A stretch of DNA of 64,000 bases, taken from positions 248,001-312,000 of the forward strand of contig NZ_FCOE02000003.1 in assembly GCF_001544915.2 (NCBI RefSeq). The letters are read 5' to 3'. The notes below the pieces were generated by a model. That model was not told where the DNA came from, searched no databases, and saw only the letters and a list, made by a program, of their open reading frames with translations. Made by a program: the position numbers and the translations under genes. Shown here in pieces: positions 1 through 64,000 of this stretch. Source of the DNA: Caballeronia pedi. GTDB taxonomy: Bacteria; Pseudomonadota; Gammaproteobacteria; Burkholderiales; Burkholderiaceae. Position 1 is the stretch's first letter; every line of letters starts with the position of its first letter.

Positions 1-516
1 GACAACTTCCGGTCTCTTGTGACCGCAGAATACGACGTCGGGCTGTATCGATTCAATGAAGTTCCAGAAGCGACGAACACGGTTCGGCTTTTTGAAGAAC
101 GAGTTTTCGCAGTGTGCTCGCCAATGTTTCTCGAAGAGCCGGTCAAGTGCTCTCGCGACCTAACTCGTCACCGACTAATTGGGCTGGAAGACGGCGAGCG
201 TACTTGGATGTCTTGGGACTCTTGGTTCCGCGTACAAGGCGTTCTTGGACTTCATATCGAGCCACACATCACCGCGAATCGCTTTCCAGTGGTGCTCGAA
301 TTGGCGATGGCTGGTCAGGGTATAGCCTTGGGCTGGATTGCCATCGTCGAGCGATTTCTCGAGGCTGGCCTGCTCGTCAAAGCCTCCTCAGTAGGTGCAT
401 CCCTCGGTGGGACGTACTACATCTGCTGGCCTCAAGACAGTGGCTTCAATCCTGCACGCCAGCGCTTCATCGATGCCTTCAGAGATTTCGCCTGTACGGA
501 CGAACCTGACCAGTAG
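1..516 (+). CDS. LysR-family regulator, C-terminal part (5' end outside window)
   Basis: The open frame runs in from the left edge and ends with TAG at 516, so the start codon and DNA-binding half are missing. The visible ~171 residues look like the effector-binding (type 2 periplasmic-binding-like) domain of a LysR transcriptional regulator. They include a hinge-side stretch reading DVGLYRF, the usual FAVCSPMFLEE segment and the late ELAMAGQGIALGW motif, a glycine-rich turn almost diagnostic of LysR effector domains. It probably controls a neighbouring operon, possibly the dipeptidase-like gene and transporter that follow. The effector cannot be predicted. An in-frame GTG at 19 is not a likely start because coding sequence continues upstream of it. 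Confidence 0.85.
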   Translation, partial: DNFRSLVTAEYDVGLYRFNEVPEATNTVRLFEERVFAVCSPMFLEEPVKCSRDLTRHRLIGLEDGERTWMSWDSWFRVQGVLGLHIEPHITANRFPVVLELAMAGQGIALGWIAIVERFLEAGLLVKASSVGASLGGTYYICWPQDSGFNPARQRFIDAFRDFACTDEPDQ

Positions 517-728
517 ATTGAGCGACTATCCGCGGCACTGTCGGGCCGCAACTCTGGCGGAACTCTCCGTGCGTGCCACGCATGCCGCAATGCACTCTCT
601 GCATTTGGCTCGGAGTGCGTTCTGACGAAGAATCGATTTGCCTGGGGCAGCATGCCGATGTCGCACCTATCTTCCTTTTCGCGTGTCGGACTGCCTCCAT
701 AGATACAGGCAAATCAGGAGGTTCTAAT

Positions 729-1730
729 ATGCTAGATGCAAGAAAAATCCACGAGGAGTCCATCGTCATTGACGCTGTCTCCCCACTGCTTCTAAATAAG
801 AGCTACACCGACCTGTACCGGCAGGGAGGCGTAACCGCTGTTTGCCCGACCGTCAGTCTTGGTGGCACCGCCGGCGAGCAGGTCAAAGTGCTTGGGTCTT
901 GGCTCCGCCACATTCGACAGGACCCGTCTCTGATACTTTCGACGTCCGTTCGTGATATTGAACGAGCGAAGGAGTTGAATCGCCTCGCGCTTATATTTCA
1001 CTTTCAGGGCACCGACTCGATTGAAGACAACCTAGATTTGGTCGACGCCTACTACGCCTTGGGTGTTCGGGTCATCCAGTTGACCTACAACGTGAAGAAC
1101 CGCGTGGGCGATGGATGCACGGAGAGAACCGATGCCGGGCTGAGCGAATTTGGCATCAAGCTAGTACAGCGGCTAAACGAGCTCGGCATCGCGGTCGACT
1201 GCTCGCACACCGGAGTTCGGACGACACTCGACGCAATGGAAGTCTCAACTGCGCCGGTGATTTTCACCCATGCAAATGCGAGGTCCGTATTCGACAGCAA
1301 GCGGAACATCACTGATGAGCAGATTCGAGGCATTGCAAAGACAAACGGTGTCATTGGTGTCAATATTGTCCCGTACTACATCGTCAAGCACGTTCGACCG
1401 ACCATCGACCAACTGCTCGACCACGTCTCGTACATCGCCAGCCTCGTAGGCGTCGACCACGTAGGAATCGGCTTTGACTACTTCGGTGGTCAACAACCAT
1501 TCGTGTCAGACGAGGAGGCTAACCAAATCTATCGAAGCTTCATTGATGCAGGGAAGTGGGACCCAAATGTCACGCCGCCGCCGACCCAACTCTATCCCGA
1601 AGGACTCGACACCCCGGCGTACATGGCGAATCTGACTCCTGCGCTGATTCGTCGCGGCTTCTCGGAACAAGAGGTGAAGAAGATTCTCGGCGGGAACTGG
1701 ATGCGCGTTTTTGCAGAGATTTGGAAGTAG
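729..1730 (+). CDS. M19 (membrane dipeptidase-like) family protein with altered metal site
   Basis: 333 residues; the start is fixed by a strong AGGAGG ribosome site just upstream of ATG 729. A longer in-frame extension from 573 is unlikely. It resembles the renal/membrane dipeptidase family: a GVRVIQLTYN strand, then VDCSHTG with His160 and FTHANARS with His181, two conserved metal-site histidines, then NITDEQI and a late VDHVGIGFDYFG. Two hallmark features are changed. The N-terminal HxD pair is replaced by Val17 and Pro19 in VIDAVSPLL, and the bridging Glu is Gln93 in FHFQGT. A normal binuclear zinc centre is therefore doubtful, and the true substrate may not be a dipeptide. It sits convergent to an MFS gene, with a strong inverted repeat between them. 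Confidence 0.8.
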   Translation: MLDARKIHEESIVIDAVSPLLLNKSYTDLYRQGGVTAVCPTVSLGGTAGEQVKVLGSWLRHIRQDPSLILSTSVRDIERAKELNRLALIFHFQGTDSIEDNLDLVDAYYALGVRVIQLTYNVKNRVGDGCTERTDAGLSEFGIKLVQRLNELGIAVDCSHTGVRTTLDAMEVSTAPVIFTHANARSVFDSKRNITDEQIRGIAKTNGVIGVNIVPYYIVKHVRPTIDQLLDHVSYIASLVGVDHVGIGFDYFGGQQPFVSDEEANQIYRSFIDAGKWDPNVTPPPTQLYPEGLDTPAYMANLTPALIRRGFSEQEVKKILGGNWMRVFAEIWK

Positions 1731-1744
1731 CGTCGAGCCGAACG

Positions 1745-1768
1745 CCTCAGAATCGAACGATTCTGAGG
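1745..1768. terminator. Perfect 11-bp stem inverted repeat between convergent genes
   Basis: CCTCAGAATCG and CGATTCTGAGG are separated by two bases. The repeat lies 14 nt after the dipeptidase-like stop codon and before the end of the convergent MFS gene. No long T-run follows, so use as a bidirectional terminator is inferred from position and stem strength. Confidence 0.6.
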
Positions 1769-1849
1769 TGCCGGTTCTGAGCCTATATCGCTAAATGAGG
1801 CAGGCACAATTGCTGGAGGCGGTGTAGCTCTTGAGGCTCGTCGCCGCTC

Positions 1850-3118
1850 CTAGGCTCGCCGAGAAAGCAGCAGCAGTCCAGCACCGACAACCTCGATGAC
1901 GGCTACTACGAGCATCCCGGATTGAAAGTTCCCAGTCAGCGTCTTCATAACACCAATCAGCGACGGCGCCACGAAACCACCTAGCAACGCAACACTATAG
2001 TGCGCTGACGGGATTGCCCAAAATGTCGTAATAGCGGTCCATGAAAGCGCGGCCGCAACGCAAAGAGCTGAGAAGCTGACCGCGAAGTATTGCGGCGTGT
2101 AGGCAGCAACCAACATAGCAAGTGCGACGCCGACCATTAAGCAAGCCACGAAACCCTTGCGCTCACCTTTGCGGTCAGACCACATCCCGCCCAGAATCAT
2201 TGCAAATGCTGCAGGGATGTAGGGTATGGCGGAGTACATGCCGATTTCTGTCAAGCTAGTCACCCCTGACGTCTTGACGATGCTGGGCAGCCAAAAGCTC
2301 ACGACATACGCACCGGAAATAACGCTGAACAGAACACCCGATAAGAGGTAGAAATGGCGGTTGGTCAATACGTTTCGCAAGGAGCCGTGGGTTGCGCCAG
2401 ACCGTTGGGTCAGTGAGCTTACGACCTGCTTCTCGTCATCATTCAACCAAGAAGCCTTTTCTGGTGTGTCGGAGAGGTAGAAAAAGGCAACCACGCCCAC
2501 AAGTGCAGCCGGGAGACCCTCGAGCAAGAACATCCACTGCCACCCGCCCAGCCCGTGAACTCCGTTCATTGTCGACATGATGTAGCCAGATAGCGGGCCG
2601 CCGACAATCGCGGCGATTGGAGCCGACAGCATCACGGTCGACGAGACTGTAGCCATCCTAGACGTCGGATACCAGAGAGTCAGGTAGTACAGCATGCCCG
2701 GCGCGAATCCCGCTTCGAAAACGCCCAGCAGAAAACGCAGAACGTAGAACTTTGTCGCGCTGTCAACAAAAAGCATGCTGGCGGAAGCCAGACCCCACAG
2801 GACGAGAATGCGCGAGATGGTCTTGCGCGCGCCTACCTTCACGAGGAGCAGGTTGCTGGGAAGCTCGAAGAGCACATAACCGAGGAAGAACATCCCTGCG
2901 GCGAATCCGAACACTTTGTCCGTTATCCCGACATCACTCTGCATCTGCAGGTTCGCAAACCCGATATTGATACGGTCCAAGTAGGCGAGCATGTAACAAA
3001 GGAAGAGGAACGGAATTATCCTCGCATCAATTTTCTTGTAGGGTCGCACGGCCGTCGCTTGCGTCCGAGAAATGTCGAAAGTATCCGGCGTGCGCGGAAT
3101 CGCTTCTTTCAAATCCAT
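1850..3118 (-). CDS. MFS transporter, anion:cation symporter type
   Basis: 422 residues with about twelve hydrophobic segments. The YLDRINIGFANLQM stretch after the first membrane segment is typical of the ACS (hexuronate/phthalate/tartrate) branch of the major facilitator superfamily, as is the ELPSNLLLVKVGARK loop. Start ATG 3118 has a clean AGGAGG ribosome site. It is predicted to take up an organic acid across the inner membrane by proton symport. It faces the dipeptidase-like gene and diverges from the deaminase gene at 3634. The ~515-bp gap on that side probably holds promoters for both. The substrate cannot be read from sequence. Confidence 0.85.
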   Translation of the reverse strand: MDLKEAIPRTPDTFDISRTQATAVRPYKKIDARIIPFLFLCYMLAYLDRINIGFANLQMQSDVGITDKVFGFAAGMFFLGYVLFELPSNLLLVKVGARKTISRILVLWGLASASMLFVDSATKFYVLRFLLGVFEAGFAPGMLYYLTLWYPTSRMATVSSTVMLSAPIAAIVGGPLSGYIMSTMNGVHGLGGWQWMFLLEGLPAALVGVVAFFYLSDTPEKASWLNDDEKQVVSSLTQRSGATHGSLRNVLTNRHFYLLSGVLFSVISGAYVVSFWLPSIVKTSGVTSLTEIGMYSAIPYIPAAFAMILGGMWSDRKGERKGFVACLMVGVALAMLVAAYTPQYFAVSFSALCVAAALSWTAITTFWAIPSAHYSVALLGGFVAPSLIGVMKTLTGNFQSGMLVVAVIEVVGAGLLLLSRRA

Positions 3119-3358
3119 TTTTCCTCCTGAAATACCGGTTCAAGTCGCCCTGACAAGGCGGGGAGAATCTGTCGCGCCTGCATTCAGTTCGAGCCTAACG
3201 AACCGAAATGCGACGACCAACCGCGTCTTTCTCATGCGGGCATGCGTGTGATGCATGGAGGTGACCCGCTTCGGAACCGCGCCTCAACCGCACAAAGCTC
3301 CTCATTTTTCAGATGAGTGTAAGGAACAAGTTGCCAGATATCGCGCGCCACGGGATGA

Positions 3359-3368
3359 TTGTATAAAG
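3359..3368 (+). promoter_or_regulatory. Candidate GntR operator TTGTATAAAG
   Basis: Identical ten bases to the reverse-strand element at 4987-4996 in front of the GntR gene. The core TTGTATA matches the half of the perfect palindrome at 6560-6569. Binding is inferred. Confidence 0.4.
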
Positions 3369-3501
3369 TTCTGACGTCGAATTCGTACAAATCTGCAGCC
3401 GCACGGGCAACAACGAAACTAGGGAAACTCCAGAAATGCCTTGCTGCGCGGGCGTTCTAGCCTCAAACGCCTTACTAGGGCTAACGCTTACCTAATCTTG
3501 A

Positions 3502-3510
3502 TTGTATAAA
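3502..3510 (+). promoter_or_regulatory. Candidate GntR operator TTGTATAAA
   Basis: Second copy of the TTGTATAAA element, about 125 nt upstream of the deaminase start. It sits in an A/T-rich stretch that could overlap the promoter. Confidence 0.4.
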
Positions 3511-3633
3511 ATATTAAGGCGAGGTACTATGCTTCTCATGGCGGTGACATGTAAGGCTGAGCCGTCATTCAAGCCCCTTGCGGCCTTCGCCAAAGCATCT
3601 CGGACTATTTAACGAACGTTTGAAGGAATCACA

Positions 3634-4578
3634 ATGAGTGACAACATCTTCACCGGCACCATCCCCGCCCTCATGACGCCGTGCACCGCTGACCGTACCC
3701 CCGACTACGACGCGCTTGTCCGCAAGGGTAAGGAACTGGTCGAAGCCGGCATGAGCGCCGTGGTCTACTGTGGCTCGATGGGCGACTGGCCTCTGCTGAC
3801 GGAAGCTCAGCGTCAAGAAGGTGTTGCACGCCTTGTCGCGGCAGGCATTCCGACTATCGTCGGCACCGGCGCGGTGAACTCAAAGGAAGCTGTTTCGCAT
3901 GCCGCTCACGCCGCCAAGGTCGGCGCCCAAGGCCTGATGGTGATTCCCCGCGTTCTGTCGCGTGGTTCTTCACCAGCTGCACAGAAGGCCCACTTCGCAG
4001 CCATTCTTGAAGCTGCACCCAAGCTGCCAGCCGTTATCTACAACAGTCCCTACTACGGCTTCGCAACGCGCGCAGACCTGTTCTTCGAACTGCGCCGCCA
4101 ATACCCGAACCTCATTGGCTTCAAGGAGTTTGGTGGCGCCGCTGATATGCGGTATGCCGCTGAGCACATTACGTCGCAAGACGAAAACGTCACGCTGATG
4201 GCCGGCGTCGACACTCACGTGTTCCACGGTTTCGTAAATTGCGGTGCGACGGGCGCAATCACCGGCATCGGCAATGCGCTGCCGCGAGAAGTCCTGCATC
4301 TCGTCGCACTGTGCAATAAGGCGCGCAAGGGCGACGTCGCCGCGCGGCGTCAGGCCAAGGAACTGGAATCGGCGCTCGCGGTCCTGTCCTCGTTCGATGA
4401 GGGCACGGACCTCGTGCTGTATTACAAGTATCTGATGGTTCTCAACGGCGACAAGGAGTACACGCTGCACTTTTACGAGACCGACGTGCTCAGCGACTCG
4501 CAGCGCCGTTACGCCGAAACTCAGTATGAGCTGTTCCGTACTTGGTACGCGGGATGGTCGAAAGAAAACCAGGCGTGA
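3634..4578 (+). CDS. DHDPS-family protein, probable pyrroline-4-hydroxy-2-carboxylate deaminase
   Basis: 314 residues of the dihydrodipicolinate synthase/N-acetylneuraminate lyase family, a cytoplasmic (beta/alpha)8 barrel. The Schiff-base lysine is Lys164 in GFKEFGG and the proton-relay tyrosine is Tyr136 in YNSPYYG. The usual GTTGE loop is GSMGD here. The sequence (VVYCGSMGDWPLL, LMVIPRVLSRG, HGFVNCGATGAITG) closely resembles, from memory, the bacterial 4-hydroxyproline pathway enzyme that deaminates 1-pyrroline-4-hydroxy-2-carboxylate to 2-oxoglutarate semialdehyde. The epimerase and D-hydroxyproline dehydrogenase of that pathway are not in the window. The start has a GAAGGAATC ribosome site. 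Probably controlled by the GntR gene at 5034. Confidence 0.75.
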   Translation: MSDNIFTGTIPALMTPCTADRTPDYDALVRKGKELVEAGMSAVVYCGSMGDWPLLTEAQRQEGVARLVAAGIPTIVGTGAVNSKEAVSHAAHAAKVGAQGLMVIPRVLSRGSSPAAQKAHFAAILEAAPKLPAVIYNSPYYGFATRADLFFELRRQYPNLIGFKEFGGAADMRYAAEHITSQDENVTLMAGVDTHVFHGFVNCGATGAITGIGNALPREVLHLVALCNKARKGDVAARRQAKELESALAVLSSFDEGTDLVLYYKYLMVLNGDKEYTLHFYETDVLSDSQRRYAETQYELFRTWYAGWSKENQA

Positions 4579-5033
4579 CTCAACGCCTGCTCAGCTCGTC
4601 TCGCCGCGGTCTCGCCAGCCACTCGAAAGCGCGGCGCTTTAGCGCTCCGCCCGAGCTTGGCCCTCCCTTAACGGCAGACGGACGGTCGGAAGTCTCGCCG
4701 TTGCACACGCATTGGGGCCGGTCAGCGACCGGACACGAGCGGACTGGCCGTCTGTACTCTCGAGCGAAGAAGCTCTCTCTTGCCGCAGCGGCGCTATCCG
4801 CGAGCATCGCAACGATGCTTGCTCGATGGCGTCGCTGCGGTTCTTTTAGCCGCTGCAGCCTCCTTGTGGCGGAGGACGCCAGCTTTTGAATATGACTTGA
4901 TGGCAGAATGGCGAGACGCTGCGAGGCGAGCGAACCTGCGCGCTGAACCTTTGGGCCACGGCCGAACTCCCGCTCCCGGTGATATACTTTATACAAGCAA
5001 GCACCTTGACCGAAACACTGGAAGCATCGCGCC
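4579..5033. other. Intergenic stretch without a credible gene
   Basis: About 455 bp between the deaminase and the GntR gene. An open frame spans most of it on the minus strand, but it is arginine-rich, lacks a ribosome site and overlaps the GntR start, so it is not called. The right end carries the promoter/operator of the GntR gene. Confidence 0.5.
4987..4996 (-). promoter_or_regulatory. Candidate GntR autoregulatory operator
   Basis: On the minus strand this reads TTGTATAAAG, the same ten bases as the 3359-3368 site. It lies ~37 nt upstream of the GntR start, inside the likely -10 region, where a bound repressor would block transcription. Confidence 0.45.
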
Positions 5034-5717
5034 ATGAGTTCCACAGCCACCAGTTCCCGGCTTCAGGCCATCACCGTAGCCGAGCAGGCCGCCGACGCAC
5101 TTCGCCGAAAGATTATTTCGGGTGAGTTGCCTGAAGGCTTTCAATTGCGGCAAGACGCACTCGCTGCGGAGTTTGGCGTCAGCCGAATTCCCGTACGGGA
5201 GGCGCTTGTTCAACTGGAAGGTGAGGGGCTGGTCCGAATCGTTCCCCATAAGGGAGCAGTTGTATCGGAACTCTCCATCGCTGAAATCAGCGAACTGTTC
5301 ATGCTTCGGGGGTTACTGGAACCGATGCTTCTGAAGAAGTCCGCACCAAAGCTCACGCAAGCAGACTTCGCAGAACTCGACGCGATTCTCGCCGAGTACA
5401 AGGAGGAGCTTCACTCCCATCATCTGACGCGATGGGGTGAGCTCAATACGCGTTTGCACGATTTGCTGATGTCCCGAGCCGAGCAGCCGCGCACTCTCGC
5501 AATTGTCACGAGCCTCTTGCAGCAGACCGACCGCTACACCCGCCTCCAACTCTCGCTGAGCGCGGAGAGTTGCCGGCGCGCAGAGGAAGAGCACGGCGAA
5601 CTCGTACGCCTGTGTAAGACAGGTGACTTCCGAGGCGCCGCTTCGCTGTTGAAACGGCACATCGACCATGCGTGTGACGAGTTGGAGCAGTTTATCTTGT
5701 CGCGACGCCGCCTTTGA
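5034..5717 (+). CDS. GntR-family regulator, FCD (FadR) type
   Basis: 227 residues. The winged-helix domain spans about residues 15-80, with the family signature FGVSRIPVREALVQLEGEG and the wing VPHKGAVVSEL. It is followed by an all-helical FCD ligand domain (residues ~85-220) whose metal-binding histidines are probably in HHLTRWGELNTRLHDLL and near HIDHACDELEQ. It likely represses the upstream DHDPS-family gene and itself through the TTGTATAAAG sites on both sides of that gene. It is convergent with a second FCD-type GntR gene only 15 bp away. The ligand is unknown; a pathway intermediate such as a small organic acid is usual for the family. Confidence 0.88.
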   Translation: MSSTATSSRLQAITVAEQAADALRRKIISGELPEGFQLRQDALAAEFGVSRIPVREALVQLEGEGLVRIVPHKGAVVSELSIAEISELFMLRGLLEPMLLKKSAPKLTQADFAELDAILAEYKEELHSHHLTRWGELNTRLHDLLMSRAEQPRTLAIVTSLLQQTDRYTRLQLSLSAESCRRAEEEHGELVRLCKTGDFRGAASLLKRHIDHACDELEQFILSRRRL

Positions 5718-5732
5718 GTCAAAACTCAGCAA

Positions 5733-6464
5733 TCATACTTTGCCTTTTGCTCGACTCGCTGCGCGCAATTGTTCGCGCCGTTCCTCAATGATTTTCTCGT
5801 AGTCAACGTCGCAGTTCTGACTGTTAACATGGTGCGTCCACGTCTTTTCAAGCTCGCGCAGATTGCCCTTCTCTAGGGCGGCGAGTAACTCGTGATGCTC
5901 TTCGACGATAGACGTCAGGTTGGTCATCTGCGTGGTCAGACCTAATGCAATGGTTAGTTGCCGGGCAATGCCCGCCCAGAGATTCGCAACGACATCGTTA
6001 CCACCTATCTCGGCAACTTCACGGTGGAATGCCACGTCTGCAAGCGCAAGGCCGTAATAGTCCTGCCGCAGCACCATCAACTCAATCTCGTCCACCCGTC
6101 GACGCAAGCGACTTAAAGTCGACGGCGCGTTATGCAACTTCAACTCGACCAAACGCTTTACGGCAATCATCTCGAGCGCGAGTCGCGCCTCGAGCAAGTT
6201 GAGGACACGCTGTCGTGAGACCGGAACCAGCCGAATGCCCTTGTTCGGCACGCTGCTCACGATGCCTTGGCTTTCGAGCATTCGAAGGGCCTCACGAACA
6301 GGCACGCGGCTCACGCCGAGCTTTTCCGCGATTTCCGCCTCAACGATGCGGTCGCCGGGAAGGATAAGTCCGCGGGACGCGCCGCTCACGATTGCGTCGA
6401 CTGCTGCATCGACCATCGTTCGCGCGCGGACCGGCTCCCATGTTGGTATTGAAGTGTCGTTCAT
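5733..6464 (-). CDS. GntR-family regulator, FCD type (second copy)
   Basis: 243 residues. The winged-helix domain (residues ~15-85) carries LGVSRVPVREALRMLESQG and VPNKGIRLVPV; an FCD domain with DVAFHREVAEIGG and a late HHELLAALEKG/HHVNSQ metal-site region follows. It is divergent from the class II aldolase gene at 6684, and the ~220-bp gap holds two palindromes suited to GntR dimers. It is not a close copy of the 5034 protein, so the two GntR genes probably arrived or diverged separately. It most likely controls the aldolase and ABC importer operon to its right. Confidence 0.88.
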   Translation of the reverse strand: MNDTSIPTWEPVRARTMVDAAVDAIVSGASRGLILPGDRIVEAEIAEKLGVSRVPVREALRMLESQGIVSSVPNKGIRLVPVSRQRVLNLLEARLALEMIAVKRLVELKLHNAPSTLSRLRRRVDEIELMVLRQDYYGLALADVAFHREVAEIGGNDVVANLWAGIARQLTIALGLTTQMTNLTSIVEEHHELLAALEKGNLRELEKTWTHHVNSQNCDVDYEKIIEERREQLRAASRAKGKV

Positions 6465-6518
6465 TGTTCGCTCATTCTAGCCGCACCGTCCCCTTCAAGA
6501 ATTCTCCGCGTTAACACT

Positions 6519-6535
6519 AACGTATGCAATACGTT
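6519..6535. promoter_or_regulatory. Perfect inverted repeat AACGTAT-GCA-ATACGTT
   Basis: Two seven-base arms around a three-base spacer, ~55 nt upstream of the GntR gene that starts at 6464. Symmetry and position fit an operator for a dimeric regulator, most simply the divergent GntR protein. Confidence 0.45.
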
Positions 6536-6559
6536 CTTGCTCTTCGTATTTTATCGTGA

Positions 6560-6569
6560 TTGTATACAA
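6560..6569. promoter_or_regulatory. Perfect palindrome TTGTATACAA (GntR-like operator)
   Basis: A symmetric ten-base site in the divergent GntR/aldolase promoter region, ~115 nt before the aldolase start. Its half TTGTATA is shared with the sites at 3359, 3502 and 4987, so both GntR proteins may recognise related DNA. Confidence 0.5.
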
Positions 6570-6683
6570 GTATGCTATCGAACGGCCACTAAAGTTGACA
6601 GTGCACCTCTGCGCTGAACAGGCCTTTCGTACTTTTAACGTCGGTGGTGACCCACACCCGCCGCGGAAATTTCTGGAGCAAGA

Positions 6684-7472
6684 ATGGCCTACGAACTCAC
6701 CCTCACACCGAAAGACCGACAACGTGGCGATGTGAACTTCGATTCGGAAGAAATCTGGCAGATGCGCGTCGACCTCGCGGCAGTGTTCCGAATGAGCGCG
6801 CACTACGGTTTCAATGAGGGAGTCGACAACCACTATTCCGCCCTGCTGCCGGGCCGAGATGACTTGTTTCTGATTAACCCGTATGGCTATTCCTTCTCTG
6901 AGTTGACCGCGTCGTCGCTGTTGATTTGCGATTTCGACGGAAACGTCCTCAGCGGACGCGGAAAGCCCGAAGCAAGCGCGTTCTGGATTCACGCACGGGT
7001 TCATAAGATGAAGCCAAATATCCGCGTTCTGCTGCATTCGCATATGCCCAATGCAACCGCGTTGTGCGCTCTTGACCGCGACCCGTTCGATTGGTCGATT
7101 CAGTCATCGCTGCGCTTCTACGGCATCGTCGCCGTCGACAAGGAGTACAACGGCCTCGCGCTGGACGTAAGCGAAGGCGACCGCATTGCTCGTTCGCTTG
7201 GCAACGCGAAGGTCGTGTTCATGCGCAACCACGGTGTCAGTGTTGGTGCATCGACAATCGCCGAAGCATGGGATGACCTCTATTACGTTGAGCGTGCGGC
7301 AGAAGTGCAAGTAAAGGCATGGAGCACGGGAGCAAAGATGGCACCCGTTTCGCACGACATTGCTGCTTCGGTCGCCCGAGGCGAGCGTGACTCTCACCCG
7401 GCAAGCGCACGTCTGCACCTCGAGAGCGTCAAGCGGTTCTTGAATCACGCAGCGCCGGGATATGCGTCCTGA
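6684..7472 (+). CDS. Class II aldolase/adducin-domain protein
   Basis: 262 residues, the usual length for a single-domain class II aldolase such as fuculose-phosphate aldolase or ribulose-phosphate 4-epimerase. The zinc ligands are visible as His118 and His120 in LLHSHMP and His183 in RNHGV; a likely catalytic acid is Glu96 in GKPEAS. The N-terminal FNEGVDNHYSALLPG is the phosphate/substrate loop region, in the form seen in the adducin-like subgroup. It would cleave or rearrange an aldol substrate in the cytoplasm. It is the first gene of a probable operon with a polar-amino-acid ABC importer 47 bp downstream. The substrate is unknown. Confidence 0.85.
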   Translation: MAYELTLTPKDRQRGDVNFDSEEIWQMRVDLAAVFRMSAHYGFNEGVDNHYSALLPGRDDLFLINPYGYSFSELTASSLLICDFDGNVLSGRGKPEASAFWIHARVHKMKPNIRVLLHSHMPNATALCALDRDPFDWSIQSSLRFYGIVAVDKEYNGLALDVSEGDRIARSLGNAKVVFMRNHGVSVGASTIAEAWDDLYYVERAAEVQVKAWSTGAKMAPVSHDIAASVARGERDSHPASARLHLESVKRFLNHAAPGYAS

Positions 7473-7519
7473 CTCGGCACTCGCCCCATCTCACCTCACT
7501 CCATCGAAGGAAAAAGTTC

Positions 7520-8407
7520 ATGAAACCACGACTGACATGCGCCAGCGTCATTGCAGCTTTGCTCTTCCCGCTTGCGCTCAATGTCGGAGCGGCAAACGCT
7601 GCCGACGGCGCGCCCTATTACGAGGCAAAGCCTATGTTCGAAAACTGTGGCGACCCGTCCTACGACAATGCGCGTAAGAACGGCGTCGTGCTCGGCTTCT
7701 CCGAACTGCCCCCCGAAAGCTGGCTCGACCAGCAAAAAAACGAACCCGCTGGCATCGACTGGGAGATTCAAAAGACAGCGCTCGCGTGGATGGGTGTGAA
7801 AGTGAAGAAGGTCGAGTGGATGCCTTGGGATAGTACGGTTCCGTCCTTGCTGTCAAAACGCATCGACGTCATCGCAAGCGACATCCACCACACTCCCGAG
7901 CGCGACAAGGTCATTAGCTTCACCGGCCCGGCGTTCTGGTACGGCCCCGCGATTCTGGTCAAGAAGGGCTCGAACCCGGGAATCAAGACCTATGCCGACC
8001 TGAAAGGCAAGAAGGTCGGTGTTACTGCGGGCGAAGCAGGTGACTCTTATCTCAGAAGCATCGGCGTCGAAACGCAGCCATTCAAAGACCAACTATCGAA
8101 AATCCAAAGCCTCTCGCAAGGTCGGATTGACGCAGCCATGAACGACGAACTACTTTGGCTGAAATTTAAGCAAGAGAATCCCAACAGCAACCTCGAAGCG
8201 CTTCTCAGCGTCCCGACACCGCGCGCCATGATTGATGGCGGTGGCTTTGGCAGCGCACGTTACGCCGTTCGCAAGGAGGACTGCTCCCTGCGCGCAGCTT
8301 ACACGCAGGCTTTGGCGGAAATGACGGCTAACGGCACGACGTCCAAGATTCTCCAGTCGTTCGGGCTGACGGACCGCAACTTGGTCGCATTCACCCTCCG
8401 CCCCTAG
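7520..8407 (+). CDS. Amino-acid ABC transporter substrate-binding protein
   Basis: 295 residues with a Sec signal peptide (hydrophobic core to about residue 24, likely cut after ANA near residue 27). The mature part is a family 3 periplasmic solute-binding protein: a GVVLGFSELPP opening lobe, EWMPWDSTVPSLLSKRIDVI, then DIHHTPERDKVISFT and YADLKGKKVGVTAGEAGDSY, the standard ligand-cleft and hinge segments. A paired cysteine (Cys43 and a late Cys) may form a disulfide. It delivers a polar amino acid or related compound to the permease and ATPase encoded directly downstream. The start has a GAAGGAAAAA ribosome site. Confidence 0.88.
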   Translation: MKPRLTCASVIAALLFPLALNVGAANAADGAPYYEAKPMFENCGDPSYDNARKNGVVLGFSELPPESWLDQQKNEPAGIDWEIQKTALAWMGVKVKKVEWMPWDSTVPSLLSKRIDVIASDIHHTPERDKVISFTGPAFWYGPAILVKKGSNPGIKTYADLKGKKVGVTAGEAGDSYLRSIGVETQPFKDQLSKIQSLSQGRIDAAMNDELLWLKFKQENPNSNLEALLSVPTPRAMIDGGGFGSARYAVRKEDCSLRAAYTQALAEMTANGTTSKILQSFGLTDRNLVAFTLRP

Positions 8408-8425
8408 GCTCCAAGGAGACAGAAG

Positions 8426-9100
8426 ATGATGGATTTTCAGTTTCATGTAGCAGCCGACAATTTTGGACTGCTTCTGCACGGTCTGCTGCTGACCGTCGAG
8501 CTCACCCTCATTGTGATGGCGTTGAGTCTCGTGTTCGGGCTCATTATCGCGCTTGCTGGTCGCTCGCGATTCGCTCCCGTTCGGTGGATTGTGAAGGCTT
8601 ATATCGAACTCATCCGAGGCACACCGCTGCTCTTGCAGCTGATTTACATCTATTTTGTGCTCCCTGAATTCGGTATCACCCTTAATTCGTTTGTGGCCGC
8701 AGTGATTGCCCTTACGCTGAACTATTCGGCCTTCATATCGGAGGTCTATCGCGGTGCCATCCAGGCGGTGGCCCGCGGACAGTACGATGCAGCAGCGGCG
8801 TTGGGCATGACGCCTGGTCTCTCTATGCGTCGAATTGTCGTTCCGCAAGCCGTTCGGATGGTCATTCCTTCGCTAGGAAACTACTTCATTTCATTGTTCA
8901 AAGACACAGCTCTTTGCTCTGTCATCAGCATGCAAGAGATTTTGTTCAAGGCGCAGATGTCTGCAGCGCAAAATTTCCAGTACTTCACGTTGTACTCGAT
9001 GGTCGCACTCATGTACTTCGCAGTCAGCTTCCCGGCCGCGCGATTCGTTGAACATATCGACCGCATATCCCGTCGGGCATTCACCCGGAGGACCCACTAA
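8426..9100 (+). CDS. Amino-acid ABC transporter permease (HisM/GlnP type)
   Basis: 224 residues with about five membrane segments. The EAA-type coupling loop is visible as [33 protein letters not shown], the expected ATPase contact, and [19 protein letters not shown] is the classic segment of the His/Glu/Gln permease family. It starts 18 bp after the binding protein with AAGGAGAC as ribosome site, and its stop overlaps the start of the ATPase gene by one base. Only one permease gene is present, so it probably works as a homodimer. Confidence 0.9.
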
Positions 9101-9921
9101 TGGACACAGGTTCTAAAACAAAAGCTACCCATCCGATGGTGGAGCTAGTCGGCCTGTGCAAATCATACGGTCCTCACGATGTCTTGAAAGGTATCGACCT
9201 GACGGTGAACAAAGGCGAAGTGGTGTGCATCATCGGGCCGTCCGGCAGCGGAAAGTCGACACTCTTGCGCTGTATCAATCACCTCGAACACCCCGAGAAA
9301 GGCATCGTGCGTATCGACGGCCAAACAGTCTATCGGGATGAGGTGCACGGAAAGTATCGCGACCACAGTCAGAAGCAAATTGCTGCGGTCCGTGCGCATG
9401 TCGGCATGGTGTTCCAGCACTTCAATCTTTTTCCACATCAGACTGTCATTCAGAACGTCATGGAGGCACAAATTCATGTGCTCCGCCGCTCGAAGCAAGA
9501 AGCCCAAGAGGTCGCCAAAAAGATGTTAGCGACTGTTGGAATGTCAGAGAAGGCCGACTTCTACCCTGCCGAACTCTCGGGCGGCCAACAACAGCGAGTC
9601 GCCATTGCACGAGCACTTGCGATGGACCCCAAGGTTATGCTGTTCGACGAAGCGACAAGCGCACTCGACCCAGAACTCGTGGGCGAGGTACTTCAGGTGA
9701 TGCGCAAACTCGCCGAAGAGGGTATGACGATGATTCTTGTCACGCACGAAATGCAGTTTGCGCGGCAAGTCGGCACGCACATTGTTTTTGTAGATGGTGG
9801 CGTCATCGTAGAAGAAGGTCCACCCGCAGAACTGTTTGGTCGACCGAAACGTGACCGCACGAGAGCCTTCTTGCAAAACATCTCTCACGAAGCCCAGTCG
9901 CATCCAGTTGAGGTGGCTTAA
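9100..9921 (+). CDS. Amino-acid ABC transporter ATP-binding protein (GlnQ type)
   Basis: 273 residues. Walker A is GPSGSGKS (46-53), the Q-loop is FQHFNLFPH, the signature is LSGGQQQ (159-165), Walker B is [12 protein letters not shown] (179-190) and the switch histidine is His216 in LVTHEMQF. It powers uptake of the solute bound by the upstream periplasmic protein. An insertion after the first strand ([16 protein letters not shown]) is common in this subfamily. It is translationally coupled to the permease (ATG overlaps the TAA). This is the last gene of the operon beginning with the class II aldolase. Confidence 0.92.
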
Positions 9922-9968
9922 GCGGCAAGTAGCTTGCGGGGTCGCTCGCCTGTGGCGACTCCCAAGCT

Positions 9969-10160
9969 TTACAGTGCAAAACCGAGCTTATCCTGCGCCG
10001 TGATTTCACGAATCACGCGACAAGGAACTCCAGCTGCTAACACGTTTGCTGGCAAAGTCCGCGTGACGACACTTCCCGCTCCTACGACCGTGCCGTCCCC
10101 AATCTCGACACCCGGCATCACATTCACCCCGCCACCGAGCCACACAGCGTGCGGTGAACA
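9969..10160 (-). pseudogene. Remnant of a hexapeptide-repeat O-acetyltransferase
   Basis: Translating the minus strand from 10160 to a TAA at 9969 gives 63 residues containing AVWLGGGVNVMPGVEIGDGT and VVGAGSVVTRTLPANVLAAG. This is the last coils of a left-handed beta helix as in maltose/galactoside or serine acetyltransferases. An in-frame TGA at 10161-10163 closes it upstream and no start or N-terminal half is present, so it is a decayed 3' end. It lies just beyond the ABC operon. Confidence 0.7.
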
Positions 10161-10345
10161 TCAGTCCTGACCCGACGTGACGTCGCAAGCGACGGGCAGA
10201 GCCTCCAGGTTTGGCGACATGCGCTCCCATCGGCGCACACTCCCGCCAAAGGCGCTCACGCGGGTGGCGTGGTCCGGTCCACCTACCGCAGGGCGCGAAC
10301 GGACGGGATAATTCTCCGAAAAGCAAACTTATAAATCGGGGAAGG

Positions 10346-10765
10346 ATGAAGGCAATCGTCGTATCTCTATCTGCAACCTGTCTGCTGGCATCAACCGTGG
10401 TTCTAACAGCCTGTTCAATCGACCCAGTCAGCAAGGAGAGCGACCTTGCTTACACGGACGAAGTGGTCGCGGGGACGCCGGAAAAGGTCATGCGGTCGCT
10501 GCAAGACCGGCAGCGGCGATGCGGTTCGTTCCTTGGCGCCCTTACGGTTAATGGGACCTATATGCCGGACGCGCCAGACCAAATTTTAGAAATTCAAGTA
10601 CACATGTCGAGCCTTGGTCCGGTTGGTATGGGCCGCGTGCGCATGTCACCGGCCGACGACGGCACGCTTGTTCGTGTTGGAGTAAAGGCACGAGACGCCG
10701 CCGGCGGCGCCCGAAAGAAAATTTCCGCTCTCGCCGCAGACCCCTCGTTGCCGTGCGACTACTAA
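10346..10765 (+). CDS. Small predicted lipoprotein
   Basis: 139 residues. ATG 10346 is preceded by GGGGAAGG, a better start than the in-frame upstream options. The N-terminus is a lipoprotein signal with lipobox LTAC (Cys at residue 23), so the mature protein should be anchored in a membrane facing the periplasm. The body contains MRSLQDRQRRCGSF, a Met-rich middle and a cysteine near the C-terminus (LPCDY) that may pair with the Cys in RRCG. It resembles short Burkholderiaceae lipoproteins of unknown role. It stands alone, followed by a hairpin. Confidence 0.75.
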   Translation: MKAIVVSLSATCLLASTVVLTACSIDPVSKESDLAYTDEVVAGTPEKVMRSLQDRQRRCGSFLGALTVNGTYMPDAPDQILEIQVHMSSLGPVGMGRVRMSPADDGTLVRVGVKARDAAGGARKKISALAADPSLPCDY

Positions 10766-10768
10766 CGA

Positions 10769-10788
10769 CGGCCGCGCCGAAGTGCGGC
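10769..10788 (+). terminator. Hairpin after the lipoprotein gene
   Basis: GGCCGC and GCGGCC arms flank a short loop a few bases after the stop codon. The T-run is weak, so termination is inferred from position. Confidence 0.4.
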
Positions 10789-10882
10789 CTCATATAGCGG
10801 CTCGTGCTTCACGAAGCTTCCTATCAAAGAGCAGGCTCTTTTTAAAAATAGTAGTAAGCGAGACATATATCTACGGTTTGTC

Positions 10883-11644
10883 TCAAAGGCTTGGTGTATT
10901 GGACAGCATGTCACTGATTCGCTTTCGCGCGCACTGCATCTCGAGCGCCCACCTTGCCAATTCCTCGGCCTTGCGTTCCGGGTCGAGTCTTCCTCCATGG
11001 TACGGCGTCGCTTCTCTTGACACCTGACTCCACAACACGAAGTCGACGTTGAGCTCCGCTCCGACGGCGAGTCGAACCGGCTGACCGCCAACTGCCGCTG
11101 CCAGCGCCGAGGCAATGCGAGGATTACTGCCTCTGTACGTGAACCCGGATGACGGATGATGGACCCATGCCATCGGGACGGCCAGTGTGCGTTTCGCTAG
11201 CCGCTGGCCGACCCGTTTGCTGTACACCAACATGAGGTCGGGTTTGAGTACATCAAGCACGTGGTCCAGCGCGCGGTCGGCCACCGCCCAAGAGCTAGCG
11301 GGAGGAGCAATCCGTGCCTTGCGAAGCGTCACTTGAAAGAAGTTGTAGTACGCGACGCGGTCCCAGAAATCTCGTCGCGATAACATTGTGAAACTTCGGG
11401 TGCTCTCTTTCCCGTGCATTGACGCGAGGATTTTCCCATAGTGCGCGTGGAGTTTCGTGCGCGCAGCAACTTCGGGGTGCCGCTTGGCTTGCGCCAGTGC
11501 TTTGATGGTCTCGGGCGTAACGGTCGGCCTCTCATGCTTCTCGGGTCCGTAGTGAGACTCGGACACGACGAGGACTCGCAGGCCACTGAAACCCTCTCCC
11601 TCGTATTTCTCACCGACCCAAGGCGCGAATAGAACCTCGCTCAT
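10883..11644 (-). CDS. Uracil-DNA-glycosylase-superfamily-like protein
   Basis: 253 residues from ATG 11644 (MSEVLFAPWVGEKY); a longer in-frame extension to 11752 is less likely. The N-terminal strand and loop LRVLVVSESHYGP and the later AWVHHPSSGFTYRG match the arrangement of the uracil-DNA-glycosylase fold, in which a first-strand loop and an HPS-type loop form the active site. In between are a long helical insert and DLMLVYSKRVGQRL. Residues typical of classical Ung (GQDPYH) are absent, so glycosylase activity is not assured. A second member with the same ES-Y and HPSS motifs lies at 55143-55874. It is near a LexA-like repressor on the other strand. The function is unknown. Confidence 0.55.
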   Translation of the reverse strand: MSEVLFAPWVGEKYEGEGFSGLRVLVVSESHYGPEKHERPTVTPETIKALAQAKRHPEVAARTKLHAHYGKILASMHGKESTRSFTMLSRRDFWDRVAYYNFFQVTLRKARIAPPASSWAVADRALDHVLDVLKPDLMLVYSKRVGQRLAKRTLAVPMAWVHHPSSGFTYRGSNPRIASALAAAVGGQPVRLAVGAELNVDFVLWSQVSREATPYHGGRLDPERKAEELARWALEMQCARKRISDMLSNTPSL

Positions 11645-11752
11645 CGATTTCTGGCCCGTTTGTAATGTTTGTGGGCAGATTTTAGCGGATGCGTTTTCGC
11701 CGCGCGAGGCTTGTGGAATCACGCGTTCAGTTATAGCCCAAAGTCGCGGCAA

Positions 11753-12266
11753 ACATCACGTCGGGGCGTCCTTCGTGATTTCCCGCCAGAGATGTCATCG
11801 GCGACCTGAGCAAACGGATGTATTCGCTTACGAAGTCTTTGTTCGCACACTCGCAGTCATGGCCAGCTTCTGAGAACGAGAGCTAACCACATTCAGCACG
11901 ACACGAGCCCGACGCCGACACCAGCCTTCACGCGGTTCGTCTAGGCAAAGTCATCAGCTCCACTTTGCTTGCCCGCGAGAGGCAGCTCGTCGTGCAGCGT
12001 CTCTGAGCATTCCTCCGCAGGCAAGAGACGAATATCAGCTTTGGGGCGCAGTCGTCGTGCAAGCGTGAACGCTTCGTCTTGGTCGTTTGCCTCCTTGACC
12101 AGGACGCCGCCTTCTCGAGGTATCTCGACACGTCAGGCGCCGCCTCGAGCAGGTCGAATGATGATTTCGGCGTCGTCAGCGCCCTCATTCGCGCAACGCC
12201 GTCGAAGTCGCGGCCGAAAACACAGGCCGATGCGGCCGAAAGGCGTCATACGCGCTATTATTTCAC
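11753..12266. other. Intergenic region with a possible decayed frame
   Basis: No intact gene. On the minus strand, 12132 to 11941 is an open frame without a start, containing REGGVLVKEANDQDEAFTLA. It has good codon structure but is closed upstream by TGA at 12133-12135. It may be the tail of a lost gene, but no family was recognised. The right end holds the promoter of the LexA-like gene (TATTAT at 12256-12261). Confidence 0.35.
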
Positions 12267-12280
12267 CGAATGAACATTCG
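12267..12280. promoter_or_regulatory. Palindromic operator CGAATGAACATTCG of the LexA-like gene
   Basis: A perfect six-base inverted repeat with two central bases, just downstream of a TATTAT -10-like hexamer and 13 nt before the preferred start codon at 12294. The position fits autorepression by the encoded LexA-like protein. It is not the classical proteobacterial CTGT-N8-ACAG SOS box. Confidence 0.55.
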
Positions 12281-12293
12281 ATGGAGCGAACGA

Positions 12294-12869
12294 ATGAACG
12301 ATGAGACACACCTCGCCGCTCTTCGCAGCTATTGGAAACGAAATCAGGCCTTCCCTGCGATGGCAAAACTGTGCGACGTCGTTGGCCTGAACAGCACGAG
12401 CAGCGTCTTTGCCCTCATCAAACGGTTCTCCGAGACGGGCTATCTGGAGCGGGTCGAAGGTCGCGTCGCGCCCACGCGCCGCTTTTTCGGTCGTCCAATT
12501 ATTGGCGCGGTGCGCGCAGGTCTTCCGCAACCCGAAGGTCAAGAGCCCCCGGAGTTGCTCACAATTGACGACTATCTCGTTGATGACCCGAACAGGACAG
12601 TCCTCTGTCGTGTTCGGGGCGAGTCAATGCGAGACGTTGGCCTGTTGGACGGCGACCTTGTGGTCGTCGAGAGTAACAGAGCGACGCGGCCTGGCGATAT
12701 CGTCGTCGCCGTCGTCGACGGAGAGATGACCGTGAAAACGCTACGTCTCGATAAGGACAGCACCTTCTATCTCGAACCCGCGAATCCCGCGTTTCAGGTG
12801 ATTCGCCCGCAGGGGTCGCTGGAAATCGTGGGCGTAGTGGTTGGTTCTGTTCGCAGGTATGGACGATGA
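12294..12869 (+). CDS. LexA-like repressor with S24 self-cleavage domain
   Basis: 191 residues from ATG 12294 (GGAG upstream); an ATG at 12270 would lie inside the operator and is disfavoured. The N-terminal winged-helix part (residues 1-65: AMAKLCDVVGLNSTSSVFAL) reads DNA like LexA. The cleavage site is Ala75-Gly76 in VRAGLP, the nucleophile is Ser111 in RGESM and the general base is Lys148 in MTVKTL, so RecA-stimulated autoproteolysis is expected. Such second LexA copies or UmuD-like regulators control damage-inducible or mobile genes. The target is unclear, but the UDG-like gene and the frameshifted gene to its right are the nearest candidates. Confidence 0.85.
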   Translation: MNDETHLAALRSYWKRNQAFPAMAKLCDVVGLNSTSSVFALIKRFSETGYLERVEGRVAPTRRFFGRPIIGAVRAGLPQPEGQEPPELLTIDDYLVDDPNRTVLCRVRGESMRDVGLLDGDLVVVESNRATRPGDIVVAVVDGEMTVKTLRLDKDSTFYLEPANPAFQVIRPQGSLEIVGVVVGSVRRYGR

Positions 12870-12969
12870 GCGTCGTGCTTCTATCTGACGCGGTGCAACC
12901 AAGTGTTGGTACCATTTCGTCAACGCGATGAGCGCGAAGAACAATAAAGGCATTTGCGGGCGGAGTGGA

Positions 12970-13480
12970 ATGGATATTTTCTATTATTGGCAGAAACTGG
13001 AACAGAACCTCAGGGATGGGCAGGTCGGCTACTTTGGTTCCAACAACACGAAGATTCTTGAACTCAAGGACCGGCTGCCCAAACGGGTATGGGTGTTCAA
13101 AACTCCAAAGGGCATGAAGGGCTCGGTTCAACTGCTTGGGTCGCTGCTTGTCAGTGATGAGCCTAAGGTTGCAGTGAACAGCGAGTATTCCCATCTGCTT
13201 TACTACGACCCGTTTTCGCCGCAATCAGTGATGTTCACCGATTCGGACGCGCGAGAGCGAATCGAGGGCGTAAACCCGCCTCCTTCAGCATCGTCTCCTC
13301 CACGCCTTCAAATCGAATTTTCAAGGTGACGCGGGACTGCAGGCACTGGAATCAAACGTAGTGCGCGAGCTGGAAGCAATGACGGCAGGTTGGGCAAAGG
13401 TTCAGATGCTTGAGCGGATAACGGACCGAAAGAAGGTTCAGCCAATCAACCCGTTTGCTCAGACAGCCCCGGAAAAGTGA
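12970..13480 (+). pseudogene. Frameshifted copy 1 of the unknown ~167-residue family
   Basis: Starting at ATG 12970 the protein (MDIFYYWQKLEQNLRDGQ...) is nearly identical to the intact gene at 61662-62165. One extra A in the AAA at 13272-13274 shifts the frame, so translation would end at 13329. In the other frame the rest of the protein continues to TGA 13478-13480 (AGLQALESNVVRELEAM). It is therefore a recent single-base inactivation, or a sequencing error. The family has no recognised function; the conserved core is RLPKRVWVFKTPKGMKGS and YYDPFSPQS. Confidence 0.8.
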
Positions 13481-13689
13481 CCTTTGCCAACAAAAGGAGC
13501 CGCAGCGAGCGACGAGACGAGATGAACACGCCAGTCGAGTCCGGGTCAGCAGTCGCGCATGTGGATTCGCCTTTGATTAGTGGCGAGGTAGCAGCCGAAG
13601 ATTGAGCGTTCAGAAAGAACAACGTTCGCTGTGTTTCATTGGTCCTTCGTCTCGTTCTTCAAGTCACTCAAAAGCGACCTTCCTGCAAC

Positions 13690-14997
13690 TCAATGGAGCT
13701 TGACTCGCGGCGCACCGACCCGGCGAAGCCCACTCGCTATCAAAGCGACCAACATGCACCTAAGCCCGGAAACCGCCATCAAGTGCTTGCGATAGAGAGC
13801 TGCGTACATGGCTTTCGCGATAAGTCCTTCTACGAAGATGCTGCGCGATGGCGCGATACCGGCAAGGTTTCCGACGGCCGTTGACGAACCGAGCGAGATG
13901 AGGGACCCGTGGTCCTTATACTGGAACGAACCGATGGGCCGACCTTCGATGCGGGCAATTAGGGCCTTGTGCAAGAATATCGCCTGCTGATGGGCTGCCT
14001 GCGCGCGCGGCGGGACCATGCGTTCGCTGGTCCACGAGCAACTCGCACAATCACCCAAGGCGAAGATGTTCTCGTCACTTTCGCTCTGCAGCGAACTCGA
14101 TACCTTTATCTGATTGATTTTGTTGACCGAAACACCGTCCAGCGACGCAAGCACCTCGGGCGCTTTGATTCCAGCGGCCCAAATGGTGATGTCTGCAGGG
14201 ACGACATGTCCGCTCTTCGTCTCGACGGATTGAGGCCCGACGCGCGTCACCGAGTCCGAAACAGAGATGGAAACCCCCAAACCTTCCAACGACGCATGGG
14301 TCGAAACAGAAACCTTTTCGGTGAGTGCGGGTAAAATCCGGCTCCCAGCCTCCAGCAGCGTAATTCTCATGCTGGTGTGACCATCCGGCGAAAGCACACC
14401 GAACTGTCGAAACGTTGCTTCCATCCGGCGAAGCTCTGCTGCCAATTCGACGCCCGTAGCACCAGCACCGATTATGGCGAGCTGCACCGGCTCGCATTTC
14501 CCGCCCTCGCGCATCGCCTGCTTTCGCACGCATGCCTGGAGCAGCCGCTTGCGAAGGCGCTCCGCCTGTTCGAGGGAATCGAGGGTAATGGCGTTCTCTT
14601 CGGCGCCGGGAACACCAAAGAAATGCGTGCGACTCCCGAGTGCGAGCACGAGGGTGTCGTACTCAATATTTCGAGCCGGTAATACCTCGGTGCCACCGTC
14701 CTCCGCGTCGACGACCGCACCGATTCGAACTTGCCGAGCACCACGCTCTACACCTTTCATCTCCCCTTGTACGAAGGAGAAGTGATGCCAGTGCGCATGT
14801 GCCGCGTATGTGATTTGATGCGCGTGCGTATCGAGGCTACCGGTCGCAACTTCATGCAGAAGCGGCTTCCAGACATGTGTAGGCCATCGGTCAACGAGCG
14901 TTACCTGTGCGCACCCCGCCTTACCCAAGCTGCCTCCGAGACGGGTCGCCAGCTCCAGGCCGCCGGCGCCACCGCCAACAATCACGATTCGATGCAT
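13690..14997 (-). CDS. Type II NADH dehydrogenase (NAD(P)/FAD-dependent)
   Basis: 435 residues. The first Rossmann motif is VIVGGGAGGLELATRL (residues 5-20) for FAD and the second is LAIIGAGATGVELAAEL near residue 173 for NADH. ALGSRTHFFGVPGA and NIFALGDCAS are standard NDH-2 segments, and the hydrophobic C-terminus (MLVALIASGL) fits peripheral membrane attachment. It would pass electrons from NADH to quinone without pumping protons. A 65-residue ORF ends 17 bp upstream and both sit behind a promoter of the shared GTCGTC-N23 type. It may provide extra respiratory capacity when the neighbouring amino-acid-type catabolic operons are induced. Confidence 0.92.
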   Translation of the reverse strand: MHRIVIVGGGAGGLELATRLGGSLGKAGCAQVTLVDRWPTHVWKPLLHEVATGSLDTHAHQITYAAHAHWHHFSFVQGEMKGVERGARQVRIGAVVDAEDGGTEVLPARNIEYDTLVLALGSRTHFFGVPGAEENAITLDSLEQAERLRKRLLQACVRKQAMREGGKCEPVQLAIIGAGATGVELAAELRRMEATFRQFGVLSPDGHTSMRITLLEAGSRILPALTEKVSVSTHASLEGLGVSISVSDSVTRVGPQSVETKSGHVVPADITIWAAGIKAPEVLASLDGVSVNKINQIKVSSSLQSESDENIFALGDCASCSWTSERMVPPRAQAAHQQAIFLHKALIARIEGRPIGSFQYKDHGSLISLGSSTAVGNLAGIAPSRSIFVEGLIAKAMYAALYRKHLMAVSGLRCMLVALIASGLRRVGAPRVKLH

Positions 14998-15014
14998 TTC
15001 AAGCCTCGTTCGAG

Positions 15015-15212
15015 TTAGTTGTAGCCAAGGATTGCTGAAAAGGACACGTCGGCGCGGTCGTGCGCGTTGTTAGCAAGCGACGACATCGGCGCCTGGAGGA
15101 GCGACGAATACGGAGACAAATACTTGTTCGCATTTGCACTTGCGCTCTTCGTAACGACGGTTGCCGCGTCGAGCGCGCTGATGAACGGTAAATGAATATG
15201 GCTGGAAGTCAT
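15015..15212 (-). CDS. Small protein of unknown function, leader of the NDH-2 operon
   Basis: 65 residues, Ser/Ala/Asn-rich (SANANKYLSPYSSLLQAPMS), with no signal peptide or membrane segment. The start ATG 15212 has a strong CAGGAGA ribosome site at good spacing, which is the main support. It lies between the shared-type promoter (15294-15350) and the NDH-2 gene, so it is probably co-transcribed. No family recognised. Confidence 0.5.
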   Translation of the reverse strand: MTSSHIHLPFISALDAATVVTKSASANANKYLSPYSSLLQAPMSSLANNAHDRADVSFSAILGYN

Positions 15213-15293
15213 GGTTGTCTCCTGAGTAATCCGAACGAGATATAGAGTGAGTCAGACGCTTGCGGAAGTCGAGAATGAAACGTCCATGGACCA

Positions 15294-15350
15294 ACTATAG
15301 GAAAGTCAAAAAAGAAAAAAAAGACGACCTGTTTTAACGGTATTGGAAAG
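15294..15350 (-). promoter_or_regulatory. Promoter A of the GTCGTC-N23 set
   Basis: Read on the minus strand: CTTTCC, 16 nt, GTCGTC (15328-15323), a T-rich 23-nt spacer, then TATAGT (15299-15294) as -10. The gap to ATG 15212 is ~82 nt. There is no good -35 hexamer, as expected for an activated promoter. Spacing is identical to the sites at 22.8 kb and 28.6 kb. Confidence 0.65.
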
Positions 15351-15514
15351 ATTTTCTTACTATCGACTGGCGAATTTGCGTTTCAGGCGGCTTGCAAAGG
15401 ACGAACGCAGACAGCCGAGGATTGACCTCAGCGCACAGGCGACGATTGGGACACGAAGAGAAGGTCCGTGCGCCCCGCCAACGGACGGCGCGAACGGACG
15501 TACTGCTGCGAGAA

Positions 15515-16531
15515 TTACTTGAAGGCGGGAGAAATAATGGTCGAGATGAGCTGGACTACAGCAATATGAGTTGCCTCAGGAATTCCGTCGACATTGCCGT
15601 CGATTACGTTTGCGACCGAGTTGATAAGTCCGACATCAACACCACGTCTGAGCAAGGCAACCTCCGACGCGGGACTATGTGCCAGTGACGCCTTGCCCAT
15701 TCGCGCCGCGAATGCCCCAGCGATTGCGTAGCAGCCCCAGTTCGAACACGCAGCGGTCACCAAGACGTCTGTGCCGGTTACGGCGCCGATGCCGGCGCTG
15801 CCATCTGGACGTATATCACCGAACTTGACGAACTCCTGCACCGCCTCCGCCACAACGCCCATCCCAATTTCGTTACCACCATCACCGACCGCAACGGTCG
15901 GAATACCTTGTGCGATGGCTTCATCGAACAGGAAGTCGATGCGGGCACGTCCCATACCGTAGTCGATGCCGCGCATACTGCAGTAGATGCCGTCGACATT
16001 CCGGCCAACGCGTTCGGTCGAGAAAAACAGCGCAGGACGGTACTTTTCGATGAGCTGCTTTGATGCGTCCTTGGCACCAGCTTCATCGAGCGGAAACGGT
16101 TCGACGCAGACAACTGCGAGACTTCCATCATCTCGAGCAATCTTTGCTTGCTCATATGGAAGCACAGTCAGCCCGGCAGTCGTCAGAATCGCTGAGGTCG
16201 TTTCGATGAGCGTCTGCTCTACGAAGGTAATGCACAGCGCCTTTTTGGAAAGCGAGAGAGCACGAACAACCGCAGCAAGACCTGCAGGACCGTCATTCTC
16301 GCCGATTGACGGCGAAATCCATGCTCTGGATACGGAGCCCGTCGTGACGAAGACGTTGGCTTTCTCGGGGATAGCCGCGAGCGCATCGGCGGCGGCGCCC
16401 ACCAGCGGCCCACCTTGACGCTCGCGAGCCGCAGCGTACAGTTGCTCTACGCCACGACCACCCAAGTCTAGCGAGACGAGCGAATCGAGACGCTCGTCAA
16501 TTGCGGCGAATTTGGAGTCGGTCATAGTCAT
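15515..16531 (-). CDS. D-glutamate cyclase-like (DUF4392) protein, copy 1
   Basis: 338 residues of the DUF4392/glutamate cyclase-like family. Marker segments are NVFVTTGSVSRAW and SIGENDGPAGLAAVVRAL near the N-terminus and VAVGDGGNEIGMG in the middle, followed by TDVLVTAACSNWGCYAIAG. Related domains in mitochondria convert D-glutamate to 5-oxo-D-proline. Here the substrate is inferred to be a related amino acid or lactam. Its start overlaps the stop of the SelA-like gene by four bases, so they are translationally coupled. It is the last gene of a six-gene operon and differs considerably from the copy at 17895-18890, which argues for two subunits or successive steps. Confidence 0.78.
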   Translation of the reverse strand: MTMTDSKFAAIDERLDSLVSLDLGGRGVEQLYAAARERQGGPLVGAAADALAAIPEKANVFVTTGSVSRAWISPSIGENDGPAGLAAVVRALSLSKKALCITFVEQTLIETTSAILTTAGLTVLPYEQAKIARDDGSLAVVCVEPFPLDEAGAKDASKQLIEKYRPALFFSTERVGRNVDGIYCSMRGIDYGMGRARIDFLFDEAIAQGIPTVAVGDGGNEIGMGVVAEAVQEFVKFGDIRPDGSAGIGAVTGTDVLVTAACSNWGCYAIAGAFAARMGKASLAHSPASEVALLRRGVDVGLINSVANVIDGNVDGIPEATHIAVVQLISTIISPAFK

Positions 16532-17850
16532 TTCCCTATAACGAGACGCGCGATAGCATCGCGGTCATGGATAAGGCCGGCTACCTTTTCGAGAGATTTC
16601 TGCACCGCAGACACGACCGCATCGAACCCACCTGTGCGACCCAATGCGTCGAGCGTCGGCTTCAGTCGCAGCGACACTCGAGCTCCAGGCTGCCCATGAG
16701 TATTCACGGTAAGGATGCCGTGGTCTTCGAGAAGCACCATGCCCAGCGCAGACGTTGCCTCGCAAGGCACCACCACCGGCTTTTCGCCTTCACGGCCTGC
16801 CAGTTTCAAGAGCACCCGCAACACAGCATCCTCGTCCACCATCGGACCCAGGTCGCTGCGCTTCACAAGGTCCTTCCCCATCTTCTGCTCGAGCGCTTCA
16901 GCCAGCTTCTGACCGGCCGCGGATTCCTCGCGAAGGTCGCGAGGCTCATATTTCTGGAGCGAGCGCAGAACTGCCGCTGCGATGGGGGCACGCGCCTCCA
17001 TTCCAAACTCGGCTCCCTTTGCCGCGGCGGCAGTCACCAGTTCCGGACGACCAACGAGAACGCCCGCGCGGGGTCCGGAGAGGCCAGCCTTATCGCAGTT
17101 GGTCACCGATACGTCTGCGCCCAGTTGCAGACTTAGGGCACCACCGTGAAGGACGGTACGCAGCCGAGCGCCATACGCCTCGTCGAGGAACACAATCGCA
17201 CCTAGCGCGTGTGCATAGTCGGCGACTTCCCGAGTGATGTGGTCGTCGAGCCGCTCGAGGCTGCTCGTGACGGTCGTGATGACGACCAGCGCCGGCCGCT
17301 CCGCGTCAATAGTCTTAGCCCATTCCTTGTCGCCTTGCACTTCGCGGACAGGCACGCCGGCAATTTTGGAGCCACGAACGACCGATGCATGGGAACGTCC
17401 ACCAGGGGGCACCACGGATACCACGGGTTTGCCATTAGCAAGCGCCGCAATCGTAGCGATGATGCCAGCGCTTGTTCTATTGAACACAGCAACCGCGTCC
17501 TCAGTCTTGCCACCCATGTGACCGATGGCAACCTGGCGGAGCTCTTCAGCAGCGAGGCCAGGGCCGACCCACTCTTCACACAGCGTTGCAATGTCCTCTG
17601 CGTGAATCGGGAAGTCGCGTTGATTCCCTGTGAAGACGCCGATGGACTCGGCGCCGAGCAACTTCACACGTTTTGCGGCAACGGCTTGGCCATGACGCAA
17701 TCTGAGAGCTTCGTCGATGCTGGACCGAATAATCGAGCCCCGAGCGAATCCGACCGTCGGGTCGATGACGTTGCCAAAACTATCCGTTTTGACGGCGCTG
17801 GTATCAGCAGAGACGCTCTGCGCTTCTTTAACACTGCTCATTCGAACCAC
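16528..17850 (-). CDS. SelA-like PLP-dependent enzyme
   Basis: 440 residues with a fold-type I PLP enzyme layout. The closest match is the SelA/D-glucosaminate-6-phosphate ammonia-lyase branch: IGHMGGKTEDAVAVFNRTSA, VVPPGGRSHASVVRG, FLDEAYGARLR (the aspartate contacting the PLP ring) and the lysine in NCDKAGLSGPRAG, about residue 253, followed by a GVLVGRPELV step. It would form a Schiff base with an amino acid and catalyse elimination, racemisation or transfer. Flanked by two glutamate-cyclase-like genes, it is probably part of a D-amino-acid or amino-sugar acid pathway. The exact reaction is not known. Confidence 0.75.
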   Translation of the reverse strand: MVRMSSVKEAQSVSADTSAVKTDSFGNVIDPTVGFARGSIIRSSIDEALRLRHGQAVAAKRVKLLGAESIGVFTGNQRDFPIHAEDIATLCEEWVGPGLAAEELRQVAIGHMGGKTEDAVAVFNRTSAGIIATIAALANGKPVVSVVPPGGRSHASVVRGSKIAGVPVREVQGDKEWAKTIDAERPALVVITTVTSSLERLDDHITREVADYAHALGAIVFLDEAYGARLRTVLHGGALSLQLGADVSVTNCDKAGLSGPRAGVLVGRPELVTAAAAKGAEFGMEARAPIAAAVLRSLQKYEPRDLREESAAGQKLAEALEQKMGKDLVKRSDLGPMVDEDAVLRVLLKLAGREGEKPVVVPCEATSALGMVLLEDHGILTVNTHGQPGARVSLRLKPTLDALGRTGGFDAVVSAVQKSLEKVAGLIHDRDAIARLVIGK

Positions 17851-17894
17851 CCCTGTAGACTGTTGGTAGTCGAGCCTCTTGGGCCCAAACTTCC

Positions 17895-18890
17895 TTAAAG
17901 CGAGACTGCGACAATGCTTCGCAACATCTCAACGAAAGCCGTGTGACCCTCCCAATTGATGCCGTCCACAGCCACTTCTGCACGCGAGGTCGCGCCGTCT
18001 CTCGCCCCGGCTTGCACGGTTGCTTCGATGAGACGTCGCTCCAGTTCCTGACCATGCAGAACCTCAGGGCGCCCTTCTCTCGCAGCGATGGCGGCGGAGA
18101 CTGCATAAGCTCCCCAGTTCGAGACTGACGCACTGACGACCACATCTGTGGCGGTTACCGTCACCACGCCGGACGCATGTCCAGCGAGCGACTTGGCGCC
18201 TAGCGGATGGATGGCGGTGATAGCATCTCTGACGGCGCCGAACCCGACCTCATTGCCGCCGTCGCCGATACCGATGGTGAGGACTCCACGCTTGCGAGCG
18301 ACATCCGCGAGCAGATAGACGTGTCCAACGTCTTCCGGGTTACGACAGTCCCCACGCACGCCGTGGAAGAAGCCTTCCCGGTTTGGTCCATCACGCTCGA
18401 CAAAGATGACAGCCGCCGGACGGTACTCCGCCATCAAGTCGTCGGCCTTGGCTTGTCCCGACTGCAGTCCCAATTGAAAGCAAACCGTCGACACTAACTT
18501 CGTCTGGCCGATTTCTTCGTTCACAAGAGCTGCAACGGCGCGAACGGGGGCAGCGTGTGCGTCTTCGGTGACGAGTACAACGCGCACGCCGTACGCGAGC
18601 GCCAGTGCACGGGCCAGCACAGCTGCGCCAACAGGCCCGTCCGTCTCGCCTTGCGGGAGTTTCGGCGCCGTACCAGCTCCTGTCGCGATGAAAACCGTAT
18701 CGCCCTTGGACAGCACTTCACTCAGCTTGCGTGCAGCGAGCGAACTGAGCGGTTCGCCGTGATGTGCGCGGCACGCCTGATACATCGGTACGACGTACCC
18801 AGCTGGCAGTCCGCCGTTCAGAGGGCGAATCTCAACCGTCATAAGGCGGTCGATTCGCTCACCCGTGATTTGTTCGTTTGTCGGAGTCAT
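17895..18890 (-). CDS. D-glutamate cyclase-like (DUF4392) protein, copy 2
   Basis: 331 residues with the same family marks as copy 1: DTVFIATGAGTAPKLPQGET, GPVGAAVLARAL, LTIGIGDGGNEVGFG and a C-terminal SVSNWGAYAVSAAIAA. It begins nine bases after the MHS transporter stop and precedes the SelA-like gene by 44 bp. Overall similarity to copy 1 is low outside these motifs, so they are old paralogues with probably different jobs. The conserved GDGGNE loop likely forms the active site, as in the mitochondrial D-glutamate cyclase domain. Substrate inferred only from context. Confidence 0.78.
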   Translation of the reverse strand: MTPTNEQITGERIDRLMTVEIRPLNGGLPAGYVVPMYQACRAHHGEPLSSLAARKLSEVLSKGDTVFIATGAGTAPKLPQGETDGPVGAAVLARALALAYGVRVVLVTEDAHAAPVRAVAALVNEEIGQTKLVSTVCFQLGLQSGQAKADDLMAEYRPAAVIFVERDGPNREGFFHGVRGDCRNPEDVGHVYLLADVARKRGVLTIGIGDGGNEVGFGAVRDAITAIHPLGAKSLAGHASGVVTVTATDVVVSASVSNWGAYAVSAAIAAREGRPEVLHGQELERRLIEATVQAGARDGATSRAEVAVDGINWEGHTAFVEMLRSIVAVSL

Positions 18891-18899
18891 GGCGGCGCA

Positions 18900-20219
18900 T
18901 CAACGGTCGATGGGTTCGCGATACGTCTCTTTGACGAGGAGCACGCAGACCAGGGAGACAATCGCAGCTGCGACGACATACCACGACACCGAGAGCGAAC
19001 TACCACTGCGAGCAACGAGCCAAGCTGCAACCATCGGGGTCGGGGCGCTGGAGATGATTCCCGACAACTGATAGGCGGTTGAAGACCCGCTGAATCGATA
19101 CCGGGTCGGGTATTGCTCGGCATAAATCACGCCGTGCAGGGAACCCGTCGACGCATGCCCGATGCCAAGGCCAAGCGAGAGCGCGAGCGTGATAAGCACG
19201 GGGTTACCGGTGTCGAGCATCCAGAACAATGGGAAAGCAAACACAGCGAAGAAGAGAGCACCGAAGCCGTAGACGACCCGGCGACCGACCTTGTCAGAGA
19301 GCCAACCGAAAACCGGTTGCATGACCAGGTCGACCGCGGCGGCGACCAGCAGGCCAGTCGATGCCACGCTACGCGGCAAATGCAGCGTGCTCGTGATGTA
19401 GGTCAGCGCGTAGACCGTAATCAGGAAATAGCCGACATTCGCCACCGATTGGAAGAAAATCATGATGACCGTTTTCTTCTTCTCGTTTTCCCAGACTTCG
19501 AGCAGCGGCGCACGCGAGACATTGCCTGCCGCCTTCACTTTCTCGAAATTCGGCGGCTCGCTCACCTGGAGCCGGATGTACATGCCGACGAACAGCAACG
19601 CGAGACTGAAGATAAACGGAAGGCGCCAACCCCACGCGAAGAATTGCTCGTCCGGCAGCGCCGAAACCAACGCAAAGGCTCCAGTCGACACGAGCAGGCC
19701 AGCGGGCACACCCATTTGCATCGTGGCGCCAAAAAGCCCGCGCCTGCCTTCTGGAGCATGTTCGACCGACATCAGCGCCGCGCCCCCCCATTCACCGCCA
19801 AGAGCAAAGCCTTGGACCACGCGCAGCAGAATCAGAAGGCCGGGGCTCCAGTAGCCAATCGAGTTGTATGACGGCAAGAAGCCAATAGCTGCCGTACACA
19901 GACCCATCACAAGAAGCGTGAACACGAGCATCTGCTTTCGGCCCATGCGGTCGCCGAAGTGACCGATGACCATCCCGCCCAGCGGCCGGAGGATGAACGC
20001 GACAGCGAACGACGCCATCGAGGCGAGCGTGGCCATCTCGGGCGTCAGCTCATTGAAGAAGACCTTGGGGAAGACAAGCGCGGCCGCCGTCCCGTACAAG
20101 AAGTAGTCGTACCATTCAACCGTCGTTCCGATGAACGAGCTCAGCGCGGCCCGTGCTGACGAGCCGTGCGACGCGTCAGCGTCTTCAGTTGCGGTAGTTG
20201 ATGCGTATTGGGCGGTCAT
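18900..20219 (-). CDS. MHS-family MFS transporter
   Basis: 439 residues with twelve predicted membrane segments. The N-terminal GTTVEWYDYFLYGTAAALVF and GHFGDRMGRKQML signatures place it in the metabolite:H+ symporter family (shikimate, alpha-ketoglutarate, proline/betaine carriers). A second signature, GWLSDKVGRRVVYG, marks the middle loop. The C-terminus (VLLVKETYREPIDR) is typical. It is embedded between the aldehyde dehydrogenase and the cyclase-like genes and probably imports the substrate of this operon by proton symport. Confidence 0.88.
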   Translation of the reverse strand: MTAQYASTTATEDADASHGSSARAALSSFIGTTVEWYDYFLYGTAAALVFPKVFFNELTPEMATLASMASFAVAFILRPLGGMVIGHFGDRMGRKQMLVFTLLVMGLCTAAIGFLPSYNSIGYWSPGLLILLRVVQGFALGGEWGGAALMSVEHAPEGRRGLFGATMQMGVPAGLLVSTGAFALVSALPDEQFFAWGWRLPFIFSLALLFVGMYIRLQVSEPPNFEKVKAAGNVSRAPLLEVWENEKKKTVIMIFFQSVANVGYFLITVYALTYITSTLHLPRSVASTGLLVAAAVDLVMQPVFGWLSDKVGRRVVYGFGALFFAVFAFPLFWMLDTGNPVLITLALSLGLGIGHASTGSLHGVIYAEQYPTRYRFSGSSTAYQLSGIISSAPTPMVAAWLVARSGSSLSVSWYVVAAAIVSLVCVLLVKETYREPIDR

Positions 20220-20293
20220 GTGTCCTCCAACCTGTATGAAACGTCTCGCGTTGGCCCGGTCGATTGCCGGGCCAACTTTGCCTTCAGTCGCCG

Positions 20294-21793
20294 TTAGACG
20301 TTGATGGTCACGCTCTTGCGTGCTGTGTACGCTTCAAGTGCGCCTTCGATGGAGTATTCCGCGCCGATGCCGCTTTGCTTCGCGCCACCGTACGACATGC
20401 CCGGAATCTGACCACCGGCGCGATTCACTTGGAGCCAGCCGGCATCGATTTGCTCGGTGGCCTTCAATGCCTTGGTGATGTCATTGGTGAACACATAGGC
20501 CGCGAGCCCGTAGACCGTGTCATTGGCCCACTGAATCACCTCCTGCTCATCCGTCCAAGGAATTGCGACAAGAACCGGACCGAAGACTTCTTCGCGGCAT
20601 ACGCGCCAGCTGTTGTCGACGCCGGCGAAGATGACTGGTTCGGGGAAGAAGCCCTTTGCTTCTTCAACCGGCGGCGGAACCGTACCCGTGAGAACTTGTG
20701 CGCCCGAATCGACTGCTTCTTTGATGAAATCGCGGACAGCGGTGTAGCGCTCTTCGCTGATGATTGCGCCGATGTCATTCGCTTCGTCGAGCGAGTCGCC
20801 CGTCTTCAGTTTTTTGACCTTTGCAACCAGTTTCGGAATCACGACGTCCCAAACATCCTTGTGGACATAGAGACGCGAGCCTGCCGTACAGGATTGACCT
20901 TGGCGAGCGAAGCGCATTGCGTTGATGATGCCGGTCACTGTCGCGTCGACATACTCTGGCGTCGCAGCGTCCGGGTAGACGATACAAGGGCTCTTGCCGC
21001 CCAGCTCCAGCGTCGAACGCCCGATGCGGTCTGCGACAGCATGCGCCACGAGCTTCCCGACTTCCAGCGAACCCGTGAATGACACCTTTGCGACGTCCGC
21101 GTTTTGCGACAACGCAGCGCCCGCTTCAATACCGGTACCAGTGACCAGATTGAACACACCAGCCGGGAACAGCCCGGTCGCGAGTTCCGCAATTTTAATA
21201 ACGGCCAGCGGAGCATCTTCTGCAGGCTTCAGGACCAGCGTGTTACCGGTGCCGAGCGCCATGCCAATCTTCACGGCGGCCAAAACGACCGGAGAGTTCC
21301 ACGGAATGATGGCGCCGACAACGCCGAGCGGTTCGCGAGTCGAATAGCTGAACAGGCCAGGACCGAGCGGAAGCGTTTCACCCTTCTGCTCCGCAACGAC
21401 GCCACCGTAATAGCGGAGCACTTCGGCTGCGCCCAGAACTTCAGGACGGCTTTGCGTACGCAAGGCATTGCCGCTTTCTGCTGCGAGCACGCGTGCGATT
21501 TCTTCTGCGTTAGCCGTAACGCGATTGCCCAGTTCCATCAGCAGCGCGCCTCGGGCACGCGAAGCCATGCGGCGCCACGTCGGGAATGCGGCCTTTGCCG
21601 CGACCACCGCTGCGGCGACGTCGTCTGCATCGCTTGCGCCAATAGTTGCGAGCTTCTCACGACGCGACGGATTCTCGATGTCGAGCGTCTTGCCCTTCGC
21701 CGGCGTGCGCCATTCGTTGTTGACGAGCAGGCCAGTAATGCCAGCTTTCGGAAGGACAACTTCGGCTTTCAGGTCTTCAGTACGGGAATTCAC
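20294..21793 (-). CDS. NAD(P)-dependent aldehyde dehydrogenase
   Basis: 499 residues, full length for the ALDH superfamily. The signatures are VSFTGSLEVGKLV (NAD-binding loop), LELGGKSP with the catalytic Glu, and RQGQSCTAGSRLYV with the catalytic cysteine near residue 301. The C-terminal substrate region includes VNRAGGQIPGMSYGGAKQSG. It oxidises an aldehyde intermediate to its acid, probably made by the dehydrogenase encoded upstream (21821). It is the second gene of the operon. The plus strand opposite it shows a very long open frame that is an antisense shadow. Confidence 0.92.
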   Translation of the reverse strand: MNSRTEDLKAEVVLPKAGITGLLVNNEWRTPAKGKTLDIENPSRREKLATIGASDADDVAAAVVAAKAAFPTWRRMASRARGALLMELGNRVTANAEEIARVLAAESGNALRTQSRPEVLGAAEVLRYYGGVVAEQKGETLPLGPGLFSYSTREPLGVVGAIIPWNSPVVLAAVKIGMALGTGNTLVLKPAEDAPLAVIKIAELATGLFPAGVFNLVTGTGIEAGAALSQNADVAKVSFTGSLEVGKLVAHAVADRIGRSTLELGGKSPCIVYPDAATPEYVDATVTGIINAMRFARQGQSCTAGSRLYVHKDVWDVVIPKLVAKVKKLKTGDSLDEANDIGAIISEERYTAVRDFIKEAVDSGAQVLTGTVPPPVEEAKGFFPEPVIFAGVDNSWRVCREEVFGPVLVAIPWTDEQEVIQWANDTVYGLAAYVFTNDITKALKATEQIDAGWLQVNRAGGQIPGMSYGGAKQSGIGAEYSIEGALEAYTARKSVTINV

Positions 21794-21820
21794 GATTTCT
21801 TCCTTGGAAACGATGACGGG

Positions 21821-22711
21821 TTACTGGGCTGCCGGCAGGCTCAGACGAACGCCAAGCAACTCTTCATAGATTTCGTTCACGCTCGTGGAGTCTTTTCCGC
21901 CGAGCCCCTTGGCACGCGCCGCGTTATAGGTTTGGAGAACCAGTTGGCCCAGCGGCATCGGCAAGTTGGAGAACTCGTCGAGGCACAGCTTGATGTCCTT
22001 GTGCATGAGGTCGATGGCAAAATTCGCCGGGCGCTCTTCCGTGAAGAGGGTCTTCGGCAGGTAGTCGAGCATCTTGCTGCCTGCGAGACCCGCAGTCAGG
22101 ACGTCGCAGAGGACGTCGAGCTTTGCGCCCGCTTTCACGCTTGCGGTCAGAACTTCGCCGAGGGCAACCGTGTTGATTGCCGTGAGAAGGTTGTGGCTGA
22201 GCTTCGTCAACTGACCTGCGCCCGTGTCACCGCAATGAACGACTCGACCCGCCAGCACGTCGAACAACGGCTTGAGCTCGTCCAGAGTCTTCGCGGAACC
22301 ACCAACCATCAGAACCAGCTTGCCGTTTTCCGCGCCGGCGACTCCACCGCTCACCGGCGAGTCGACGAACGTCACGCTCTTGGCAGCAGCTGCAGCGGCA
22401 ATTTCTTTTGTCGTTGCCGGGTCGACCGTGCTGAAGTCCACGATGATGGCGCCTTCAGCAGCCGTCTTGAGAACGCCTTCGCTGCCAGTTACGGCATCAC
22501 GCAGCGTCTTCGGGCTCGGCAGGCTCAGCAGGATTCGCTCGGAGTCCTTCGCAGCCTCCGCGGGGCTCGTCGTCGAAATAGCGCCTTTGGCTGCCAGCGC
22601 ATCCATAGCGGCTTGGCTCGGGTCGAAGACGCGGACTTGATGACCTGCGCCAACCAGCCGTGCGGCCATGCGTCCGCCCATGCGACCGATACCGATAAAT
22701 GCAACCTTCAT
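21821..22711 (-). CDS. Beta-hydroxyacid dehydrogenase (3-hydroxyisobutyrate dehydrogenase family)
   Basis: 296 residues. The NAD(P) site is VAFIGIGRMGGRMAARL at the N-terminus; DSPVSGGVAGAENG is the substrate-binding signature and the catalytic lysine is in LTKLSHNLL. HKDIKLCLDE completes the family pattern. It oxidises a beta-hydroxy acid to a semialdehyde, a fitting partner for the following aldehyde dehydrogenase. It is the first gene of the operon; ATG 22711 has a GGAGGA ribosome site and sits behind promoter B. A LysR gene lies divergent. Confidence 0.9.
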   Translation of the reverse strand: MKVAFIGIGRMGGRMAARLVGAGHQVRVFDPSQAAMDALAAKGAISTTSPAEAAKDSERILLSLPSPKTLRDAVTGSEGVLKTAAEGAIIVDFSTVDPATTKEIAAAAAAKSVTFVDSPVSGGVAGAENGKLVLMVGGSAKTLDELKPLFDVLAGRVVHCGDTGAGQLTKLSHNLLTAINTVALGEVLTASVKAGAKLDVLCDVLTAGLAGSKMLDYLPKTLFTEERPANFAIDLMHKDIKLCLDEFSNLPMPLGQLVLQTYNAARAKGLGGKDSTSVNEIYEELLGVRLSLPAAQ

Positions 22712-22820
22712 TTGTACATCCTCCGACGAGTTCCGTTGAGTTGGGCTAGCACCGAACGTAAGTCTCTGTTCTTTAGGGGTTTTCCCGAGCGTCTTTGCTT
22801 GGTGAAGTGCCAGTGACTTG

Positions 22821-22877
22821 ACTATAAGAAGTCAAATTAAGAAAAAAAAGACGACACTTTTTGACGGTACACGTAAG
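22821..22877 (-). promoter_or_regulatory. Promoter B of the GTCGTC-N23 set
   Basis: On the minus strand: CTTACG (22877-22872), 16 nt, GTCGTC (22855-22850), a 23-nt spacer, then TATAGT (22826-22821) as -10. It drives the operon starting at 22711 and lies in the gap shared with the divergent LysR gene at 22912, the classic place for a LysR activator site. Most of the block is the same as promoter A. Confidence 0.65.
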
Positions 22878-22911
22878 ATTTGATTACGATACGTAGGAGG
22901 AGGACATTGCA

Positions 22912-23814
22912 ATGCTGAACTTGAGTCGACTCCGGCTGCTCCACGAGTTATCGGTCCTGGGAACAATCTCCGCCGTCGCGAATGCCGTCCATCTGACCCG
23001 TCCGGCGGTGTCCCAGCAGCTTGCGCAGCTTGAAGACGAGTTAGACACGGTGCTTATCGAGCGCTCCGGGAGAGGGGTGCAGCTAACACCGGCGGGCCGG
23101 CGGCTCGTGGCAAGAGCCACTGACTTATTTCAGCTTGTTGAGGAGATTGAGGCAGAGGTCGCGGCGGCGAATGTGGAGGTGAGCGGCGAGGTCCGGATGT
23201 CTGCATTTGGCTCTCTGGCCAGCAGTGTCGTCCCGCTCGCCGTCCAGCACTTGCTGGTGCAACATCCGCAGCTGAACGTCATTTTCACCGAACTCGAACC
23301 ATCGGAAGGACTGCGAGCAGCGGCGGCCAAGCAAACGGACCTGGCCATCGTTGATGACCTAGTGAGCGCCGAAGCATTGGCGAATGTCTTGGAATTCCGT
23401 CCGCTTTGCATAGACCATTTCGACGCTGTCGTAGCTGCCGGTCATAAACTTGCGGGACGGAAGTCTATACACCTAGCGGACCTTGCTCACGAACGATGGG
23501 CCCTCAATCAGTCTGCTGCGACGTATCACACGTTCCTCCTGAACGCGTGTTACGCCGATGGCTTCACTCCGCGGGTGACCACCAGCAGCCGGAATATGGC
23601 GGTAACACTAGAGATGGTTCGGACAGGCGGTGCCGTAGCGGTGTTGCCGCGACTGGGCCTCCGGCAAGCGGAGAAGGACCCGGATTTCTCGGTTTTGCCG
23701 ATTGACCCAGTCTTGAATCGTCGCGTTTTCGTGGCTCTGTCGAAAGGCACTGCAAAACGGCCTGCAGTCGCCGCGGTGCTCGACGCGCTCATTTTCTGCG
23801 CCAAAGCACTCTAA
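22912..23814 (+). CDS. LysR-family regulator of the adjacent operon
   Basis: 300 residues, full length. The winged-helix part (1-60) includes AVHLTRPAVSQQLAQLEDEL and LIERSGRGVQLTPAGRRL; the effector domain follows with FGSLASSVVPLAVQHLL and NMAVTLEMVRTGGAVAVLP. ATG 22912 has a GGAGGAGG ribosome site. It is divergent from the hydroxyacid-dehydrogenase operon, and promoter B with its GTCGTC element lies between. It is the simplest candidate activator of that operon, of the NDH-2 unit and of the ABC importer unit, which share the element. The effector is unknown, likely the imported compound or its product. Confidence 0.9.
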   Translation: MLNLSRLRLLHELSVLGTISAVANAVHLTRPAVSQQLAQLEDELDTVLIERSGRGVQLTPAGRRLVARATDLFQLVEEIEAEVAAANVEVSGEVRMSAFGSLASSVVPLAVQHLLVQHPQLNVIFTELEPSEGLRAAAAKQTDLAIVDDLVSAEALANVLEFRPLCIDHFDAVVAAGHKLAGRKSIHLADLAHERWALNQSAATYHTFLLNACYADGFTPRVTTSSRNMAVTLEMVRTGGAVAVLPRLGLRQAEKDPDFSVLPIDPVLNRRVFVALSKGTAKRPAVAAVLDALIFCAKAL

Positions 23815-24013
23815 TTGTCCGGGTTACGAGAATGGGAAGGCACTCGTGCAAGAAGGCTCCTTCTAGATATTGGAAGAAGCTCAACTACTGTCGGAGAACT
23901 TGTTTTACAGACTTTAGCGAGTGGGGTTTATCTATGCTCAGACTACCCCGCCAATCTCATTCGAATCTAGGTGACTTGCGAATTGGATGTCGCCCGCGAT
24001 GGCGGGCGGCGTC

Positions 24014-25189
24014 CTAGTCAGGCTGTATCGCGACCAATTTCAGGTTCTCTTCTTGGCCCGTGCGAATTACGGCAACGAGGCGCTCAATGTCGTCGGCGTT
24101 GTTGAACATTGCCAGCGAGATGCGGATGCCGCCGCGCTCGGGAGATACCCGAACGTCGTTGCGCGCGAAATAGTCCGCCCATTGCGCGACAGGCAGGTCG
24201 AGCACGTAGATGTGGCTGCGCTGACCATGCTCGCGAGGGCCGACCACGGCGACCCCAAGGGCGTCGAGCTTGCTGAGCAAGAGGTCACCTAGCTCGGTGA
24301 CGTGCTGATGAATCTTCGCGACGCCCACGCTCTCGATGAGCTTGATGGCCGCGTCAAGTGCGTGCAAATCCGGCAAGTTCACGTTCCCGAACTCAAATCG
24401 TAGCGCGTCCTCGCGCACCGCGAGGTCGTCAGGCTGGGCAATGTAGTCCGCTGGCGGATTCAGCATGCTCGACATCGCCAAGTATGCCGGACGCAGCTCG
24501 TCCAGACCCTGTGCTACGTAAAGCACGCCCAGTCCCTGTGGCACCAGCAGCCCTTTGTGAGTACCAGCGGCCAGCACAGAGATGTTAAGAGCCTTCACGT
24601 CGAGTGGAATGACGCCAACCGACTGCATCGCGTCAACGACAAGATAAATCCCTCGCCTTTTGCAAAGCTCGCCAATGCTCGCGAGGTCATGTACCTGGCC
24701 CGCGTGGAACGTCACATGGGAAAGCGTAACGACTTTGGTCCCTTCGTCGATGTGCGGTTCGAACGTCTCGGCCGTAGCGATGTGGTTATCTTTTAAAGGC
24801 GCGAATCGAACCTTAACGCCCTTGCGCTTCAGGTTTAGCCACGCATAGGCATTATTAGGATGGTCGCCTTCGATGAGTACGACGTTGTCGCCCGCTACCA
24901 GTGGCACCGCATTTGCAGCGATATTAAGACCTTCTGACGTATTCTTCGTGAAGGCGATTTCCAACGGCGATGCATTGAAGAAACGAGCAACCGTTGCACG
25001 GGTATCTTCGACTCGACGGACCCACACCGGTTTGGGTCCGGCCATCTCATAACCCTCGGTCAGAAACGAGATGAGGGCGTCGCGCACTGGTAGCGAGAGC
25101 GGGGTTTGATGGGCGGCGTCCAGATAAAGCTGACGTTTCGTGACGGGAAACAGGTCGCGGATATACGCGAGCTTTTCACTAGAAATCAT
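24014..25189 (-). CDS. Class V aminotransferase (cysteine desulfurase-like fold)
   Basis: 391 residues. The PLP lysine is in AGTHKGLLVPQGLGVLYV near residue 211, preceded by VVDAMQSVGVIPLDVKAL with the aspartate that pairs with the pyridine nitrogen. FTKNTSEGLNIAAN and GDHPNNAYAWLNLKR bind cofactor phosphate and substrate. No desulfurase cysteine loop is visible, so transamination, lyase or epimerase-type chemistry is more likely. It is last in the ABC importer operon, 164 bp after the ATPase gene, and probably starts metabolism of the imported amino acid. Confidence 0.85.
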   Translation of the reverse strand: MISSEKLAYIRDLFPVTKRQLYLDAAHQTPLSLPVRDALISFLTEGYEMAGPKPVWVRRVEDTRATVARFFNASPLEIAFTKNTSEGLNIAANAVPLVAGDNVVLIEGDHPNNAYAWLNLKRKGVKVRFAPLKDNHIATAETFEPHIDEGTKVVTLSHVTFHAGQVHDLASIGELCKRRGIYLVVDAMQSVGVIPLDVKALNISVLAAGTHKGLLVPQGLGVLYVAQGLDELRPAYLAMSSMLNPPADYIAQPDDLAVREDALRFEFGNVNLPDLHALDAAIKLIESVGVAKIHQHVTELGDLLLSKLDALGVAVVGPREHGQRSHIYVLDLPVAQWADYFARNDVRVSPERGGIRISLAMFNNADDIERLVAVIRTGQEENLKLVAIQPD

Positions 25190-25353
25190 TGCGTATCTTA
25201 ATCAGTGTGTTTTCGGAGCACAGTGGCGGAAGGCACGCCGGCTTTTTTTCACTACCATCGCAAGGTGTCGCTTACCTCATAAGCCAACGAGCACATTCTC
25301 AGCAGGCTTACGGAAGTCTGTCTCGCAAAACGAAGCTCAGTTTGGCAGCTCGT

Positions 25354-26103
25354 TCAGGCGTGGGAGAGGACCTGACCGAGGAAGTCCCGAACCCGCGGGT
25401 GCGCGTTGTCACCGAAAAACTCGGTCGGCGTGACATCGACCAGAATCTGCCCGGCATCCACGAAGATGATTCGGTCAGCAACGCGGCGGGCGAATGACAT
25501 TTCATGCGTTACACAGAGCATAGTCATACCCTCGGCGGCCAATGTCACCATTGTATCGAGGACCTCTTTCACCATCTCAGGGTCAAGCGCCGAGGTGGGT
25601 TCATCGAACAACATCACGCTCGGACGCATGCACAGTGCTCGTGCAATAGCGACGCGCTGCTGCTGTCCGCCTGACAACTGCGGCGGATATTTTTCGGCCT
25701 GGTTCGAGACTCGCACCTTGTCGAGCAGTTGCATTGCCAGCACCTGGGCCGCCTTGGAGTCGATGCCGTGAACCTTCATGGGTGCGAGCATGCAATTTCT
25801 GAGTACGGTGTAGTGCGGGAAGAGATTGAAGCTCTGGAAGACCATGCCGACGTGACGACGGACCTCAGCCGGACTGTACGCTGCGCTCGACTTCACGTCG
25901 CGGACAATCACCTCGCCTTCATCGATTTCTTCGAGTCCATTGATACATCGAATCAGCGTGGATTTTCCCGAGCCCGAGGGACCGCAGATAACCACCTTTT
26001 CTCCGGCATTTACCTTCAGGTCGATGCCGTTTAGAACCGTGTGACGCCCGAACCGCTTGACGACAGACTTGAGTTCAACGATGGGTGTGACAGATGAATT
26101 CAT
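25354..26103 (-). CDS. Amino-acid ABC transporter ATP-binding protein
   Basis: 249 residues from ATG 26103; an upstream in-frame extension to 26346 overlaps the permease and is not real. Walker A is GPSGSGKS (41-48), the Q-loop FQSFNLFPH, the signature LSGGQQQ (143-149), Walker B VMLFDEPTSALD and the switch His200 in CVTHEMSF. It energises the importer formed by the two permeases and the binding protein encoded upstream on the same strand. Same subfamily as the 9100 gene but clearly a different operon copy. Confidence 0.92.
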   Translation of the reverse strand: MNSSVTPIVELKSVVKRFGRHTVLNGIDLKVNAGEKVVICGPSGSGKSTLIRCINGLEEIDEGEVIVRDVKSSAAYSPAEVRRHVGMVFQSFNLFPHYTVLRNCMLAPMKVHGIDSKAAQVLAMQLLDKVRVSNQAEKYPPQLSGGQQQRVAIARALCMRPSVMLFDEPTSALDPEMVKEVLDTMVTLAAEGMTMLCVTHEMSFARRVADRIIFVDAGQILVDVTPTEFFGDNAHPRVRDFLGQVLSHA

Positions 26104-26131
26104 AGCTTTGCCTTCGCAATCAAAAAAGTCG

Positions 26132-26866
26132 TCAATTTGCTGCTGTTGCCGTGACGGGCGTGACAGTTCGCACCGTCTGCTTGAGTTGTCGGCGCTTTCG
26201 AAGATGGTCGGCCAGTTCGGCGAAACTGGAACACACCACGAAGTAGATGACCGCTGCGAAGGTGTAAAGCTCGACGAGCTTTCCATCTCTTTGAGCAATC
26301 TTCGCCGCGGCCCCCATGAAATCCGTAAGCGAGAGCACATAGACAAGAGATGTGTCCTGGAAGAGGATGATGGCCTGCGTCACCATAATCGGCACCACAG
26401 CTTTCAAGGCCTGAGGAACAATCACCAGCGAATAAGAATGCCAAGTGGAGAGGCCGAGCGCCTTAGCTCCCTCAAATTGCCCTCTGGGTACCGACAGCAG
26501 ACCGGACCGAATAATCTCGCAGAAGTAAGCGGCCTCAAACAGCGTGTACGTCACAAACGCTGTCAGTTGCGGACTGATTGAGACGGACATGCCTTCGGGT
26601 GAGAACTTCCGGAGCAGCAAGGGAACAAGGAAGAAGAACCAGAAGAGCACCATAATTAGCGGGATGGACCGCATGACCGTCACGTACGCCCACGCGATTC
26701 GGTCGAGCACCGGGATTCTGAGATGCCGAATGATGGCAAGTCCTGTTCCGATGACAAGCCCGCCCAAGAACGCGACAACAGTGAGCTTAAGCGTGTACAC
26801 CATGCCCTCGCCGAGAAACGGCAGGGCTCGTTCAATCGCAACAAAGTCGTACGTCATCGCAGTCAT
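26132..26866 (-). CDS. Amino-acid ABC transporter permease 2
   Basis: 244 residues with about five membrane helices. The coupling loop is FEGAKALGLSTWHSYSLVIV and the N-side segment MRSIPLIMVLFWFFFLVPL is typical of the glutamate/aspartate permease GltK type. It lies between permease 1 (18-bp gap) and the ATPase (28-bp gap). With permease 1 it should form the heterodimeric membrane channel. Confidence 0.9.
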   Translation of the reverse strand: MTAMTYDFVAIERALPFLGEGMVYTLKLTVVAFLGGLVIGTGLAIIRHLRIPVLDRIAWAYVTVMRSIPLIMVLFWFFFLVPLLLRKFSPEGMSVSISPQLTAFVTYTLFEAAYFCEIIRSGLLSVPRGQFEGAKALGLSTWHSYSLVIVPQALKAVVPIMVTQAIILFQDTSLVYVLSLTDFMGAAAKIAQRDGKLVELYTFAAVIYFVVCSSFAELADHLRKRRQLKQTVRTVTPVTATAAN

Positions 26867-26884
26867 CGTCCCAGCTCATCAACA

Positions 26885-27592
26885 TCAAGATTTCGCTGCC
26901 GTCGCGTACCTGCTGGAGACGCCAACTGCGGTCCAGTAGATAAGCAGCGACAACACAAAATAGGTAAGCGTCACGACACCAAAGGCTTCGAACGTTCGAA
27001 AGGTGAACTCATTCATCTGCTGTGCTTGTGCGGTGAGGTCGAGAAGGCCAATTGTCATCGCAACCGACGTGTTCTTGAGCAGCGCCAGTGCTTCGCTGGT
27101 AAGCGATGGAGCCATCGTCCGAAGCGCCTGGGGAATGAGCACACACGCATACTGATTCCACGACGATAGTCCGAGGGCGTAACCGGCCTCACGCTGTCCC
27201 TTCGGCAATGATTGAATACCCGCCCGTACTTGTTCCGCGACTCGAGCCCCCGTGTACAGTCCGATAGCAATCAGCGCGGGAACGAAGCTCGCCCAAGGGG
27301 GAGCCATACTTTTGATGGCAACGCCCAGAGAAGCCGGTACGACCTCTGGGAAAACGAAGTACCAGAGAAAGGCTTGCAGTAACAGCGGGATATTTCGGAA
27401 CACCTGTACGTATGCTCGGCTCAAAGCTCGCGCCAGGCTGTTGTTCACCGTTCTTCCGCAGCCGACCAATACGCCGAAGAAGGCTGCAATCAACGCCGCA
27501 CCGAACCACAGAATCACGGTCCACATCAAGCCCGACAAGAGCCAGTTGATGTAGTGGTTTCCGTCTACGGTTGTTTCGAATAGCAGGTTCAT
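26885..27592 (-). CDS. Amino-acid ABC transporter permease 1
   Basis: 235 residues. The GltJ-like pattern is seen: VQVFRNIPLLLQAFLWYFVF, EQVRAGIQSLPKGQREAGYA and the coupling loop ALGLSSWNQYACVLIPQAL. Together with the gene directly after it, this forms the membrane part of a glutamate/aspartate-type importer. It starts 48 bp after the binding-protein stop. Confidence 0.9.
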   Translation of the reverse strand: MNLLFETTVDGNHYINWLLSGLMWTVILWFGAALIAAFFGVLVGCGRTVNNSLARALSRAYVQVFRNIPLLLQAFLWYFVFPEVVPASLGVAIKSMAPPWASFVPALIAIGLYTGARVAEQVRAGIQSLPKGQREAGYALGLSSWNQYACVLIPQALRTMAPSLTSEALALLKNTSVAMTIGLLDLTAQAQQMNEFTFRTFEAFGVVTLTYFVLSLLIYWTAVGVSSRYATAAKS

Positions 27593-27640
27593 GGGGTGCT
27601 GTCTCCATGAGGGGCGCCGTGCTGACGCCCGTGATGTGGC

Positions 27641-28531
27641 TTACGAAGGTACCTTGTCGCTTGGGTTCTTCACCCGTTCTTTCAGGTCATCGCTCATTGG
27701 AAAATCGAGCTTGATGCCACGCGGAGGAATCGCGTCGACGAACCACTTCTTGTAGATTTGGTTGAATTCCCCGGAGGCCATCAGCGACTTGAGCGTGTCG
27801 TCGACGACCTTCTTGAAGGCAGGGTCGTCCTTTGCAATCATCAACCCGTAGGCAAGCGAGTTATACGACTCTGGAAGAAACGCGAAACCAGCAGGATTCG
27901 ATGCATCCGCCTTCTTGGCTGCCAGCAAGATGTCATCCTCGATGAACGCAGCAGCCCGGCCGTTCTCAAGGGTGAGCATCGACTCGCCATGGTCGTGGGC
28001 CGGGATGAACTTCAAATCCAGGCCATTTTTTTCACTGATTTCCTTAGCGAACTGCAAGGCGTTCGAGCCCTGGGTGTAGACGACAGTTTTGCCCTTCAGG
28101 TCTGCCGCCGTCTTGATACCGGAACTGGCCTTGACAAGCCATTTCGTGTGGCTGACGAAGGTTGCAACTGAGAAGCCAACCTGCTTTTGACGCTCCAGGC
28201 TGTTTGCCGTACTCGCGCATTCGATATCGATGTTGCCGTTGTTCACAAGCGCGATACGGTTGGCTGATGTCACGGGGACGTCCGTGACTTTGAGGTTCGG
28301 TATGGACTGCTTCAGCTTGTCGACGACCTTCATGCAGAGGTCGACCGAATAGCCAACGTACTTCTGGTTCTGGTCGAGGTACGAAAACGGCACAGAAGCG
28401 TCGCGCACGCCCAGACGAATCTCTCCGGTGCTTTTGATTTTGGCCAGCGTGTCAGCGGCCTGAGCCTGATGCGAGACAAAAACGCTCACGGAAGCGATGA
28501 GAACGGCGCGTGAGAAGAATCGGTACCCCAT
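27641..28531 (-). CDS. Amino-acid ABC transporter substrate-binding protein
   Basis: 296 residues with a signal peptide likely cut near residue 25 (SHQAQA). The mature protein is a family 3 binding protein of the GltI type: EIRLGVRDASVPFSYLDQN, VGYSVDLCMKVVDKLK, CASTANSLERQKQVGFSVA and GKTVVYTQGSNALQFAKE. Acidic amino acids or close analogues are the usual ligands. It is the first gene of the five-gene transport/aminotransferase operon behind promoter C. Confidence 0.9.
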   Translation of the reverse strand: MGYRFFSRAVLIASVSVFVSHQAQAADTLAKIKSTGEIRLGVRDASVPFSYLDQNQKYVGYSVDLCMKVVDKLKQSIPNLKVTDVPVTSANRIALVNNGNIDIECASTANSLERQKQVGFSVATFVSHTKWLVKASSGIKTAADLKGKTVVYTQGSNALQFAKEISEKNGLDLKFIPAHDHGESMLTLENGRAAAFIEDDILLAAKKADASNPAGFAFLPESYNSLAYGLMIAKDDPAFKKVVDDTLKSLMASGEFNQIYKKWFVDAIPPRGIKLDFPMSDDLKERVKNPSDKVPS

Positions 28532-28622
28532 GTTTTAACTCCTTAACAAGACTGCCCTGCCAAACGTTGGTCCCCCGGTACGTTCGGGTCTTTGCGATGC
28601 CCCCTCTGGAGCGCGCAACAAA

Positions 28623-28682
28623 AATGTAGGCAGGCAAAAACAAGAAGAAAAGACGACCCTTTCTTTCCAAATAGGAAAGAAA
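28623..28682 (-). promoter_or_regulatory. Promoter C of the GTCGTC-N23 set, with a perfect inverted repeat
   Basis: On the minus strand: TTTCTTTCC-TATTT-GGAAAGAAA (28682-28660), a perfect nine-base inverted repeat, then GTCGTC (28657-28652), 23 nt, and TACATT (28628-28623) as -10. The CTTTCC to GTCGTC spacing (16 nt) and the 23-nt spacer equal those in promoters A and B. It drives the importer operon starting at 28531. Confidence 0.65.
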
Positions 28683-29287
28683 ATATTTCGATTAACCATC
28701 TCGACTGCCGCTGCGCGTGACGGGACAAGGCTCCGCGAAGGGAGCCGCAGCGCAGGTCGGGCCCATCAAGCAAGCCTTAGTGAGGGAAAATGCTGGTAAG
28801 GAGCGCGGGATGCGAGGCGACGGCTCGGATGACAACTCACCCTTGGAACGAAGAATCCCGGACAACGCGACTGCGGTAGGCTCAGACAGACTGGCGCCGC
28901 TTTGGCAATTTGAGGCGACAGTGTAGCGAACGAGCACACGCTGACCGCGGCAATCGAGCGTCTACCGAAAGGCTAGAATCGGTCGTTGGTCTACTCGCAT
29001 CTTGTAACGTCCGCGCGACAAATCTTGATGATAGGGACTGGGCGTACTATGGACATTGACTTGCCGCGTAGCGATGCCGAGCCGGACGCCAGGATTTGCG
29101 AAGTCCGGGCCGCCCATCGGAGGTCGTGCCTATTAGCGCCACAGTGGTCGGGACCGCTATTTGATTTACCGACCCACCCGTGAAGTTAATGCGACGAGCC
29201 GACTGTAGGCACGATGGCTCCCAGCCGCTCGGTCGATAAAGCGCCTGACTGCGCTAGCCGGGCTAGGCCAATCGGAAGGAGGCTCAG
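28683..29287. other. Intergenic stretch, no gene recognised
   Basis: Short open frames exist on both strands, but none has a convincing ribosome site or recognisable motif. The right end holds the AGGAGG of the gene at 29288. Confidence 0.5.
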
Positions 29288-29560
29288 ATGATACGTAAGA
29301 CACTTAATGCGTCGCGGCTTCAGCAAGAGGTCGACCGCCGAATTCATCGACTGCACGAAATCGTCGAGGATGGCGTGAAGATTCGGGTCCCACGGCCGCA
29401 GTTGCAAGCGCCTGACAAGACAGGCTGTAACTGGACCATGGACCACTTCGGAAATGCGATAGGATTTGAACGCAACGTCGAGGAAGTGCTTAAGGCCGTC
29501 CGCGCAGAATATAACCTCAGTACTGAGGCCAAAGACGCTGCCAACCCGTTCGGGGACTGA
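29288..29560 (+). CDS. Small protein of unknown function
   Basis: 90 residues: basic N-terminal helix (SRLQQEVDRRIHRLHEIV), a middle with CNWTMDHFGNAIGFER and an acidic C-terminal helix. ATG 29288 is preceded by GGAAGGAGG, a strong ribosome site, and codon use looks normal. No signal peptide or membrane segment. It is not recognised as a named family and stands alone between two non-coding stretches. Confidence 0.6.
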   Translation: MIRKTLNASRLQQEVDRRIHRLHEIVEDGVKIRVPRPQLQAPDKTGCNWTMDHFGNAIGFERNVEEVLKAVRAEYNLSTEAKDAANPFGD

Positions 29561-29840
29561 CCGCAGGAGTAGTCAGTTCCTAGTTCGTTCTCGACGTCGT
29601 TCGAAATAGCGTTGTTGACGACATTGCGAATATCACGACGTAAATGAGCATCCTTCGGGTGGGAGAAGCGGACTTGCGCTGGCTTTCTCAGCCGTTGGAT
29701 GAGCAATGTCGAACAGAAGCGATGGCCTCTGAGCCTTATCCGCGGACCGTCCTCTGGCGCGTCTTACCAGCCCTGCGCAACCGCCCTGCTACCATTGCGC
29801 CGTCACTTAATCTTGCAAACAACGAGGTAATACGCAGCGA

Positions 29841-30345
29841 ATGGATATCTTCTATCACTCGCAAAGTTTCGAGCAGAGCGTCAAGAACGGCGCATGTCGG
29901 ATTGATTGGCTCCAGTAGCCCAAAGATTGTTCAGCTGTCACACCGCTTGCCGAAGCGGGTATGGGTCGTCAAAACGCCCAGAGGGATGAAAGGCTCGATA
30001 CAGCTTGTCGCTTCGCTGCTAATCAGTGAAGAGCCAAGCGTTGCCGTGCAAACCGACCAACCAAACGTCATCTACTACGACGTCTTCTCCCCTGATTCCG
30101 TCTTCTTCACGGATTCCGGAACGCCCGAGCGCATTCGAGAGGTCTCCGAGCACTTCCAATACCGTTGGCATACCGCGTTCAGCGCGAGCTTTCGAGGAGA
30201 CTCTGGATTGCAGGCAATGGAGGCGGATGTCGTGCGGGGGCTGGAGGCTTTGGTCGCAGATTGGGACAAGATTCAGATGCTCGAGCGCGTTAAGGACCGG
30301 GACAAGGTGCGGCCTATCAACCCCTTCGCGCAACCATCGAACTGA
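29841..30345 (+). pseudogene. Frameshifted copy 3 of the unknown ~167-residue family
   Basis: ATG 29841 opens MDIFYHSQSFEQSVKNG, matching the start of the intact family member at 61662, but stops at TAG after 25 codons. Around 29889-29900 this copy has one extra base relative to the intact gene. In the shifted frame the rest (LPKRVWVVKTPRGMKGS to INPFAQPSN) runs to the stop at 30345. It is more diverged than copy 1, so it is older. An open frame joining the second part to unrelated upstream sequence from 29644 is not considered real. Confidence 0.75.
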
Positions 30346-30570
30346 CCGAAAGCAAGCTTTGTTGATAAAAGTCCCGCCGCGAACGGCGGGATAAGAGAGG
30401 GCGCGCTCCACGCAAGAACGCACGGACAATATAGAGCGTCGCAGCTTAAGGTCTCAAGCCCCACGTTGAAACGGAGCATTTCAGATTGCGGTGCGTGCCG
30501 AAATATGACACGGACACGCTTGTCGTTGCATTTGACATTACGCTCCGCGCACACGCTGCACGCGTGTCCG
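30346..30570 (+). repeat. 3' flank of copy 3, duplicated at 62166-62405
   Basis: Beyond the stop codon, matching blocks (AAGAGAGGGC, CAATATAGAG, GTTGCATTTG, GTGTCCGATT versus GCGTCCGATT) occur in the same order and spacing after the intact gene. The copied unit therefore extends ~220 bp past the coding region. Confidence 0.55.
30371..30390 (+). terminator. Hairpin after copy 3 (stem TCCCGCCG/CGGCGGGA)
   Basis: Perfect eight-base stem with a CGAA loop, 26 nt after the stop. A related hairpin follows the intact gene at 62197-62216, so it is a conserved part of this gene's 3' end. Confidence 0.55.
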
Positions 30571-30579
30571 ATTGTCGCT

Positions 30580-30828
30580 CTAGCCGCTTTCTGAAGACAC
30601 TCTCGACGCAAGCAACGCGTCGAATGCTTCACGTGCTGACTGCAACTCAGACATTGCTGCTGCCAGCCTTGCCAACATCAAGGTCGGTGCCGCCCCTCCT
30701 TCCGCGTCGCGGAAGTGCTGCTCCAATGCGCCTGAAGCAGATTGCACCTCGCGTGCGGCTGCCGCGACACGTGCAATCGCTGCGGCCTCCTCCCTACTTT
30801 CAACTGGTTCCATCTGTTCTGCCTTCAA
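30580..30828 (-). CDS. Small Ala-rich helical protein, twin A
   Basis: 82 residues. It is clearly related to the protein at 54728-54955: both share AREVQSAS, then LARL(T/A)AA(I/M)(K/S)ELQ and AR(E/D)A(F/L)D(A/G)LLA. The composition suggests two or three amphipathic helices or a short coiled coil, with no signal peptide. The conservation between two distant copies supports that it is a real gene. Role unknown. Confidence 0.6.
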   Translation of the reverse strand: MKAEQMEPVESREEAAAIARVAAAAREVQSASGALEQHFRDAEGGAAPTLMLARLAAAMSELQSAREAFDALLASRVSSESG

Positions 30829-30970
30829 AGTCGCGCGCAGGCGCCGAGCGGCGCAGTCTTGCCGATGCTACGTCACGCCGGCGGCACTTGCTAGAAGAGG
30901 TTAGCAGCGTAGAGACGGATGCGTAGGCCCACCGTTGCATGCCGCGCGCGCCCGAGCGAAATCCTTCGAG

Positions 30971-31358
30971 ATGGGCGTACGGCGACGTTGGTCGATTGGT
31001 GTATCAGACTTGCAGAAGTACAACCGCTTGTTCTTTATTCCCGGTGAAGTCCACGACGGCGGCTCTTTCTCGACACGCGGTTCGATTGACCCGACGACCA
31101 ATCAACCGACTAACCCGTCCAACGTACCCTTTCCGCAGCCGGCAAGCGGTCGTGACGACTGGTTCACAGCTCTGCAGACCTGGGTAGGAAACGGCACCGG
31201 CACCGGCACCGGAACGCATCGATGTCGCATCTGCCGATGGAAGCGCTACGTTGCCGCTGTGCTCGTATCCGAAGATGCCGACATTCACCGGTGCTGGCGC
31301 TGTAATCAATACCTCAAGCTACTTATGCCAACGACATCAACCCTCTAGCATGTCATGA
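30971..31358 (+). pseudogene. Remnant of a tannase/feruloyl-esterase gene
   Basis: Two frames joined at about 31200 give a C-terminal tannase/feruloyl esterase: KYNRLFFIPGEVHDGGSF, corresponding to the RLFMVPGMGHC region with the catalytic His replaced, then GRDDWFTALQTWVGNGT, then in the next frame ERIDVASADGSATLPLCSYP. The frame change falls inside three GGCACC repeats (31193-31210), typical of slippage. The N-terminal two thirds are missing. The gene is inactive. Confidence 0.65.
31193..31210 (+). repeat. Three tandem GGCACC hexamers
   Basis: They lie in the decayed esterase where intact relatives would be expected to read Gly-Thr-Ala-Pro. The repeat probably grew by replication slippage and shifted the frame. 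Confidence 0.6.
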
Positions 31359-31889
31359 CCCGGTTGGTGATGAACCAGCCGGGTTGGCACTTCGGGATAT
31401 CTAGGCGCTTGTATGGTGGCCAGAGAAGCATATGAAGACGCGACATCGCCAATAAGGAAACTCCTTCTTGGTTTTAGAGGAAGCTTCTTCCGCACCTGCA
31501 AAACTCTTTTTAAAGAATCTAGCGAGTGAACTTATACGTTGACGAAGCACGTTGACCAAGCCTCGACCGAGGATACACCAGTCACGGAGAGGGCAGCTTC
31601 CGCATCGGACCACGAAGCCATCGCTATCTGCCCGTAGCGACTGGCGGTTGAGTGTTGCATGCGGAAACGTTCAGCCCGGCTGCGGCGACCGAGTTCGCGC
31701 TCTCAGACTCCGTTAGAAACTCAGACGGAGCCCAACATATCTTGTAGTATTTTTGCAAGCTCCTCTTGCGTAGGCAACGCAGTTTCATCGGACGCCATTT
31801 GGGCCCCTTTTTTCAGGGCCCCACCCATGGCCGGCGTGCTTCCGCGCGTCCCTTTATATCGCCCCGCCGCAAATGTCCCAGATTGGACG
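31359..31889. other. Intergenic stretch with a strong inverted repeat
   Basis: No gene recognised. GGGCCCC arms at 31801-31807 and 31816-31822 enclose a TTTTTTCA loop, placed ~70 nt after the end of the oxidoreductase gene on the minus strand and probably part of its transcript end. A 25-codon minus-strand frame (31798-31721) follows, which is too weak to call. Confidence 0.45.
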
Positions 31890-32924
31890 TCAGTCGAAAT
31901 GCACGGCAGTCCCAGACTGAGCAGCTTGCCGAATGGACGATGTGACTCGAAGCGTCTTTGTCGCGTCAAATCCGCTGACGAGTGGTTCCTCCTCACGCCT
32001 GATGACTGCTCCGAAGTGACGCATCTGCTCGATGTAGGGATTCGCAGCTTGAGACTCCACAGCGCCTTCCTGAATTGGCCGGAGCCAGCTTCGCTCACCT
32101 TCGTAAGACCAAAGACGCAGTGTCGGCAGAGCCAGCGAACCTTCCGTCCCGCACAGAAAATGACTCTCCACGGACGTCTTCGGGAAAGAAGCGTTCTCGC
32201 CGGACGAGGTGTCCCAACTAAAGGGAGAGGCGGCCGTATCGGACAACGTGATTGTCGCGACGGCGCCGTTCTTTAGCCGGAGCACGACCGCTGCCGTATC
32301 TTCCACGTCGAACTCGCGAATGGCGTTGGATGCGACGGCTTGCACGCTTTCAATTTCGCCGCATACGAAGCGCAGCAAATCAATCTCGTGAATCAAGTTG
32401 ATGAGAATCGGGCCGGCCGCTTTGGTCCGGCGCCAAGCTTCATTGAAGTATGCATCGTGCTTGAAGAACGTCGCGAGCACCGTCGCTGAGACGAGTCGGC
32501 CAAGCTTTCCTTCTTGCACCATTGACCGGGCGGTTCGGATAATCGGATTGTGGCGACGGTGATGACCCACCAGCAACGGCACGTCAGCATCTGATGCAGC
32601 TTGAGCCAGCCGCAGTCCTTCCTCCACCGTGTCGGTGATGGGCTTCTCCACGAGTACGGCCTTTCCGGCAGCAATCAGTTCCAGCGACATCGGGACGTGC
32701 AGTGCGTTGGGGGTCGCGATGATAGCGCCATCCGGTGAGGTCTTGTCGAACATCTCTTGATGGTCGGCGAACCACGGAACGGAGAATTCCTCTGCGAGCG
32801 CCCGCGCTGCGGGATTAGGGTCGGCGACTCCGACAATTTCAACACCTTGTGCGCCAGCGGCACCGACCAGATGAGCGCGACCAATGGCACCGGCGCCGAT
32901 AAGCCCAACTCTCGAAACAGACAT
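31890..32924 (-). CDS. Gfo/Idh/MocA-family oxidoreductase
   Basis: 344 residues. The NAD(P) Rossmann motif is VGLIGAGAIGRAHLVGA and the conserved VEKPIT near residue 95 carries the catalytic-region lysine. NLIHEIDLLRFVCGE holds the substrate-binding histidine. The C-terminal part is the usual alpha/beta substrate domain. It likely oxidises a sugar, inositol or sugar acid. It is last in a three-gene operon with an AAHS transporter (15-bp gap) and a sugar-phosphate-isomerase-like protein, divergent from an IclR regulator. Confidence 0.88.
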   Translation of the reverse strand: MSVSRVGLIGAGAIGRAHLVGAAGAQGVEIVGVADPNPAARALAEEFSVPWFADHQEMFDKTSPDGAIIATPNALHVPMSLELIAAGKAVLVEKPITDTVEEGLRLAQAASDADVPLLVGHHRRHNPIIRTARSMVQEGKLGRLVSATVLATFFKHDAYFNEAWRRTKAAGPILINLIHEIDLLRFVCGEIESVQAVASNAIREFDVEDTAAVVLRLKNGAVATITLSDTAASPFSWDTSSGENASFPKTSVESHFLCGTEGSLALPTLRLWSYEGERSWLRPIQEGAVESQAANPYIEQMRHFGAVIRREEEPLVSGFDATKTLRVTSSIRQAAQSGTAVHFD

Positions 32925-32939
32925 TAGAGTTCTCCGCGA

Positions 32940-34295
32940 TTAGTGTGTCGTTGCGTTGCGCAGCACTGGCGCAGCGCTGGCGCGACCTCGGCCTTGAACG
33001 TATGCAGCAACGATGGCGATTGCGATTGGCACCGTCAGGAAAAGAAACAACTGGCCAAAGTTCCACTTGAAGCTGAGCAGCACGGCGCCAATCGACGCGC
33101 CGGAGATGGCCCCGAAACGGCCGATGCCCGTCATCCAGCTCGTCCCGGTCGCACGCATTTCAGTTGGGTAGTAGCTCGCGGCCATGGCAGTCCACCCAGT
33201 GTTCGTCGAATTCGTGCAATAGCCGAGCAGGAAGACCAAGGTGATGAGTCCGGCCAGACCGACGTTCATTTGTGAAATTGCAACCGTGAAGATAAGTGCG
33301 GCCAGCAGGGTTGCAATCATGACTTTGTGGGCCTTAAAGCGGTCCATTTCCCAACCGATGACGATATTGCCCAGCGTTCCTCCCACTTGCATCATGGCGC
33401 CAACGAGTGCTGCGTCAGCCAGCGAGAAGTTGTTGTCCTTGACGATAATCGGCAACCAGCTGTTGAGGAAGTACACCGTCATCAGATTCATAAAGAGGCC
33501 GACCCACAGCGCCATCGTCACGGTGGTGTGAGGCTTGGACACGATGAGGCGGATGGCTCCCTTTCCCGCGTGCTCGCGCTCAGCGGTCACGAGTTCGGTC
33601 GTGGCGTCCACCGTACCCGGCTGAATCTTGTTGATAATGCCGGCGAGCGCAGTGCGCCCTTCGTGCTTCACAGCGAGAAACTTCGCCGATTCCGGCAGAA
33701 CGAAAAACAGCAGGACCGCGAAAATGAGTGGAACGACGCCGCCGACCACAAGAATCGAATGCCATCCGTGAGTGGGGACCAGATAGCTAGAGAGGAACCC
33801 GCCACCCGCCGCACCCAACGTGAAGCCGCAATAGATGACTGTCACCATGACTGAGCGATGCTTCTTCGGCGCGTATTCAGATGCCAGCGTCGCGGCGTTC
33901 GGCTGCGAAGCGCCGAGGCCCAGGCCGGTCAGGAAGCGCATGACCGAAAGCACCTCGATATTCGGCGACCACGCCGACGCGAGGCTCATCAAGCCAAAAA
34001 AGATGACCGCGCCGATGATGACTTTGCGACGACCAAAGCGGTCGGCCAACGGACCGCCGGTCAGTGCACCGATTGCCAAGCCGAACAGCCCCATGCTGAG
34101 AACCGGGCCAAGTGCGGCCCGGCTAATTTTCCAGTCAGCGATAAGCGCCGGGGCGATAAACCCCATCGCGACAACATCGAACCCGTCAAGAATCAGGACC
34201 ACAAGGCCCAAAAGAAGAATCTTCCAGTGGAAGCCGCTAAAGGGCCTCGAATCCAGGAACTCCTGGACGTTCAGTTGCTTGGCAAGGGTGGGCAT
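32940..34295 (-). CDS. MFS transporter, aromatic acid:H+ symporter type
   Basis: 451 residues from ATG 34295; the in-frame extension to 34412 overlaps the upstream gene and is not used. LILDGFDVVAMGFIAPALI in helix 1 and GGPLADRFGRRKVII in the first loop are diagnostic of the AAHS family (BenK/PcaK-like), and LPESAKFLAVKH ends the first half. It imports an organic acid by proton symport, probably the substrate of the neighbouring isomerase and oxidoreductase. About twelve membrane helices. Confidence 0.9.
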   Translation of the reverse strand: MPTLAKQLNVQEFLDSRPFSGFHWKILLLGLVVLILDGFDVVAMGFIAPALIADWKISRAALGPVLSMGLFGLAIGALTGGPLADRFGRRKVIIGAVIFFGLMSLASAWSPNIEVLSVMRFLTGLGLGASQPNAATLASEYAPKKHRSVMVTVIYCGFTLGAAGGGFLSSYLVPTHGWHSILVVGGVVPLIFAVLLFFVLPESAKFLAVKHEGRTALAGIINKIQPGTVDATTELVTAEREHAGKGAIRLIVSKPHTTVTMALWVGLFMNLMTVYFLNSWLPIIVKDNNFSLADAALVGAMMQVGGTLGNIVIGWEMDRFKAHKVMIATLLAALIFTVAISQMNVGLAGLITLVFLLGYCTNSTNTGWTAMAASYYPTEMRATGTSWMTGIGRFGAISGASIGAVLLSFKWNFGQLFLFLTVPIAIAIVAAYVQGRGRASAAPVLRNATTH

Positions 34296-34332
34296 TACGT
34301 GTCTCCTGGTGTTCAAACCGGTGCGGTGCGGC

Positions 34333-35178
34333 CTAAAGCAGCCCGCGGATGTACTCGATGCTGTCGGCGATGGCTTTCTCGTCGTCTTCGTAGGCGGGAT
34401 GCAGATAATCAATCTCGAGTGCTAGCAGGCCGGTGTATCCGTGCTTGCGTAGCTCATTGAAGGCTCGCGGGATGTCGATGAGGCCCTGACCGACCGGGAC
34501 GCTCGGCCAGAAGGCGAACTCGCGGGGATTGCCACCCTTCGCGGCAATGTCTTTGACGTGCGTCGCTCGTGCATACGGCGCGAGCTTTTCAATCGCAACT
34601 GCCGGGTCTTCAAGCAGACGCAAATTGTTCGCGGTGTCTAGGCATACGCCGAGCGCAGGCGAATCAACCGTCTCGATAAGCTCGACCAGTTCATCTGCGA
34701 ATAGGTCGATGTGGTTCTCGATGGCGAGTACGACACCGTGACGTCTTGCGTGGCGAGCAGCGTCGCTCAGCAGAGGCACCAGGCTGGCTTTGTGCTGCTT
34801 CCAATCTTCGATGCGAGTGCGGCGGCCGCCGCAGCAGATACGCATCACCTTTGCACCAACCGCTGCGGCAATTTCCGTGTGCCTTTTCAGGTCTGCCACC
34901 TCTTCCGGAGCCGCGCCCGAGCGTAACCCGCTCGGATGACCCCACGCCCACACCCGCTCCAACCCAAAGCTGTCCAATTGGTTGCGCAGCTTGGTTACCT
35001 CGTCGGAAGTCGGGTTTGGCAGGAAACACGATTCGAGCGATACGCCAGAGACGCCTAATTCCTTTGCCCGGTCGACGAAACCTTGCATGGTGATTCGGAT
35101 ACCGGGGTCTTGTTCCAGTCCGGCATAGACCTCGCCGAAGTAGCGGTGGTAGCTGTACGAGTCGATGGCTAGCTTCAT
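34333..35178 (-). CDS. Sugar phosphate isomerase/epimerase-like TIM-barrel protein
   Basis: 281 residues of the xylose-isomerase-like TIM barrel family. Metal ligands are likely Glu in VSLESCFLP, Glu and His in LAIENHIDLF, Asp in GVCLDTANN, His in ATHVKDIA and the C-terminal LALEIDYLHP. It isomerises, epimerises or dehydrates a sugar-derived acid. It is first in the operon, directly divergent from the IclR gene. The 105-bp gap contains a clear inverted repeat. Confidence 0.85.
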   Translation of the reverse strand: MKLAIDSYSYHRYFGEVYAGLEQDPGIRITMQGFVDRAKELGVSGVSLESCFLPNPTSDEVTKLRNQLDSFGLERVWAWGHPSGLRSGAAPEEVADLKRHTEIAAAVGAKVMRICCGGRRTRIEDWKQHKASLVPLLSDAARHARRHGVVLAIENHIDLFADELVELIETVDSPALGVCLDTANNLRLLEDPAVAIEKLAPYARATHVKDIAAKGGNPREFAFWPSVPVGQGLIDIPRAFNELRKHGYTGLLALEIDYLHPAYEDDEKAIADSIEYIRGLL

Positions 35179-35194
35179 ATGGAGTCTCGGTAGA

Positions 35195-35211
35195 TTGGTT
35201 TACTTTACCAA
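35195..35211. promoter_or_regulatory. Inverted repeat TTGGT-N7-ACCAA, candidate IclR operator
   Basis: A symmetric site in the divergent gap, 17 nt upstream of the isomerase start. It covers the first possible start of the IclR gene (35212), which supports a downstream start and an operator role. Confidence 0.5.
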
Positions 35212-35283
35212 GTGGAACAGCAAACCACATTAGGCGTTAACCCGGCTGACGTCCAGATGAACTCGCGAACCAGTTGGAATAGA

Positions 35284-36117
35284 ATGAGTGGACTTACTTC
35301 CAGGACCGCATCCATGACCGCTGTTCGAGACCGAGCGCTCGCCATCGTCGAATTGCTCGCCCATAACGTCCATGGTCTGCCGATGTCAGAGATTGGCGAC
35401 CGCTTGGGCATTCCACGCACGGCCGCGCACCGTCTGCTGATGGACTTAAAGGAAACGGGCTACGTGAAGCAGGACCCGTATAGTCTTCAGTACATGCTCA
35501 CAGTGAAGTTGGCCTCGCTCGGTTTGAGCTACCTCGCTGCGACCGGCATCACAGACGCCGCACAACCTTTGCTCGACGATTTGGCCGGGGACAGCGGGGA
35601 GTTGGTTCGGCTGGCTGTCGCCGAGGGAGAAGACCTGATTTGGGTAGCAAAGGCGCAAGGAGCGCGCACCGGGCTGCGCTATGACCCGGATGCGGGGTTG
35701 GAGATTTACTTTCCGGCAACGGCGAACGGGATTGCCTATCTCGCGGCATTCGATGAAGAGCGCGCCCTTGCGCTGGTGTCTCGGCAAGGGATGGAGCGCG
35801 CGCGTGAGATGGGGCCCGGCGCGCCGCAGACCTTGCGGGCGCTATTGGAGCAAATCGAGCAAGCGCGCGACCGCGGCTTCGCGGTGGTGTTCGATGCGTA
35901 CGAGGCTGGAACAAGCGCCGTGGCGGCCGCCATTCGCACTGACGAACAGAGCGACCCGATTGGGACGGTGAGCATCGCGGGCCCGTCTATCCGCATGTCG
36001 GCTGCACGCATGGATACCTTGGGCCCGAAGGTAGTCGCATGCGCCAAAGCTTTGGCTATCGCAAGCCGCAGCTCTCCGATGTTTTCAGGGCACCACCCGA
36101 AAGTGCCGCAGCGGTAG
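35284..36117 (+). CDS. IclR-family regulator
   Basis: 277 residues from ATG 35284, which gives the usual ~15 residues before the winged helix; ATGs at 35212 and 35314 are alternatives. The DNA-binding part has RALAIVELLAHNVHGLPMSE and IPRTAAHRLLMDLKETGYV, followed by the GAF-like effector domain with LRYDPDAGLEIYFPATANG and the late FDAYEAGTSAVAAAI. It probably controls the divergent isomerase/transporter/oxidoreductase operon. The effector is unknown. Confidence 0.88.
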   Translation: MSGLTSRTASMTAVRDRALAIVELLAHNVHGLPMSEIGDRLGIPRTAAHRLLMDLKETGYVKQDPYSLQYMLTVKLASLGLSYLAATGITDAAQPLLDDLAGDSGELVRLAVAEGEDLIWVAKAQGARTGLRYDPDAGLEIYFPATANGIAYLAAFDEERALALVSRQGMERAREMGPGAPQTLRALLEQIEQARDRGFAVVFDAYEAGTSAVAAAIRTDEQSDPIGTVSIAGPSIRMSAARMDTLGPKVVACAKALAIASRSSPMFSGHHPKVPQR

Positions 36118-36215
36118 GCAGTGCAACGGAATGTGCCGTTGGACGACGCGGACTCGCCATAGAGCGATGCGACGCTGCTGGCGAACTGCAGCGTCGCCTC
36201 TTCGTACGTTGACTG

Positions 36216-37532
36216 TCAGACATCCTTCGCCCGCAACTGAGCAGGAAAGGCCCAGATAGCAAGAGCGGCACAAAGTACACAAAGCCCGACAATCGTGTAC
36301 AACGCTGGCGTTGTGCTTCCGGACAAGTCGCTGATACGTCCAACCATCACAGGACTCACGATACCGCCCAGCTGACCGATTGAGTTGATGAGCGCGATGC
36401 CGCCCGCAGCGCCCACTCCCGTCACGACCTTAGGTGGAAGTGTCCAAAAAGCCGGAATGGTGGTCAGCATTCCGGTGCCAAGCACAATCAGCGAAACCGT
36501 CAGCAGCACGGTGTCGTGTGCGAAGATTCCAGCGCCGAGGAAGCCAACAGCCGTAAGAAGGATACAACTGGCAAATACAACGCGGCGATTGCCGGTACGG
36601 TCGCCCAACCGCCCCATCACGAGCATGCCTACTCCACCAAACAGATAAGGCAGCGCTGTCAGCAAGCCAATCATCGTCGAGTCACGCAGCCCGGAACTCC
36701 GAATGAGCTGAGGCATCCAGAAGTTCATGCCGTAAGAGGCGATTTGGACAAGGAAATATGCGAGCGCCAGAATCAAGAAAGCCTTGGACTTCAGTGCGCC
36801 GAGGAACGAATGACTCTCGGCCTTCTTCGCATCGACATCCAGCTGTGACCGAAGAAGTCGCTTTTCGTCTGCTGTGAGCCACTTTGCGTCCTCCACTCTG
36901 TCGTCGAAGCGCCAGAAGACGATGAAACCCAGCAGGACGCAGGGAAGTCCGCCGATGAGAAAAATCCAGTGCCACGCAGCCATTCCGCCGACGCCCTCGA
37001 AATGACCAAGGATGAAGCCAGAGAGCGGCGCGCCCAGAATCCCGGAGAAGGCGAGCGCCAAGAAGAGCAGACTGCTGACGCGACCACGATGCTTGGCGGG
37101 AAACCACGTCGAGAGGTAGTACAGCACACCCGGTGCGAAGCCGGCCTCCATCGCGCCGATGATGAAGCGCGCTATATAGAACTGCCACTCCGTCTTCACG
37201 AAAACCATGCACGCGGTCGCTATGCCCCAGGAAATCATGATGCGCGCAATCCATTTGCGCGGCCCGACGCGGTACAGAAAGAGGTTGCTCGGCACTTCGC
37301 AAGCGACGTAACCCACGACAAACAGCGCAGCGCCCAATCCGTAGGCGGTATCGCTCAACGCGAGCTCCTTTTGCAGATGGAACTTTGCGAAACTGATATT
37401 GATTCGGTCGAACCAGGCGAACAAATAACAGATGATGATGAGCGGAATGACGCGGAGCTTTACCTTCAGCATGAGCGCTGATTCGGCATCGCGCATTTCG
37501 GTGCCTCCGACCAATGCTTTATTGGTTTGCAT
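36216..37532 (-). CDS. MFS transporter, anion:cation symporter type (second)
   Basis: 438 residues from ATG 37532, which has AAAGGGG at proper spacing. LFAWFDRINISFAKFHLQ and VACEVPSNLFLYRVGPRKW show the ACS family, as in the 1850 gene. AFWTLPPKVVTGVGAAGGIA is a typical second-half segment. It probably takes up the organic acid handled by the two dehydrogenases encoded 320 bp upstream on the same strand. About twelve helices. Confidence 0.88.
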   Translation of the reverse strand: MQTNKALVGGTEMRDAESALMLKVKLRVIPLIIICYLFAWFDRINISFAKFHLQKELALSDTAYGLGAALFVVGYVACEVPSNLFLYRVGPRKWIARIMISWGIATACMVFVKTEWQFYIARFIIGAMEAGFAPGVLYYLSTWFPAKHRGRVSSLLFLALAFSGILGAPLSGFILGHFEGVGGMAAWHWIFLIGGLPCVLLGFIVFWRFDDRVEDAKWLTADEKRLLRSQLDVDAKKAESHSFLGALKSKAFLILALAYFLVQIASYGMNFWMPQLIRSSGLRDSTMIGLLTALPYLFGGVGMLVMGRLGDRTGNRRVVFASCILLTAVGFLGAGIFAHDTVLLTVSLIVLGTGMLTTIPAFWTLPPKVVTGVGAAGGIALINSIGQLGGIVSPVMVGRISDLSGSTTPALYTIVGLCVLCAALAIWAFPAQLRAKDV

Positions 37533-37852
37533 GAACATCCCCTTTTGTCTCTGGTAAAGGGTGGGCACGCCGACACTTGTAGCGTGGCGACTATGATGTG
37601 ATTCCGGCAGGTGTTGCCGGTCAGGTGATTTGTCTCGAGAGGTCGGAACGCCCGCGTTTCTTTTTTTGCTGAGTGCGTGGCGACTTTTCCTCGAGAGCTG
37701 AGTCTCAGAGGGGCTGATAGTTCATCGATGTCTCCAAGGGTTTTCTTATAGTCTTTGATAGCGACTCAAGCGCTCGCTCCAGCAGCGCCCGGTATGCGCT
37801 TGAGTTCACGTGGTCAGTTGAAGTCCGTGATTCGACGGAGGTGCTCGCCGAC
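37533..37852. promoter_or_regulatory. Gap between the reductase and transporter genes
   Basis: 320 bp with no credible gene. It contains an inverted repeat CCGGCA/TGCCGG (37604-37620) and a CTGAGTCTCAG palindrome near 37700. Either could belong to a terminator or to the transporter's own promoter region. Confidence 0.4.
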
Positions 37853-38779
37853 TCACTCCGTGAAACCGACCTCTCTCGCCTTGATGATTGCCACAACGGT
37901 GTCGTTCACTGGCGTGGGAATGCCGTATTTACGACCCTCTCGCGAAATCGAACCGTTGATGGCATCCACCTCACCGCGTCGGCCGAGGTTGTAGTCAAGC
38001 AGCATCGAGGGCCGAGCGTTCGGAATCTTGCTGCCGAGCTTCTTGATATGCTCGATGGGGTCGCCGACGTCGAGGTGAATTCCGGCAGCTTTCGCAACCG
38101 CGATGGCTTCTTCCGCTGCGCCCTTTGCGACGCTCCATGCGTCCGGATTCGACATCACTTCACCGATGGTCATGCCCGTTGCGCACGTCGTTCCCGAGAA
38201 CGCCACATTCATAATCAACTTCTCCCAGACCATCTGATTCAAGTCCTCGAAGATGGCTACCTTGAAACCTGCCGAACGCCAAATCTCGGCGGAAGCTTCG
38301 AGGTCTTCGGTCAATAGGCCTTGATACGCGCCGAAGCGAATCATCTCCATGCCGTTGTGGTGGGCGTGGCCGGGAGCGCGGATGGATGCCCCGAAGCCGC
38401 CGACGACGCCAACAGCGATGCGGTTCGCACCGAGAATAGCCGCTGCTTTCTCCGCGGAGCCGAGTCCATTCTGAATGGTCTGAACCACGGTCTTCGGTCC
38501 GAGCAACTGCTCCGACGCTCGCGCGGCGGCTTCGACATCAAAAGCCTTCGTGGCGATGATGACAAGGTCACACGCACCGATTCCGTCTGTCATCGTGCTG
38601 GCGTGAATCGGCACTGTACGGTCGCCGCTCGCGCCTTCGACTCGCAATCCCTTTTCCTGCATCGCCGCCACGTGGTCGGGCCAGAGGCAAACCGCATGCA
38701 CTTCATGTCCTGCGCTAACCATGAGCCCCGCATACACGGAGCCCATGGCGCCGCAGCCGACAATCGCCACTTTTGCCAT
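37853..38779 (-). CDS. 2-dehydropantoate 2-reductase-like (KPR family) oxidoreductase
   Basis: 308 residues. VAIVGCGAMGSVYAGLM is the NADPH site, QTIQNGLGSAEKAAAILG the middle signature and MVWEKLIMNVAFSGTTCATG holds the catalytic-region lysine. RPSMLLDYNLGRRGEVDAIN matches the conserved substrate segment of the family. Because it is co-transcribed with an isopropylmalate-dehydrogenase-like gene (11-bp gap) and precedes a transporter, it may act on a catabolic 2-keto acid and not in pantothenate synthesis. Confidence 0.85.
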   Translation of the reverse strand: MAKVAIVGCGAMGSVYAGLMVSAGHEVHAVCLWPDHVAAMQEKGLRVEGASGDRTVPIHASTMTDGIGACDLVIIATKAFDVEAAARASEQLLGPKTVVQTIQNGLGSAEKAAAILGANRIAVGVVGGFGASIRAPGHAHHNGMEMIRFGAYQGLLTEDLEASAEIWRSAGFKVAIFEDLNQMVWEKLIMNVAFSGTTCATGMTIGEVMSNPDAWSVAKGAAEEAIAVAKAAGIHLDVGDPIEHIKKLGSKIPNARPSMLLDYNLGRRGEVDAINGSISREGRKYGIPTPVNDTVVAIIKAREVGFTE

Positions 38780-38790
38780 TTTGATGCTCC

Positions 38791-39873
38791 TCAGTTCTTC
38801 AATGCGGCGACGACGGCGTCGGTGACGTTTTCGGTCGTACCCTTACCACCGAGGTCCGGCGTCCGCGGACCGTCGAGAAGTACGGCTGCAGTGGCGCGGC
38901 GGATGGCCGTCGCAACCTCGGTGCAACGTGCGTCCTCATGCTGTTGCGCGAGCCACTCGAGCATCATGGCGGCCGACAGAATGGTCGCAACCGGATTTGC
39001 TACGCCCTTGCCGGCAATGTCCGGAGCGCTGCCGTGACTCGGCTGGAAGATGCCATGTTTCAGGCTGACGTCTCCCGACGGCGCCACGCCGAGACCACCG
39101 ACGACACCGGCTGCGATTTCCGAAGTGATGTCGCCGAAGACATTCTCGGTGACAACGACGTCGTAGCGCTCCGGGTTCGTCACGAACATCATCGAGCCAG
39201 CATCGATGTAGAGTCGAGCGGTCTCGATGTCGGGATGCCGTTCAGAAACTTCATCGAATACCTTGCGGAGGAACGCATTGCTGCGCAGGACGTTGGACTT
39301 GTCCAAAAGCGTGACGTGACCAGGCGTGCCATGCGTGGCGCGGCGTTGCTTCGCTTGCTGGAACGCGACTTCGAACAGCTTCTCGCTCGTCGCGCGGGTG
39401 ATGGTGAGGCGGTCGCTAACCGCGTCGTTATTCGGCTCCTGCTTGTCGTGCCGGCCGGCGAACAAGCCTTCGGTCGTCTCGCGGATGACCAGCATGTTCA
39501 CCTTGTCCGCCTTTACGCGGGTGGGCACGCCGGGAAACAGTTCGCATGGCCGCAAGCTTGCAAAGAGTCCATAGCGCTCACGCAGGTCGATTTGGGGCGC
39601 AATTTCGGTACCGTCGGCCTTGCGCACCGTCGGGAGACCCATCGCGCCGAGCAACACGGCATCGGCCTGACCCACGGCCTGCGCGTCCGCCTCGGACATC
39701 GACTCGCCAGTGCGCTGGTACAGACCCGCGCCTGCCTCGAAGGTCTTCAGTTCTAGCTCTACGCCTTCACGAGCGACGCCTGCGTTCAAAACCCGAACTG
39801 CTGCATCCACGACTTCCGGACCGATACCGTCGCCGGGCAGCAACGCAATTTGATAGTGGGATTTGCTCATCAC
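38791..39873 (-). CDS. Isocitrate/isopropylmalate dehydrogenase-family enzyme
   Basis: 360 residues. IALLPGDGIGPEVVDAAVRV opens the fold, VIRETTEGLFAGRHD is the substrate-arginine segment, VTLLDKSNVLR holds the catalytic lysine and NVFGDITSEIAAGVVGGLG the metal-binding aspartate. FQPSHGSAPDIAGKGVANPV closes the NAD site. The GLFAGR form is more like tartrate/D-malate dehydrogenases than true LeuB, so oxidative decarboxylation of a malate analogue is likely. First gene of its operon; a LysR gene ends 120 bp upstream on the same strand. Confidence 0.85.
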   Translation of the reverse strand: MMSKSHYQIALLPGDGIGPEVVDAAVRVLNAGVAREGVELELKTFEAGAGLYQRTGESMSEADAQAVGQADAVLLGAMGLPTVRKADGTEIAPQIDLRERYGLFASLRPCELFPGVPTRVKADKVNMLVIRETTEGLFAGRHDKQEPNNDAVSDRLTITRATSEKLFEVAFQQAKQRRATHGTPGHVTLLDKSNVLRSNAFLRKVFDEVSERHPDIETARLYIDAGSMMFVTNPERYDVVVTENVFGDITSEIAAGVVGGLGVAPSGDVSLKHGIFQPSHGSAPDIAGKGVANPVATILSAAMMLEWLAQQHEDARCTEVATAIRRATAAVLLDGPRTPDLGGKGTTENVTDAVVAALKN

Positions 39874-39993
39874 GTGTCTCCGATTTAATCCGGCGCCGTT
39901 GCGGTACCGATGGGACAGATGATGAAGAAGCGAATGGCTTCCGTGAATTACTCATTGGCGAGGCAGCCGTAACGAACCGTTATGGCTGCCCGT

Positions 39994-40899
39994 TCACTTG
40001 CCTCGACGCGTCACGGCGCGGGCCTGAAGGTGATTGACGAGACTCTCGGCGGCCGGAGAGAGGCTCGCGCGCCTACGGATGGCGATGCCCAGTTGCCGCT
40101 TTGCCCACGGCTCGGCGAGCGAGACTTCGGTGATTCCAAGGCGCTTTACAAAGAGCTTCGTCAGATTGCGCGGAGCAATGGCGATTCCAAGCCCGGACGA
40201 GACCATCAGACACAGCGCGTCATATCCGGTAACCTGGATGCGCAACCGGAAGTCCTTCTGGAGCCGATTCGCAATCTGGGTCAACTGAGTGTTGATAGCG
40301 CTCCCGGTACGAAGGCCGACGAAGTCCCAGGCGAGCGTTTCCTCGAACCGAACGCTCCTGCGGTCTGCCAGAGGATGGTCTCGACGCACGACCAGGCTCA
40401 GCTCGTCTTCCTCGTACGGCAGCGTTTCCACGTCCTCGCCATGAATGTCGACGGTGAAGATTCCCACGTCAGCTGCGTTCTCAGCCACTGACTTCAAGGT
40501 CACAAGACTGTTCCGCTCTTCAAGACGAATCTCGACAGCTGGATGGTCCGCGAGGAATGTGGAAAGGTCGTCAGGCAGGAATTGTGTGATTGCGGAGATG
40601 TTGGAGAACACTCGCACTTGGCCACGTATCCCCGACGCGTAGTCGAGCATTTCGGTATGGATGTCGTCCAGATAGTTGACCGCACGACGTGCGAGATTCA
40701 ACAATGCGTACCCAGCAGCGGTCGGCTCGACGCCCTTGTGGTGGCGCTCCAGGAGTTTGGTCCGCAGCGTCTCCTCCAGTGCTGCGATTCGCTTACTTAT
40801 CGCAGGCGCAGCGATGTGCTCACGCTCAGCGGCAGCCGCGATACTGCCTTCTTCGATGACGGCGATGAACAGATTCAGAGAAACCGGGTCGAGCTTCAT
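39994..40899 (-). CDS. LysR-family regulator
   Basis: 301 residues from ATG 40899; the longer in-frame extension to 41094 has no family similarity. The helix-turn-helix part is EREHIAAPAISKRIAALEET and LLERHHKGVEPTAAG; the effector domain includes VFSNISAITQFLPDDLSTFL and LMVSSGLGIAIAPRN. It precedes the dehydrogenase/reductase/transporter genes on the same strand and probably controls them. Confidence 0.9.
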   Translation of the reverse strand: MKLDPVSLNLFIAVIEEGSIAAAAEREHIAAPAISKRIAALEETLRTKLLERHHKGVEPTAAGYALLNLARRAVNYLDDIHTEMLDYASGIRGQVRVFSNISAITQFLPDDLSTFLADHPAVEIRLEERNSLVTLKSVAENAADVGIFTVDIHGEDVETLPYEEDELSLVVRRDHPLADRRSVRFEETLAWDFVGLRTGSAINTQLTQIANRLQKDFRLRIQVTGYDALCLMVSSGLGIAIAPRNLTKLFVKRLGITEVSLAEPWAKRQLGIAIRRRASLSPAAESLVNHLQARAVTRRGK

Positions 40900-41361
40900 A
40901 GTGGTCGCCGCACTTGGATACCCCGAGCATAGCTTATTCAGTTGGAAACCCTCATCCACTCTAGTAAAACCTGTCGGGCATTTTTGGTGAGCAAACGCGG
41001 TCGCGTTCTGGGTGTCGGAATTGTCCGTCACATCTGCGACCAGCGGAACCCACTGTCGTCGATGAGGCTTGCACGATTTCAATGCCCCTCCCAAAACAGC
41101 CCCTCTCGCACTGCGGCGCGCTCCGCTGCCTGCTTATCCCTCTCAAACCCCGTCACCCGACTGCTTTCCCGCACGAACCGTCGTCTCGCCGTTGTTTTTC
41201 TAGCGGGAAATGCTAGAAGTACCCTGATTTAAGGCCGCTGCCGATTGCACATTGCAGTACCGGTTGTTACGCTAGCCGCCAGCTTACGACGACGCATGTG
41301 CCGAGGCTCGACGCTCCGGGGTGCTTCGTCTTAAGCAGAGTTCAACTTCAGGAGAGCCTCA
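40900..41361. promoter_or_regulatory. Gap with the conserved leader of the HU-like gene
   Basis: No gene is recognised in the left part. From 41259 to 41336 the sequence is duplicated before the second HU-like gene (see the repeat entries) and probably holds the promoter and a regulated leader. AGGAGAG serves as ribosome site. Confidence 0.5.
41259..41336 (+). repeat. Leader repeat, copy 1 (shared with 61012-61089)
   Basis: ACGCTAGCC, AGCTTACGACGACGCATGT and GGGGTGCTTCGTCTTAAGC occur in the same order and spacing in front of both HU-like genes, with changes in between. It is a conserved upstream region, probably promoter plus 5' leader. Confidence 0.65.
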
Positions 41362-41838
41362 ATGGCAACAAAGAAAGCTGCTGCTACGAAAACTGCTGTA
41401 CCGGCGAAGAAGGCGGTGGTCGCAAAGAAGGCTGTGGCTGCAAAGAAAGCCGCCGCACCGAAGAAGGTCGCTGCGACCAAGTCCGCTCCGGCGAAGAAGG
41501 CTGCTTCGAGCGCCACCACGCTCAAGCCGGTGAAGGACGCGTTCACCAAGGCGTCGCTCGTCACTCATGTGGCTGCGCAAGCCGGCGTCGAGCCGAAGCA
41601 AGCGAAGGCTGTGCTGGCAGCGCTCGAGGACACGATTCTCGGCGCTGTGAACAAGAAGGGATTGGGGGAGTTTACGCTGTCCGGGCTGCTCAAAATCAAC
41701 GCGCAGAAAGTGGAAGCAAAGAAGCGTCGCTTCGGCAAGGACCCGTTCACGGGTCAAGAGCGTTGGTTTGATGCCAAACCGGCGACCGTCAAGCTGAAGG
41801 TGCGTGCGCTGAAGAAGTTGAAGGACGCAGCTGCCTAA
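41362..41838 (+). CDS. HU-family nucleoid protein with Lys/Ala-rich tail, copy 1
   Basis: 158 residues. The first ~50 are repeats of KKA(V/A)-type residues, resembling the disordered tail of linker histones. The rest is an HU/IHF-like core: FTKASLVTHVAAQAGVEPKQ, KKGLGEFTLSGLLKINAQKV and a modified arm KKRRFGKDPFTGQERWFDA. It should bind and compact DNA as a dimer. The tail is ~19 residues longer than in copy 2 at 61121, while the cores are identical. Monocistronic, with its own leader and terminator. Confidence 0.9.
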   Translation: MATKKAAATKTAVPAKKAVVAKKAVAAKKAAAPKKVAATKSAPAKKAASSATTLKPVKDAFTKASLVTHVAAQAGVEPKQAKAVLAALEDTILGAVNKKGLGEFTLSGLLKINAQKVEAKKRRFGKDPFTGQERWFDAKPATVKLKVRALKKLKDAAA

Positions 41839-41859
41839 CGCCCACTCTTCGTGTTGACC

Positions 41860-41884
41860 AGAAGCCCGCTTCGTGCGGGCTTCT
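41860..41884 (+). terminator. Terminator of HU-like copy 1
   Basis: AGAAGCCCGC and GCGGGCTTCT form a ten-base stem with a five-base loop 21 nt after the stop codon; the same hairpin follows copy 2. Confidence 0.8.
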
Positions 41885-42327
41885 TCGCATCTGTCTCTCG
41901 GACCAGCCGCTGGAAACATGACGGAAGTCTCTCCGTTTCCGTGGTGAGGGGTCCGATGACTTAGCAGTCAACGTCGTGCACAACATCATCCTCGCGGACT
42001 CGCGCCCGGCCGAGCGGCGATTGCAATGCCGTCCTGCTTAGCTTGCTCCTTGACGACGCAACGCTTTTTTTTGTCAACGAGGCCGATGAACGGGAGCGCA
42101 TCCCCTACTTTGGACAATGGCCGCCGTCCGGCTCCTGAGCGCTTACCAGCTCGATGCGTTGTCAAGGGTTCCATTGAAGGCAAGTATCGTAGAGAACTTC
42201 TTTGACCCATGGCGCAAAACTTCGGCTTACGAAGCGTGGTTGGATGACACACAACATGAGCCTTTTTCTATTCGGACGACAAAGGTCTAGCTTGTTGACC
42301 TTTTCAACCCGAATCGAGCCGATGCCG
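41885..42327. other. Boundary stretch without a clear gene
   Basis: A minus-strand frame ending at 41986 contains ALPFIGLVDKKKRCVVKEQA and might be the tail of a lost gene, but no start or family is evident. This gap separates the HU-like gene from the minus-strand island. Confidence 0.4.
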
Positions 42328-43023
42328 TTACGTCAGCGACCGCTCGAATGCGTGCCGCACACAACTCGCGATGAAGTCGGTGTCAGCTGCTCGAATTTTC
42401 GCCGTCCCACCTTTTGTAAAGTCCACGCTGCATTTCGCACCTTGGAGTGTGAAGTCGATGCGGAGCGAATCGATTGAGGATTTCGGGCTTGAGAACGGCA
42501 AGTCGTCGAAGGCCTGCAAGACATCCTTGTCACCGTTCAGTTTCAACGCGGCAGAAACGTTCCCATCGAGCGGAATACCGGAGCACTCCAAAGCGGACAC
42601 AGTCAGCGGGATTTTAATCTGGCGAGAAAACTCACGAGCAGCCTCGCGCAAATCGACGGTTACCTTGGATTGCACCGTCACCATGAATCCAGAGCTCGCT
42701 CCTAACGCACCTATAAATGGCAAAAGCGTTCGCGGACCATTTCTCACCTCAAGTGCCAACTCGCGCTCCGGCTCGATTCGAAATTCGGTGACCGTAACTT
42801 CCACCAGTTCTTGTTGAATCTCGGAACCGTCGGGGAGGCGAATCATACGGTCTACCACCTCTTGTTCAATATATTGACCGGTGATAGTCCCTCTTGTCAC
42901 TTTCTCCACTCTAAACCCTTTGCTCAGCGGCCCATCACTAGGTGCGAATGGCATCTCGCGCAAGCGCCGCGCAAGCAACGCCTCGCTTATTATAAGTTTG
43001 AGTGGCAGCCATTTAACTCTCAT
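42328..43023 (-). CDS. Unknown protein C of the three-gene overlapping cassette
   Basis: 231 residues from ATG 43023, which overlaps the end of protein B by 11 bases, so translation is coupled. It appears mostly beta-stranded, with FRIEPERELALEVRNGPR and FMVTVQSKVTVDLREAAREF. LPFIGALGASSGF is the only mildly hydrophobic stretch, too short to call a membrane segment. No domain was recognised. It may be an accessory or effector partner of the PD-(D/E)xK-like protein A. The coupling in a fixed order A-B-C is the best evidence that it belongs to a functional unit. Confidence 0.7.
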   Translation of the reverse strand: MRVKWLPLKLIISEALLARRLREMPFAPSDGPLSKGFRVEKVTRGTITGQYIEQEVVDRMIRLPDGSEIQQELVEVTVTEFRIEPERELALEVRNGPRTLLPFIGALGASSGFMVTVQSKVTVDLREAAREFSRQIKIPLTVSALECSGIPLDGNVSAALKLNGDKDVLQAFDDLPFSSPKSSIDSLRIDFTLQGAKCSVDFTKGGTAKIRAADTDFIASCVRHAFERSLT

Positions 43024-44161
43024 CGTCGCCTCCACCTTGAGCCTTGGCGATGGCTTGACGAGTACGGTCAAGCGCAGCCCGAGATGCCGCTTCGAGGTCT
43101 GCGAGATGTTCCGCCTCCTCCGCAGCTGTCGGACGCACAGAACCTTTACAATGTACCGGTTTCTTTGTGCCTTTCTTTAGTCGATAGACGCTCTTCACGC
43201 CATACGTGAAGCCCGTCCCCTTAGCCGGGTTATCGAACAGGGCTTCAAACTCAACGCGATTACCGCCCTGCTTTTCCGATAACCAGACAACTCGGTAAAA
43301 GAAAAAGTCCGAGCCAACAAAGTTTTCAAGGCTATCGTCAACGAGAAGCTGCTGCCCCTCAAAAGCAGCTCGCTTCAGTAAACTCCTTAGTTCTGTTTCA
43401 ATCGCTTTTCTCTCTTGAGCGGCCTCGACGCGGGCGTCAAGGTCGTCTTCATCGTCCCCGTCTGCATCACTCAGGTCCAACTCAGCGCTGACCGATACCT
43501 TCATGACGTCCATGAACTGATAGCCCTTGACCGCATTGATGAGCGTCTTGAAGAAAAGGGTCCGACTGGCCTTATCAAGACCCTTCAGTTCAATCTGGTC
43601 GCGGTTTGGCTGTGTCTTTGTGAGCACTCGAAGCTTTTCCATCAGGTCTGTCGTCACCGCTTCCAAGCGCGTCGATGCGCTATAACGTACACGGAGACTC
43701 CCCTTCTCGGTGAAGAACTCGATTTTTCCGTCCTTAAACTTCTTCTGACGCATTGACGTCTTCGAATAGTCTAGGTCAAGGTAATCAACAGTTACGTACG
43801 GAGCGGCCCCTTTCTTGGCTACCAGCGTCAACTGTTCGTTGTAGCCGGAGCGCGTCTTTCTCACTTCATCAAGCGCCAATTTTAATTGTCCAACATCGAC
43901 TTGCGTGTCCAGAGTGAAGGAGCGGGTCTTGTCTTTACGACTCGTCGTGTCAATTTGAAGCATGAGGACATCAAGGTCTTGATGGCTAAGTGTCAGCGAT
44001 GATACCCGGTCCACCAGTTCAGCTCTGCTGGACAGACCACTGACAACATATCCTCGTTCACGCAAAAACTTACTCAAGAACTCTCGCGTTGCACGTAATG
44101 GCGCTGAATTCAAGGCGTCGTAAACGTCGCGATACGAGGCAAAGAAGAGAGAGTCAATCAT
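43013..44161 (-). CDS. Unknown protein B of the three-gene overlapping cassette
   Basis: 382 residues from ATG 44161, eight bases inside the end of gene A. The N-terminal region (FLRERGYVVSGLSSRAELVD) resembles a SAP-like or helix-extended-loop-helix segment, which is a guess. A beta-rich middle follows, then a very acidic linker (LSDADGDDEDDLDARVEAAQ) and a C-terminal half with FYRVVWLSEKQGGNRVEFEA. It ends in an Ala/Arg helix. No known family recognised. It is long enough to be the targeting or structural subunit of the cassette. Confidence 0.7.
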   Translation of the reverse strand: MIDSLFFASYRDVYDALNSAPLRATREFLSKFLRERGYVVSGLSSRAELVDRVSSLTLSHQDLDVLMLQIDTTSRKDKTRSFTLDTQVDVGQLKLALDEVRKTRSGYNEQLTLVAKKGAAPYVTVDYLDLDYSKTSMRQKKFKDGKIEFFTEKGSLRVRYSASTRLEAVTTDLMEKLRVLTKTQPNRDQIELKGLDKASRTLFFKTLINAVKGYQFMDVMKVSVSAELDLSDADGDDEDDLDARVEAAQERKAIETELRSLLKRAAFEGQQLLVDDSLENFVGSDFFFYRVVWLSEKQGGNRVEFEALFDNPAKGTGFTYGVKSVYRLKKGTKKPVHCKGSVRPTAAEEAEHLADLEAASRAALDRTRQAIAKAQGGGDDES

Positions 44162-45143
44162 AGGACCGTTCTCCCATCCCCAACTGCGTGGTGAAGTACT
44201 TGGGCGTCGTGCGGTCCATGACACTCAGACTTATCTTTGCTTTCTTTTCGCCAAGCGAATGCAAGGTGTACTTTTCGTATGATTGAATAGCCTGCTCAAA
44301 ATGCGCCGTAAAATTCTCGTTTGCCTCGCTCGTCATCAGAATTTCAATTTGCCGGAACCGGCTGAGAATCTGATAGAGCACCATGTAATCGAGCAAATAT
44401 AGAAACTCTTGAAAGCTAGCACCTTCACCGCGATAAAAAATCTTCAATCCTTCGCCCTCGCCCGTTCGGTACTTCAACATCTGCCAAGGCGCCAAAATCA
44501 TTTCGATTGTGATGGGAAGCTGCCATTCCTTTCGGGCAATGCGTGCACGGTCACGCACCGGATGCGAGACGTCCGGATGAAAATAGCTGCAGTCGGCCAA
44601 AACGGGCAAGATGCCGTCACCGCGGTGTCGTGAAATCTGGGCGGCCACATCATAAAGATACTGCACGTCCTTTGGGCCAATGACGTGAACGTCAACGCCT
44701 GTCGGAATTTTAACTGGCTCGTCAAAGACGTGCTCAAGCAAATCCTTCGTGCTTCTCTGATAGTCACCGTCGTGGTTGTACACGAACAGGACGCCTTTGA
44801 TATCGGCGCCTTCGCCCGGACGGCAATACTTTCTGGTCCACTCTTCGCTAATCGGAGCGCAGTCGACAGCCATTCCAAGCGATACCAAAGCATCTCGCAG
44901 AGCGCCCGGGGTAATGGACGATTTCGAATAACTCTTTAAATCGAAATTTAGGTAAACAACCGTTTCACGATAGGGGTCATCGTAGGCGAACACTACGTCG
45001 GTCGGATGAACCGTCTTATCATGCTCAGTCTTGACGCATTCCCATGGAACATTTTCGGGACCAACCTTCGACCAATAAAAGTGCTTGAATACTTTGTCGC
45101 TCAGCTCGGTCGCCATCCGAGCGATTTGTTCACGCTCACTCAC
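44154..45143 (-). CDS. PD-(D/E)xK nuclease-like protein A of the three-gene cassette
   Basis: 329 residues. A restriction-endonuclease-like core is suggested by Glu37/Glu40 in VKTEHDK, Asp49 in HPTDVVFAYDDP, then a strand ending Asp68-Leu-Lys70 in VYLNFDLKSYS, the D-(x)n-D/E-x-K pattern on two adjacent strands. The rest is helical, with SEEWTRKYCRPGEGADIKGV and a C-terminal ILMTSEANENF. It is first in an overlapping three-gene operon on the minus strand inside an apparent defence island. DNA cleavage is inferred from the motif only; no named system was recognised. Confidence 0.65.
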   Translation of the reverse strand: MSEREQIARMATELSDKVFKHFYWSKVGPENVPWECVKTEHDKTVHPTDVVFAYDDPYRETVVYLNFDLKSYSKSSITPGALRDALVSLGMAVDCAPISEEWTRKYCRPGEGADIKGVLFVYNHDGDYQRSTKDLLEHVFDEPVKIPTGVDVHVIGPKDVQYLYDVAAQISRHRGDGILPVLADCSYFHPDVSHPVRDRARIARKEWQLPITIEMILAPWQMLKYRTGEGEGLKIFYRGEGASFQEFLYLLDYMVLYQILSRFRQIEILMTSEANENFTAHFEQAIQSYEKYTLHSLGEKKAKISLSVMDRTTPKYFTTQLGMGERSYD

Positions 45144-45367
45144 TTTCTATTCCGTTCCTTTAAGTTTTATCCGTCACGAGATTTCAGCAATTCGAAGTCA
45201 GTCATCAGCCGCAAGTGAATAACCCAATTCGGCTTTCTCTTCGACCAACACCTGCTGAGGACAAGATTCTTGCGCTTAGGGCAGCGGCGACGCGGAGCGT
45301 GTGGCGTGCAGCCACACCTTTCACGCCTCGCTTTCATAGCGTTCTTCTCTATCAAGCCTGTGTGGCA

Positions 45368-47092
45368 TCACTGGTCATCGACGCGTCCAGTCTGAGCAAT
45401 CTGCGCCAACGCGACCTTCTGGTCAACATACCATCTTTGTAGGCAAACACGGTCGTGGCAGTTCTGCTCTCGATAGTTCCATTGGGCGCGCGTGCGCTCC
45501 CGAAAAGTAGTTTGGTCTGTCACGGCCGCCTTCGCCCGTGCGTAGACCTCGGCCAATTGCACATCTTCAGCCGCCAGCTCAGCGTCCCCGCATACGAGGC
45601 GCTCGGCATCGGACCGGGCTTTCGTGCAGTCGAAGCTCGGTCTATATACGCTTAAAGGAGCTGCGGTACCGACAGAAGCGGTCGCGGAAGAACGCGACTG
45701 GCCGCTCATGCGTGTCCATTCGGCGAGTGGAGTTTCAGGAAGAGGCATTTCGCGCCAGACGAATTTCCTAGTCGTACCGACCTCTTCGTCGCCGGTGCCG
45801 CTATCGTGGTAGACGATGTCGCCCTTGCCCGTCGTTTCGCTGATGACAAATGCCGCGCGGTCAGACGCACACAGATGAGACATGCATCCTTCCGCGAACA
45901 GGAAACCATCCTTCGACTGAATATCGCCATTGGTCACGGCAAAGCGTTCCGAAATCTTTCTCCAATCAGACGGCGTAACGTGATTGAACGCGGCACGGAA
46001 TCGCTTGTCGTTTACAACATCCGACGGATACTTACCGACTAACCAAGCAAAGCGGCCTTGCAGCGGCTCAGATTTCTGTTCAGGTGCCGAAGCTTCTGCA
46101 ACCTTGGAAACCATAGGAGGCGTACTGGAAGATGCTTGCACCAACTCAGGCTGGCTTTGTGAGCTTCTAGGGTGCAGCGCCAAACTTGCAATCGCTGCCA
46201 GAAACAAAATTCCGGAGTAGGCATACGCCTTCAGTCGGGTACGGTCCTTTCCATCGGGAATCTCTGGCCGTGGCGTTACTTCGAGCAGGACCAATGCTTC
46301 AAACTCCGCATTTGCGTTCGCCGCCTGCACGGCCAGAGTCTTCTTCAGGCGTTCGAACGACATGACCTTGAACAGACCGTAACCTGCCGCGAACAGAACC
46401 GCTAGCCCGCCGGCGGCGAATAGATTCACGAAAATAAGAAAACAGCCCAAAATCCCAAGAGCAAACGCGACACCAAGAGCGGGCATTGCTGGCCATGCGT
46501 TGACCAAACGATGAAGATATGCGGCTTGCGTAGACAATGCCCCCCGGTCTGCCGCCGCTTCCTTGCATCTCTCCTCCACCTCGTACACTGACTTCATTGC
46601 CTTCTCTTTCTCAGCGAGCGAGATTGACCCGATATCTGAGGCCAGCCTTGTAGCCTTGGCGGTAATTTCGAGGTCTTTCGAAAGCGTATTGAGAAACGAA
46701 CGGTGAGCGTCTAGTTTGAAGGCAGTCTCGAGGTCATCATCCTCGACCCAGACACCGTGGGAGACAAAGTAGTCCACAAGGGCGGCTCGCGTGCGCGAAT
46801 TGACTTGCCACACAAACTCTTGCGCTGCTTGTTCTCGCTTCGACATAGGTACTCCGGTTTGGTCCGTTACGCCTTGCGCGGCCGCGTAAGCAGACTGGCG
46901 CGAACCTGCTTTCCTTCTTGAGTTGAGGTTGTGAGTGATTCGAAGCCCCGTTCCCGGAATGCTGGCGGTCACCCTACCCCGCGTGTTGTAGGTGAAGCCC
47001 TTTCCGCCAATGGACGTGCTCACCCCGCTTTTACTGAGGTTGATGCGGATTCCTGGCGCGATTCTTATGGTTTTTCTAAATCCCCAGCCCAT
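45368..47092 (-). CDS. DUF4236-membrane-LprI-like fusion protein
   Basis: 574 residues. The N-terminus is a DUF4236 domain (GFRKTIRIAPGIRINLSKSG, VTASIPGTGLRITHN). A helical region follows, then a hydrophobic hairpin at about 215-250 (ALGVAFALGILGCFLIFVNL) and another membrane segment near 290-310. The C-terminal ~80 residues are a lysozyme-inhibitor LprI-like domain with cysteines: SFDCTKARSDAERLVCGDAE and YREQNCHDRVCLQRWYV. Topology would place the LprI part outside the cytoplasm. It lies between the helicase and the three-gene cassette on the same strand. It may be a membrane-linked component, but function is unknown. Confidence 0.75.
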   Translation of the reverse strand: MGWGFRKTIRIAPGIRINLSKSGVSTSIGGKGFTYNTRGRVTASIPGTGLRITHNLNSRRKAGSRQSAYAAAQGVTDQTGVPMSKREQAAQEFVWQVNSRTRAALVDYFVSHGVWVEDDDLETAFKLDAHRSFLNTLSKDLEITAKATRLASDIGSISLAEKEKAMKSVYEVEERCKEAAADRGALSTQAAYLHRLVNAWPAMPALGVAFALGILGCFLIFVNLFAAGGLAVLFAAGYGLFKVMSFERLKKTLAVQAANANAEFEALVLLEVTPRPEIPDGKDRTRLKAYAYSGILFLAAIASLALHPRSSQSQPELVQASSSTPPMVSKVAEASAPEQKSEPLQGRFAWLVGKYPSDVVNDKRFRAAFNHVTPSDWRKISERFAVTNGDIQSKDGFLFAEGCMSHLCASDRAAFVISETTGKGDIVYHDSGTGDEEVGTTRKFVWREMPLPETPLAEWTRMSGQSRSSATASVGTAAPLSVYRPSFDCTKARSDAERLVCGDAELAAEDVQLAEVYARAKAAVTDQTTFRERTRAQWNYREQNCHDRVCLQRWYVDQKVALAQIAQTGRVDDQ

Positions 47093-47176
47093 CTCTTTTT
47101 CTCTCTTCGTAGTGGACCCGGGCCGCGCATGTCTTCACTGCTCTGCGCGGCCTCGATTTCTACAGCAATGTATTTC

Positions 47177-50100
47177 TTACGCTTCGGCGGCTACCCAAGC
47201 TTGCTCCAGTCGTTCGCGGCTTGCAGCGCGAACGCGTTGCAATCCGATTTCACGACTCATGGCACTCACGCCAGCCTCCATGTCGTAACCGAGGCGCTTC
47301 CACTTGGTCGCAAGCGCTGTCAACTCGACAAGAGAGATTTCATCCACTGAACGGGCCAAACCCTCGGTGGGACGTCGGAACTGCATGAGTCGGGCGCCTT
47401 CCTTTTTTGGCCACACGAACAATCCAACCGCTTCATGTTCGGTCTCGAAATGAACCTTCGCGAGGTCTATGACTCGGTCGACAATGCGGGCACCCGTACG
47501 AACCCAGCCATGCGCTCGAGCGATACGACGAGCAAGCACCTCGTCACGGACGGGCCCCTCAGTCTCCACGACGGTCACAATCATTTCGAGCAAACGCGCG
47601 TCATAGCTGCGATTGAAGAACAGTTCCGGCTCTGCCACGTGGGCTGTCAATGAGAGGTCAACCTCGACGAAAACTTCGTGCGGCTCCTCGCGTTGAGGCG
47701 CCATGGAAATGCCTCTCCCGTAAAGCGTCGCCGTCGGCGCTTTCACAACAGCTTCCGTCGTGAATACAGTATCGTCTCCGAGCTTCTCAGGGTCTTCGCG
47801 GCCGCTTGCATCGTCCTCTGCGCCGGACTTTGCCGCAGCTATCACTTCCTCGGCAAGCGCAGCCGCGTCCGACTCATCCATCGCGCGCTCTTCACGCTGC
47901 AATGCAAGAAAGCCTCGCAATTGTGCATCGACCTTCTCGAGCGTGCCCGGCATATCAATCCACCAATCGGTCGACCAGATGCGCACGATTTCCCAACCTA
48001 GCCCTCGCAAGACTTGCTCGCGCAATTTATCGCGGTCACGCGCCGTCGCGGACCGGTGATAGGTTGCTCCGTCGCACTCGACCCCGGCGAGATAGCGCCC
48101 TGGCGCATCCGGGTCAACCACGCCCAAGTCAATGCGGAAAGCTGAAACGCCGACCTGCGGGTGGACCGTCCATCCACGTTCCGCAAGTGCCACACAGACG
48201 GCTTTCTCAAAAGGACTGTCGAAGTCGCCAATGCTTCCAGCGACCGCCTCTCCCAGAGCTCTCGCCCCACGCTCGGCGAACTCAAGGAAGTGCTTGAGGT
48301 CTCGAACACCAAGCGCCTGCGTTCGCGACAAGTCCATTTTCTCCGGCCTGAAGCTACCAAAGACCCGCAACTCTTGACGGGCGCGAGTGATGGCGACGTT
48401 CAGACGCCGCTCACCACCCTGCTGGTTCATTGGGCCGAAGTTCATCGGCATCGTGCCATCTAGGCCCGGACCGTAGGTAATGGAGAAGTACATGATGTCG
48501 CGCTCATCACCCTGCACGCTCTCGAGGTTCTTCACAAATACAGGCTCGAAGGCCGTATCGGCAAAGTGCTGCTCGATGGACGGGTCCTTGCGACGCTCCG
48601 CGTCCAACAGGTCCTCAATGAGTCGCTGCTGCTCGGCGTTGAAGGTCACGACCCCGACGGTTTGTCCGCTTTCCGCGAATCCTGGCGACTTGAGACGACT
48701 GACAAGGTCTGCAACGAGCGCCTTGGCCTCAGGCTTGTTCGTACGCGAGGCCCCACGCTCGTACTGGCCACCCGAGGCCAGATGGAAGCTTACCGCTCGG
48801 TCATCCGTGACGGGACTCGGGAACGTCACCAGGTCCCCGCCGTAATAACGGTAGTTAGAAAACGCGATGAGGCTTTCATGACGGCTGCGATAGTGCCACG
48901 ACAATTTCATCGTCGGCAGGTTCGCACCGATACACTCTTCCAGGATGCTCTCTAGTTCGGTTTCGACGTCCGTGTCGTCAACATCAGATTCCGCGCGGTC
49001 GAAGAAGCTTGTCGGCGGAAGCTGCTTCGGGTCGCCGACCATGATGACTTGGCGGCCGCGCGCCATGGCACCAATAGCGTCCCATACGGGAATCTGCGAC
49101 GCCTCGTCGAAGACCACCACATCGAAATCGGACGTTTCTGCGGGCAGATACTGTGCAATCGACAACGGGCTCATCAGCAAGCAGGGCGTGAGGCGCAGGA
49201 TGGCGCTCGAGGCCTTCGTCATCAATTCACGAAGTGGCAGGTGGCGAGTTTTCTTCTGCATCTCATAGCGCAGAAGCCCCCACTCCGACCCGTGCGACAC
49301 CTTGGCCGGCGAAGGCAGTCCCGCCGAAAGCTGTGCCCTAACCCAGGCTTGCGTCAGCGCGATGAACTGCTCGTCCAGTTCGCGGAAATCGTGAATGCGC
49401 TTTTCATGCTCCGCGGAGACGAAAGTACGCAGGACGTCGTCGGCATCAACGACGGCATTCAGCCACCAGCGACAGAAGTCCGTCTCGAAGACTTCCTTGA
49501 CACGGCCTCGCGCGATGACGCCCTGCTCCACGCCCGCAACCACCGGCGCCAATCCAAGCGAAAGTGCCTGCTGACGTACCTTACGCCAAGCACACCAAGC
49601 GTTCAGACGGTTCGAGTTTTTCGATACGTTTCGGGCGCGTTCAGCCATTTCTGCAGGCAGGAGCGCCGCGAGGCTCGTATGCTCCGATACAGCAAGACCG
49701 CTCGCCGATGCGAACTTCGTGACTGCCTCGTCGAGGGACCTAAGTCCTTCGGCATAGACTCGACCACTTCCAGCAATGATGCCGGACGGGGCAAGCAGCT
49801 CATTGCTGTCACCCAGCAACAGACCGACCGGTCCCTTTACGGCCGACAGGACCTCAGGCGTTCCGGCGAGATTCGCGAGAGCTACGGCCAACGACTCGAA
49901 GAATTTCAGCGCTGGCTCGACGCCTTCGGTTTTTGTTTGCAGACCGTTCCACAGACCTGACGTCTTGGTCGACAGGTCGGAATACTCTTGAAGGCGTGCA
50001 TGAAGTGTCACCAACTCGCGCATCTTCTTGATGTCAGCGGCGGCAATAGCTCCGGCACGTCCGGATTCAATTGCCGAGAAGCCGTCGTCAAGCCAATGGC

Positions 50101-53100
50101 TTTCAGCGCGCGCGGCCGCCAACGCACCCTGGAAGGTTGTGTAGGCCTTCGCTACGCCGACGTCGGTCTGAAACCCGCTCCAAATTCCGTCTGTCTCTGT
50201 TTCGAGCGGCGCGAGGCGGTTGACGACCTGCTCAACTTGGCGCAGTTCACGCAGGCGATGAAGGTCATCACGAGCCGCATCACCGCACTGGCCCCGGCTG
50301 ACCGGGTCTAGACCGACATCCTCCCACGCGTTGCGGGCGTGAACCTGAACCATTGCTGCCTGGAAAGCGAGGAGTGCTCGAACGACATCGAGGTCCGTCT
50401 TCGGTCCCGCCCACGCATTAGACGTCGGCAACGACAGGTCATCGAGCGCCTTGATTTGCTCGTTGAGTGTTTCGATTTTGGCCAAGCGCTCGATATCGCC
50501 GTCGATGTCGGGCTCGCTACCGCCTGTTGCAAGTTCCTTAAGTTTTTTGACGAGCGAGCGCTTGCGCATCATGCTCATCGGCCAACCCGAATCCTTCAGC
50601 TCGCGAAGGTCCGACTGCAACTCAGCGACGGTTTTCGTCGGAATGCTTTCGTTATACTGCAGAGAGAGTTGACCCACGGTGTCGAGGCGATTGCGCAGCA
50701 GCTCGATACCATTAGTCAAACGGTTTCGCAGCGTCTCATTCCACGGCTGGGACAACTCAGCCCGTAGTTCCGCGTCGCGCTTCACCTGAGTGATGCCAAG
50801 TCGCAGGTCTTCGAGCGTCTGGTTCCCTTTCGGCGTCGACAGGCCTACGAGCAGCTCGCGATAACGCTCGAGCATCGGTACTGCCTGCCGGAGCGCGTCA
50901 GCGATGGATTTAGCGTCGGGACGCAGTGCGAAGCGCCAGTCGTAACCAGAAGCCAACGGGAGCGTGGCCGCGAGCATGCGAAGGCCTTCACGCACTCGCG
51001 CGTCAAGCGGAAGCGACGGAAGTCCGATGGCGGCTCGCAGGTCATCCGCGGCTTTCTCAAACCTGGCAACAACCTCGGGTACGGCCTGAGCTGCATCCAG
51101 CAATGCGGATTGCCACAGCGGGGACCATTCCGTCTGAGCGACGTGTGCGAGCGGAGTCAAATTGAGCTGCCCCTCGCCAAATGCCTTCGCGTTGACATCG
51201 AGCAATTCTGCCGTCTCTCGAAGCGTGCGCATGCCCTCGAGGTCATGTGCCTTCGAGGATGGCCACGACAGGCGCAGCGCAGGCAGGTCATGGCCGCCGA
51301 CCACTCGTCCAATCGCCTCATACACGCTCAGGCCGTTTTCATGACGATAGTGAAGGCGTTCCACATAGCCGTTCAGTTGCGAACGAATGGCTTCCAGTCG
51401 CTCCGCCTCCGCATGCCACCGTTCGGGAGCGAGCGCGGAAGTCGCGTCCCAGGACGTACGGAGTTGCTCGAGCACCTCGGTCTTACGCGCCTTGCTTGAA
51501 TGGAGTTCGAGACAGAAGTTTCCAAGCCCGACATCGGCGAGCCGTCGATAGACGACGTCGAGCGCAGCCATCTTCTCGGAAACGAACAGCACTCGCTTCT
51601 TCTCGGCGAGGAACTGCGCGATAAGGTTGGAGATGGTCTGGCTCTTGCCTGTTCCCGGCGGTCCAATTAGAACAAAGTCCTTGCCCTTGCTGCCCGCAAC
51701 GACGGCAGATAACTGAGATGAGTCTGCGGGAAGCGGACAGAAGGTTTCCTTGACAGGAAGCTCCCTATCCAACCGCCGCAGGTCCGGAAATTCGACACTC
51801 GTGTGGTATGAATCCCGCGGCGTATCGATGAGATGTCGAACGACCGCATTCTGCTTGAGCTGCTCGGTTCGCTCAGTAAGGTCCCGCCACATCAGGTATT
51901 TCGCGAACGAGAATGACGCGAGAACGACGTCCTCTACGACCTCCCAACCCTTGATGTCTTTGATGGCATTCGAGACTGTCTTCCAGATGCCGGCCACGTC
52001 GAGCCCAGAATCATCTTTCGGCAACTCGGTGTCACGGATGCCGAGTTCCAACTCGAAATCCTGGCGCAACATCTCGATGAGGGTCGGATTGAACCGTGGC
52101 TCATCGTCGTGCAGCTTGAGACTGAAGCCGGAACGGGCGCTGCGTCGCTCAAGGCTGACAGGCACCAAGATGAGAGGCGCGCGATACTTTTTGTCGTCTT
52201 TGTCGTCCCGCGTCCACGAGAGAAAACCCAAGGCGAGATAGAGCGTATTCGAGCCGCCCTCTTGGAGCGTCGTCCGAGAACTGCGGAATAGCTCAAGTAA
52301 GCGGTCGTCCATCTCCTCCTGCGCGAGACCGATGAAGACTTCCTTTCGCTTGAGCGCATCTAGCGCATGCCGACGACGAATGTGCTCGCGCTCGCGAGCT
52401 TCATGAATCGCTTGGCTTCGGGGGTCAGCACCGTCCATCAAGTCCGGACGAGTCAGAAGCTTGAGCGCTTGACCCTCCGCGAGAATGTCCTCTAGGAGGC
52501 CCGGTTCCGGAGCATCGAGCTTTACCGACTTCTTGCCAGCCTTGAAACTGAGCAGGTTGTTCCGCAGGGACAAGTCAAGCAGCTTGCGCTGCCAGCGGGT
52601 CAGTCTGTCTTCCGGGCGCTCGAGGTCGCCGTCAACGTCGGTGCCTCCGAAAGTCGTAGGAAGGTCGGGAGCGTCCTCCCAGATGGGCGCGCGATTATCG
52701 CTGGAGCCTTCATCTGAGCTGCCGCGCACGACTGCGTGTTCGCTCGCCAGCGGCTTGATGCGCTGAAGTCGCGCGCGATGGATGTCCACCGCCAGTTCGA
52801 ATTTAACTTCCGACTCTTCCGAGATGTGTTCCTCGCCCTTCTCTGCAGCGAAACTGAACTTCGGAAGAGGTCGCTGCGTCAACATCGTTGACTCAAACAG
52901 GACCATCTCCTTCAGCTTCACGCGCTTTCTGAGCGCGGTGATGTCGTCGACGACTGTTGTGGAGAATTCCTCGGGTTTCAGCCAGACGCCAGGGAATGCG
53001 TGTCCTTCCTGGAACACGACGAGCGGATTGAGGCCAGCTTGCTCAAGCGCAGCACAAGCGAAAAGCGCCAGGTCGAGACAGGTGCCAAGCTTCGATTCAG

Positions 53101-53779
53101 CAATATGACCAGGACCGCGCACCTTCTGGCCGTTGTGCTCAAAGCTCGCAGGCGGAACCGCGTAGTCGATGCCCATGGCACCAATGGCGTTCCAGATGGC
53201 CGACGCTAATTCCCACGCGCGTTTTGGTCCGTCCTGATAGCCATTGATGGCGCCGGACTTCCCTGCGCTTCGCAGGACTTCCGCCGCTTGCTTGAGAACT
53301 CGCTCGATGGCAGGCTCGTTCGGTTGAACGAACGCGGCCACCATATCGGGCAGCGACGACAGACCGCTCCATTGGTTTCGAGGAAGTAAGTCAACAATCG
53401 CCTCGGCCAAGGCCAAATCTGCCGGCTCGTCGTTGCCGTGGACGAGGCGAAACGTGACGACAGCTTTCTCGGACTCCGTCAGTCGTCCAAGTAACGCCCC
53501 GTCGAGCCCAAGGTCGATGTCCGAGAGCCGAACCGTCTGGCTAGACGCCAGTTGGTCGATATGCCACGTCTTCGGCTTCAAAAACGGGGGCTCAGAGCCG
53601 ACCGTCAGTCGCAGCGACTTGTAGTCGCTCCTCGTGTCGTTGACAAGCGACAGCTCACGAATAACCGGAACGGCATTCTGGAAGTCGGCGAGGTTGACCT
53701 TGGTGGCAAGCGTCGTCTTGATTTCGACGCAGCACGGCTCATCCGGCTGAACAGCCGGCTCAATTGTTACTGTATCCAT
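47177..53779 (-). CDS. Giant DUF4011/SF1 helicase/Vsr-nuclease/DUF3320 protein (Hhe-like)
   Basis: 2,200 residues. In order: a beta-rich N-terminal domain; a transglutaminase-like domain at ~180-290 with the Cys in KLGTCLDLALFACAALEQAG and His in FQEGHAFPGVW; a DUF4011-type segment at ~395-480 (LTRWQRKLLDLSLRNNLLSF); Walker A GPPGTGKS at ~702-709; a long helical insert; the SF1 motifs FDEASQIP and GDPKQLPPTSFF near 1555, LSWHYRSRHESLI and ITRARQELRV; a Vsr/DUF559-like nuclease from ~1850 (FEKAVCVALAERGWTVHPQ, ... RIDLGVVD, ... VECDGATYHRS); and a C-terminal DUF3320-like region. From memory this layout matches the anti-phage protein called Hhe. All key helicase and nuclease residues look intact, so it should be active. 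Confidence 0.85.
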   Translation of the reverse strand: MDTVTIEPAVQPDEPCCVEIKTTLATKVNLADFQNAVPVIRELSLVNDTRSDYKSLRLTVGSEPPFLKPKTWHIDQLASSQTVRLSDIDLGLDGALLGRLTESEKAVVTFRLVHGNDEPADLALAEAIVDLLPRNQWSGLSSLPDMVAAFVQPNEPAIERVLKQAAEVLRSAGKSGAINGYQDGPKRAWELASAIWNAIGAMGIDYAVPPASFEHNGQKVRGPGHIAESKLGTCLDLALFACAALEQAGLNPLVVFQEGHAFPGVWLKPEEFSTTVVDDITALRKRVKLKEMVLFESTMLTQRPLPKFSFAAEKGEEHISEESEVKFELAVDIHRARLQRIKPLASEHAVVRGSSDEGSSDNRAPIWEDAPDLPTTFGGTDVDGDLERPEDRLTRWQRKLLDLSLRNNLLSFKAGKKSVKLDAPEPGLLEDILAEGQALKLLTRPDLMDGADPRSQAIHEAREREHIRRRHALDALKRKEVFIGLAQEEMDDRLLELFRSSRTTLQEGGSNTLYLALGFLSWTRDDKDDKKYRAPLILVPVSLERRSARSGFSLKLHDDEPRFNPTLIEMLRQDFELELGIRDTELPKDDSGLDVAGIWKTVSNAIKDIKGWEVVEDVVLASFSFAKYLMWRDLTERTEQLKQNAVVRHLIDTPRDSYHTSVEFPDLRRLDRELPVKETFCPLPADSSQLSAVVAGSKGKDFVLIGPPGTGKSQTISNLIAQFLAEKKRVLFVSEKMAALDVVYRRLADVGLGNFCLELHSSKARKTEVLEQLRTSWDATSALAPERWHAEAERLEAIRSQLNGYVERLHYRHENGLSVYEAIGRVVGGHDLPALRLSWPSSKAHDLEGMRTLRETAELLDVNAKAFGEGQLNLTPLAHVAQTEWSPLWQSALLDAAQAVPEVVARFEKAADDLRAAIGLPSLPLDARVREGLRMLAATLPLASGYDWRFALRPDAKSIADALRQAVPMLERYRELLVGLSTPKGNQTLEDLRLGITQVKRDAELRAELSQPWNETLRNRLTNGIELLRNRLDTVGQLSLQYNESIPTKTVAELQSDLRELKDSGWPMSMMRKRSLVKKLKELATGGSEPDIDGDIERLAKIETLNEQIKALDDLSLPTSNAWAGPKTDLDVVRALLAFQAAMVQVHARNAWEDVGLDPVSRGQCGDAARDDLHRLRELRQVEQVVNRLAPLETETDGIWSGFQTDVGVAKAYTTFQGALAAARAESHWLDDGFSAIESGRAGAIAAADIKKMRELVTLHARLQEYSDLSTKTSGLWNGLQTKTEGVEPALKFFESLAVALANLAGTPEVLSAVKGPVGLLLGDSNELLAPSGIIAGSGRVYAEGLRSLDEAVTKFASASGLAVSEHTSLAALLPAEMAERARNVSKNSNRLNAWCAWRKVRQQALSLGLAPVVAGVEQGVIARGRVKEVFETDFCRWWLNAVVDADDVLRTFVSAEHEKRIHDFRELDEQFIALTQAWVRAQLSAGLPSPAKVSHGSEWGLLRYEMQKKTRHLPLRELMTKASSAILRLTPCLLMSPLSIAQYLPAETSDFDVVVFDEASQIPVWDAIGAMARGRQVIMVGDPKQLPPTSFFDRAESDVDDTDVETELESILEECIGANLPTMKLSWHYRSRHESLIAFSNYRYYGGDLVTFPSPVTDDRAVSFHLASGGQYERGASRTNKPEAKALVADLVSRLKSPGFAESGQTVGVVTFNAEQQRLIEDLLDAERRKDPSIEQHFADTAFEPVFVKNLESVQGDERDIMYFSITYGPGLDGTMPMNFGPMNQQGGERRLNVAITRARQELRVFGSFRPEKMDLSRTQALGVRDLKHFLEFAERGARALGEAVAGSIGDFDSPFEKAVCVALAERGWTVHPQVGVSAFRIDLGVVDPDAPGRYLAGVECDGATYHRSATARDRDKLREQVLRGLGWEIVRIWSTDWWIDMPGTLEKVDAQLRGFLALQREERAMDESDAAALAEEVIAAAKSGAEDDASGREDPEKLGDDTVFTTEAVVKAPTATLYGRGISMAPQREEPHEVFVEVDLSLTAHVAEPELFFNRSYDARLLEMIVTVVETEGPVRDEVLARRIARAHGWVRTGARIVDRVIDLAKVHFETEHEAVGLFVWPKKEGARLMQFRRPTEGLARSVDEISLVELTALATKWKRLGYDMEAGVSAMSREIGLQRVRAASRERLEQAWVAAEA

Positions 53780-53839
53780 CTGGCCCCGTTTCCCGCTCTC
53801 TTGATTACTTATATTTTCCTTGTGACAGCAGGAGGGATA

Positions 53840-54421
53840 TTAGCCAAACAGCAACGGAAAATCACGGCTTTTTGGGCGTTTGAAGAAGCGGACAGTCGCA
53901 ACGCCATCGTTCCGTGCATACGAAGGTCGGCTGAGTCGAGATTCCAAGGACGTTCGACTGCGAAACTCCAACGACACGCACTCAATTACCAGAGAAGAAG
54001 CGCGACGCTCACTCAGAGTAAAAACGCCGGATATCACCGGGTACGTCCACGTCGGGTCGGAGTCAAACCAGCCGCACTTCCGCAGGGCGACCCTGTGGCG
54101 GTCGTTCACCCAGACATCGCCCGCGTCGCGCAATATCATTCTGAAGTCGCGCGCGTCTGTCTTGTTCGCAAACAATTGGGCGAGCGCCTTGTCGCCATCG
54201 AGACGTCTAGCTTCGGCCGCTGCCGCGAGACTATCGAGCACCCACGTCAGAACCGGCGCGGCAGGCTTCGCTGAAAGTGCGAACACGTTGATAGGCGTCA
54301 ACGTCTTCTTTTTGTAGTCCCAGCCGCCAAATTCGATGAGCGCGCTCGCTTGTCGCTCGCCCTCGTCTGTTTCGAAAATCAGAGTGCTGACTTGCGTGAT
54401 GTATGAGTCTATGCCTGGCAT
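53840..54421 (-). CDS. Unknown protein upstream of the giant helicase gene
   Basis: 193 residues from ATG 54421 (ATG 54430 is an alternative). The N-terminal half is a beta-rich domain (STLIFETDEGERQASALIEF), then helices and a C-terminal basic tail ending RFFKRPKSRDFPLLFG. No signal peptide or membrane segment; no family recognised. It ends 60 bp before the helicase start on the same strand, so the two are probably co-transcribed. Confidence 0.55.
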   Translation of the reverse strand: MPGIDSYITQVSTLIFETDEGERQASALIEFGGWDYKKKTLTPINVFALSAKPAAPVLTWVLDSLAAAAEARRLDGDKALAQLFANKTDARDFRMILRDAGDVWVNDRHRVALRKCGWFDSDPTWTYPVISGVFTLSERRASSLVIECVSLEFRSRTSLESRLSRPSYARNDGVATVRFFKRPKSRDFPLLFG

Positions 54422-54727
54422 TACGTGCATCGCTGTGCATGGTGCTGTTGAGGACCACCCGGTACGGCTGGGCGCCTGCACTACGGCACGACTGCACGAT
54501 TCTGTATGGCGGACCGGGTCTCTAAGCCCGTATTGGTAAGATTGCAAGACTATCTTGCAATCACTCGCATCTGCGTGCGCCGTCGAATGGAAGTCTCGCG
54601 GACTCAGGCTCGAAAAGCGAAGCAGTGTTCGAAGACAGGCGGAGCAGTGTTCCGGGTGTCGCGCACGTGGCGAAGGATGCACCGTCGGCTGCTTCGGTAC
54701 TATCGAGGCGCGCCGCGCAAGGTCGCG

Positions 54728-54955
54728 TTAATGAAACGATTTTTTAGCAAGAAGCCCGTCAAGCGCGTCGCGAGCAACTTGCAGTTCCTTGATTGCTGCG
54801 GTCAGGCGTGCCAATGGCACGGTCGGCGTCGCCGCATCGCTCGAAGCATTGAAGCGCTCTTCGAGCGACTTGGAAGCAGACTGCACCTCCCGTGCCGCGT
54901 TAGCAACGCGTTCGATGGCAGCCGCCTCCTCGGCCTTGCTCTCAGTTTGTCCCAT
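54728..54955 (-). CDS. Small Ala-rich helical protein, twin B
   Basis: 75 residues from ATG 54955; an upstream in-frame TTG at 54979 with AAGGA before it would add eight residues. The sequence is related to the gene at 30580-30828 (AREVQSAS, LARLTAAIKELQVARDALDG). Predicted to be two helices, perhaps a coiled coil. It lies between the glycosylase-like gene and the helicase operon, same strand. Role unknown. Confidence 0.55.
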   Translation of the reverse strand: MGQTESKAEEAAAIERVANAAREVQSASKSLEERFNASSDAATPTVPLARLTAAIKELQVARDALDGLLAKKSFH

Positions 54956-55142
54956 GTTTTGTGCTGCCGCAATTCCCAAACGTCCTTCTTGCTCGCTCGC
55001 CTTGTCGAGTGCTCGTCAGTGACCATTTTACGCCCGACTCGGATACGTCAAATGACCGGCGGTCGCCATTAGTGACAAACCGTTCAAACGGGAATCTTGG
55101 CACGGGCAGCGCGATGGGCAGCGGTCTCGTTGCGCATCCGCC

Positions 55143-55874
55143 CTACGCGGCCGCCGTCAGCGTAAAAGTCATCGGCGGTGCCTCTGGGAGCGGCTGAGTC
55201 TCGGCGAAATCCCAATGTAGTCCTTCTCGAACTACGGGCGCCCACTTCCGCCATGCGAAGAAACTGCTCGGATGGCGAACAAACAAGAGTTTTATCGGCT
55301 TTCCGCCCTTCGTATCGACAAAGGCGGAGCGCGCACAGAATCGGCCGACCTTGGTCGGATGTCGTTCGACACTGTAGCGCAGTTTCTCCGCACTGGCGGC
55401 CGCTCGAAGGGAGTTGATTGACTCCACTCCAAAGACCAAGCATTGCTCCACGCCCATCACGTCAAACAAGTCCAACGCCGCGGTCCATCCAGCTTGATAC
55501 TGCTTCTCCGTCGGTCGACGCTTTACCGTCTCCATTACATCAAGCACGAGATTGTGGTACATCACGGATGACCAGAGCGCTTGCTTCTGAGCATCGCTCG
55601 GGTTGCGCCGTTGGAATATTGCACGCTCGATGTTCCGGACGTAGCGTGAGTCCCTGTCGAATTTTAGTGCATGGTTCTTATGGGTCACACGGAGACCGGA
55701 CGTTAGCCCATAACGCTTGTCGAAGGCTTCCCCCTCGGCCCATCGGTATACGCTTTCACCGAGAATCATCGTCTTGGTGGCGGACCGTGAGAAGTCTCTG
55801 CCGACCCAAGGCCACCACTTGAGTGGCTCACGGGCTTCGAACAGGTGGTCGAACGATAAATCAAGGTGGTCCAT
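55143..55874 (-). CDS. Uracil-DNA-glycosylase-like protein, second member
   Basis: 243 residues from ATG 55874 (MDHLDLSFDHLF); a longer extension in frame overlaps the upstream gene. TMILGESVYRWAEG near residue 36 and LLFVRHPSSFFAWRKW near the C-terminus match the two active-site loops also seen in the 10883 protein. VEQCLVFGVESINSLR lies between them. The fold assignment rests on these loops and their spacing. It starts ten bases after the receiver-domain gene, so the two are almost certainly co-expressed and may act together on nucleic acid ends. Confidence 0.55.
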   Translation of the reverse strand: MDHLDLSFDHLFEAREPLKWWPWVGRDFSRSATKTMILGESVYRWAEGEAFDKRYGLTSGLRVTHKNHALKFDRDSRYVRNIERAIFQRRNPSDAQKQALWSSVMYHNLVLDVMETVKRRPTEKQYQAGWTAALDLFDVMGVEQCLVFGVESINSLRAAASAEKLRYSVERHPTKVGRFCARSAFVDTKGGKPIKLLFVRHPSSFFAWRKWAPVVREGLHWDFAETQPLPEAPPMTFTLTAAA

Positions 55875-55884
55875 ACAGATTTGA

Positions 55885-56187
55885 TTATTTGTTTTGTTTG
55901 AGTACAAGGCGTTCGATGGCGAGTATGCCGGATTCCATTTTCGCGCGCGCCGAACTGTTCGCAGAGTGTACGTATATTTTGGGCGGCCGGAAGCCCCGAA
56001 GCGCGACGGCCTCTTCAATCCACAAAACGACGTCGTAGCCGGTGCCGCGCTCGTCATCGCCCAAGTCGTGGTCAAGGCTCAGTTCTTCGACATTCCCAGT
56101 CTCGAGCAGCCTGATTGCCTCTTGCGGCCAATACACGCGCGTCCAACCCTCCGGCGTGACGCGCTCGTCGTCCAGGAAGACCTTCAC
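55885..56187 (-). CDS. Cyclic-phosphate-processing receiver (cREC)-like domain protein
   Basis: 100 residues, a single compact domain. MKVFLDDERVTPEGW at the N-terminus carries the acidic cluster, LSLDHDLGDDERGTGYDVVL holds the conserved Asp/His/Asp set, and IYVHSANSSARAKMESGI provides the following strand and Ser loop. This is the pattern of the receiver-derived domain proposed to process cyclic phosphates on RNA or nucleotides; it is not a typical two-component receiver. Paired with a glycosylase-like protein directly downstream. Confidence 0.75.
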   Translation of the reverse strand: MKVFLDDERVTPEGWTRVYWPQEAIRLLETGNVEELSLDHDLGDDERGTGYDVVLWIEEAVALRGFRPPKIYVHSANSSARAKMESGILAIERLVLKQNK

Positions 56188-56458
56188 ACTGCAACCCCCA
56201 ATTCTGACTCATCGAATGCGTTCAATGCGCGCCGAGGTTCAGCGCAGCTACGGCAATACACGGCAAGCTCGCGCTCGTCGACGACTCGCGCGGAGACGAG
56301 CCAAGGCTGCGACTCGTCTTTAAAATTGCGTCATGCTGACAGAAACGTGTGGCGACGTTCGGTCGACCGGCCTAAGACAAAGCGAACAGGGCACAGTCAT
56401 GTCGGCAGTCGGATACGGCCAAGTCAGTGTGGGACTGATAGCTGCTTCCGCGTAGTCG

Positions 56459-56629
56459 CTACAGTCGGAGCTGCAGGAATCTGTCATCAATTCGTCGTCG
56501 GACACCATGACGACTCTCCCGGAACGGCGTGTCCGTCAGCGTCTGGCTGCGCTTCGACAGGCTGAAGTATCCTTTATGCAGCTCGTGGTCACAGACGCCG
56601 CAATACCTACCTTCGTGAGAAGTTGCCAT
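56459..56629 (-). CDS. Small putative zinc-binding protein
   Basis: 56 residues: MATSHEGRYCGVCDHELHKG and then a basic helix. ATG 56629 has an excellent AGGAG ribosome site 8 nt upstream. Cys10, Cys13, His15 and His18 could bind zinc, but a full second ligand pair is not obvious. Because a short frame can arise by chance, the ribosome site and motif are the only support. Confidence 0.4.
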   Translation of the reverse strand: MATSHEGRYCGVCDHELHKGYFSLSKRSQTLTDTPFRESRHGVRRRIDDRFLQLRL

Positions 56630-56875
56630 CGTTCATCTCCTTGATGCCGCGACGCTTAGCGCTAGCTCGATTGAATGAGCGACAGTCTATTTACCGACTG
56701 AGACACGACGCGTCTCAATCTGTCCCGACAGTCAAATTGAGGGAAGCGTTGTTCCGGACACGCGCACGCACCACGCAGCCCCGCCCACGGCTCCTCATGC
56801 CCACCGGTTCACTCGGCGTGCACCTGCTTCTTTATAAAAAAGCTCGCGAAAGCGGGGTTTATCGACCGACGATGG

Positions 56876-57001
56876 TCAGGAGCAGTAGCCGCCCTTGTGA
56901 TGCGAACCGGTGCCACCGTGAGGATGCTCGCCCTTAGGACAAGCGTGTGCGACATTGGCGATGCACAGCAAAGCGACGATGACAGCAGCGATTTTTTTCA
57001 T
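56876..57001 (-). CDS. Short secreted protein (Burkholderia type)
   Basis: 41 residues. A Sec signal peptide (MKKIAAVIVALLCIANVAHA) is followed by a 21-residue mature part with two cysteines and many His/Gly. Such tiny His/Gly-rich exported proteins are common in Burkholderiaceae. It could bind metal in the periplasm; no function is known. Confidence 0.6.
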   Translation of the reverse strand: MKKIAAVIVALLCIANVAHACPKGEHPHGGTGSHHKGGYCS

Positions 57002-57194
57002 GGAGTCTCTCGATTGTCGTTCGTTGGCACATGTGTGCCGACGGCCACACTGTGACAATCGAGTTAACGGCGATGGAATGATTCGCTGAAGTGCACTGCC
57101 ATCCCCGGCATTGCCACCAGCACGTCAGCTTCAGCCGCCCGACGCCTCTGTTCGGTCCTCGCGCTTTGCCGACTCATTCTTCTGCGAAGGACGA

Positions 57195-57509
57195 TTATTC
57201 ATCAGCATCGTGTTCGTCATCGTCGGATTCAACGAACTCCAAGGAGTTCTCGACTATCTGGATGCGGATTTCCTCTTCGTCATCTTCGGTATCAATCTGG
57301 CTCGGCGGCGTTGCGACGACAGTGAAATCAAAGCCCAGCGCGCTTGCGTACGCAACGTATTCGCCGTCGTCGGCATCGCGTAGCATATCATCGTCGAGCA
57401 TCGCCCGGCGTTCTAGCTGAAAGTCTTTTCCCATGAGGACGAGTTCTTCTTCCTCACCAGTCGCGGTCTCGACGACCAAGAATTTAACCGCTCCAGATGG
57501 CTCGAGCAT
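57195..57509 (-). CDS. Small acidic protein of unknown function
   Basis: 104 residues from ATG 57509; the frame is open further upstream to 57677 but the extra part looks non-coding. It starts with a beta-rich segment (AVKFLVVETATGEEEELVLM) and ends in a strongly acidic tail (FVESDDDEHDADE). No ribosome site is strong, so the start is uncertain. No family recognised. Confidence 0.45.
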   Translation of the reverse strand: MLEPSGAVKFLVVETATGEEEELVLMGKDFQLERRAMLDDDMLRDADDGEYVAYASALGFDFTVVATPPSQIDTEDDEEEIRIQIVENSLEFVESDDDEHDADE

Positions 57510-57740
57510 GGTTACTGCCAGTGTTTGAGGTCTCGGACCATGATGATACGTTGGAGTTTCCGGCGCTATTCGCACGCCATTCTTATAGGTCGCCCGAGTC
57601 GAAAAAGTGGGCGGAAGCCTAGACGATGTATAGCGCGCCAGTTTTGGGAGAGTTCGCTTAAAGCGGACGGCGGGCACGCATGGAGGGCGGAACAGGGAAA
57701 GCCCGTCGCCCCCGTTTTTTGCAGCGGGCTATTCAGTTCA

Positions 57741-58001
57741 TCAGTGCTTCGGCTCACTTTTTGTAACGACCCCTGAGTGTGGGTCGACATGCAGCTCGTA
57801 GATTCGGCCGCCTTTAGTCGCTTCGCCTTCCCAGTGTCCGTCGTCCGCTTTCAAATACGCGTTGGCATACCCCTGCTCCGAGAGCTTCTGTATGGCCTGC
57901 TCCTTCGACATTCAATCGGAGCCCGGCGTGTCGGCGGAAGCTGCCGATGCGCCAACCAGCGCGACTGCAGCAACAAATGCAATTAGTATCCTTGCGGTCA
58001 T
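57741..58001 (-). pseudogene. PepSY-domain secreted protein with an in-frame stop
   Basis: From ATG 58001: signal peptide MTARILIAFVAAVALVGASA, then TGA at 57914-57912 exactly where relatives carry Trp in a ...DWM... motif, then an immediate ATG and SKEQAIQKLSEQGYANAYLK followed by the PepSY-type strand to TGA 57741. The TGA looks like a single-base change (TGG to TGA), so export is lost. The second part could still be translated from ATG 57911 as a cytosolic fragment. Confidence 0.7.
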
Positions 58002-58392
58002 AACGCCTCCTGCGTCGAAAACTCATCGTTGCGCAAGATTCGGTCCTCACGCAGGTCGCGAGTTGATACGGCGCTCGGCCGGCCTTACTGTCGCGGCTGC
58101 CGGTATTCCGGTTGTTCCCGGCGCACGTTTTGGTCACTCGAACGGAGGCAGGCATGCAGACCTCTTGGTCGCGCGAGAAGTACGCGCTAAACGTGCCCGT
58201 GCGAGCGCGACAAGAAGCACGAACTGAAACCTCTGCGGTTCACGACTTACCAGACGCGCAAGATTCAAACGGACAGGGATTAGGGGGGTCACAATCGCCG
58301 AATTCGGATGGCATCGTCGCTGGATGAACTTGAGCCAGATGCAAATCGCAGGAAATGTGCGCCCGCCCCCGCGGGCGGTCCGGCTCGATTCG
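58002..58392. other. Intergenic stretch, no gene recognised
   Basis: Short open frames on both strands are basic or Ser-rich and lack ribosome sites. Nothing supports a gene here. Confidence 0.5.
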
Positions 58393-58644
58393 CTATGATT
58401 CAATTAGGGATTCTGGCATCACTACCTGCTTGTCCTCTGCGCGGCGAAATGAGCCTTCGACTGATGGCGGCACGTTGTAGACTTCGACGACGCGTCTTAT
58501 CTCTTCAAGTGCAAACGGAATGTTAATCAAAATGAACGCGCCGTGACTATCAATGATGGAGTACCGTGGCGACCGTCGCAGGCATCCGCGCCAGACCTTT
58601 GGCTGGTCAGCCTGACTTCGCGCGTAAGCACAACACGCATTCAT
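58393..58644 (-). CDS. Small protein overlapping the end of the HTH protein gene
   Basis: 83 residues: a Cys-containing N-terminus (MNACCAYARSQADQPKVW), then SIIDSHGAFILINIPFALEE and an Arg/Val helix. ATG 58644 has GGAAGG at proper spacing and lies 38 bases inside the upstream gene's 3' end in another frame, so translation is probably coupled. It might be a small partner or antidote. Function unknown; a frameshifted continuation of the larger gene is an alternative. Confidence 0.5.
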   Translation of the reverse strand: MNACCAYARSQADQPKVWRGCLRRSPRYSIIDSHGAFILINIPFALEEIRRVVEVYNVPPSVEGSFRRAEDKQVVMPESLIES

Positions 58645-60184
58645 AGCGGCGGCCTTCCGGCGACCGGTCTTCGCTCGAGCGACGAAAAGATATCCTTCGA
58701 GACAGCAACAGCAAGAGACCGGCTTCCCCTGCCTCTGCGATGAGGTCAAAAACTGCGTCCCTAATTGTCTCGGAAGGTGAGTCATTCAATCCAAGCTTCG
58801 ATTCAAATATGAGTCTTCGGGCAAGGTCCCTCGCTCTTGTCAGAAGCGCTGCTGCCAGCGGATGGACACCAAAGCTGGAAGCGATTTCGAAGGACGTTGC
58901 CTCCGTTGCAACCCTTTCAAATGCTTCTAGCGTCGTTGCCAACACCCATTGCTGTCGATTCTCGACATCATCAAGAATCTGAACAGGCTCCACATTGAGT
59001 ACGTCGGCAAGTTTCAAGACCGTGTCAGGCGATACTCGAAGTAGACTTCCGGTTTCAGAAATTAAATCCTCAGAAATGTCTGCCGCACGGACCAGCTGCA
59101 GGCCATTAAGATTCTGCTCTTTCATCGCTTGGTAAACTGCTCTTTTATCAATAACTGCGCACCACCTGTCGTCAAACTCGAAATTAGTTCTGTCTGCGAC
59201 CTCTAGAGCACGCCGAATCCAATCAATCGGCCTGTCAATCGACTCGGCAAAGTCACAGTATCGTTCCCAGATATCCTCGCCAATCTGGTCAGGTGATTCC
59301 TCCTCGACCTCGCGCGGTTCGGCCCGTGTCGACCGACCATCAATCCAGCAAATATCGATGCGGAACGCTTCAGCTTTCGACCGGACAATCCAGCGTCCTT
59401 TTGTCCGTTCTGAACATTCGCACCTAAACCACACAAATATCTGAAATAGAGTCGCCTCTTGAATCCGAGCGAACGCGAATCCTGTTTCGAGCTCCGTTAT
59501 ATAGAACCTCGCTACGTAGGACGGTTTGAGACATGGGGGCACCGCCGCATCGTTGAAAATCAACGTTGGTCGCGCGTAGCTCAGCTTCTGCAGGAGTTGC
59601 TGTGAAGCGAAGCGAAGGTCCTCCTGGTCCATTTCGCATGGAACCGGGTCGCCATTCTCACCTTTCAGAAAGCGCCGAAGTACGAACTCCACGTTGTCTG
59701 AGCGGTAGGGAGAGATATCGATATTCAGCCCGGACGGGTATCTAGTTACTTGACACAGCGCGGTTTCCGATGTACTTGGCATCGAATGGATTACTTCGTC
59801 GACGAGGACTGTTATGGCCTCGGAAAACGTTGTGAACGTCTGTCTTTCAACCTCCGCTTCCCACACGGACATAACCAACATGTAACGCGGCTCTGCCTTG
59901 GTTTCGTTCACGCTGAGGTGAGCAAGCGATGCTAGGTTGTCGCCGAAGACTCGCTCTACGACTCGCAGCGCACCGTCAGCCGTCAACTGAACGCCCAGCT
60001 TTCGTAACTCGCTATTAAGTCGACTTGCTATCGCCACGGCGTGGTTATCATGCTCAACGATAGTCGCCGCCCAGACCCGCGCTGCCTGCGTCAGAGAAAT
60101 TTGTCTCCCTTCAGCAATAAGATATGCGCGAAGAGTTTCACCAGGGGAAGGCATAGGACCACGTGGGCTATCCGAAGCACTCAT
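58607..60184 (-). CDS. Large HTH-domain protein of unknown function
   Basis: 525 residues from ATG 60184 with GGAG ribosome site. The N-terminal half has no recognised domain (FGDNLASLAHLSVNETKAEP; a predicted mixed alpha/beta region). Around residues 345-405 a Cro/C1-type helix-turn-helix is seen: YQAMKEQNLNGLQLVRAADI followed by ISETGSLLRVSPDTVLKLAD and VLNVEPVQILDD. The C-terminal ~120 residues are helical (LTRARDLARRLIFESKLGLN). It sits at the right side of the conflict-gene island with an overlapping small gene. It may be a regulator-like toxin component, by context only. Confidence 0.65.
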   Translation of the reverse strand: MSASDSPRGPMPSPGETLRAYLIAEGRQISLTQAARVWAATIVEHDNHAVAIASRLNSELRKLGVQLTADGALRVVERVFGDNLASLAHLSVNETKAEPRYMLVMSVWEAEVERQTFTTFSEAITVLVDEVIHSMPSTSETALCQVTRYPSGLNIDISPYRSDNVEFVLRRFLKGENGDPVPCEMDQEDLRFASQQLLQKLSYARPTLIFNDAAVPPCLKPSYVARFYITELETGFAFARIQEATLFQIFVWFRCECSERTKGRWIVRSKAEAFRIDICWIDGRSTRAEPREVEEESPDQIGEDIWERYCDFAESIDRPIDWIRRALEVADRTNFEFDDRWCAVIDKRAVYQAMKEQNLNGLQLVRAADISEDLISETGSLLRVSPDTVLKLADVLNVEPVQILDDVENRQQWVLATTLEAFERVATEATSFEIASSFGVHPLAAALLTRARDLARRLIFESKLGLNDSPSETIRDAVFDLIAEAGEAGLLLLLSRRISFRRSSEDRSPEGRRYECVLCLRAKSG

Positions 60185-61120
60185 GGCATGACTCCGAAAA
60201 TTATGTACAAGTCCGGAAGGACGGCGCACTTCCGCTCGGCTGGCTTCTGAACTGTCGACCTAGCAGTTCCAAGATGCCTGACGATACCCAATCTACCACC
60301 ATGTCGAATGGACGCGGGAACGAGTTAGGACGGGGGGCCCGAAGGCTGCCCACCTATATCGGACCACGCAAGCGCGTTGCTGACAAGCGCCCTGTACACA
60401 AGGACGCTGGAAGTCTCGCTTGTTCCCGAAACCGGATGATGTGCAATGCAATCTCGGTTGACGTGTGCATCCGCATTGACCTTTTAACAGGCTGTTGAAA
60501 TGCCGTTGATGTAGCGCAGGTGTCCGAGCGCGTCGTCATATTTTCTCGTGACACCAGTCGTCGGCCGGCGGCTAGATTTATTCTCGTTGACGCAAGCACC
60601 GACGTCTAAGTTGTCTCATGTAAGCTGTCTTTGGCGCCAGCTACGCCTGACCGCACGCAGTACTCGTGGAAATTGTCGAGCTACATTCGAAGCGTCTTCG
60701 AATTTCGTCATGTTGAATCATGACGCAGTACGCTCAGTCGACGTTTCGCAGGCAAAGTGGGCAAAGCACAGTGTTCGCAATGTAGCTTCGTCCCCAACGA
60801 GCGCATCATGATGCAGCTCGATGCGCGCTCGAAATGCTCGAAACGAATTGGCCAGAAGACTACCCTGACGACGCCGTCGAGTGGCTTGACTTCGAAGGAC
60901 AAAGTCCGTCAAGCGTTTGAGCCGGCATCTGAGCGACTTTGCGTCGTAAATTCAACGAAATCCCACAAAAGACCCTTGTTTCAGGGGGCATTCTTGTTGC
61001 TAATCGCACGAGCCGTTGCTACGCTAGCCGACAGCTTACGACGACGCATGTACCGGGCGCGCGACGCCGCGGGGTGCTTCGTCTTAAGCGTCTTTAAAAC
61101 TTACGACGAAGAGGACTCGC
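60185..61120. promoter_or_regulatory. Long gap ending in the HU-like leader
   Basis: No gene recognised in the first ~800 bp. Short frames such as one ending near 60920 with ETNWPEDYPDDAVEWLDFEG read like protein but lack a start. From 61012 the conserved leader of the HU-like gene begins. Confidence 0.45.
61012..61089 (+). repeat. Leader repeat, copy 2 (shared with 41259-41336)
   Basis: Same ordered blocks (ACGCTAGCC, AGCTTACGACGACGCATGT, GGGGTGCTTCGTCTTAAGC) as in front of HU-like copy 1. The region is conserved although the bases between the blocks have drifted. Confidence 0.65.
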
Positions 61121-61540
61121 ATGGCAACGAAGACCGCAAAACCTGCAGCCAAGCCGACTGCCAACAAGACTGCAGCAAAAAAGGCAGCAGCCCCGGCGAA
61201 GAAGGCTGCGGCGGGCGCTACGCTCAAGCCGGTGAAAGACACGTTCACAAAAGCGTCGCTCGTCACTCATGTGGCTGCGCAAGCCGGTGTCGAGCCAAAG
61301 CAAGCGAAGGCTGTGCTCGCAGCGCTTGAGGACACGATTCTGGGTGCCGTGAACAAAAAGGGTTTGGGCGAGTTTACGCTGTCCGGCCTGCTCAAAATCA
61401 ACGCTCAGAAAGTGGAAGCCAAGAAGCGTCGCTTCGGCAAGGACCCGTTCACAGGTCAGGAGCGCTGGTTTGATGCCAAGCCGGCCACGGTAAAGTTGAA
61501 GGTTCGTGCGCTGAAGAAGTTGAAAGACGCCGCTGCCTAA
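61121..61540 (+). CDS. HU-family nucleoid protein with Lys/Ala-rich tail, copy 2
   Basis: 139 residues. The tail is ~30 residues (TAKPAAKPTANKTAAKKAAA) and the HU/IHF-like core is essentially identical to that of copy 1, including KKGLGEFTLSGLLKINAQKV. Only the tail length differs, so the two may compact DNA with different linker or phase behaviour. It has its own leader and a matching terminator; an unknown-family gene follows. Confidence 0.9.
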   Translation: MATKTAKPAAKPTANKTAAKKAAAPAKKAAAGATLKPVKDTFTKASLVTHVAAQAGVEPKQAKAVLAALEDTILGAVNKKGLGEFTLSGLLKINAQKVEAKKRRFGKDPFTGQERWFDAKPATVKLKVRALKKLKDAAA

Positions 61541-61561
61541 CGCTCATTCGTCTTGTTGACT

Positions 61562-61586
61562 AGAAGCCCGCTCCGTGCGGGCTTCT
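61562..61586 (+). terminator. Terminator of HU-like copy 2
   Basis: AGAAGCCCGC, loop TCCGT, GCGGGCTTCT: ten-base stem, 21 nt after the stop codon, like copy 1. Confidence 0.8.
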
Positions 61587-61661
61587 TCGCATTGGCTTGG
61601 TTACATTATGTCGGCACGCGACGAGCGACGCAGACAGTGAGGCATGTACAGGCGGAATCGA

Positions 61662-62165
61662 ATGGATATTTTCTATTATTGGCAGAAGCTGGAACAGAAC
61701 CTAAGGGATGGGCAGGTCGGCTACTTTGGTTCCAATAACACAAAGATTCTCGAACTCAAGGACCGGCTACCCAAACGGGTATGGGTGTTCAAAACTCCCA
61801 AGGGCATGAAGGGCTCGGTTCAACTGCTTGGCGCATTGCTAGTCAGTGATGAGCCCAAGGTTGCCGTGAACAGCGAGTATTCCCATCTGCTTTACTACGA
61901 CCCGTTCTCGCCGCAGTCGACGATGTTTACCGATTCGGACACGCAAGAGCGAATCGAGGGCGTAACCCGCCTCCTTCAACATCGACTCCTCCATGCATTC
62001 AAATCGAACTTCCAAGGTGATGCTGGCTTGCAGGCCTTGGAATCAAATGTCGTCCGTGAGCTGGAAGCATTGACGGCAGACTGGGCAAAGGTTCAGATGC
62101 TCGAGCGCGTGAAAGACGGCGACAAGGTTCAGCCTATCAACCCTTTCGCGCGTTCTGCACGGTAA
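61662..62165 (+). CDS. Intact member (copy 2) of the unknown ~167-residue family
   Basis: 167 residues from ATG 61662 (MDIFYYWQKLEQ), the start also shared by copies 1 and 3; GGCGGA lies upstream. The pattern is alpha-beta with conserved NNTKILELKDRLPKRVWVFK, YYDPFSPQ and a long C-terminal amphipathic helix ELEALTADWAKVQMLERVKD. No signal peptide, membrane segment or known motif. It is 121 bp downstream of the HU-like gene and after a terminator, so it probably has its own promoter. Two further copies in the window are frameshifted (12970-13480, 29841-30345). Confidence 0.75.
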   Translation: MDIFYYWQKLEQNLRDGQVGYFGSNNTKILELKDRLPKRVWVFKTPKGMKGSVQLLGALLVSDEPKVAVNSEYSHLLYYDPFSPQSTMFTDSDTQERIEGVTRLLQHRLLHAFKSNFQGDAGLQALESNVVRELEALTADWAKVQMLERVKDGDKVQPINPFARSAR

Positions 62166-62405
62166 CATGTCGCACTTTGCAAGAGCTTTGAAAAATGCCC
62201 GCCGCGGACGACGGGCCAAGAGAGGGCACGTCCCTCACTAGGGGCGCATGGTCAATATAGAGGTATCTCGGTGCACGACTCAAGCGACAAATTGAAATGG
62301 AGCTTTTCGAAGTCGAGCCGATAGTGGGCGCAGGTCAAACGCAGACCGTCGCCGTTGCATTTGTCATCGCGCTTTGCACGGTCGAGGTGCTCGCGTCCGA
62401 TTAAG
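62166..62405 (+). repeat. 3' flank of the intact copy, duplicated at 30346-30570
   Basis: Shared blocks follow in order: a C/G-rich hairpin (62197-62216), AAGAGAGGGC, CAATATAGAG, GTTGCATTTG. This suggests gene and flank were copied together, or that the flank is a functional 3' UTR. Confidence 0.55.
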
Positions 62406-62457
62406 CGCCGGTCCGCTCGGCCGGAGTTTCCGACCGTTCTGCTGACCTCGCAACGCC

Positions 62458-62736
62458 CTACCCGCCGCGCTTTTTAAACAGCATCTCGTGCATCCACCCG
62501 TCATTCGTCGCAACAAGCACTGCCTTATCCGCGGCGGTCGGAGCAAGGGCGGTCACTAAGTTCGGGAACTGCGCTTGAAGAGACGAACCCTTCGTCCACG
62601 CCGGCACGCCGTCTACTTCGTAGGTGTAGTTCACCTGCGATATTTTTGCACCAAACATATCTGCGGGCTCTGTGAAGTTTTCGACTTCCCTGACCTTATA
62701 TTTGCCGCCGCAGAAACCGTCCCAGTTGCCTAAAGC
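62458..62736 (-). pseudogene. N-terminally truncated protein, possibly a lost lipoprotein
   Basis: Minus-strand frame open from 62736 to TAA/stop at 62458, about 92 residues (GNWDGFCGGKYKVREVENFT, AQFPNLVTALAPTAADKAVL). A TAG at 62739-62737 closes it upstream and no signal peptide or normal start is left. An internal ATG at 62658 gives a 66-residue product but has no clear ribosome site. Family unknown. Confidence 0.45.
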
Positions 62737-62797
62737 CTAATCGTTGCCGCTCCGACCGATTCCTTACGGCCGGTGAGCCCCTTTTTCGCCGTGACCG

Positions 62798-63013
62798 ATG
62801 TCCGACAGCACGAGAGAAAAGTTGGCGGCTGTCTATGCAAAGGCGAAGGCTGCAGTCTCAGACCAGACAGCGCCGCTTGTGAAGGGCCTAGAGTTTGAAC
62901 ACGTCGTCATCACGCATGATGCCCGTACCTCTCGGCAAAACTGATACGTGGCGCTGACGCACGCGAGTCGTTCCGTGAAAGTGCTATCGCCGAAGGCGCG
63001 CTTCACCATCTGA
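62798..63013 (+). pseudogene. Remnant of a UvrD-type helicase C-terminus
   Basis: A short frame from ATG 62798 ends in VKGLEFEHVVI, which is SF1 motif V, then a TGA at 62942-62944, and in the same frame YVALTHASRSVKVL, which is motif VI, to TGA 63013. The rest of the helicase is missing. The stretch before motif V (LAAVYAKAKAAVSDQTA) also resembles part of the LprI-like region of the 45368 gene, probably by chance. Confidence 0.55.
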
Positions 63014-63165
63014 GTTGTCAAAGAGACTTCTTCTTGGGTTACGGATAAGGCGTTGTAATCGGAAAGAAGCTCTTTTCTCTTCTGTAGCGTAAGAGATTTA
63101 AATGTGACCGGTTCCTGGCGGAGATGGCATCCCCTGCATTTGCGTACCCGAAGAGTAATGGGCCG

Positions 63166-64000
63166 TTAGTCCAATCGGCCCTGTTCGCCCAGTTCCACGA
63201 GCGTGTCGACCACATGACGTACCTTGGGCCGCAAATGCGCCACCTTCGGCCAAACGGCATGCACGTCAATGAGTTCGCTTGAGATGTCGTCAAGCACTGA
63301 GCGCAGCGCCCCTGTTTCCAAGTGCGGCCGGAGCAGCGACATCGGCATCTGGCAGAGCCCCATGCCAGCAAGTGCCGCCTCTATGATAGAGTCGCCATCG
63401 CTTATTTGATGGGTTCCTGGGGGCGAGATACGCTTTGCCTCCCCACCGATGTGTACTCGCCATGAAAGGGGTTGCCCTCGTCGATACCCGACGATGCAAG
63501 AGTGCTTATCGATGTCCTCAAGCTGGACTGGCGTCCCATGCTGTGCGAGATAGTCGGGCGATGCCGCAATGACCATGCGTTGGCTGGAAAGTCGACGTGC
63601 GACGAGGCCGCTTGAACTTTGGAGTTCGCCGAAACGGACAACAAGGTCGACGCCTTCCTCAATCGGGTCGATGAGGTGGTCCGAAAACGTCATCGTGAAC
63701 TGCAGGTCGGGATTCTTCCGCGCGATGTCGAGCAGGATTGGAACGAGTATGCGGCGCCCGAATGCTGCCGGCATGTCGATGCGTAGCCGACCGACAGGAC
63801 GATGAAGTTCCGGTCCGAGCGCGGTTTCTGCCGTTGAAATTTCGTCGAGCGCGGAGGCGCACGCGGCGAAGTAGGCCTCACCATCGGCAGTGAGGGAAAT
63901 GCTCCGGGTTGTGCGATGGAACAGCTGAGCGCCCAGGCGCTCCTCCAGCTTCGCTATCGCTTTTCCTACAGCGGATTTTGTCAGCCCAAGTTGCTCGGCA
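63166..64000 (-). CDS. LysR-family regulator, 5' end outside window
   Basis: About 278 residues are visible; the frame is open to the right edge, so the start lies beyond 64000. The helix-turn-helix is visible as EQLGLTKSAVGKAIAKLEER and RTTRSISLTADGEAYFAAC, followed by the effector domain with GRLRIDMPAAFGRRILVPIL, VRFGELQSSSGLVARRL and AALAGMGLCQMPMSLL. The last helix is short (VVDTLVELGEQGRLD). It ends toward the decayed genes and its target is outside the window. Confidence 0.9.
   Translation of the reverse strand, partial: AEQLGLTKSAVGKAIAKLEERLGAQLFHRTTRSISLTADGEAYFAACASALDEISTAETALGPELHRPVGRLRIDMPAAFGRRILVPILLDIARKNPDLQFTMTFSDHLIDPIEEGVDLVVRFGELQSSSGLVARRLSSQRMVIAASPDYLAQHGTPVQLEDIDKHSCIVGYRRGQPLSWRVHIGGEAKRISPPGTHQISDGDSIIEAALAGMGLCQMPMSLLRPHLETGALRSVLDDISSELIDVHAVWPKVAHLRPKVRHVVDTLVELGEQGRLD

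Follow-up and report, generated by a model that had tools for sequence, protein, structure and literature searches.

A chromosomal Rst_3HP, an anti-phage system of three genes, in Caballeronia pedi, with Hp1 as a predicted PD-(D/E)xK nuclease

The anti-phage system Rst_3HP was found in the P2-phage hotspot and is composed of three genes without clear domains, which give protection against phage P1 (Rousset et al. 2022, PMC9122126). The DefenseFinder paper describes it as encoded in majority on prophages (PMC9090908), and a 2024 table gives the mechanism of 3HP as unknown (PMC10855318). The literature that we found on the system consists of lists and passing mentions, with no mechanism. In a P2-like prophage of E. 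coli H3, the trio is flanked by the portal and replication-endonuclease genes, which is the published hotspot, and a Klebsiella Peduoviridae phage has it between the same two genes. Among 5,426 E. coli genomes, 18 hold close relatives of this DNA. In a Vibrio phage record, the three genes are labelled Rst_3HP__Hp1, Hp2 and Hp3. A complete 3HP trio was also observed at one genome end of Pseudomonas phage 54-4 (OR621021.1, L178), a filamentous phage of the Pf type.

The window analysed here, a stretch of 64,000 nucleotides from Caballeronia pedi, contains three overlapping genes on the minus strand. Gene A (44154-45143) starts with GTG and encodes 329 aa, and genes B (43013-44161) and C (42328-43023) encode 382 and 231 aa with the ATGs at 44161 and 43023 as start codons. 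A and B share 8 bases (44154-44161), B and C share 11 (43013-43023), and the coordinates thus agree with the overlaps and lengths given in an earlier note on this DNA. All three frames are intact, and their lengths lie within the family ranges over 89 loci (A 323-410, B 350-453 and C 211-249 aa).

Each protein matches one PADLOC profile of Rst_3HP: A matches Hp1 (PDLC03004, 1e-55, residues 2-326 of 329), B matches Hp2 (PDLC03005, 1.2e-28, residues 1-360 of 382) and C matches Hp3 (PDLC03006, 3.1e-12, residues 2-206 of 231). The genes are adjacent, co-directional and in the order Hp1-Hp2-Hp3, with the profiles matched over most of the length, which is the arrangement that defines Rst_3HP. In PHROGs, A, B and C match phrog_7059 (2.8e-85), phrog_6531 (1.4e-51) and phrog_5850 (1.2e-28), all families without an assigned function in that resource. 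No Pfam or NCBIfam model matches A, B or C above its cut-off, which is why the proteins appear unknown to a reader. The trio had been suggested to be an undescribed anti-phage system; the PADLOC profiles, the labels of the Vibrio record and the hotspot copy of E. coli H3 show instead that it is Rst_3HP, described in 2022. Its reading as an anti-phage cassette was sound, as the family is an anti-phage system and protection against P1 has been published for another member (PMC9122126). The window trio resembles Rst_3HP in gene order, in the profile match of each gene and in having no clear known domain by sequence. It differs in that it lies on a chromosomal contig beside the defence gene ProA and not in a P2-like prophage within the window, and its A protein is 33-39% identical to the A of most relatives. 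On the strength of the profile matches, the gene order and the fact that the three genes do not separate, A-B-C is identified, at the level of sequence, as a chromosomal copy of Rst_3HP.

The inseparability is seen across 159 loci (the best 80 of 93 in genome contigs and 79 in viral contigs), which were found by scans with A using two peptide patterns, one of them containing DLKSY. At 146 loci, the three genes stand consecutively on one strand in the order A-B-C, including one (L140) where B and C are 1,320 bases apart. The remaining 13 loci (three with A-B and ten with A only) are cut by record ends, and at the ten A-only loci the longest stretch left after A is 327 bases. When each gene is begun at its earliest possible start codon, which overstates overlaps, A and B overlap at 130 of 149 loci and are separated by 0-19 bases at the other 19, and B and C overlap at 90 of 146. 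Moreover, the A, B and C profiles match the same five of 299 genomes from the family, the matches lying next to each other, and the A and B profiles match the same three of 398 genomes of the phylum, the genome of the window being counted in both cases. The description of the trio as fixed is borne out by these observations, and on gene order and co-occurrence the trio is an obligate unit and one operon. It is rare and patchily distributed, as fits a mobile defence module. One of the five genomes (G296, contig C6, 153426-157327; L164, L165, L170, L173, L176) holds a decayed 3HP copy, in which A is split into two parts separated by about 1.5 kb, B is partial and C contains stops.

The distances between loci agree closely among the three proteins, with correlations of 0.94, 0.83 and 0.84 over 89 loci, a thinned set drawn from the 146 trios and the window. 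The maxima after permutation were 0.07-0.09, and 999 permutations never exceeded 0.091. Such agreement points to common inheritance and not to contact. It is plausible that A, B and C form a three-subunit complex.

Upstream of A, the same strand encodes a DUF4236 protein of 574 aa (45368-47092, minus strand; N-terminal DUF4236 domain, 1.1e-15) and ProA (47177-53779, minus strand). The latter matches the NCBIfam model antiphage_ProA with 2306 bits against a cut-off of 1500, in line with the defence gene previously noticed on the strand of the trio. At E <= 1e-20, the frames at the 159 loci contain no homologue of ProA or of the DUF4236 protein, and ProA was rejected as a regular partner of 3HP. 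The wider neighbourhood was described with one neighbour per side, giving 142 proteins from 72 of the 80 genome loci, and with the 25 leading families out of 117 and out of 263. Among the families listed, the commonest in Pfam is the phage integrase (9 of 142), and others include UvrD helicases (3), BsuBI/PstI restriction enzymes (2) and AAA ATPases. The PADLOC models listed include GajB (3), type II restriction enzymes (2), AriA (2), dGTPase (2), mad2 (2) and HamB (1). By these raw counts, 3HP appears to sit in a mobile and defence context.

Two copies of an HU-like histone gene, at 41362-41838 and 61121-61540 on the plus strand, bracket a stretch of about 19 kb containing 3HP and ProA. They are identical at 364 of 403 aligned bases (41485-41890 against 61190-61592), and a third copy is located about 60 kb further on in the same contig. 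In a congener (G368, contig C71; L224-L225), cargo lies scattered among several HU-like genes or fragments and includes a ProA at 87.5% identity, adjoined by an RTasRmuC-type protein and a DnaJ-domain protein, and without 3HP or the DUF4236 protein. In another genome (G292, L226), two HU copies enclose metabolic cargo. Possibly, segments are exchanged at a site marked by the HU genes. Two further proteins of the window, of 310 aa (55143-56075) and 540 aa (58607-60229), both on the minus strand, have no match in Pfam (E <= 1e-4) or PADLOC (E <= 1e-5); the former has a 69%-identical homologue in the HU-flanked region of the congener.

Protein A (Hp1) carries the residues previously picked out as a nuclease core, Asp49 (codon 44997-44999) and Asp68-Leu69-Lys70 (44934-44942), the latter forming the D-x-K half of the motif. 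They are invariant in 33 of 33 A proteins in an alignment of window A with 32 of its 37 matches (P0001, the window's own, and P0004, P0005, P0009 and P0016 were left out). They are also invariant in 135 of 135 proteins of a larger set, composed of window A and 134 distinct sequences from the 153 complete of the 159 A frames, for Asp68-Leu69-Lys70 in part by selection, as DLKSY is one of the two search patterns. In addition, His46, Ser71, Tyr72 and Asn123, which lie near the predicted catalytic residues, are invariant in all 135. In the AlphaFold2 model of A (pLDDT 85, pTM 0.86), a PD-(D/E)xK-like N-terminal domain (residues 1-156; 44676-45143) is followed by a second alpha/beta domain (residues 157-312; 44208-44675) without a D...[DE]xK motif. 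The modelled N-terminal domain resembles, with moderate Z scores, the restriction-endonuclease-like domains of HamA of Hachiman (PDB 8vxy), McrC, FokI, NucS/EndoMS, Cap4 and Can2, none of which has a detectable sequence relation to A. Foldseek with the model gave no match at E <= 0.001, and a sequence search found no solved-structure relatives of A. A precomputed PF26115 annotation is attached to all 37 A matches. The invariant motif and the predicted restriction-endonuclease-like fold agree with the nuclease core suggested before, and they support the assignment of A to the PD-(D/E)xK nuclease superfamily, with Asp49 as a predicted metal-binding residue.

Proteins B (Hp2) and C (Hp3) have no convincing solved-structure match by sequence (best E 1.7 and 0.08, respectively). 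The acidic central linker noticed in B (about residues 225-262; 43376-43489) is real and a family trait, with D/E making up 30% or more of it in 58 of the 63 B proteins aligned. The N-terminal stretch of B looks SAP-like by eye, and ten N-terminal fragments gave no SAP-type match above the cut-off; a search for the SAP family in 150 genomes found two and is uninformative for B. A Pfam scan of the 63 B members gave nothing over the cut-off, with DUF4518 appearing in eight (best 0.0014). Comparisons of B with C and of A with B gave no sign of common ancestry. C is the most divergent of the three, the median pairwise identity being 34% for A, 25% for B and 19% for C.

The Hp3 of Pseudomonas phage 54-4 is labelled an 'RdgC-like exonuclease' by its depositors. 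A relation of C to RdgC is not supported, as the hhalign score of 19.0 (probability 0.8%), in an alignment that pairs both N-termini, was equalled by 2 of 19 decoy families. At E <= 10, the RdgC profile (PF04381) has no match in three phage records carrying the trio and matches in 4 of 14 control genomes, above the cut-off only in E. coli; the Hp3 profile is found in all three of these records. RdgC is also absent from the 25 of 36 families listed in another scan, and window C has no Pfam match.

Considering these features together, we propose that the chromosomal Rst_3HP copy probably acts as one complex, in which Hp1 is a nuclease effector licensed by Hp2 and Hp3. A, B and C would be made together from their overlapping genes, and Hp1 would cut nucleic acid as a metal-dependent PD-(D/E)xK nuclease with Asp49, Asp68 and Lys70 of its N-terminal domain as catalytic residues. 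Its second domain, in which the motif was lost or never present, probably has a role in dimerisation or in binding a partner or DNA. Hp2 and Hp3 would restrain the nuclease and license cutting once infection is sensed, with Hp3 as the likeliest sensor because it is the most divergent of the three. It is conceivable that the nuclease fold of Hp1 instead serves binding only, the toxic or blocking activity residing in Hp2 or Hp3. In favour of this, neither B nor C has a convincing match among solved chains, and inactive nuclease-like folds exist, as the second domain of A itself suggests. We consider this improbable, since seven residues (Asp49, Asp68, Lys70, His46, Ser71, Tyr72 and Asn123) kept in 135 of 135 proteins, against a median identity of 34% for A, form the pattern expected of a working active site.

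What the complex recognises bears on the other alternatives. Phage P1 and its relatives modify their DNA, and the predicted fold of A resembles McrC and other restriction nucleases, as would suit a modification-sensitive enzyme that cuts DNA bearing or lacking a mark written by the host or the phage. This reading has a small chance of being correct, given that A, B and C contain no methylase-type motif and no strict P-loop: neither a strict Walker A nor a [DNS]PP[YFW] (DPPY-type methylase) motif occurs in the 159 A, 149 B and 146 C frames, in which a looser P-loop pattern is present in seven A and one B. In the rows listed, moreover, methyltransferase models match at most 2 of the 142 neighbours. 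For want of a methylase-type motif in the cassette proteins, the trio is likewise taken not to be a restriction-modification system. A three-gene toxin-antitoxin system, in which B or C would neutralise the nuclease toxin A and defence would come from host killing, would account for the overlapping genes, the mobile contexts and the nuclease core in A. It is nevertheless unlikely, as B and C are larger than usual antitoxins, and the published text consulted gave no growth or toxicity data.

The lack of strict Walker A and DPPY-type motifs argues for the sensing-licensed nuclease complex over a restriction-modification set. Within this complex, discrimination would be made through a phage-made protein or DNA structure, and not by a methyl mark encoded in the cassette or an NTP-driven motor. 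Several of HamA, McrC, FokI, NucS/EndoMS, Cap4 and Can2 are defence nucleases that depend on a helicase, a GTPase or a cyclic-nucleotide sensor, whereas 3HP encodes none of these by the motifs tested. More tentatively, Rst_3HP could be a self-contained nuclease machine working without NTP hydrolysis or a DNA mark, in which Hp1 combines an active and a motif-less restriction-endonuclease-like domain, two proteins of unseen folds license it, and the fast-diverging Hp3 decides which phage is sensed; in this full form, we regard the model as possible but doubtful.

The system itself was already known, having been published in 2022 as three proteins without clear domains, and a chromosomal member is new here. 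The invariant residues of Hp1, together with its fold model, open a direct catalytic-mutant test of Rst_3HP, and the inseparability of the trio means that all three parts are to be tested together.
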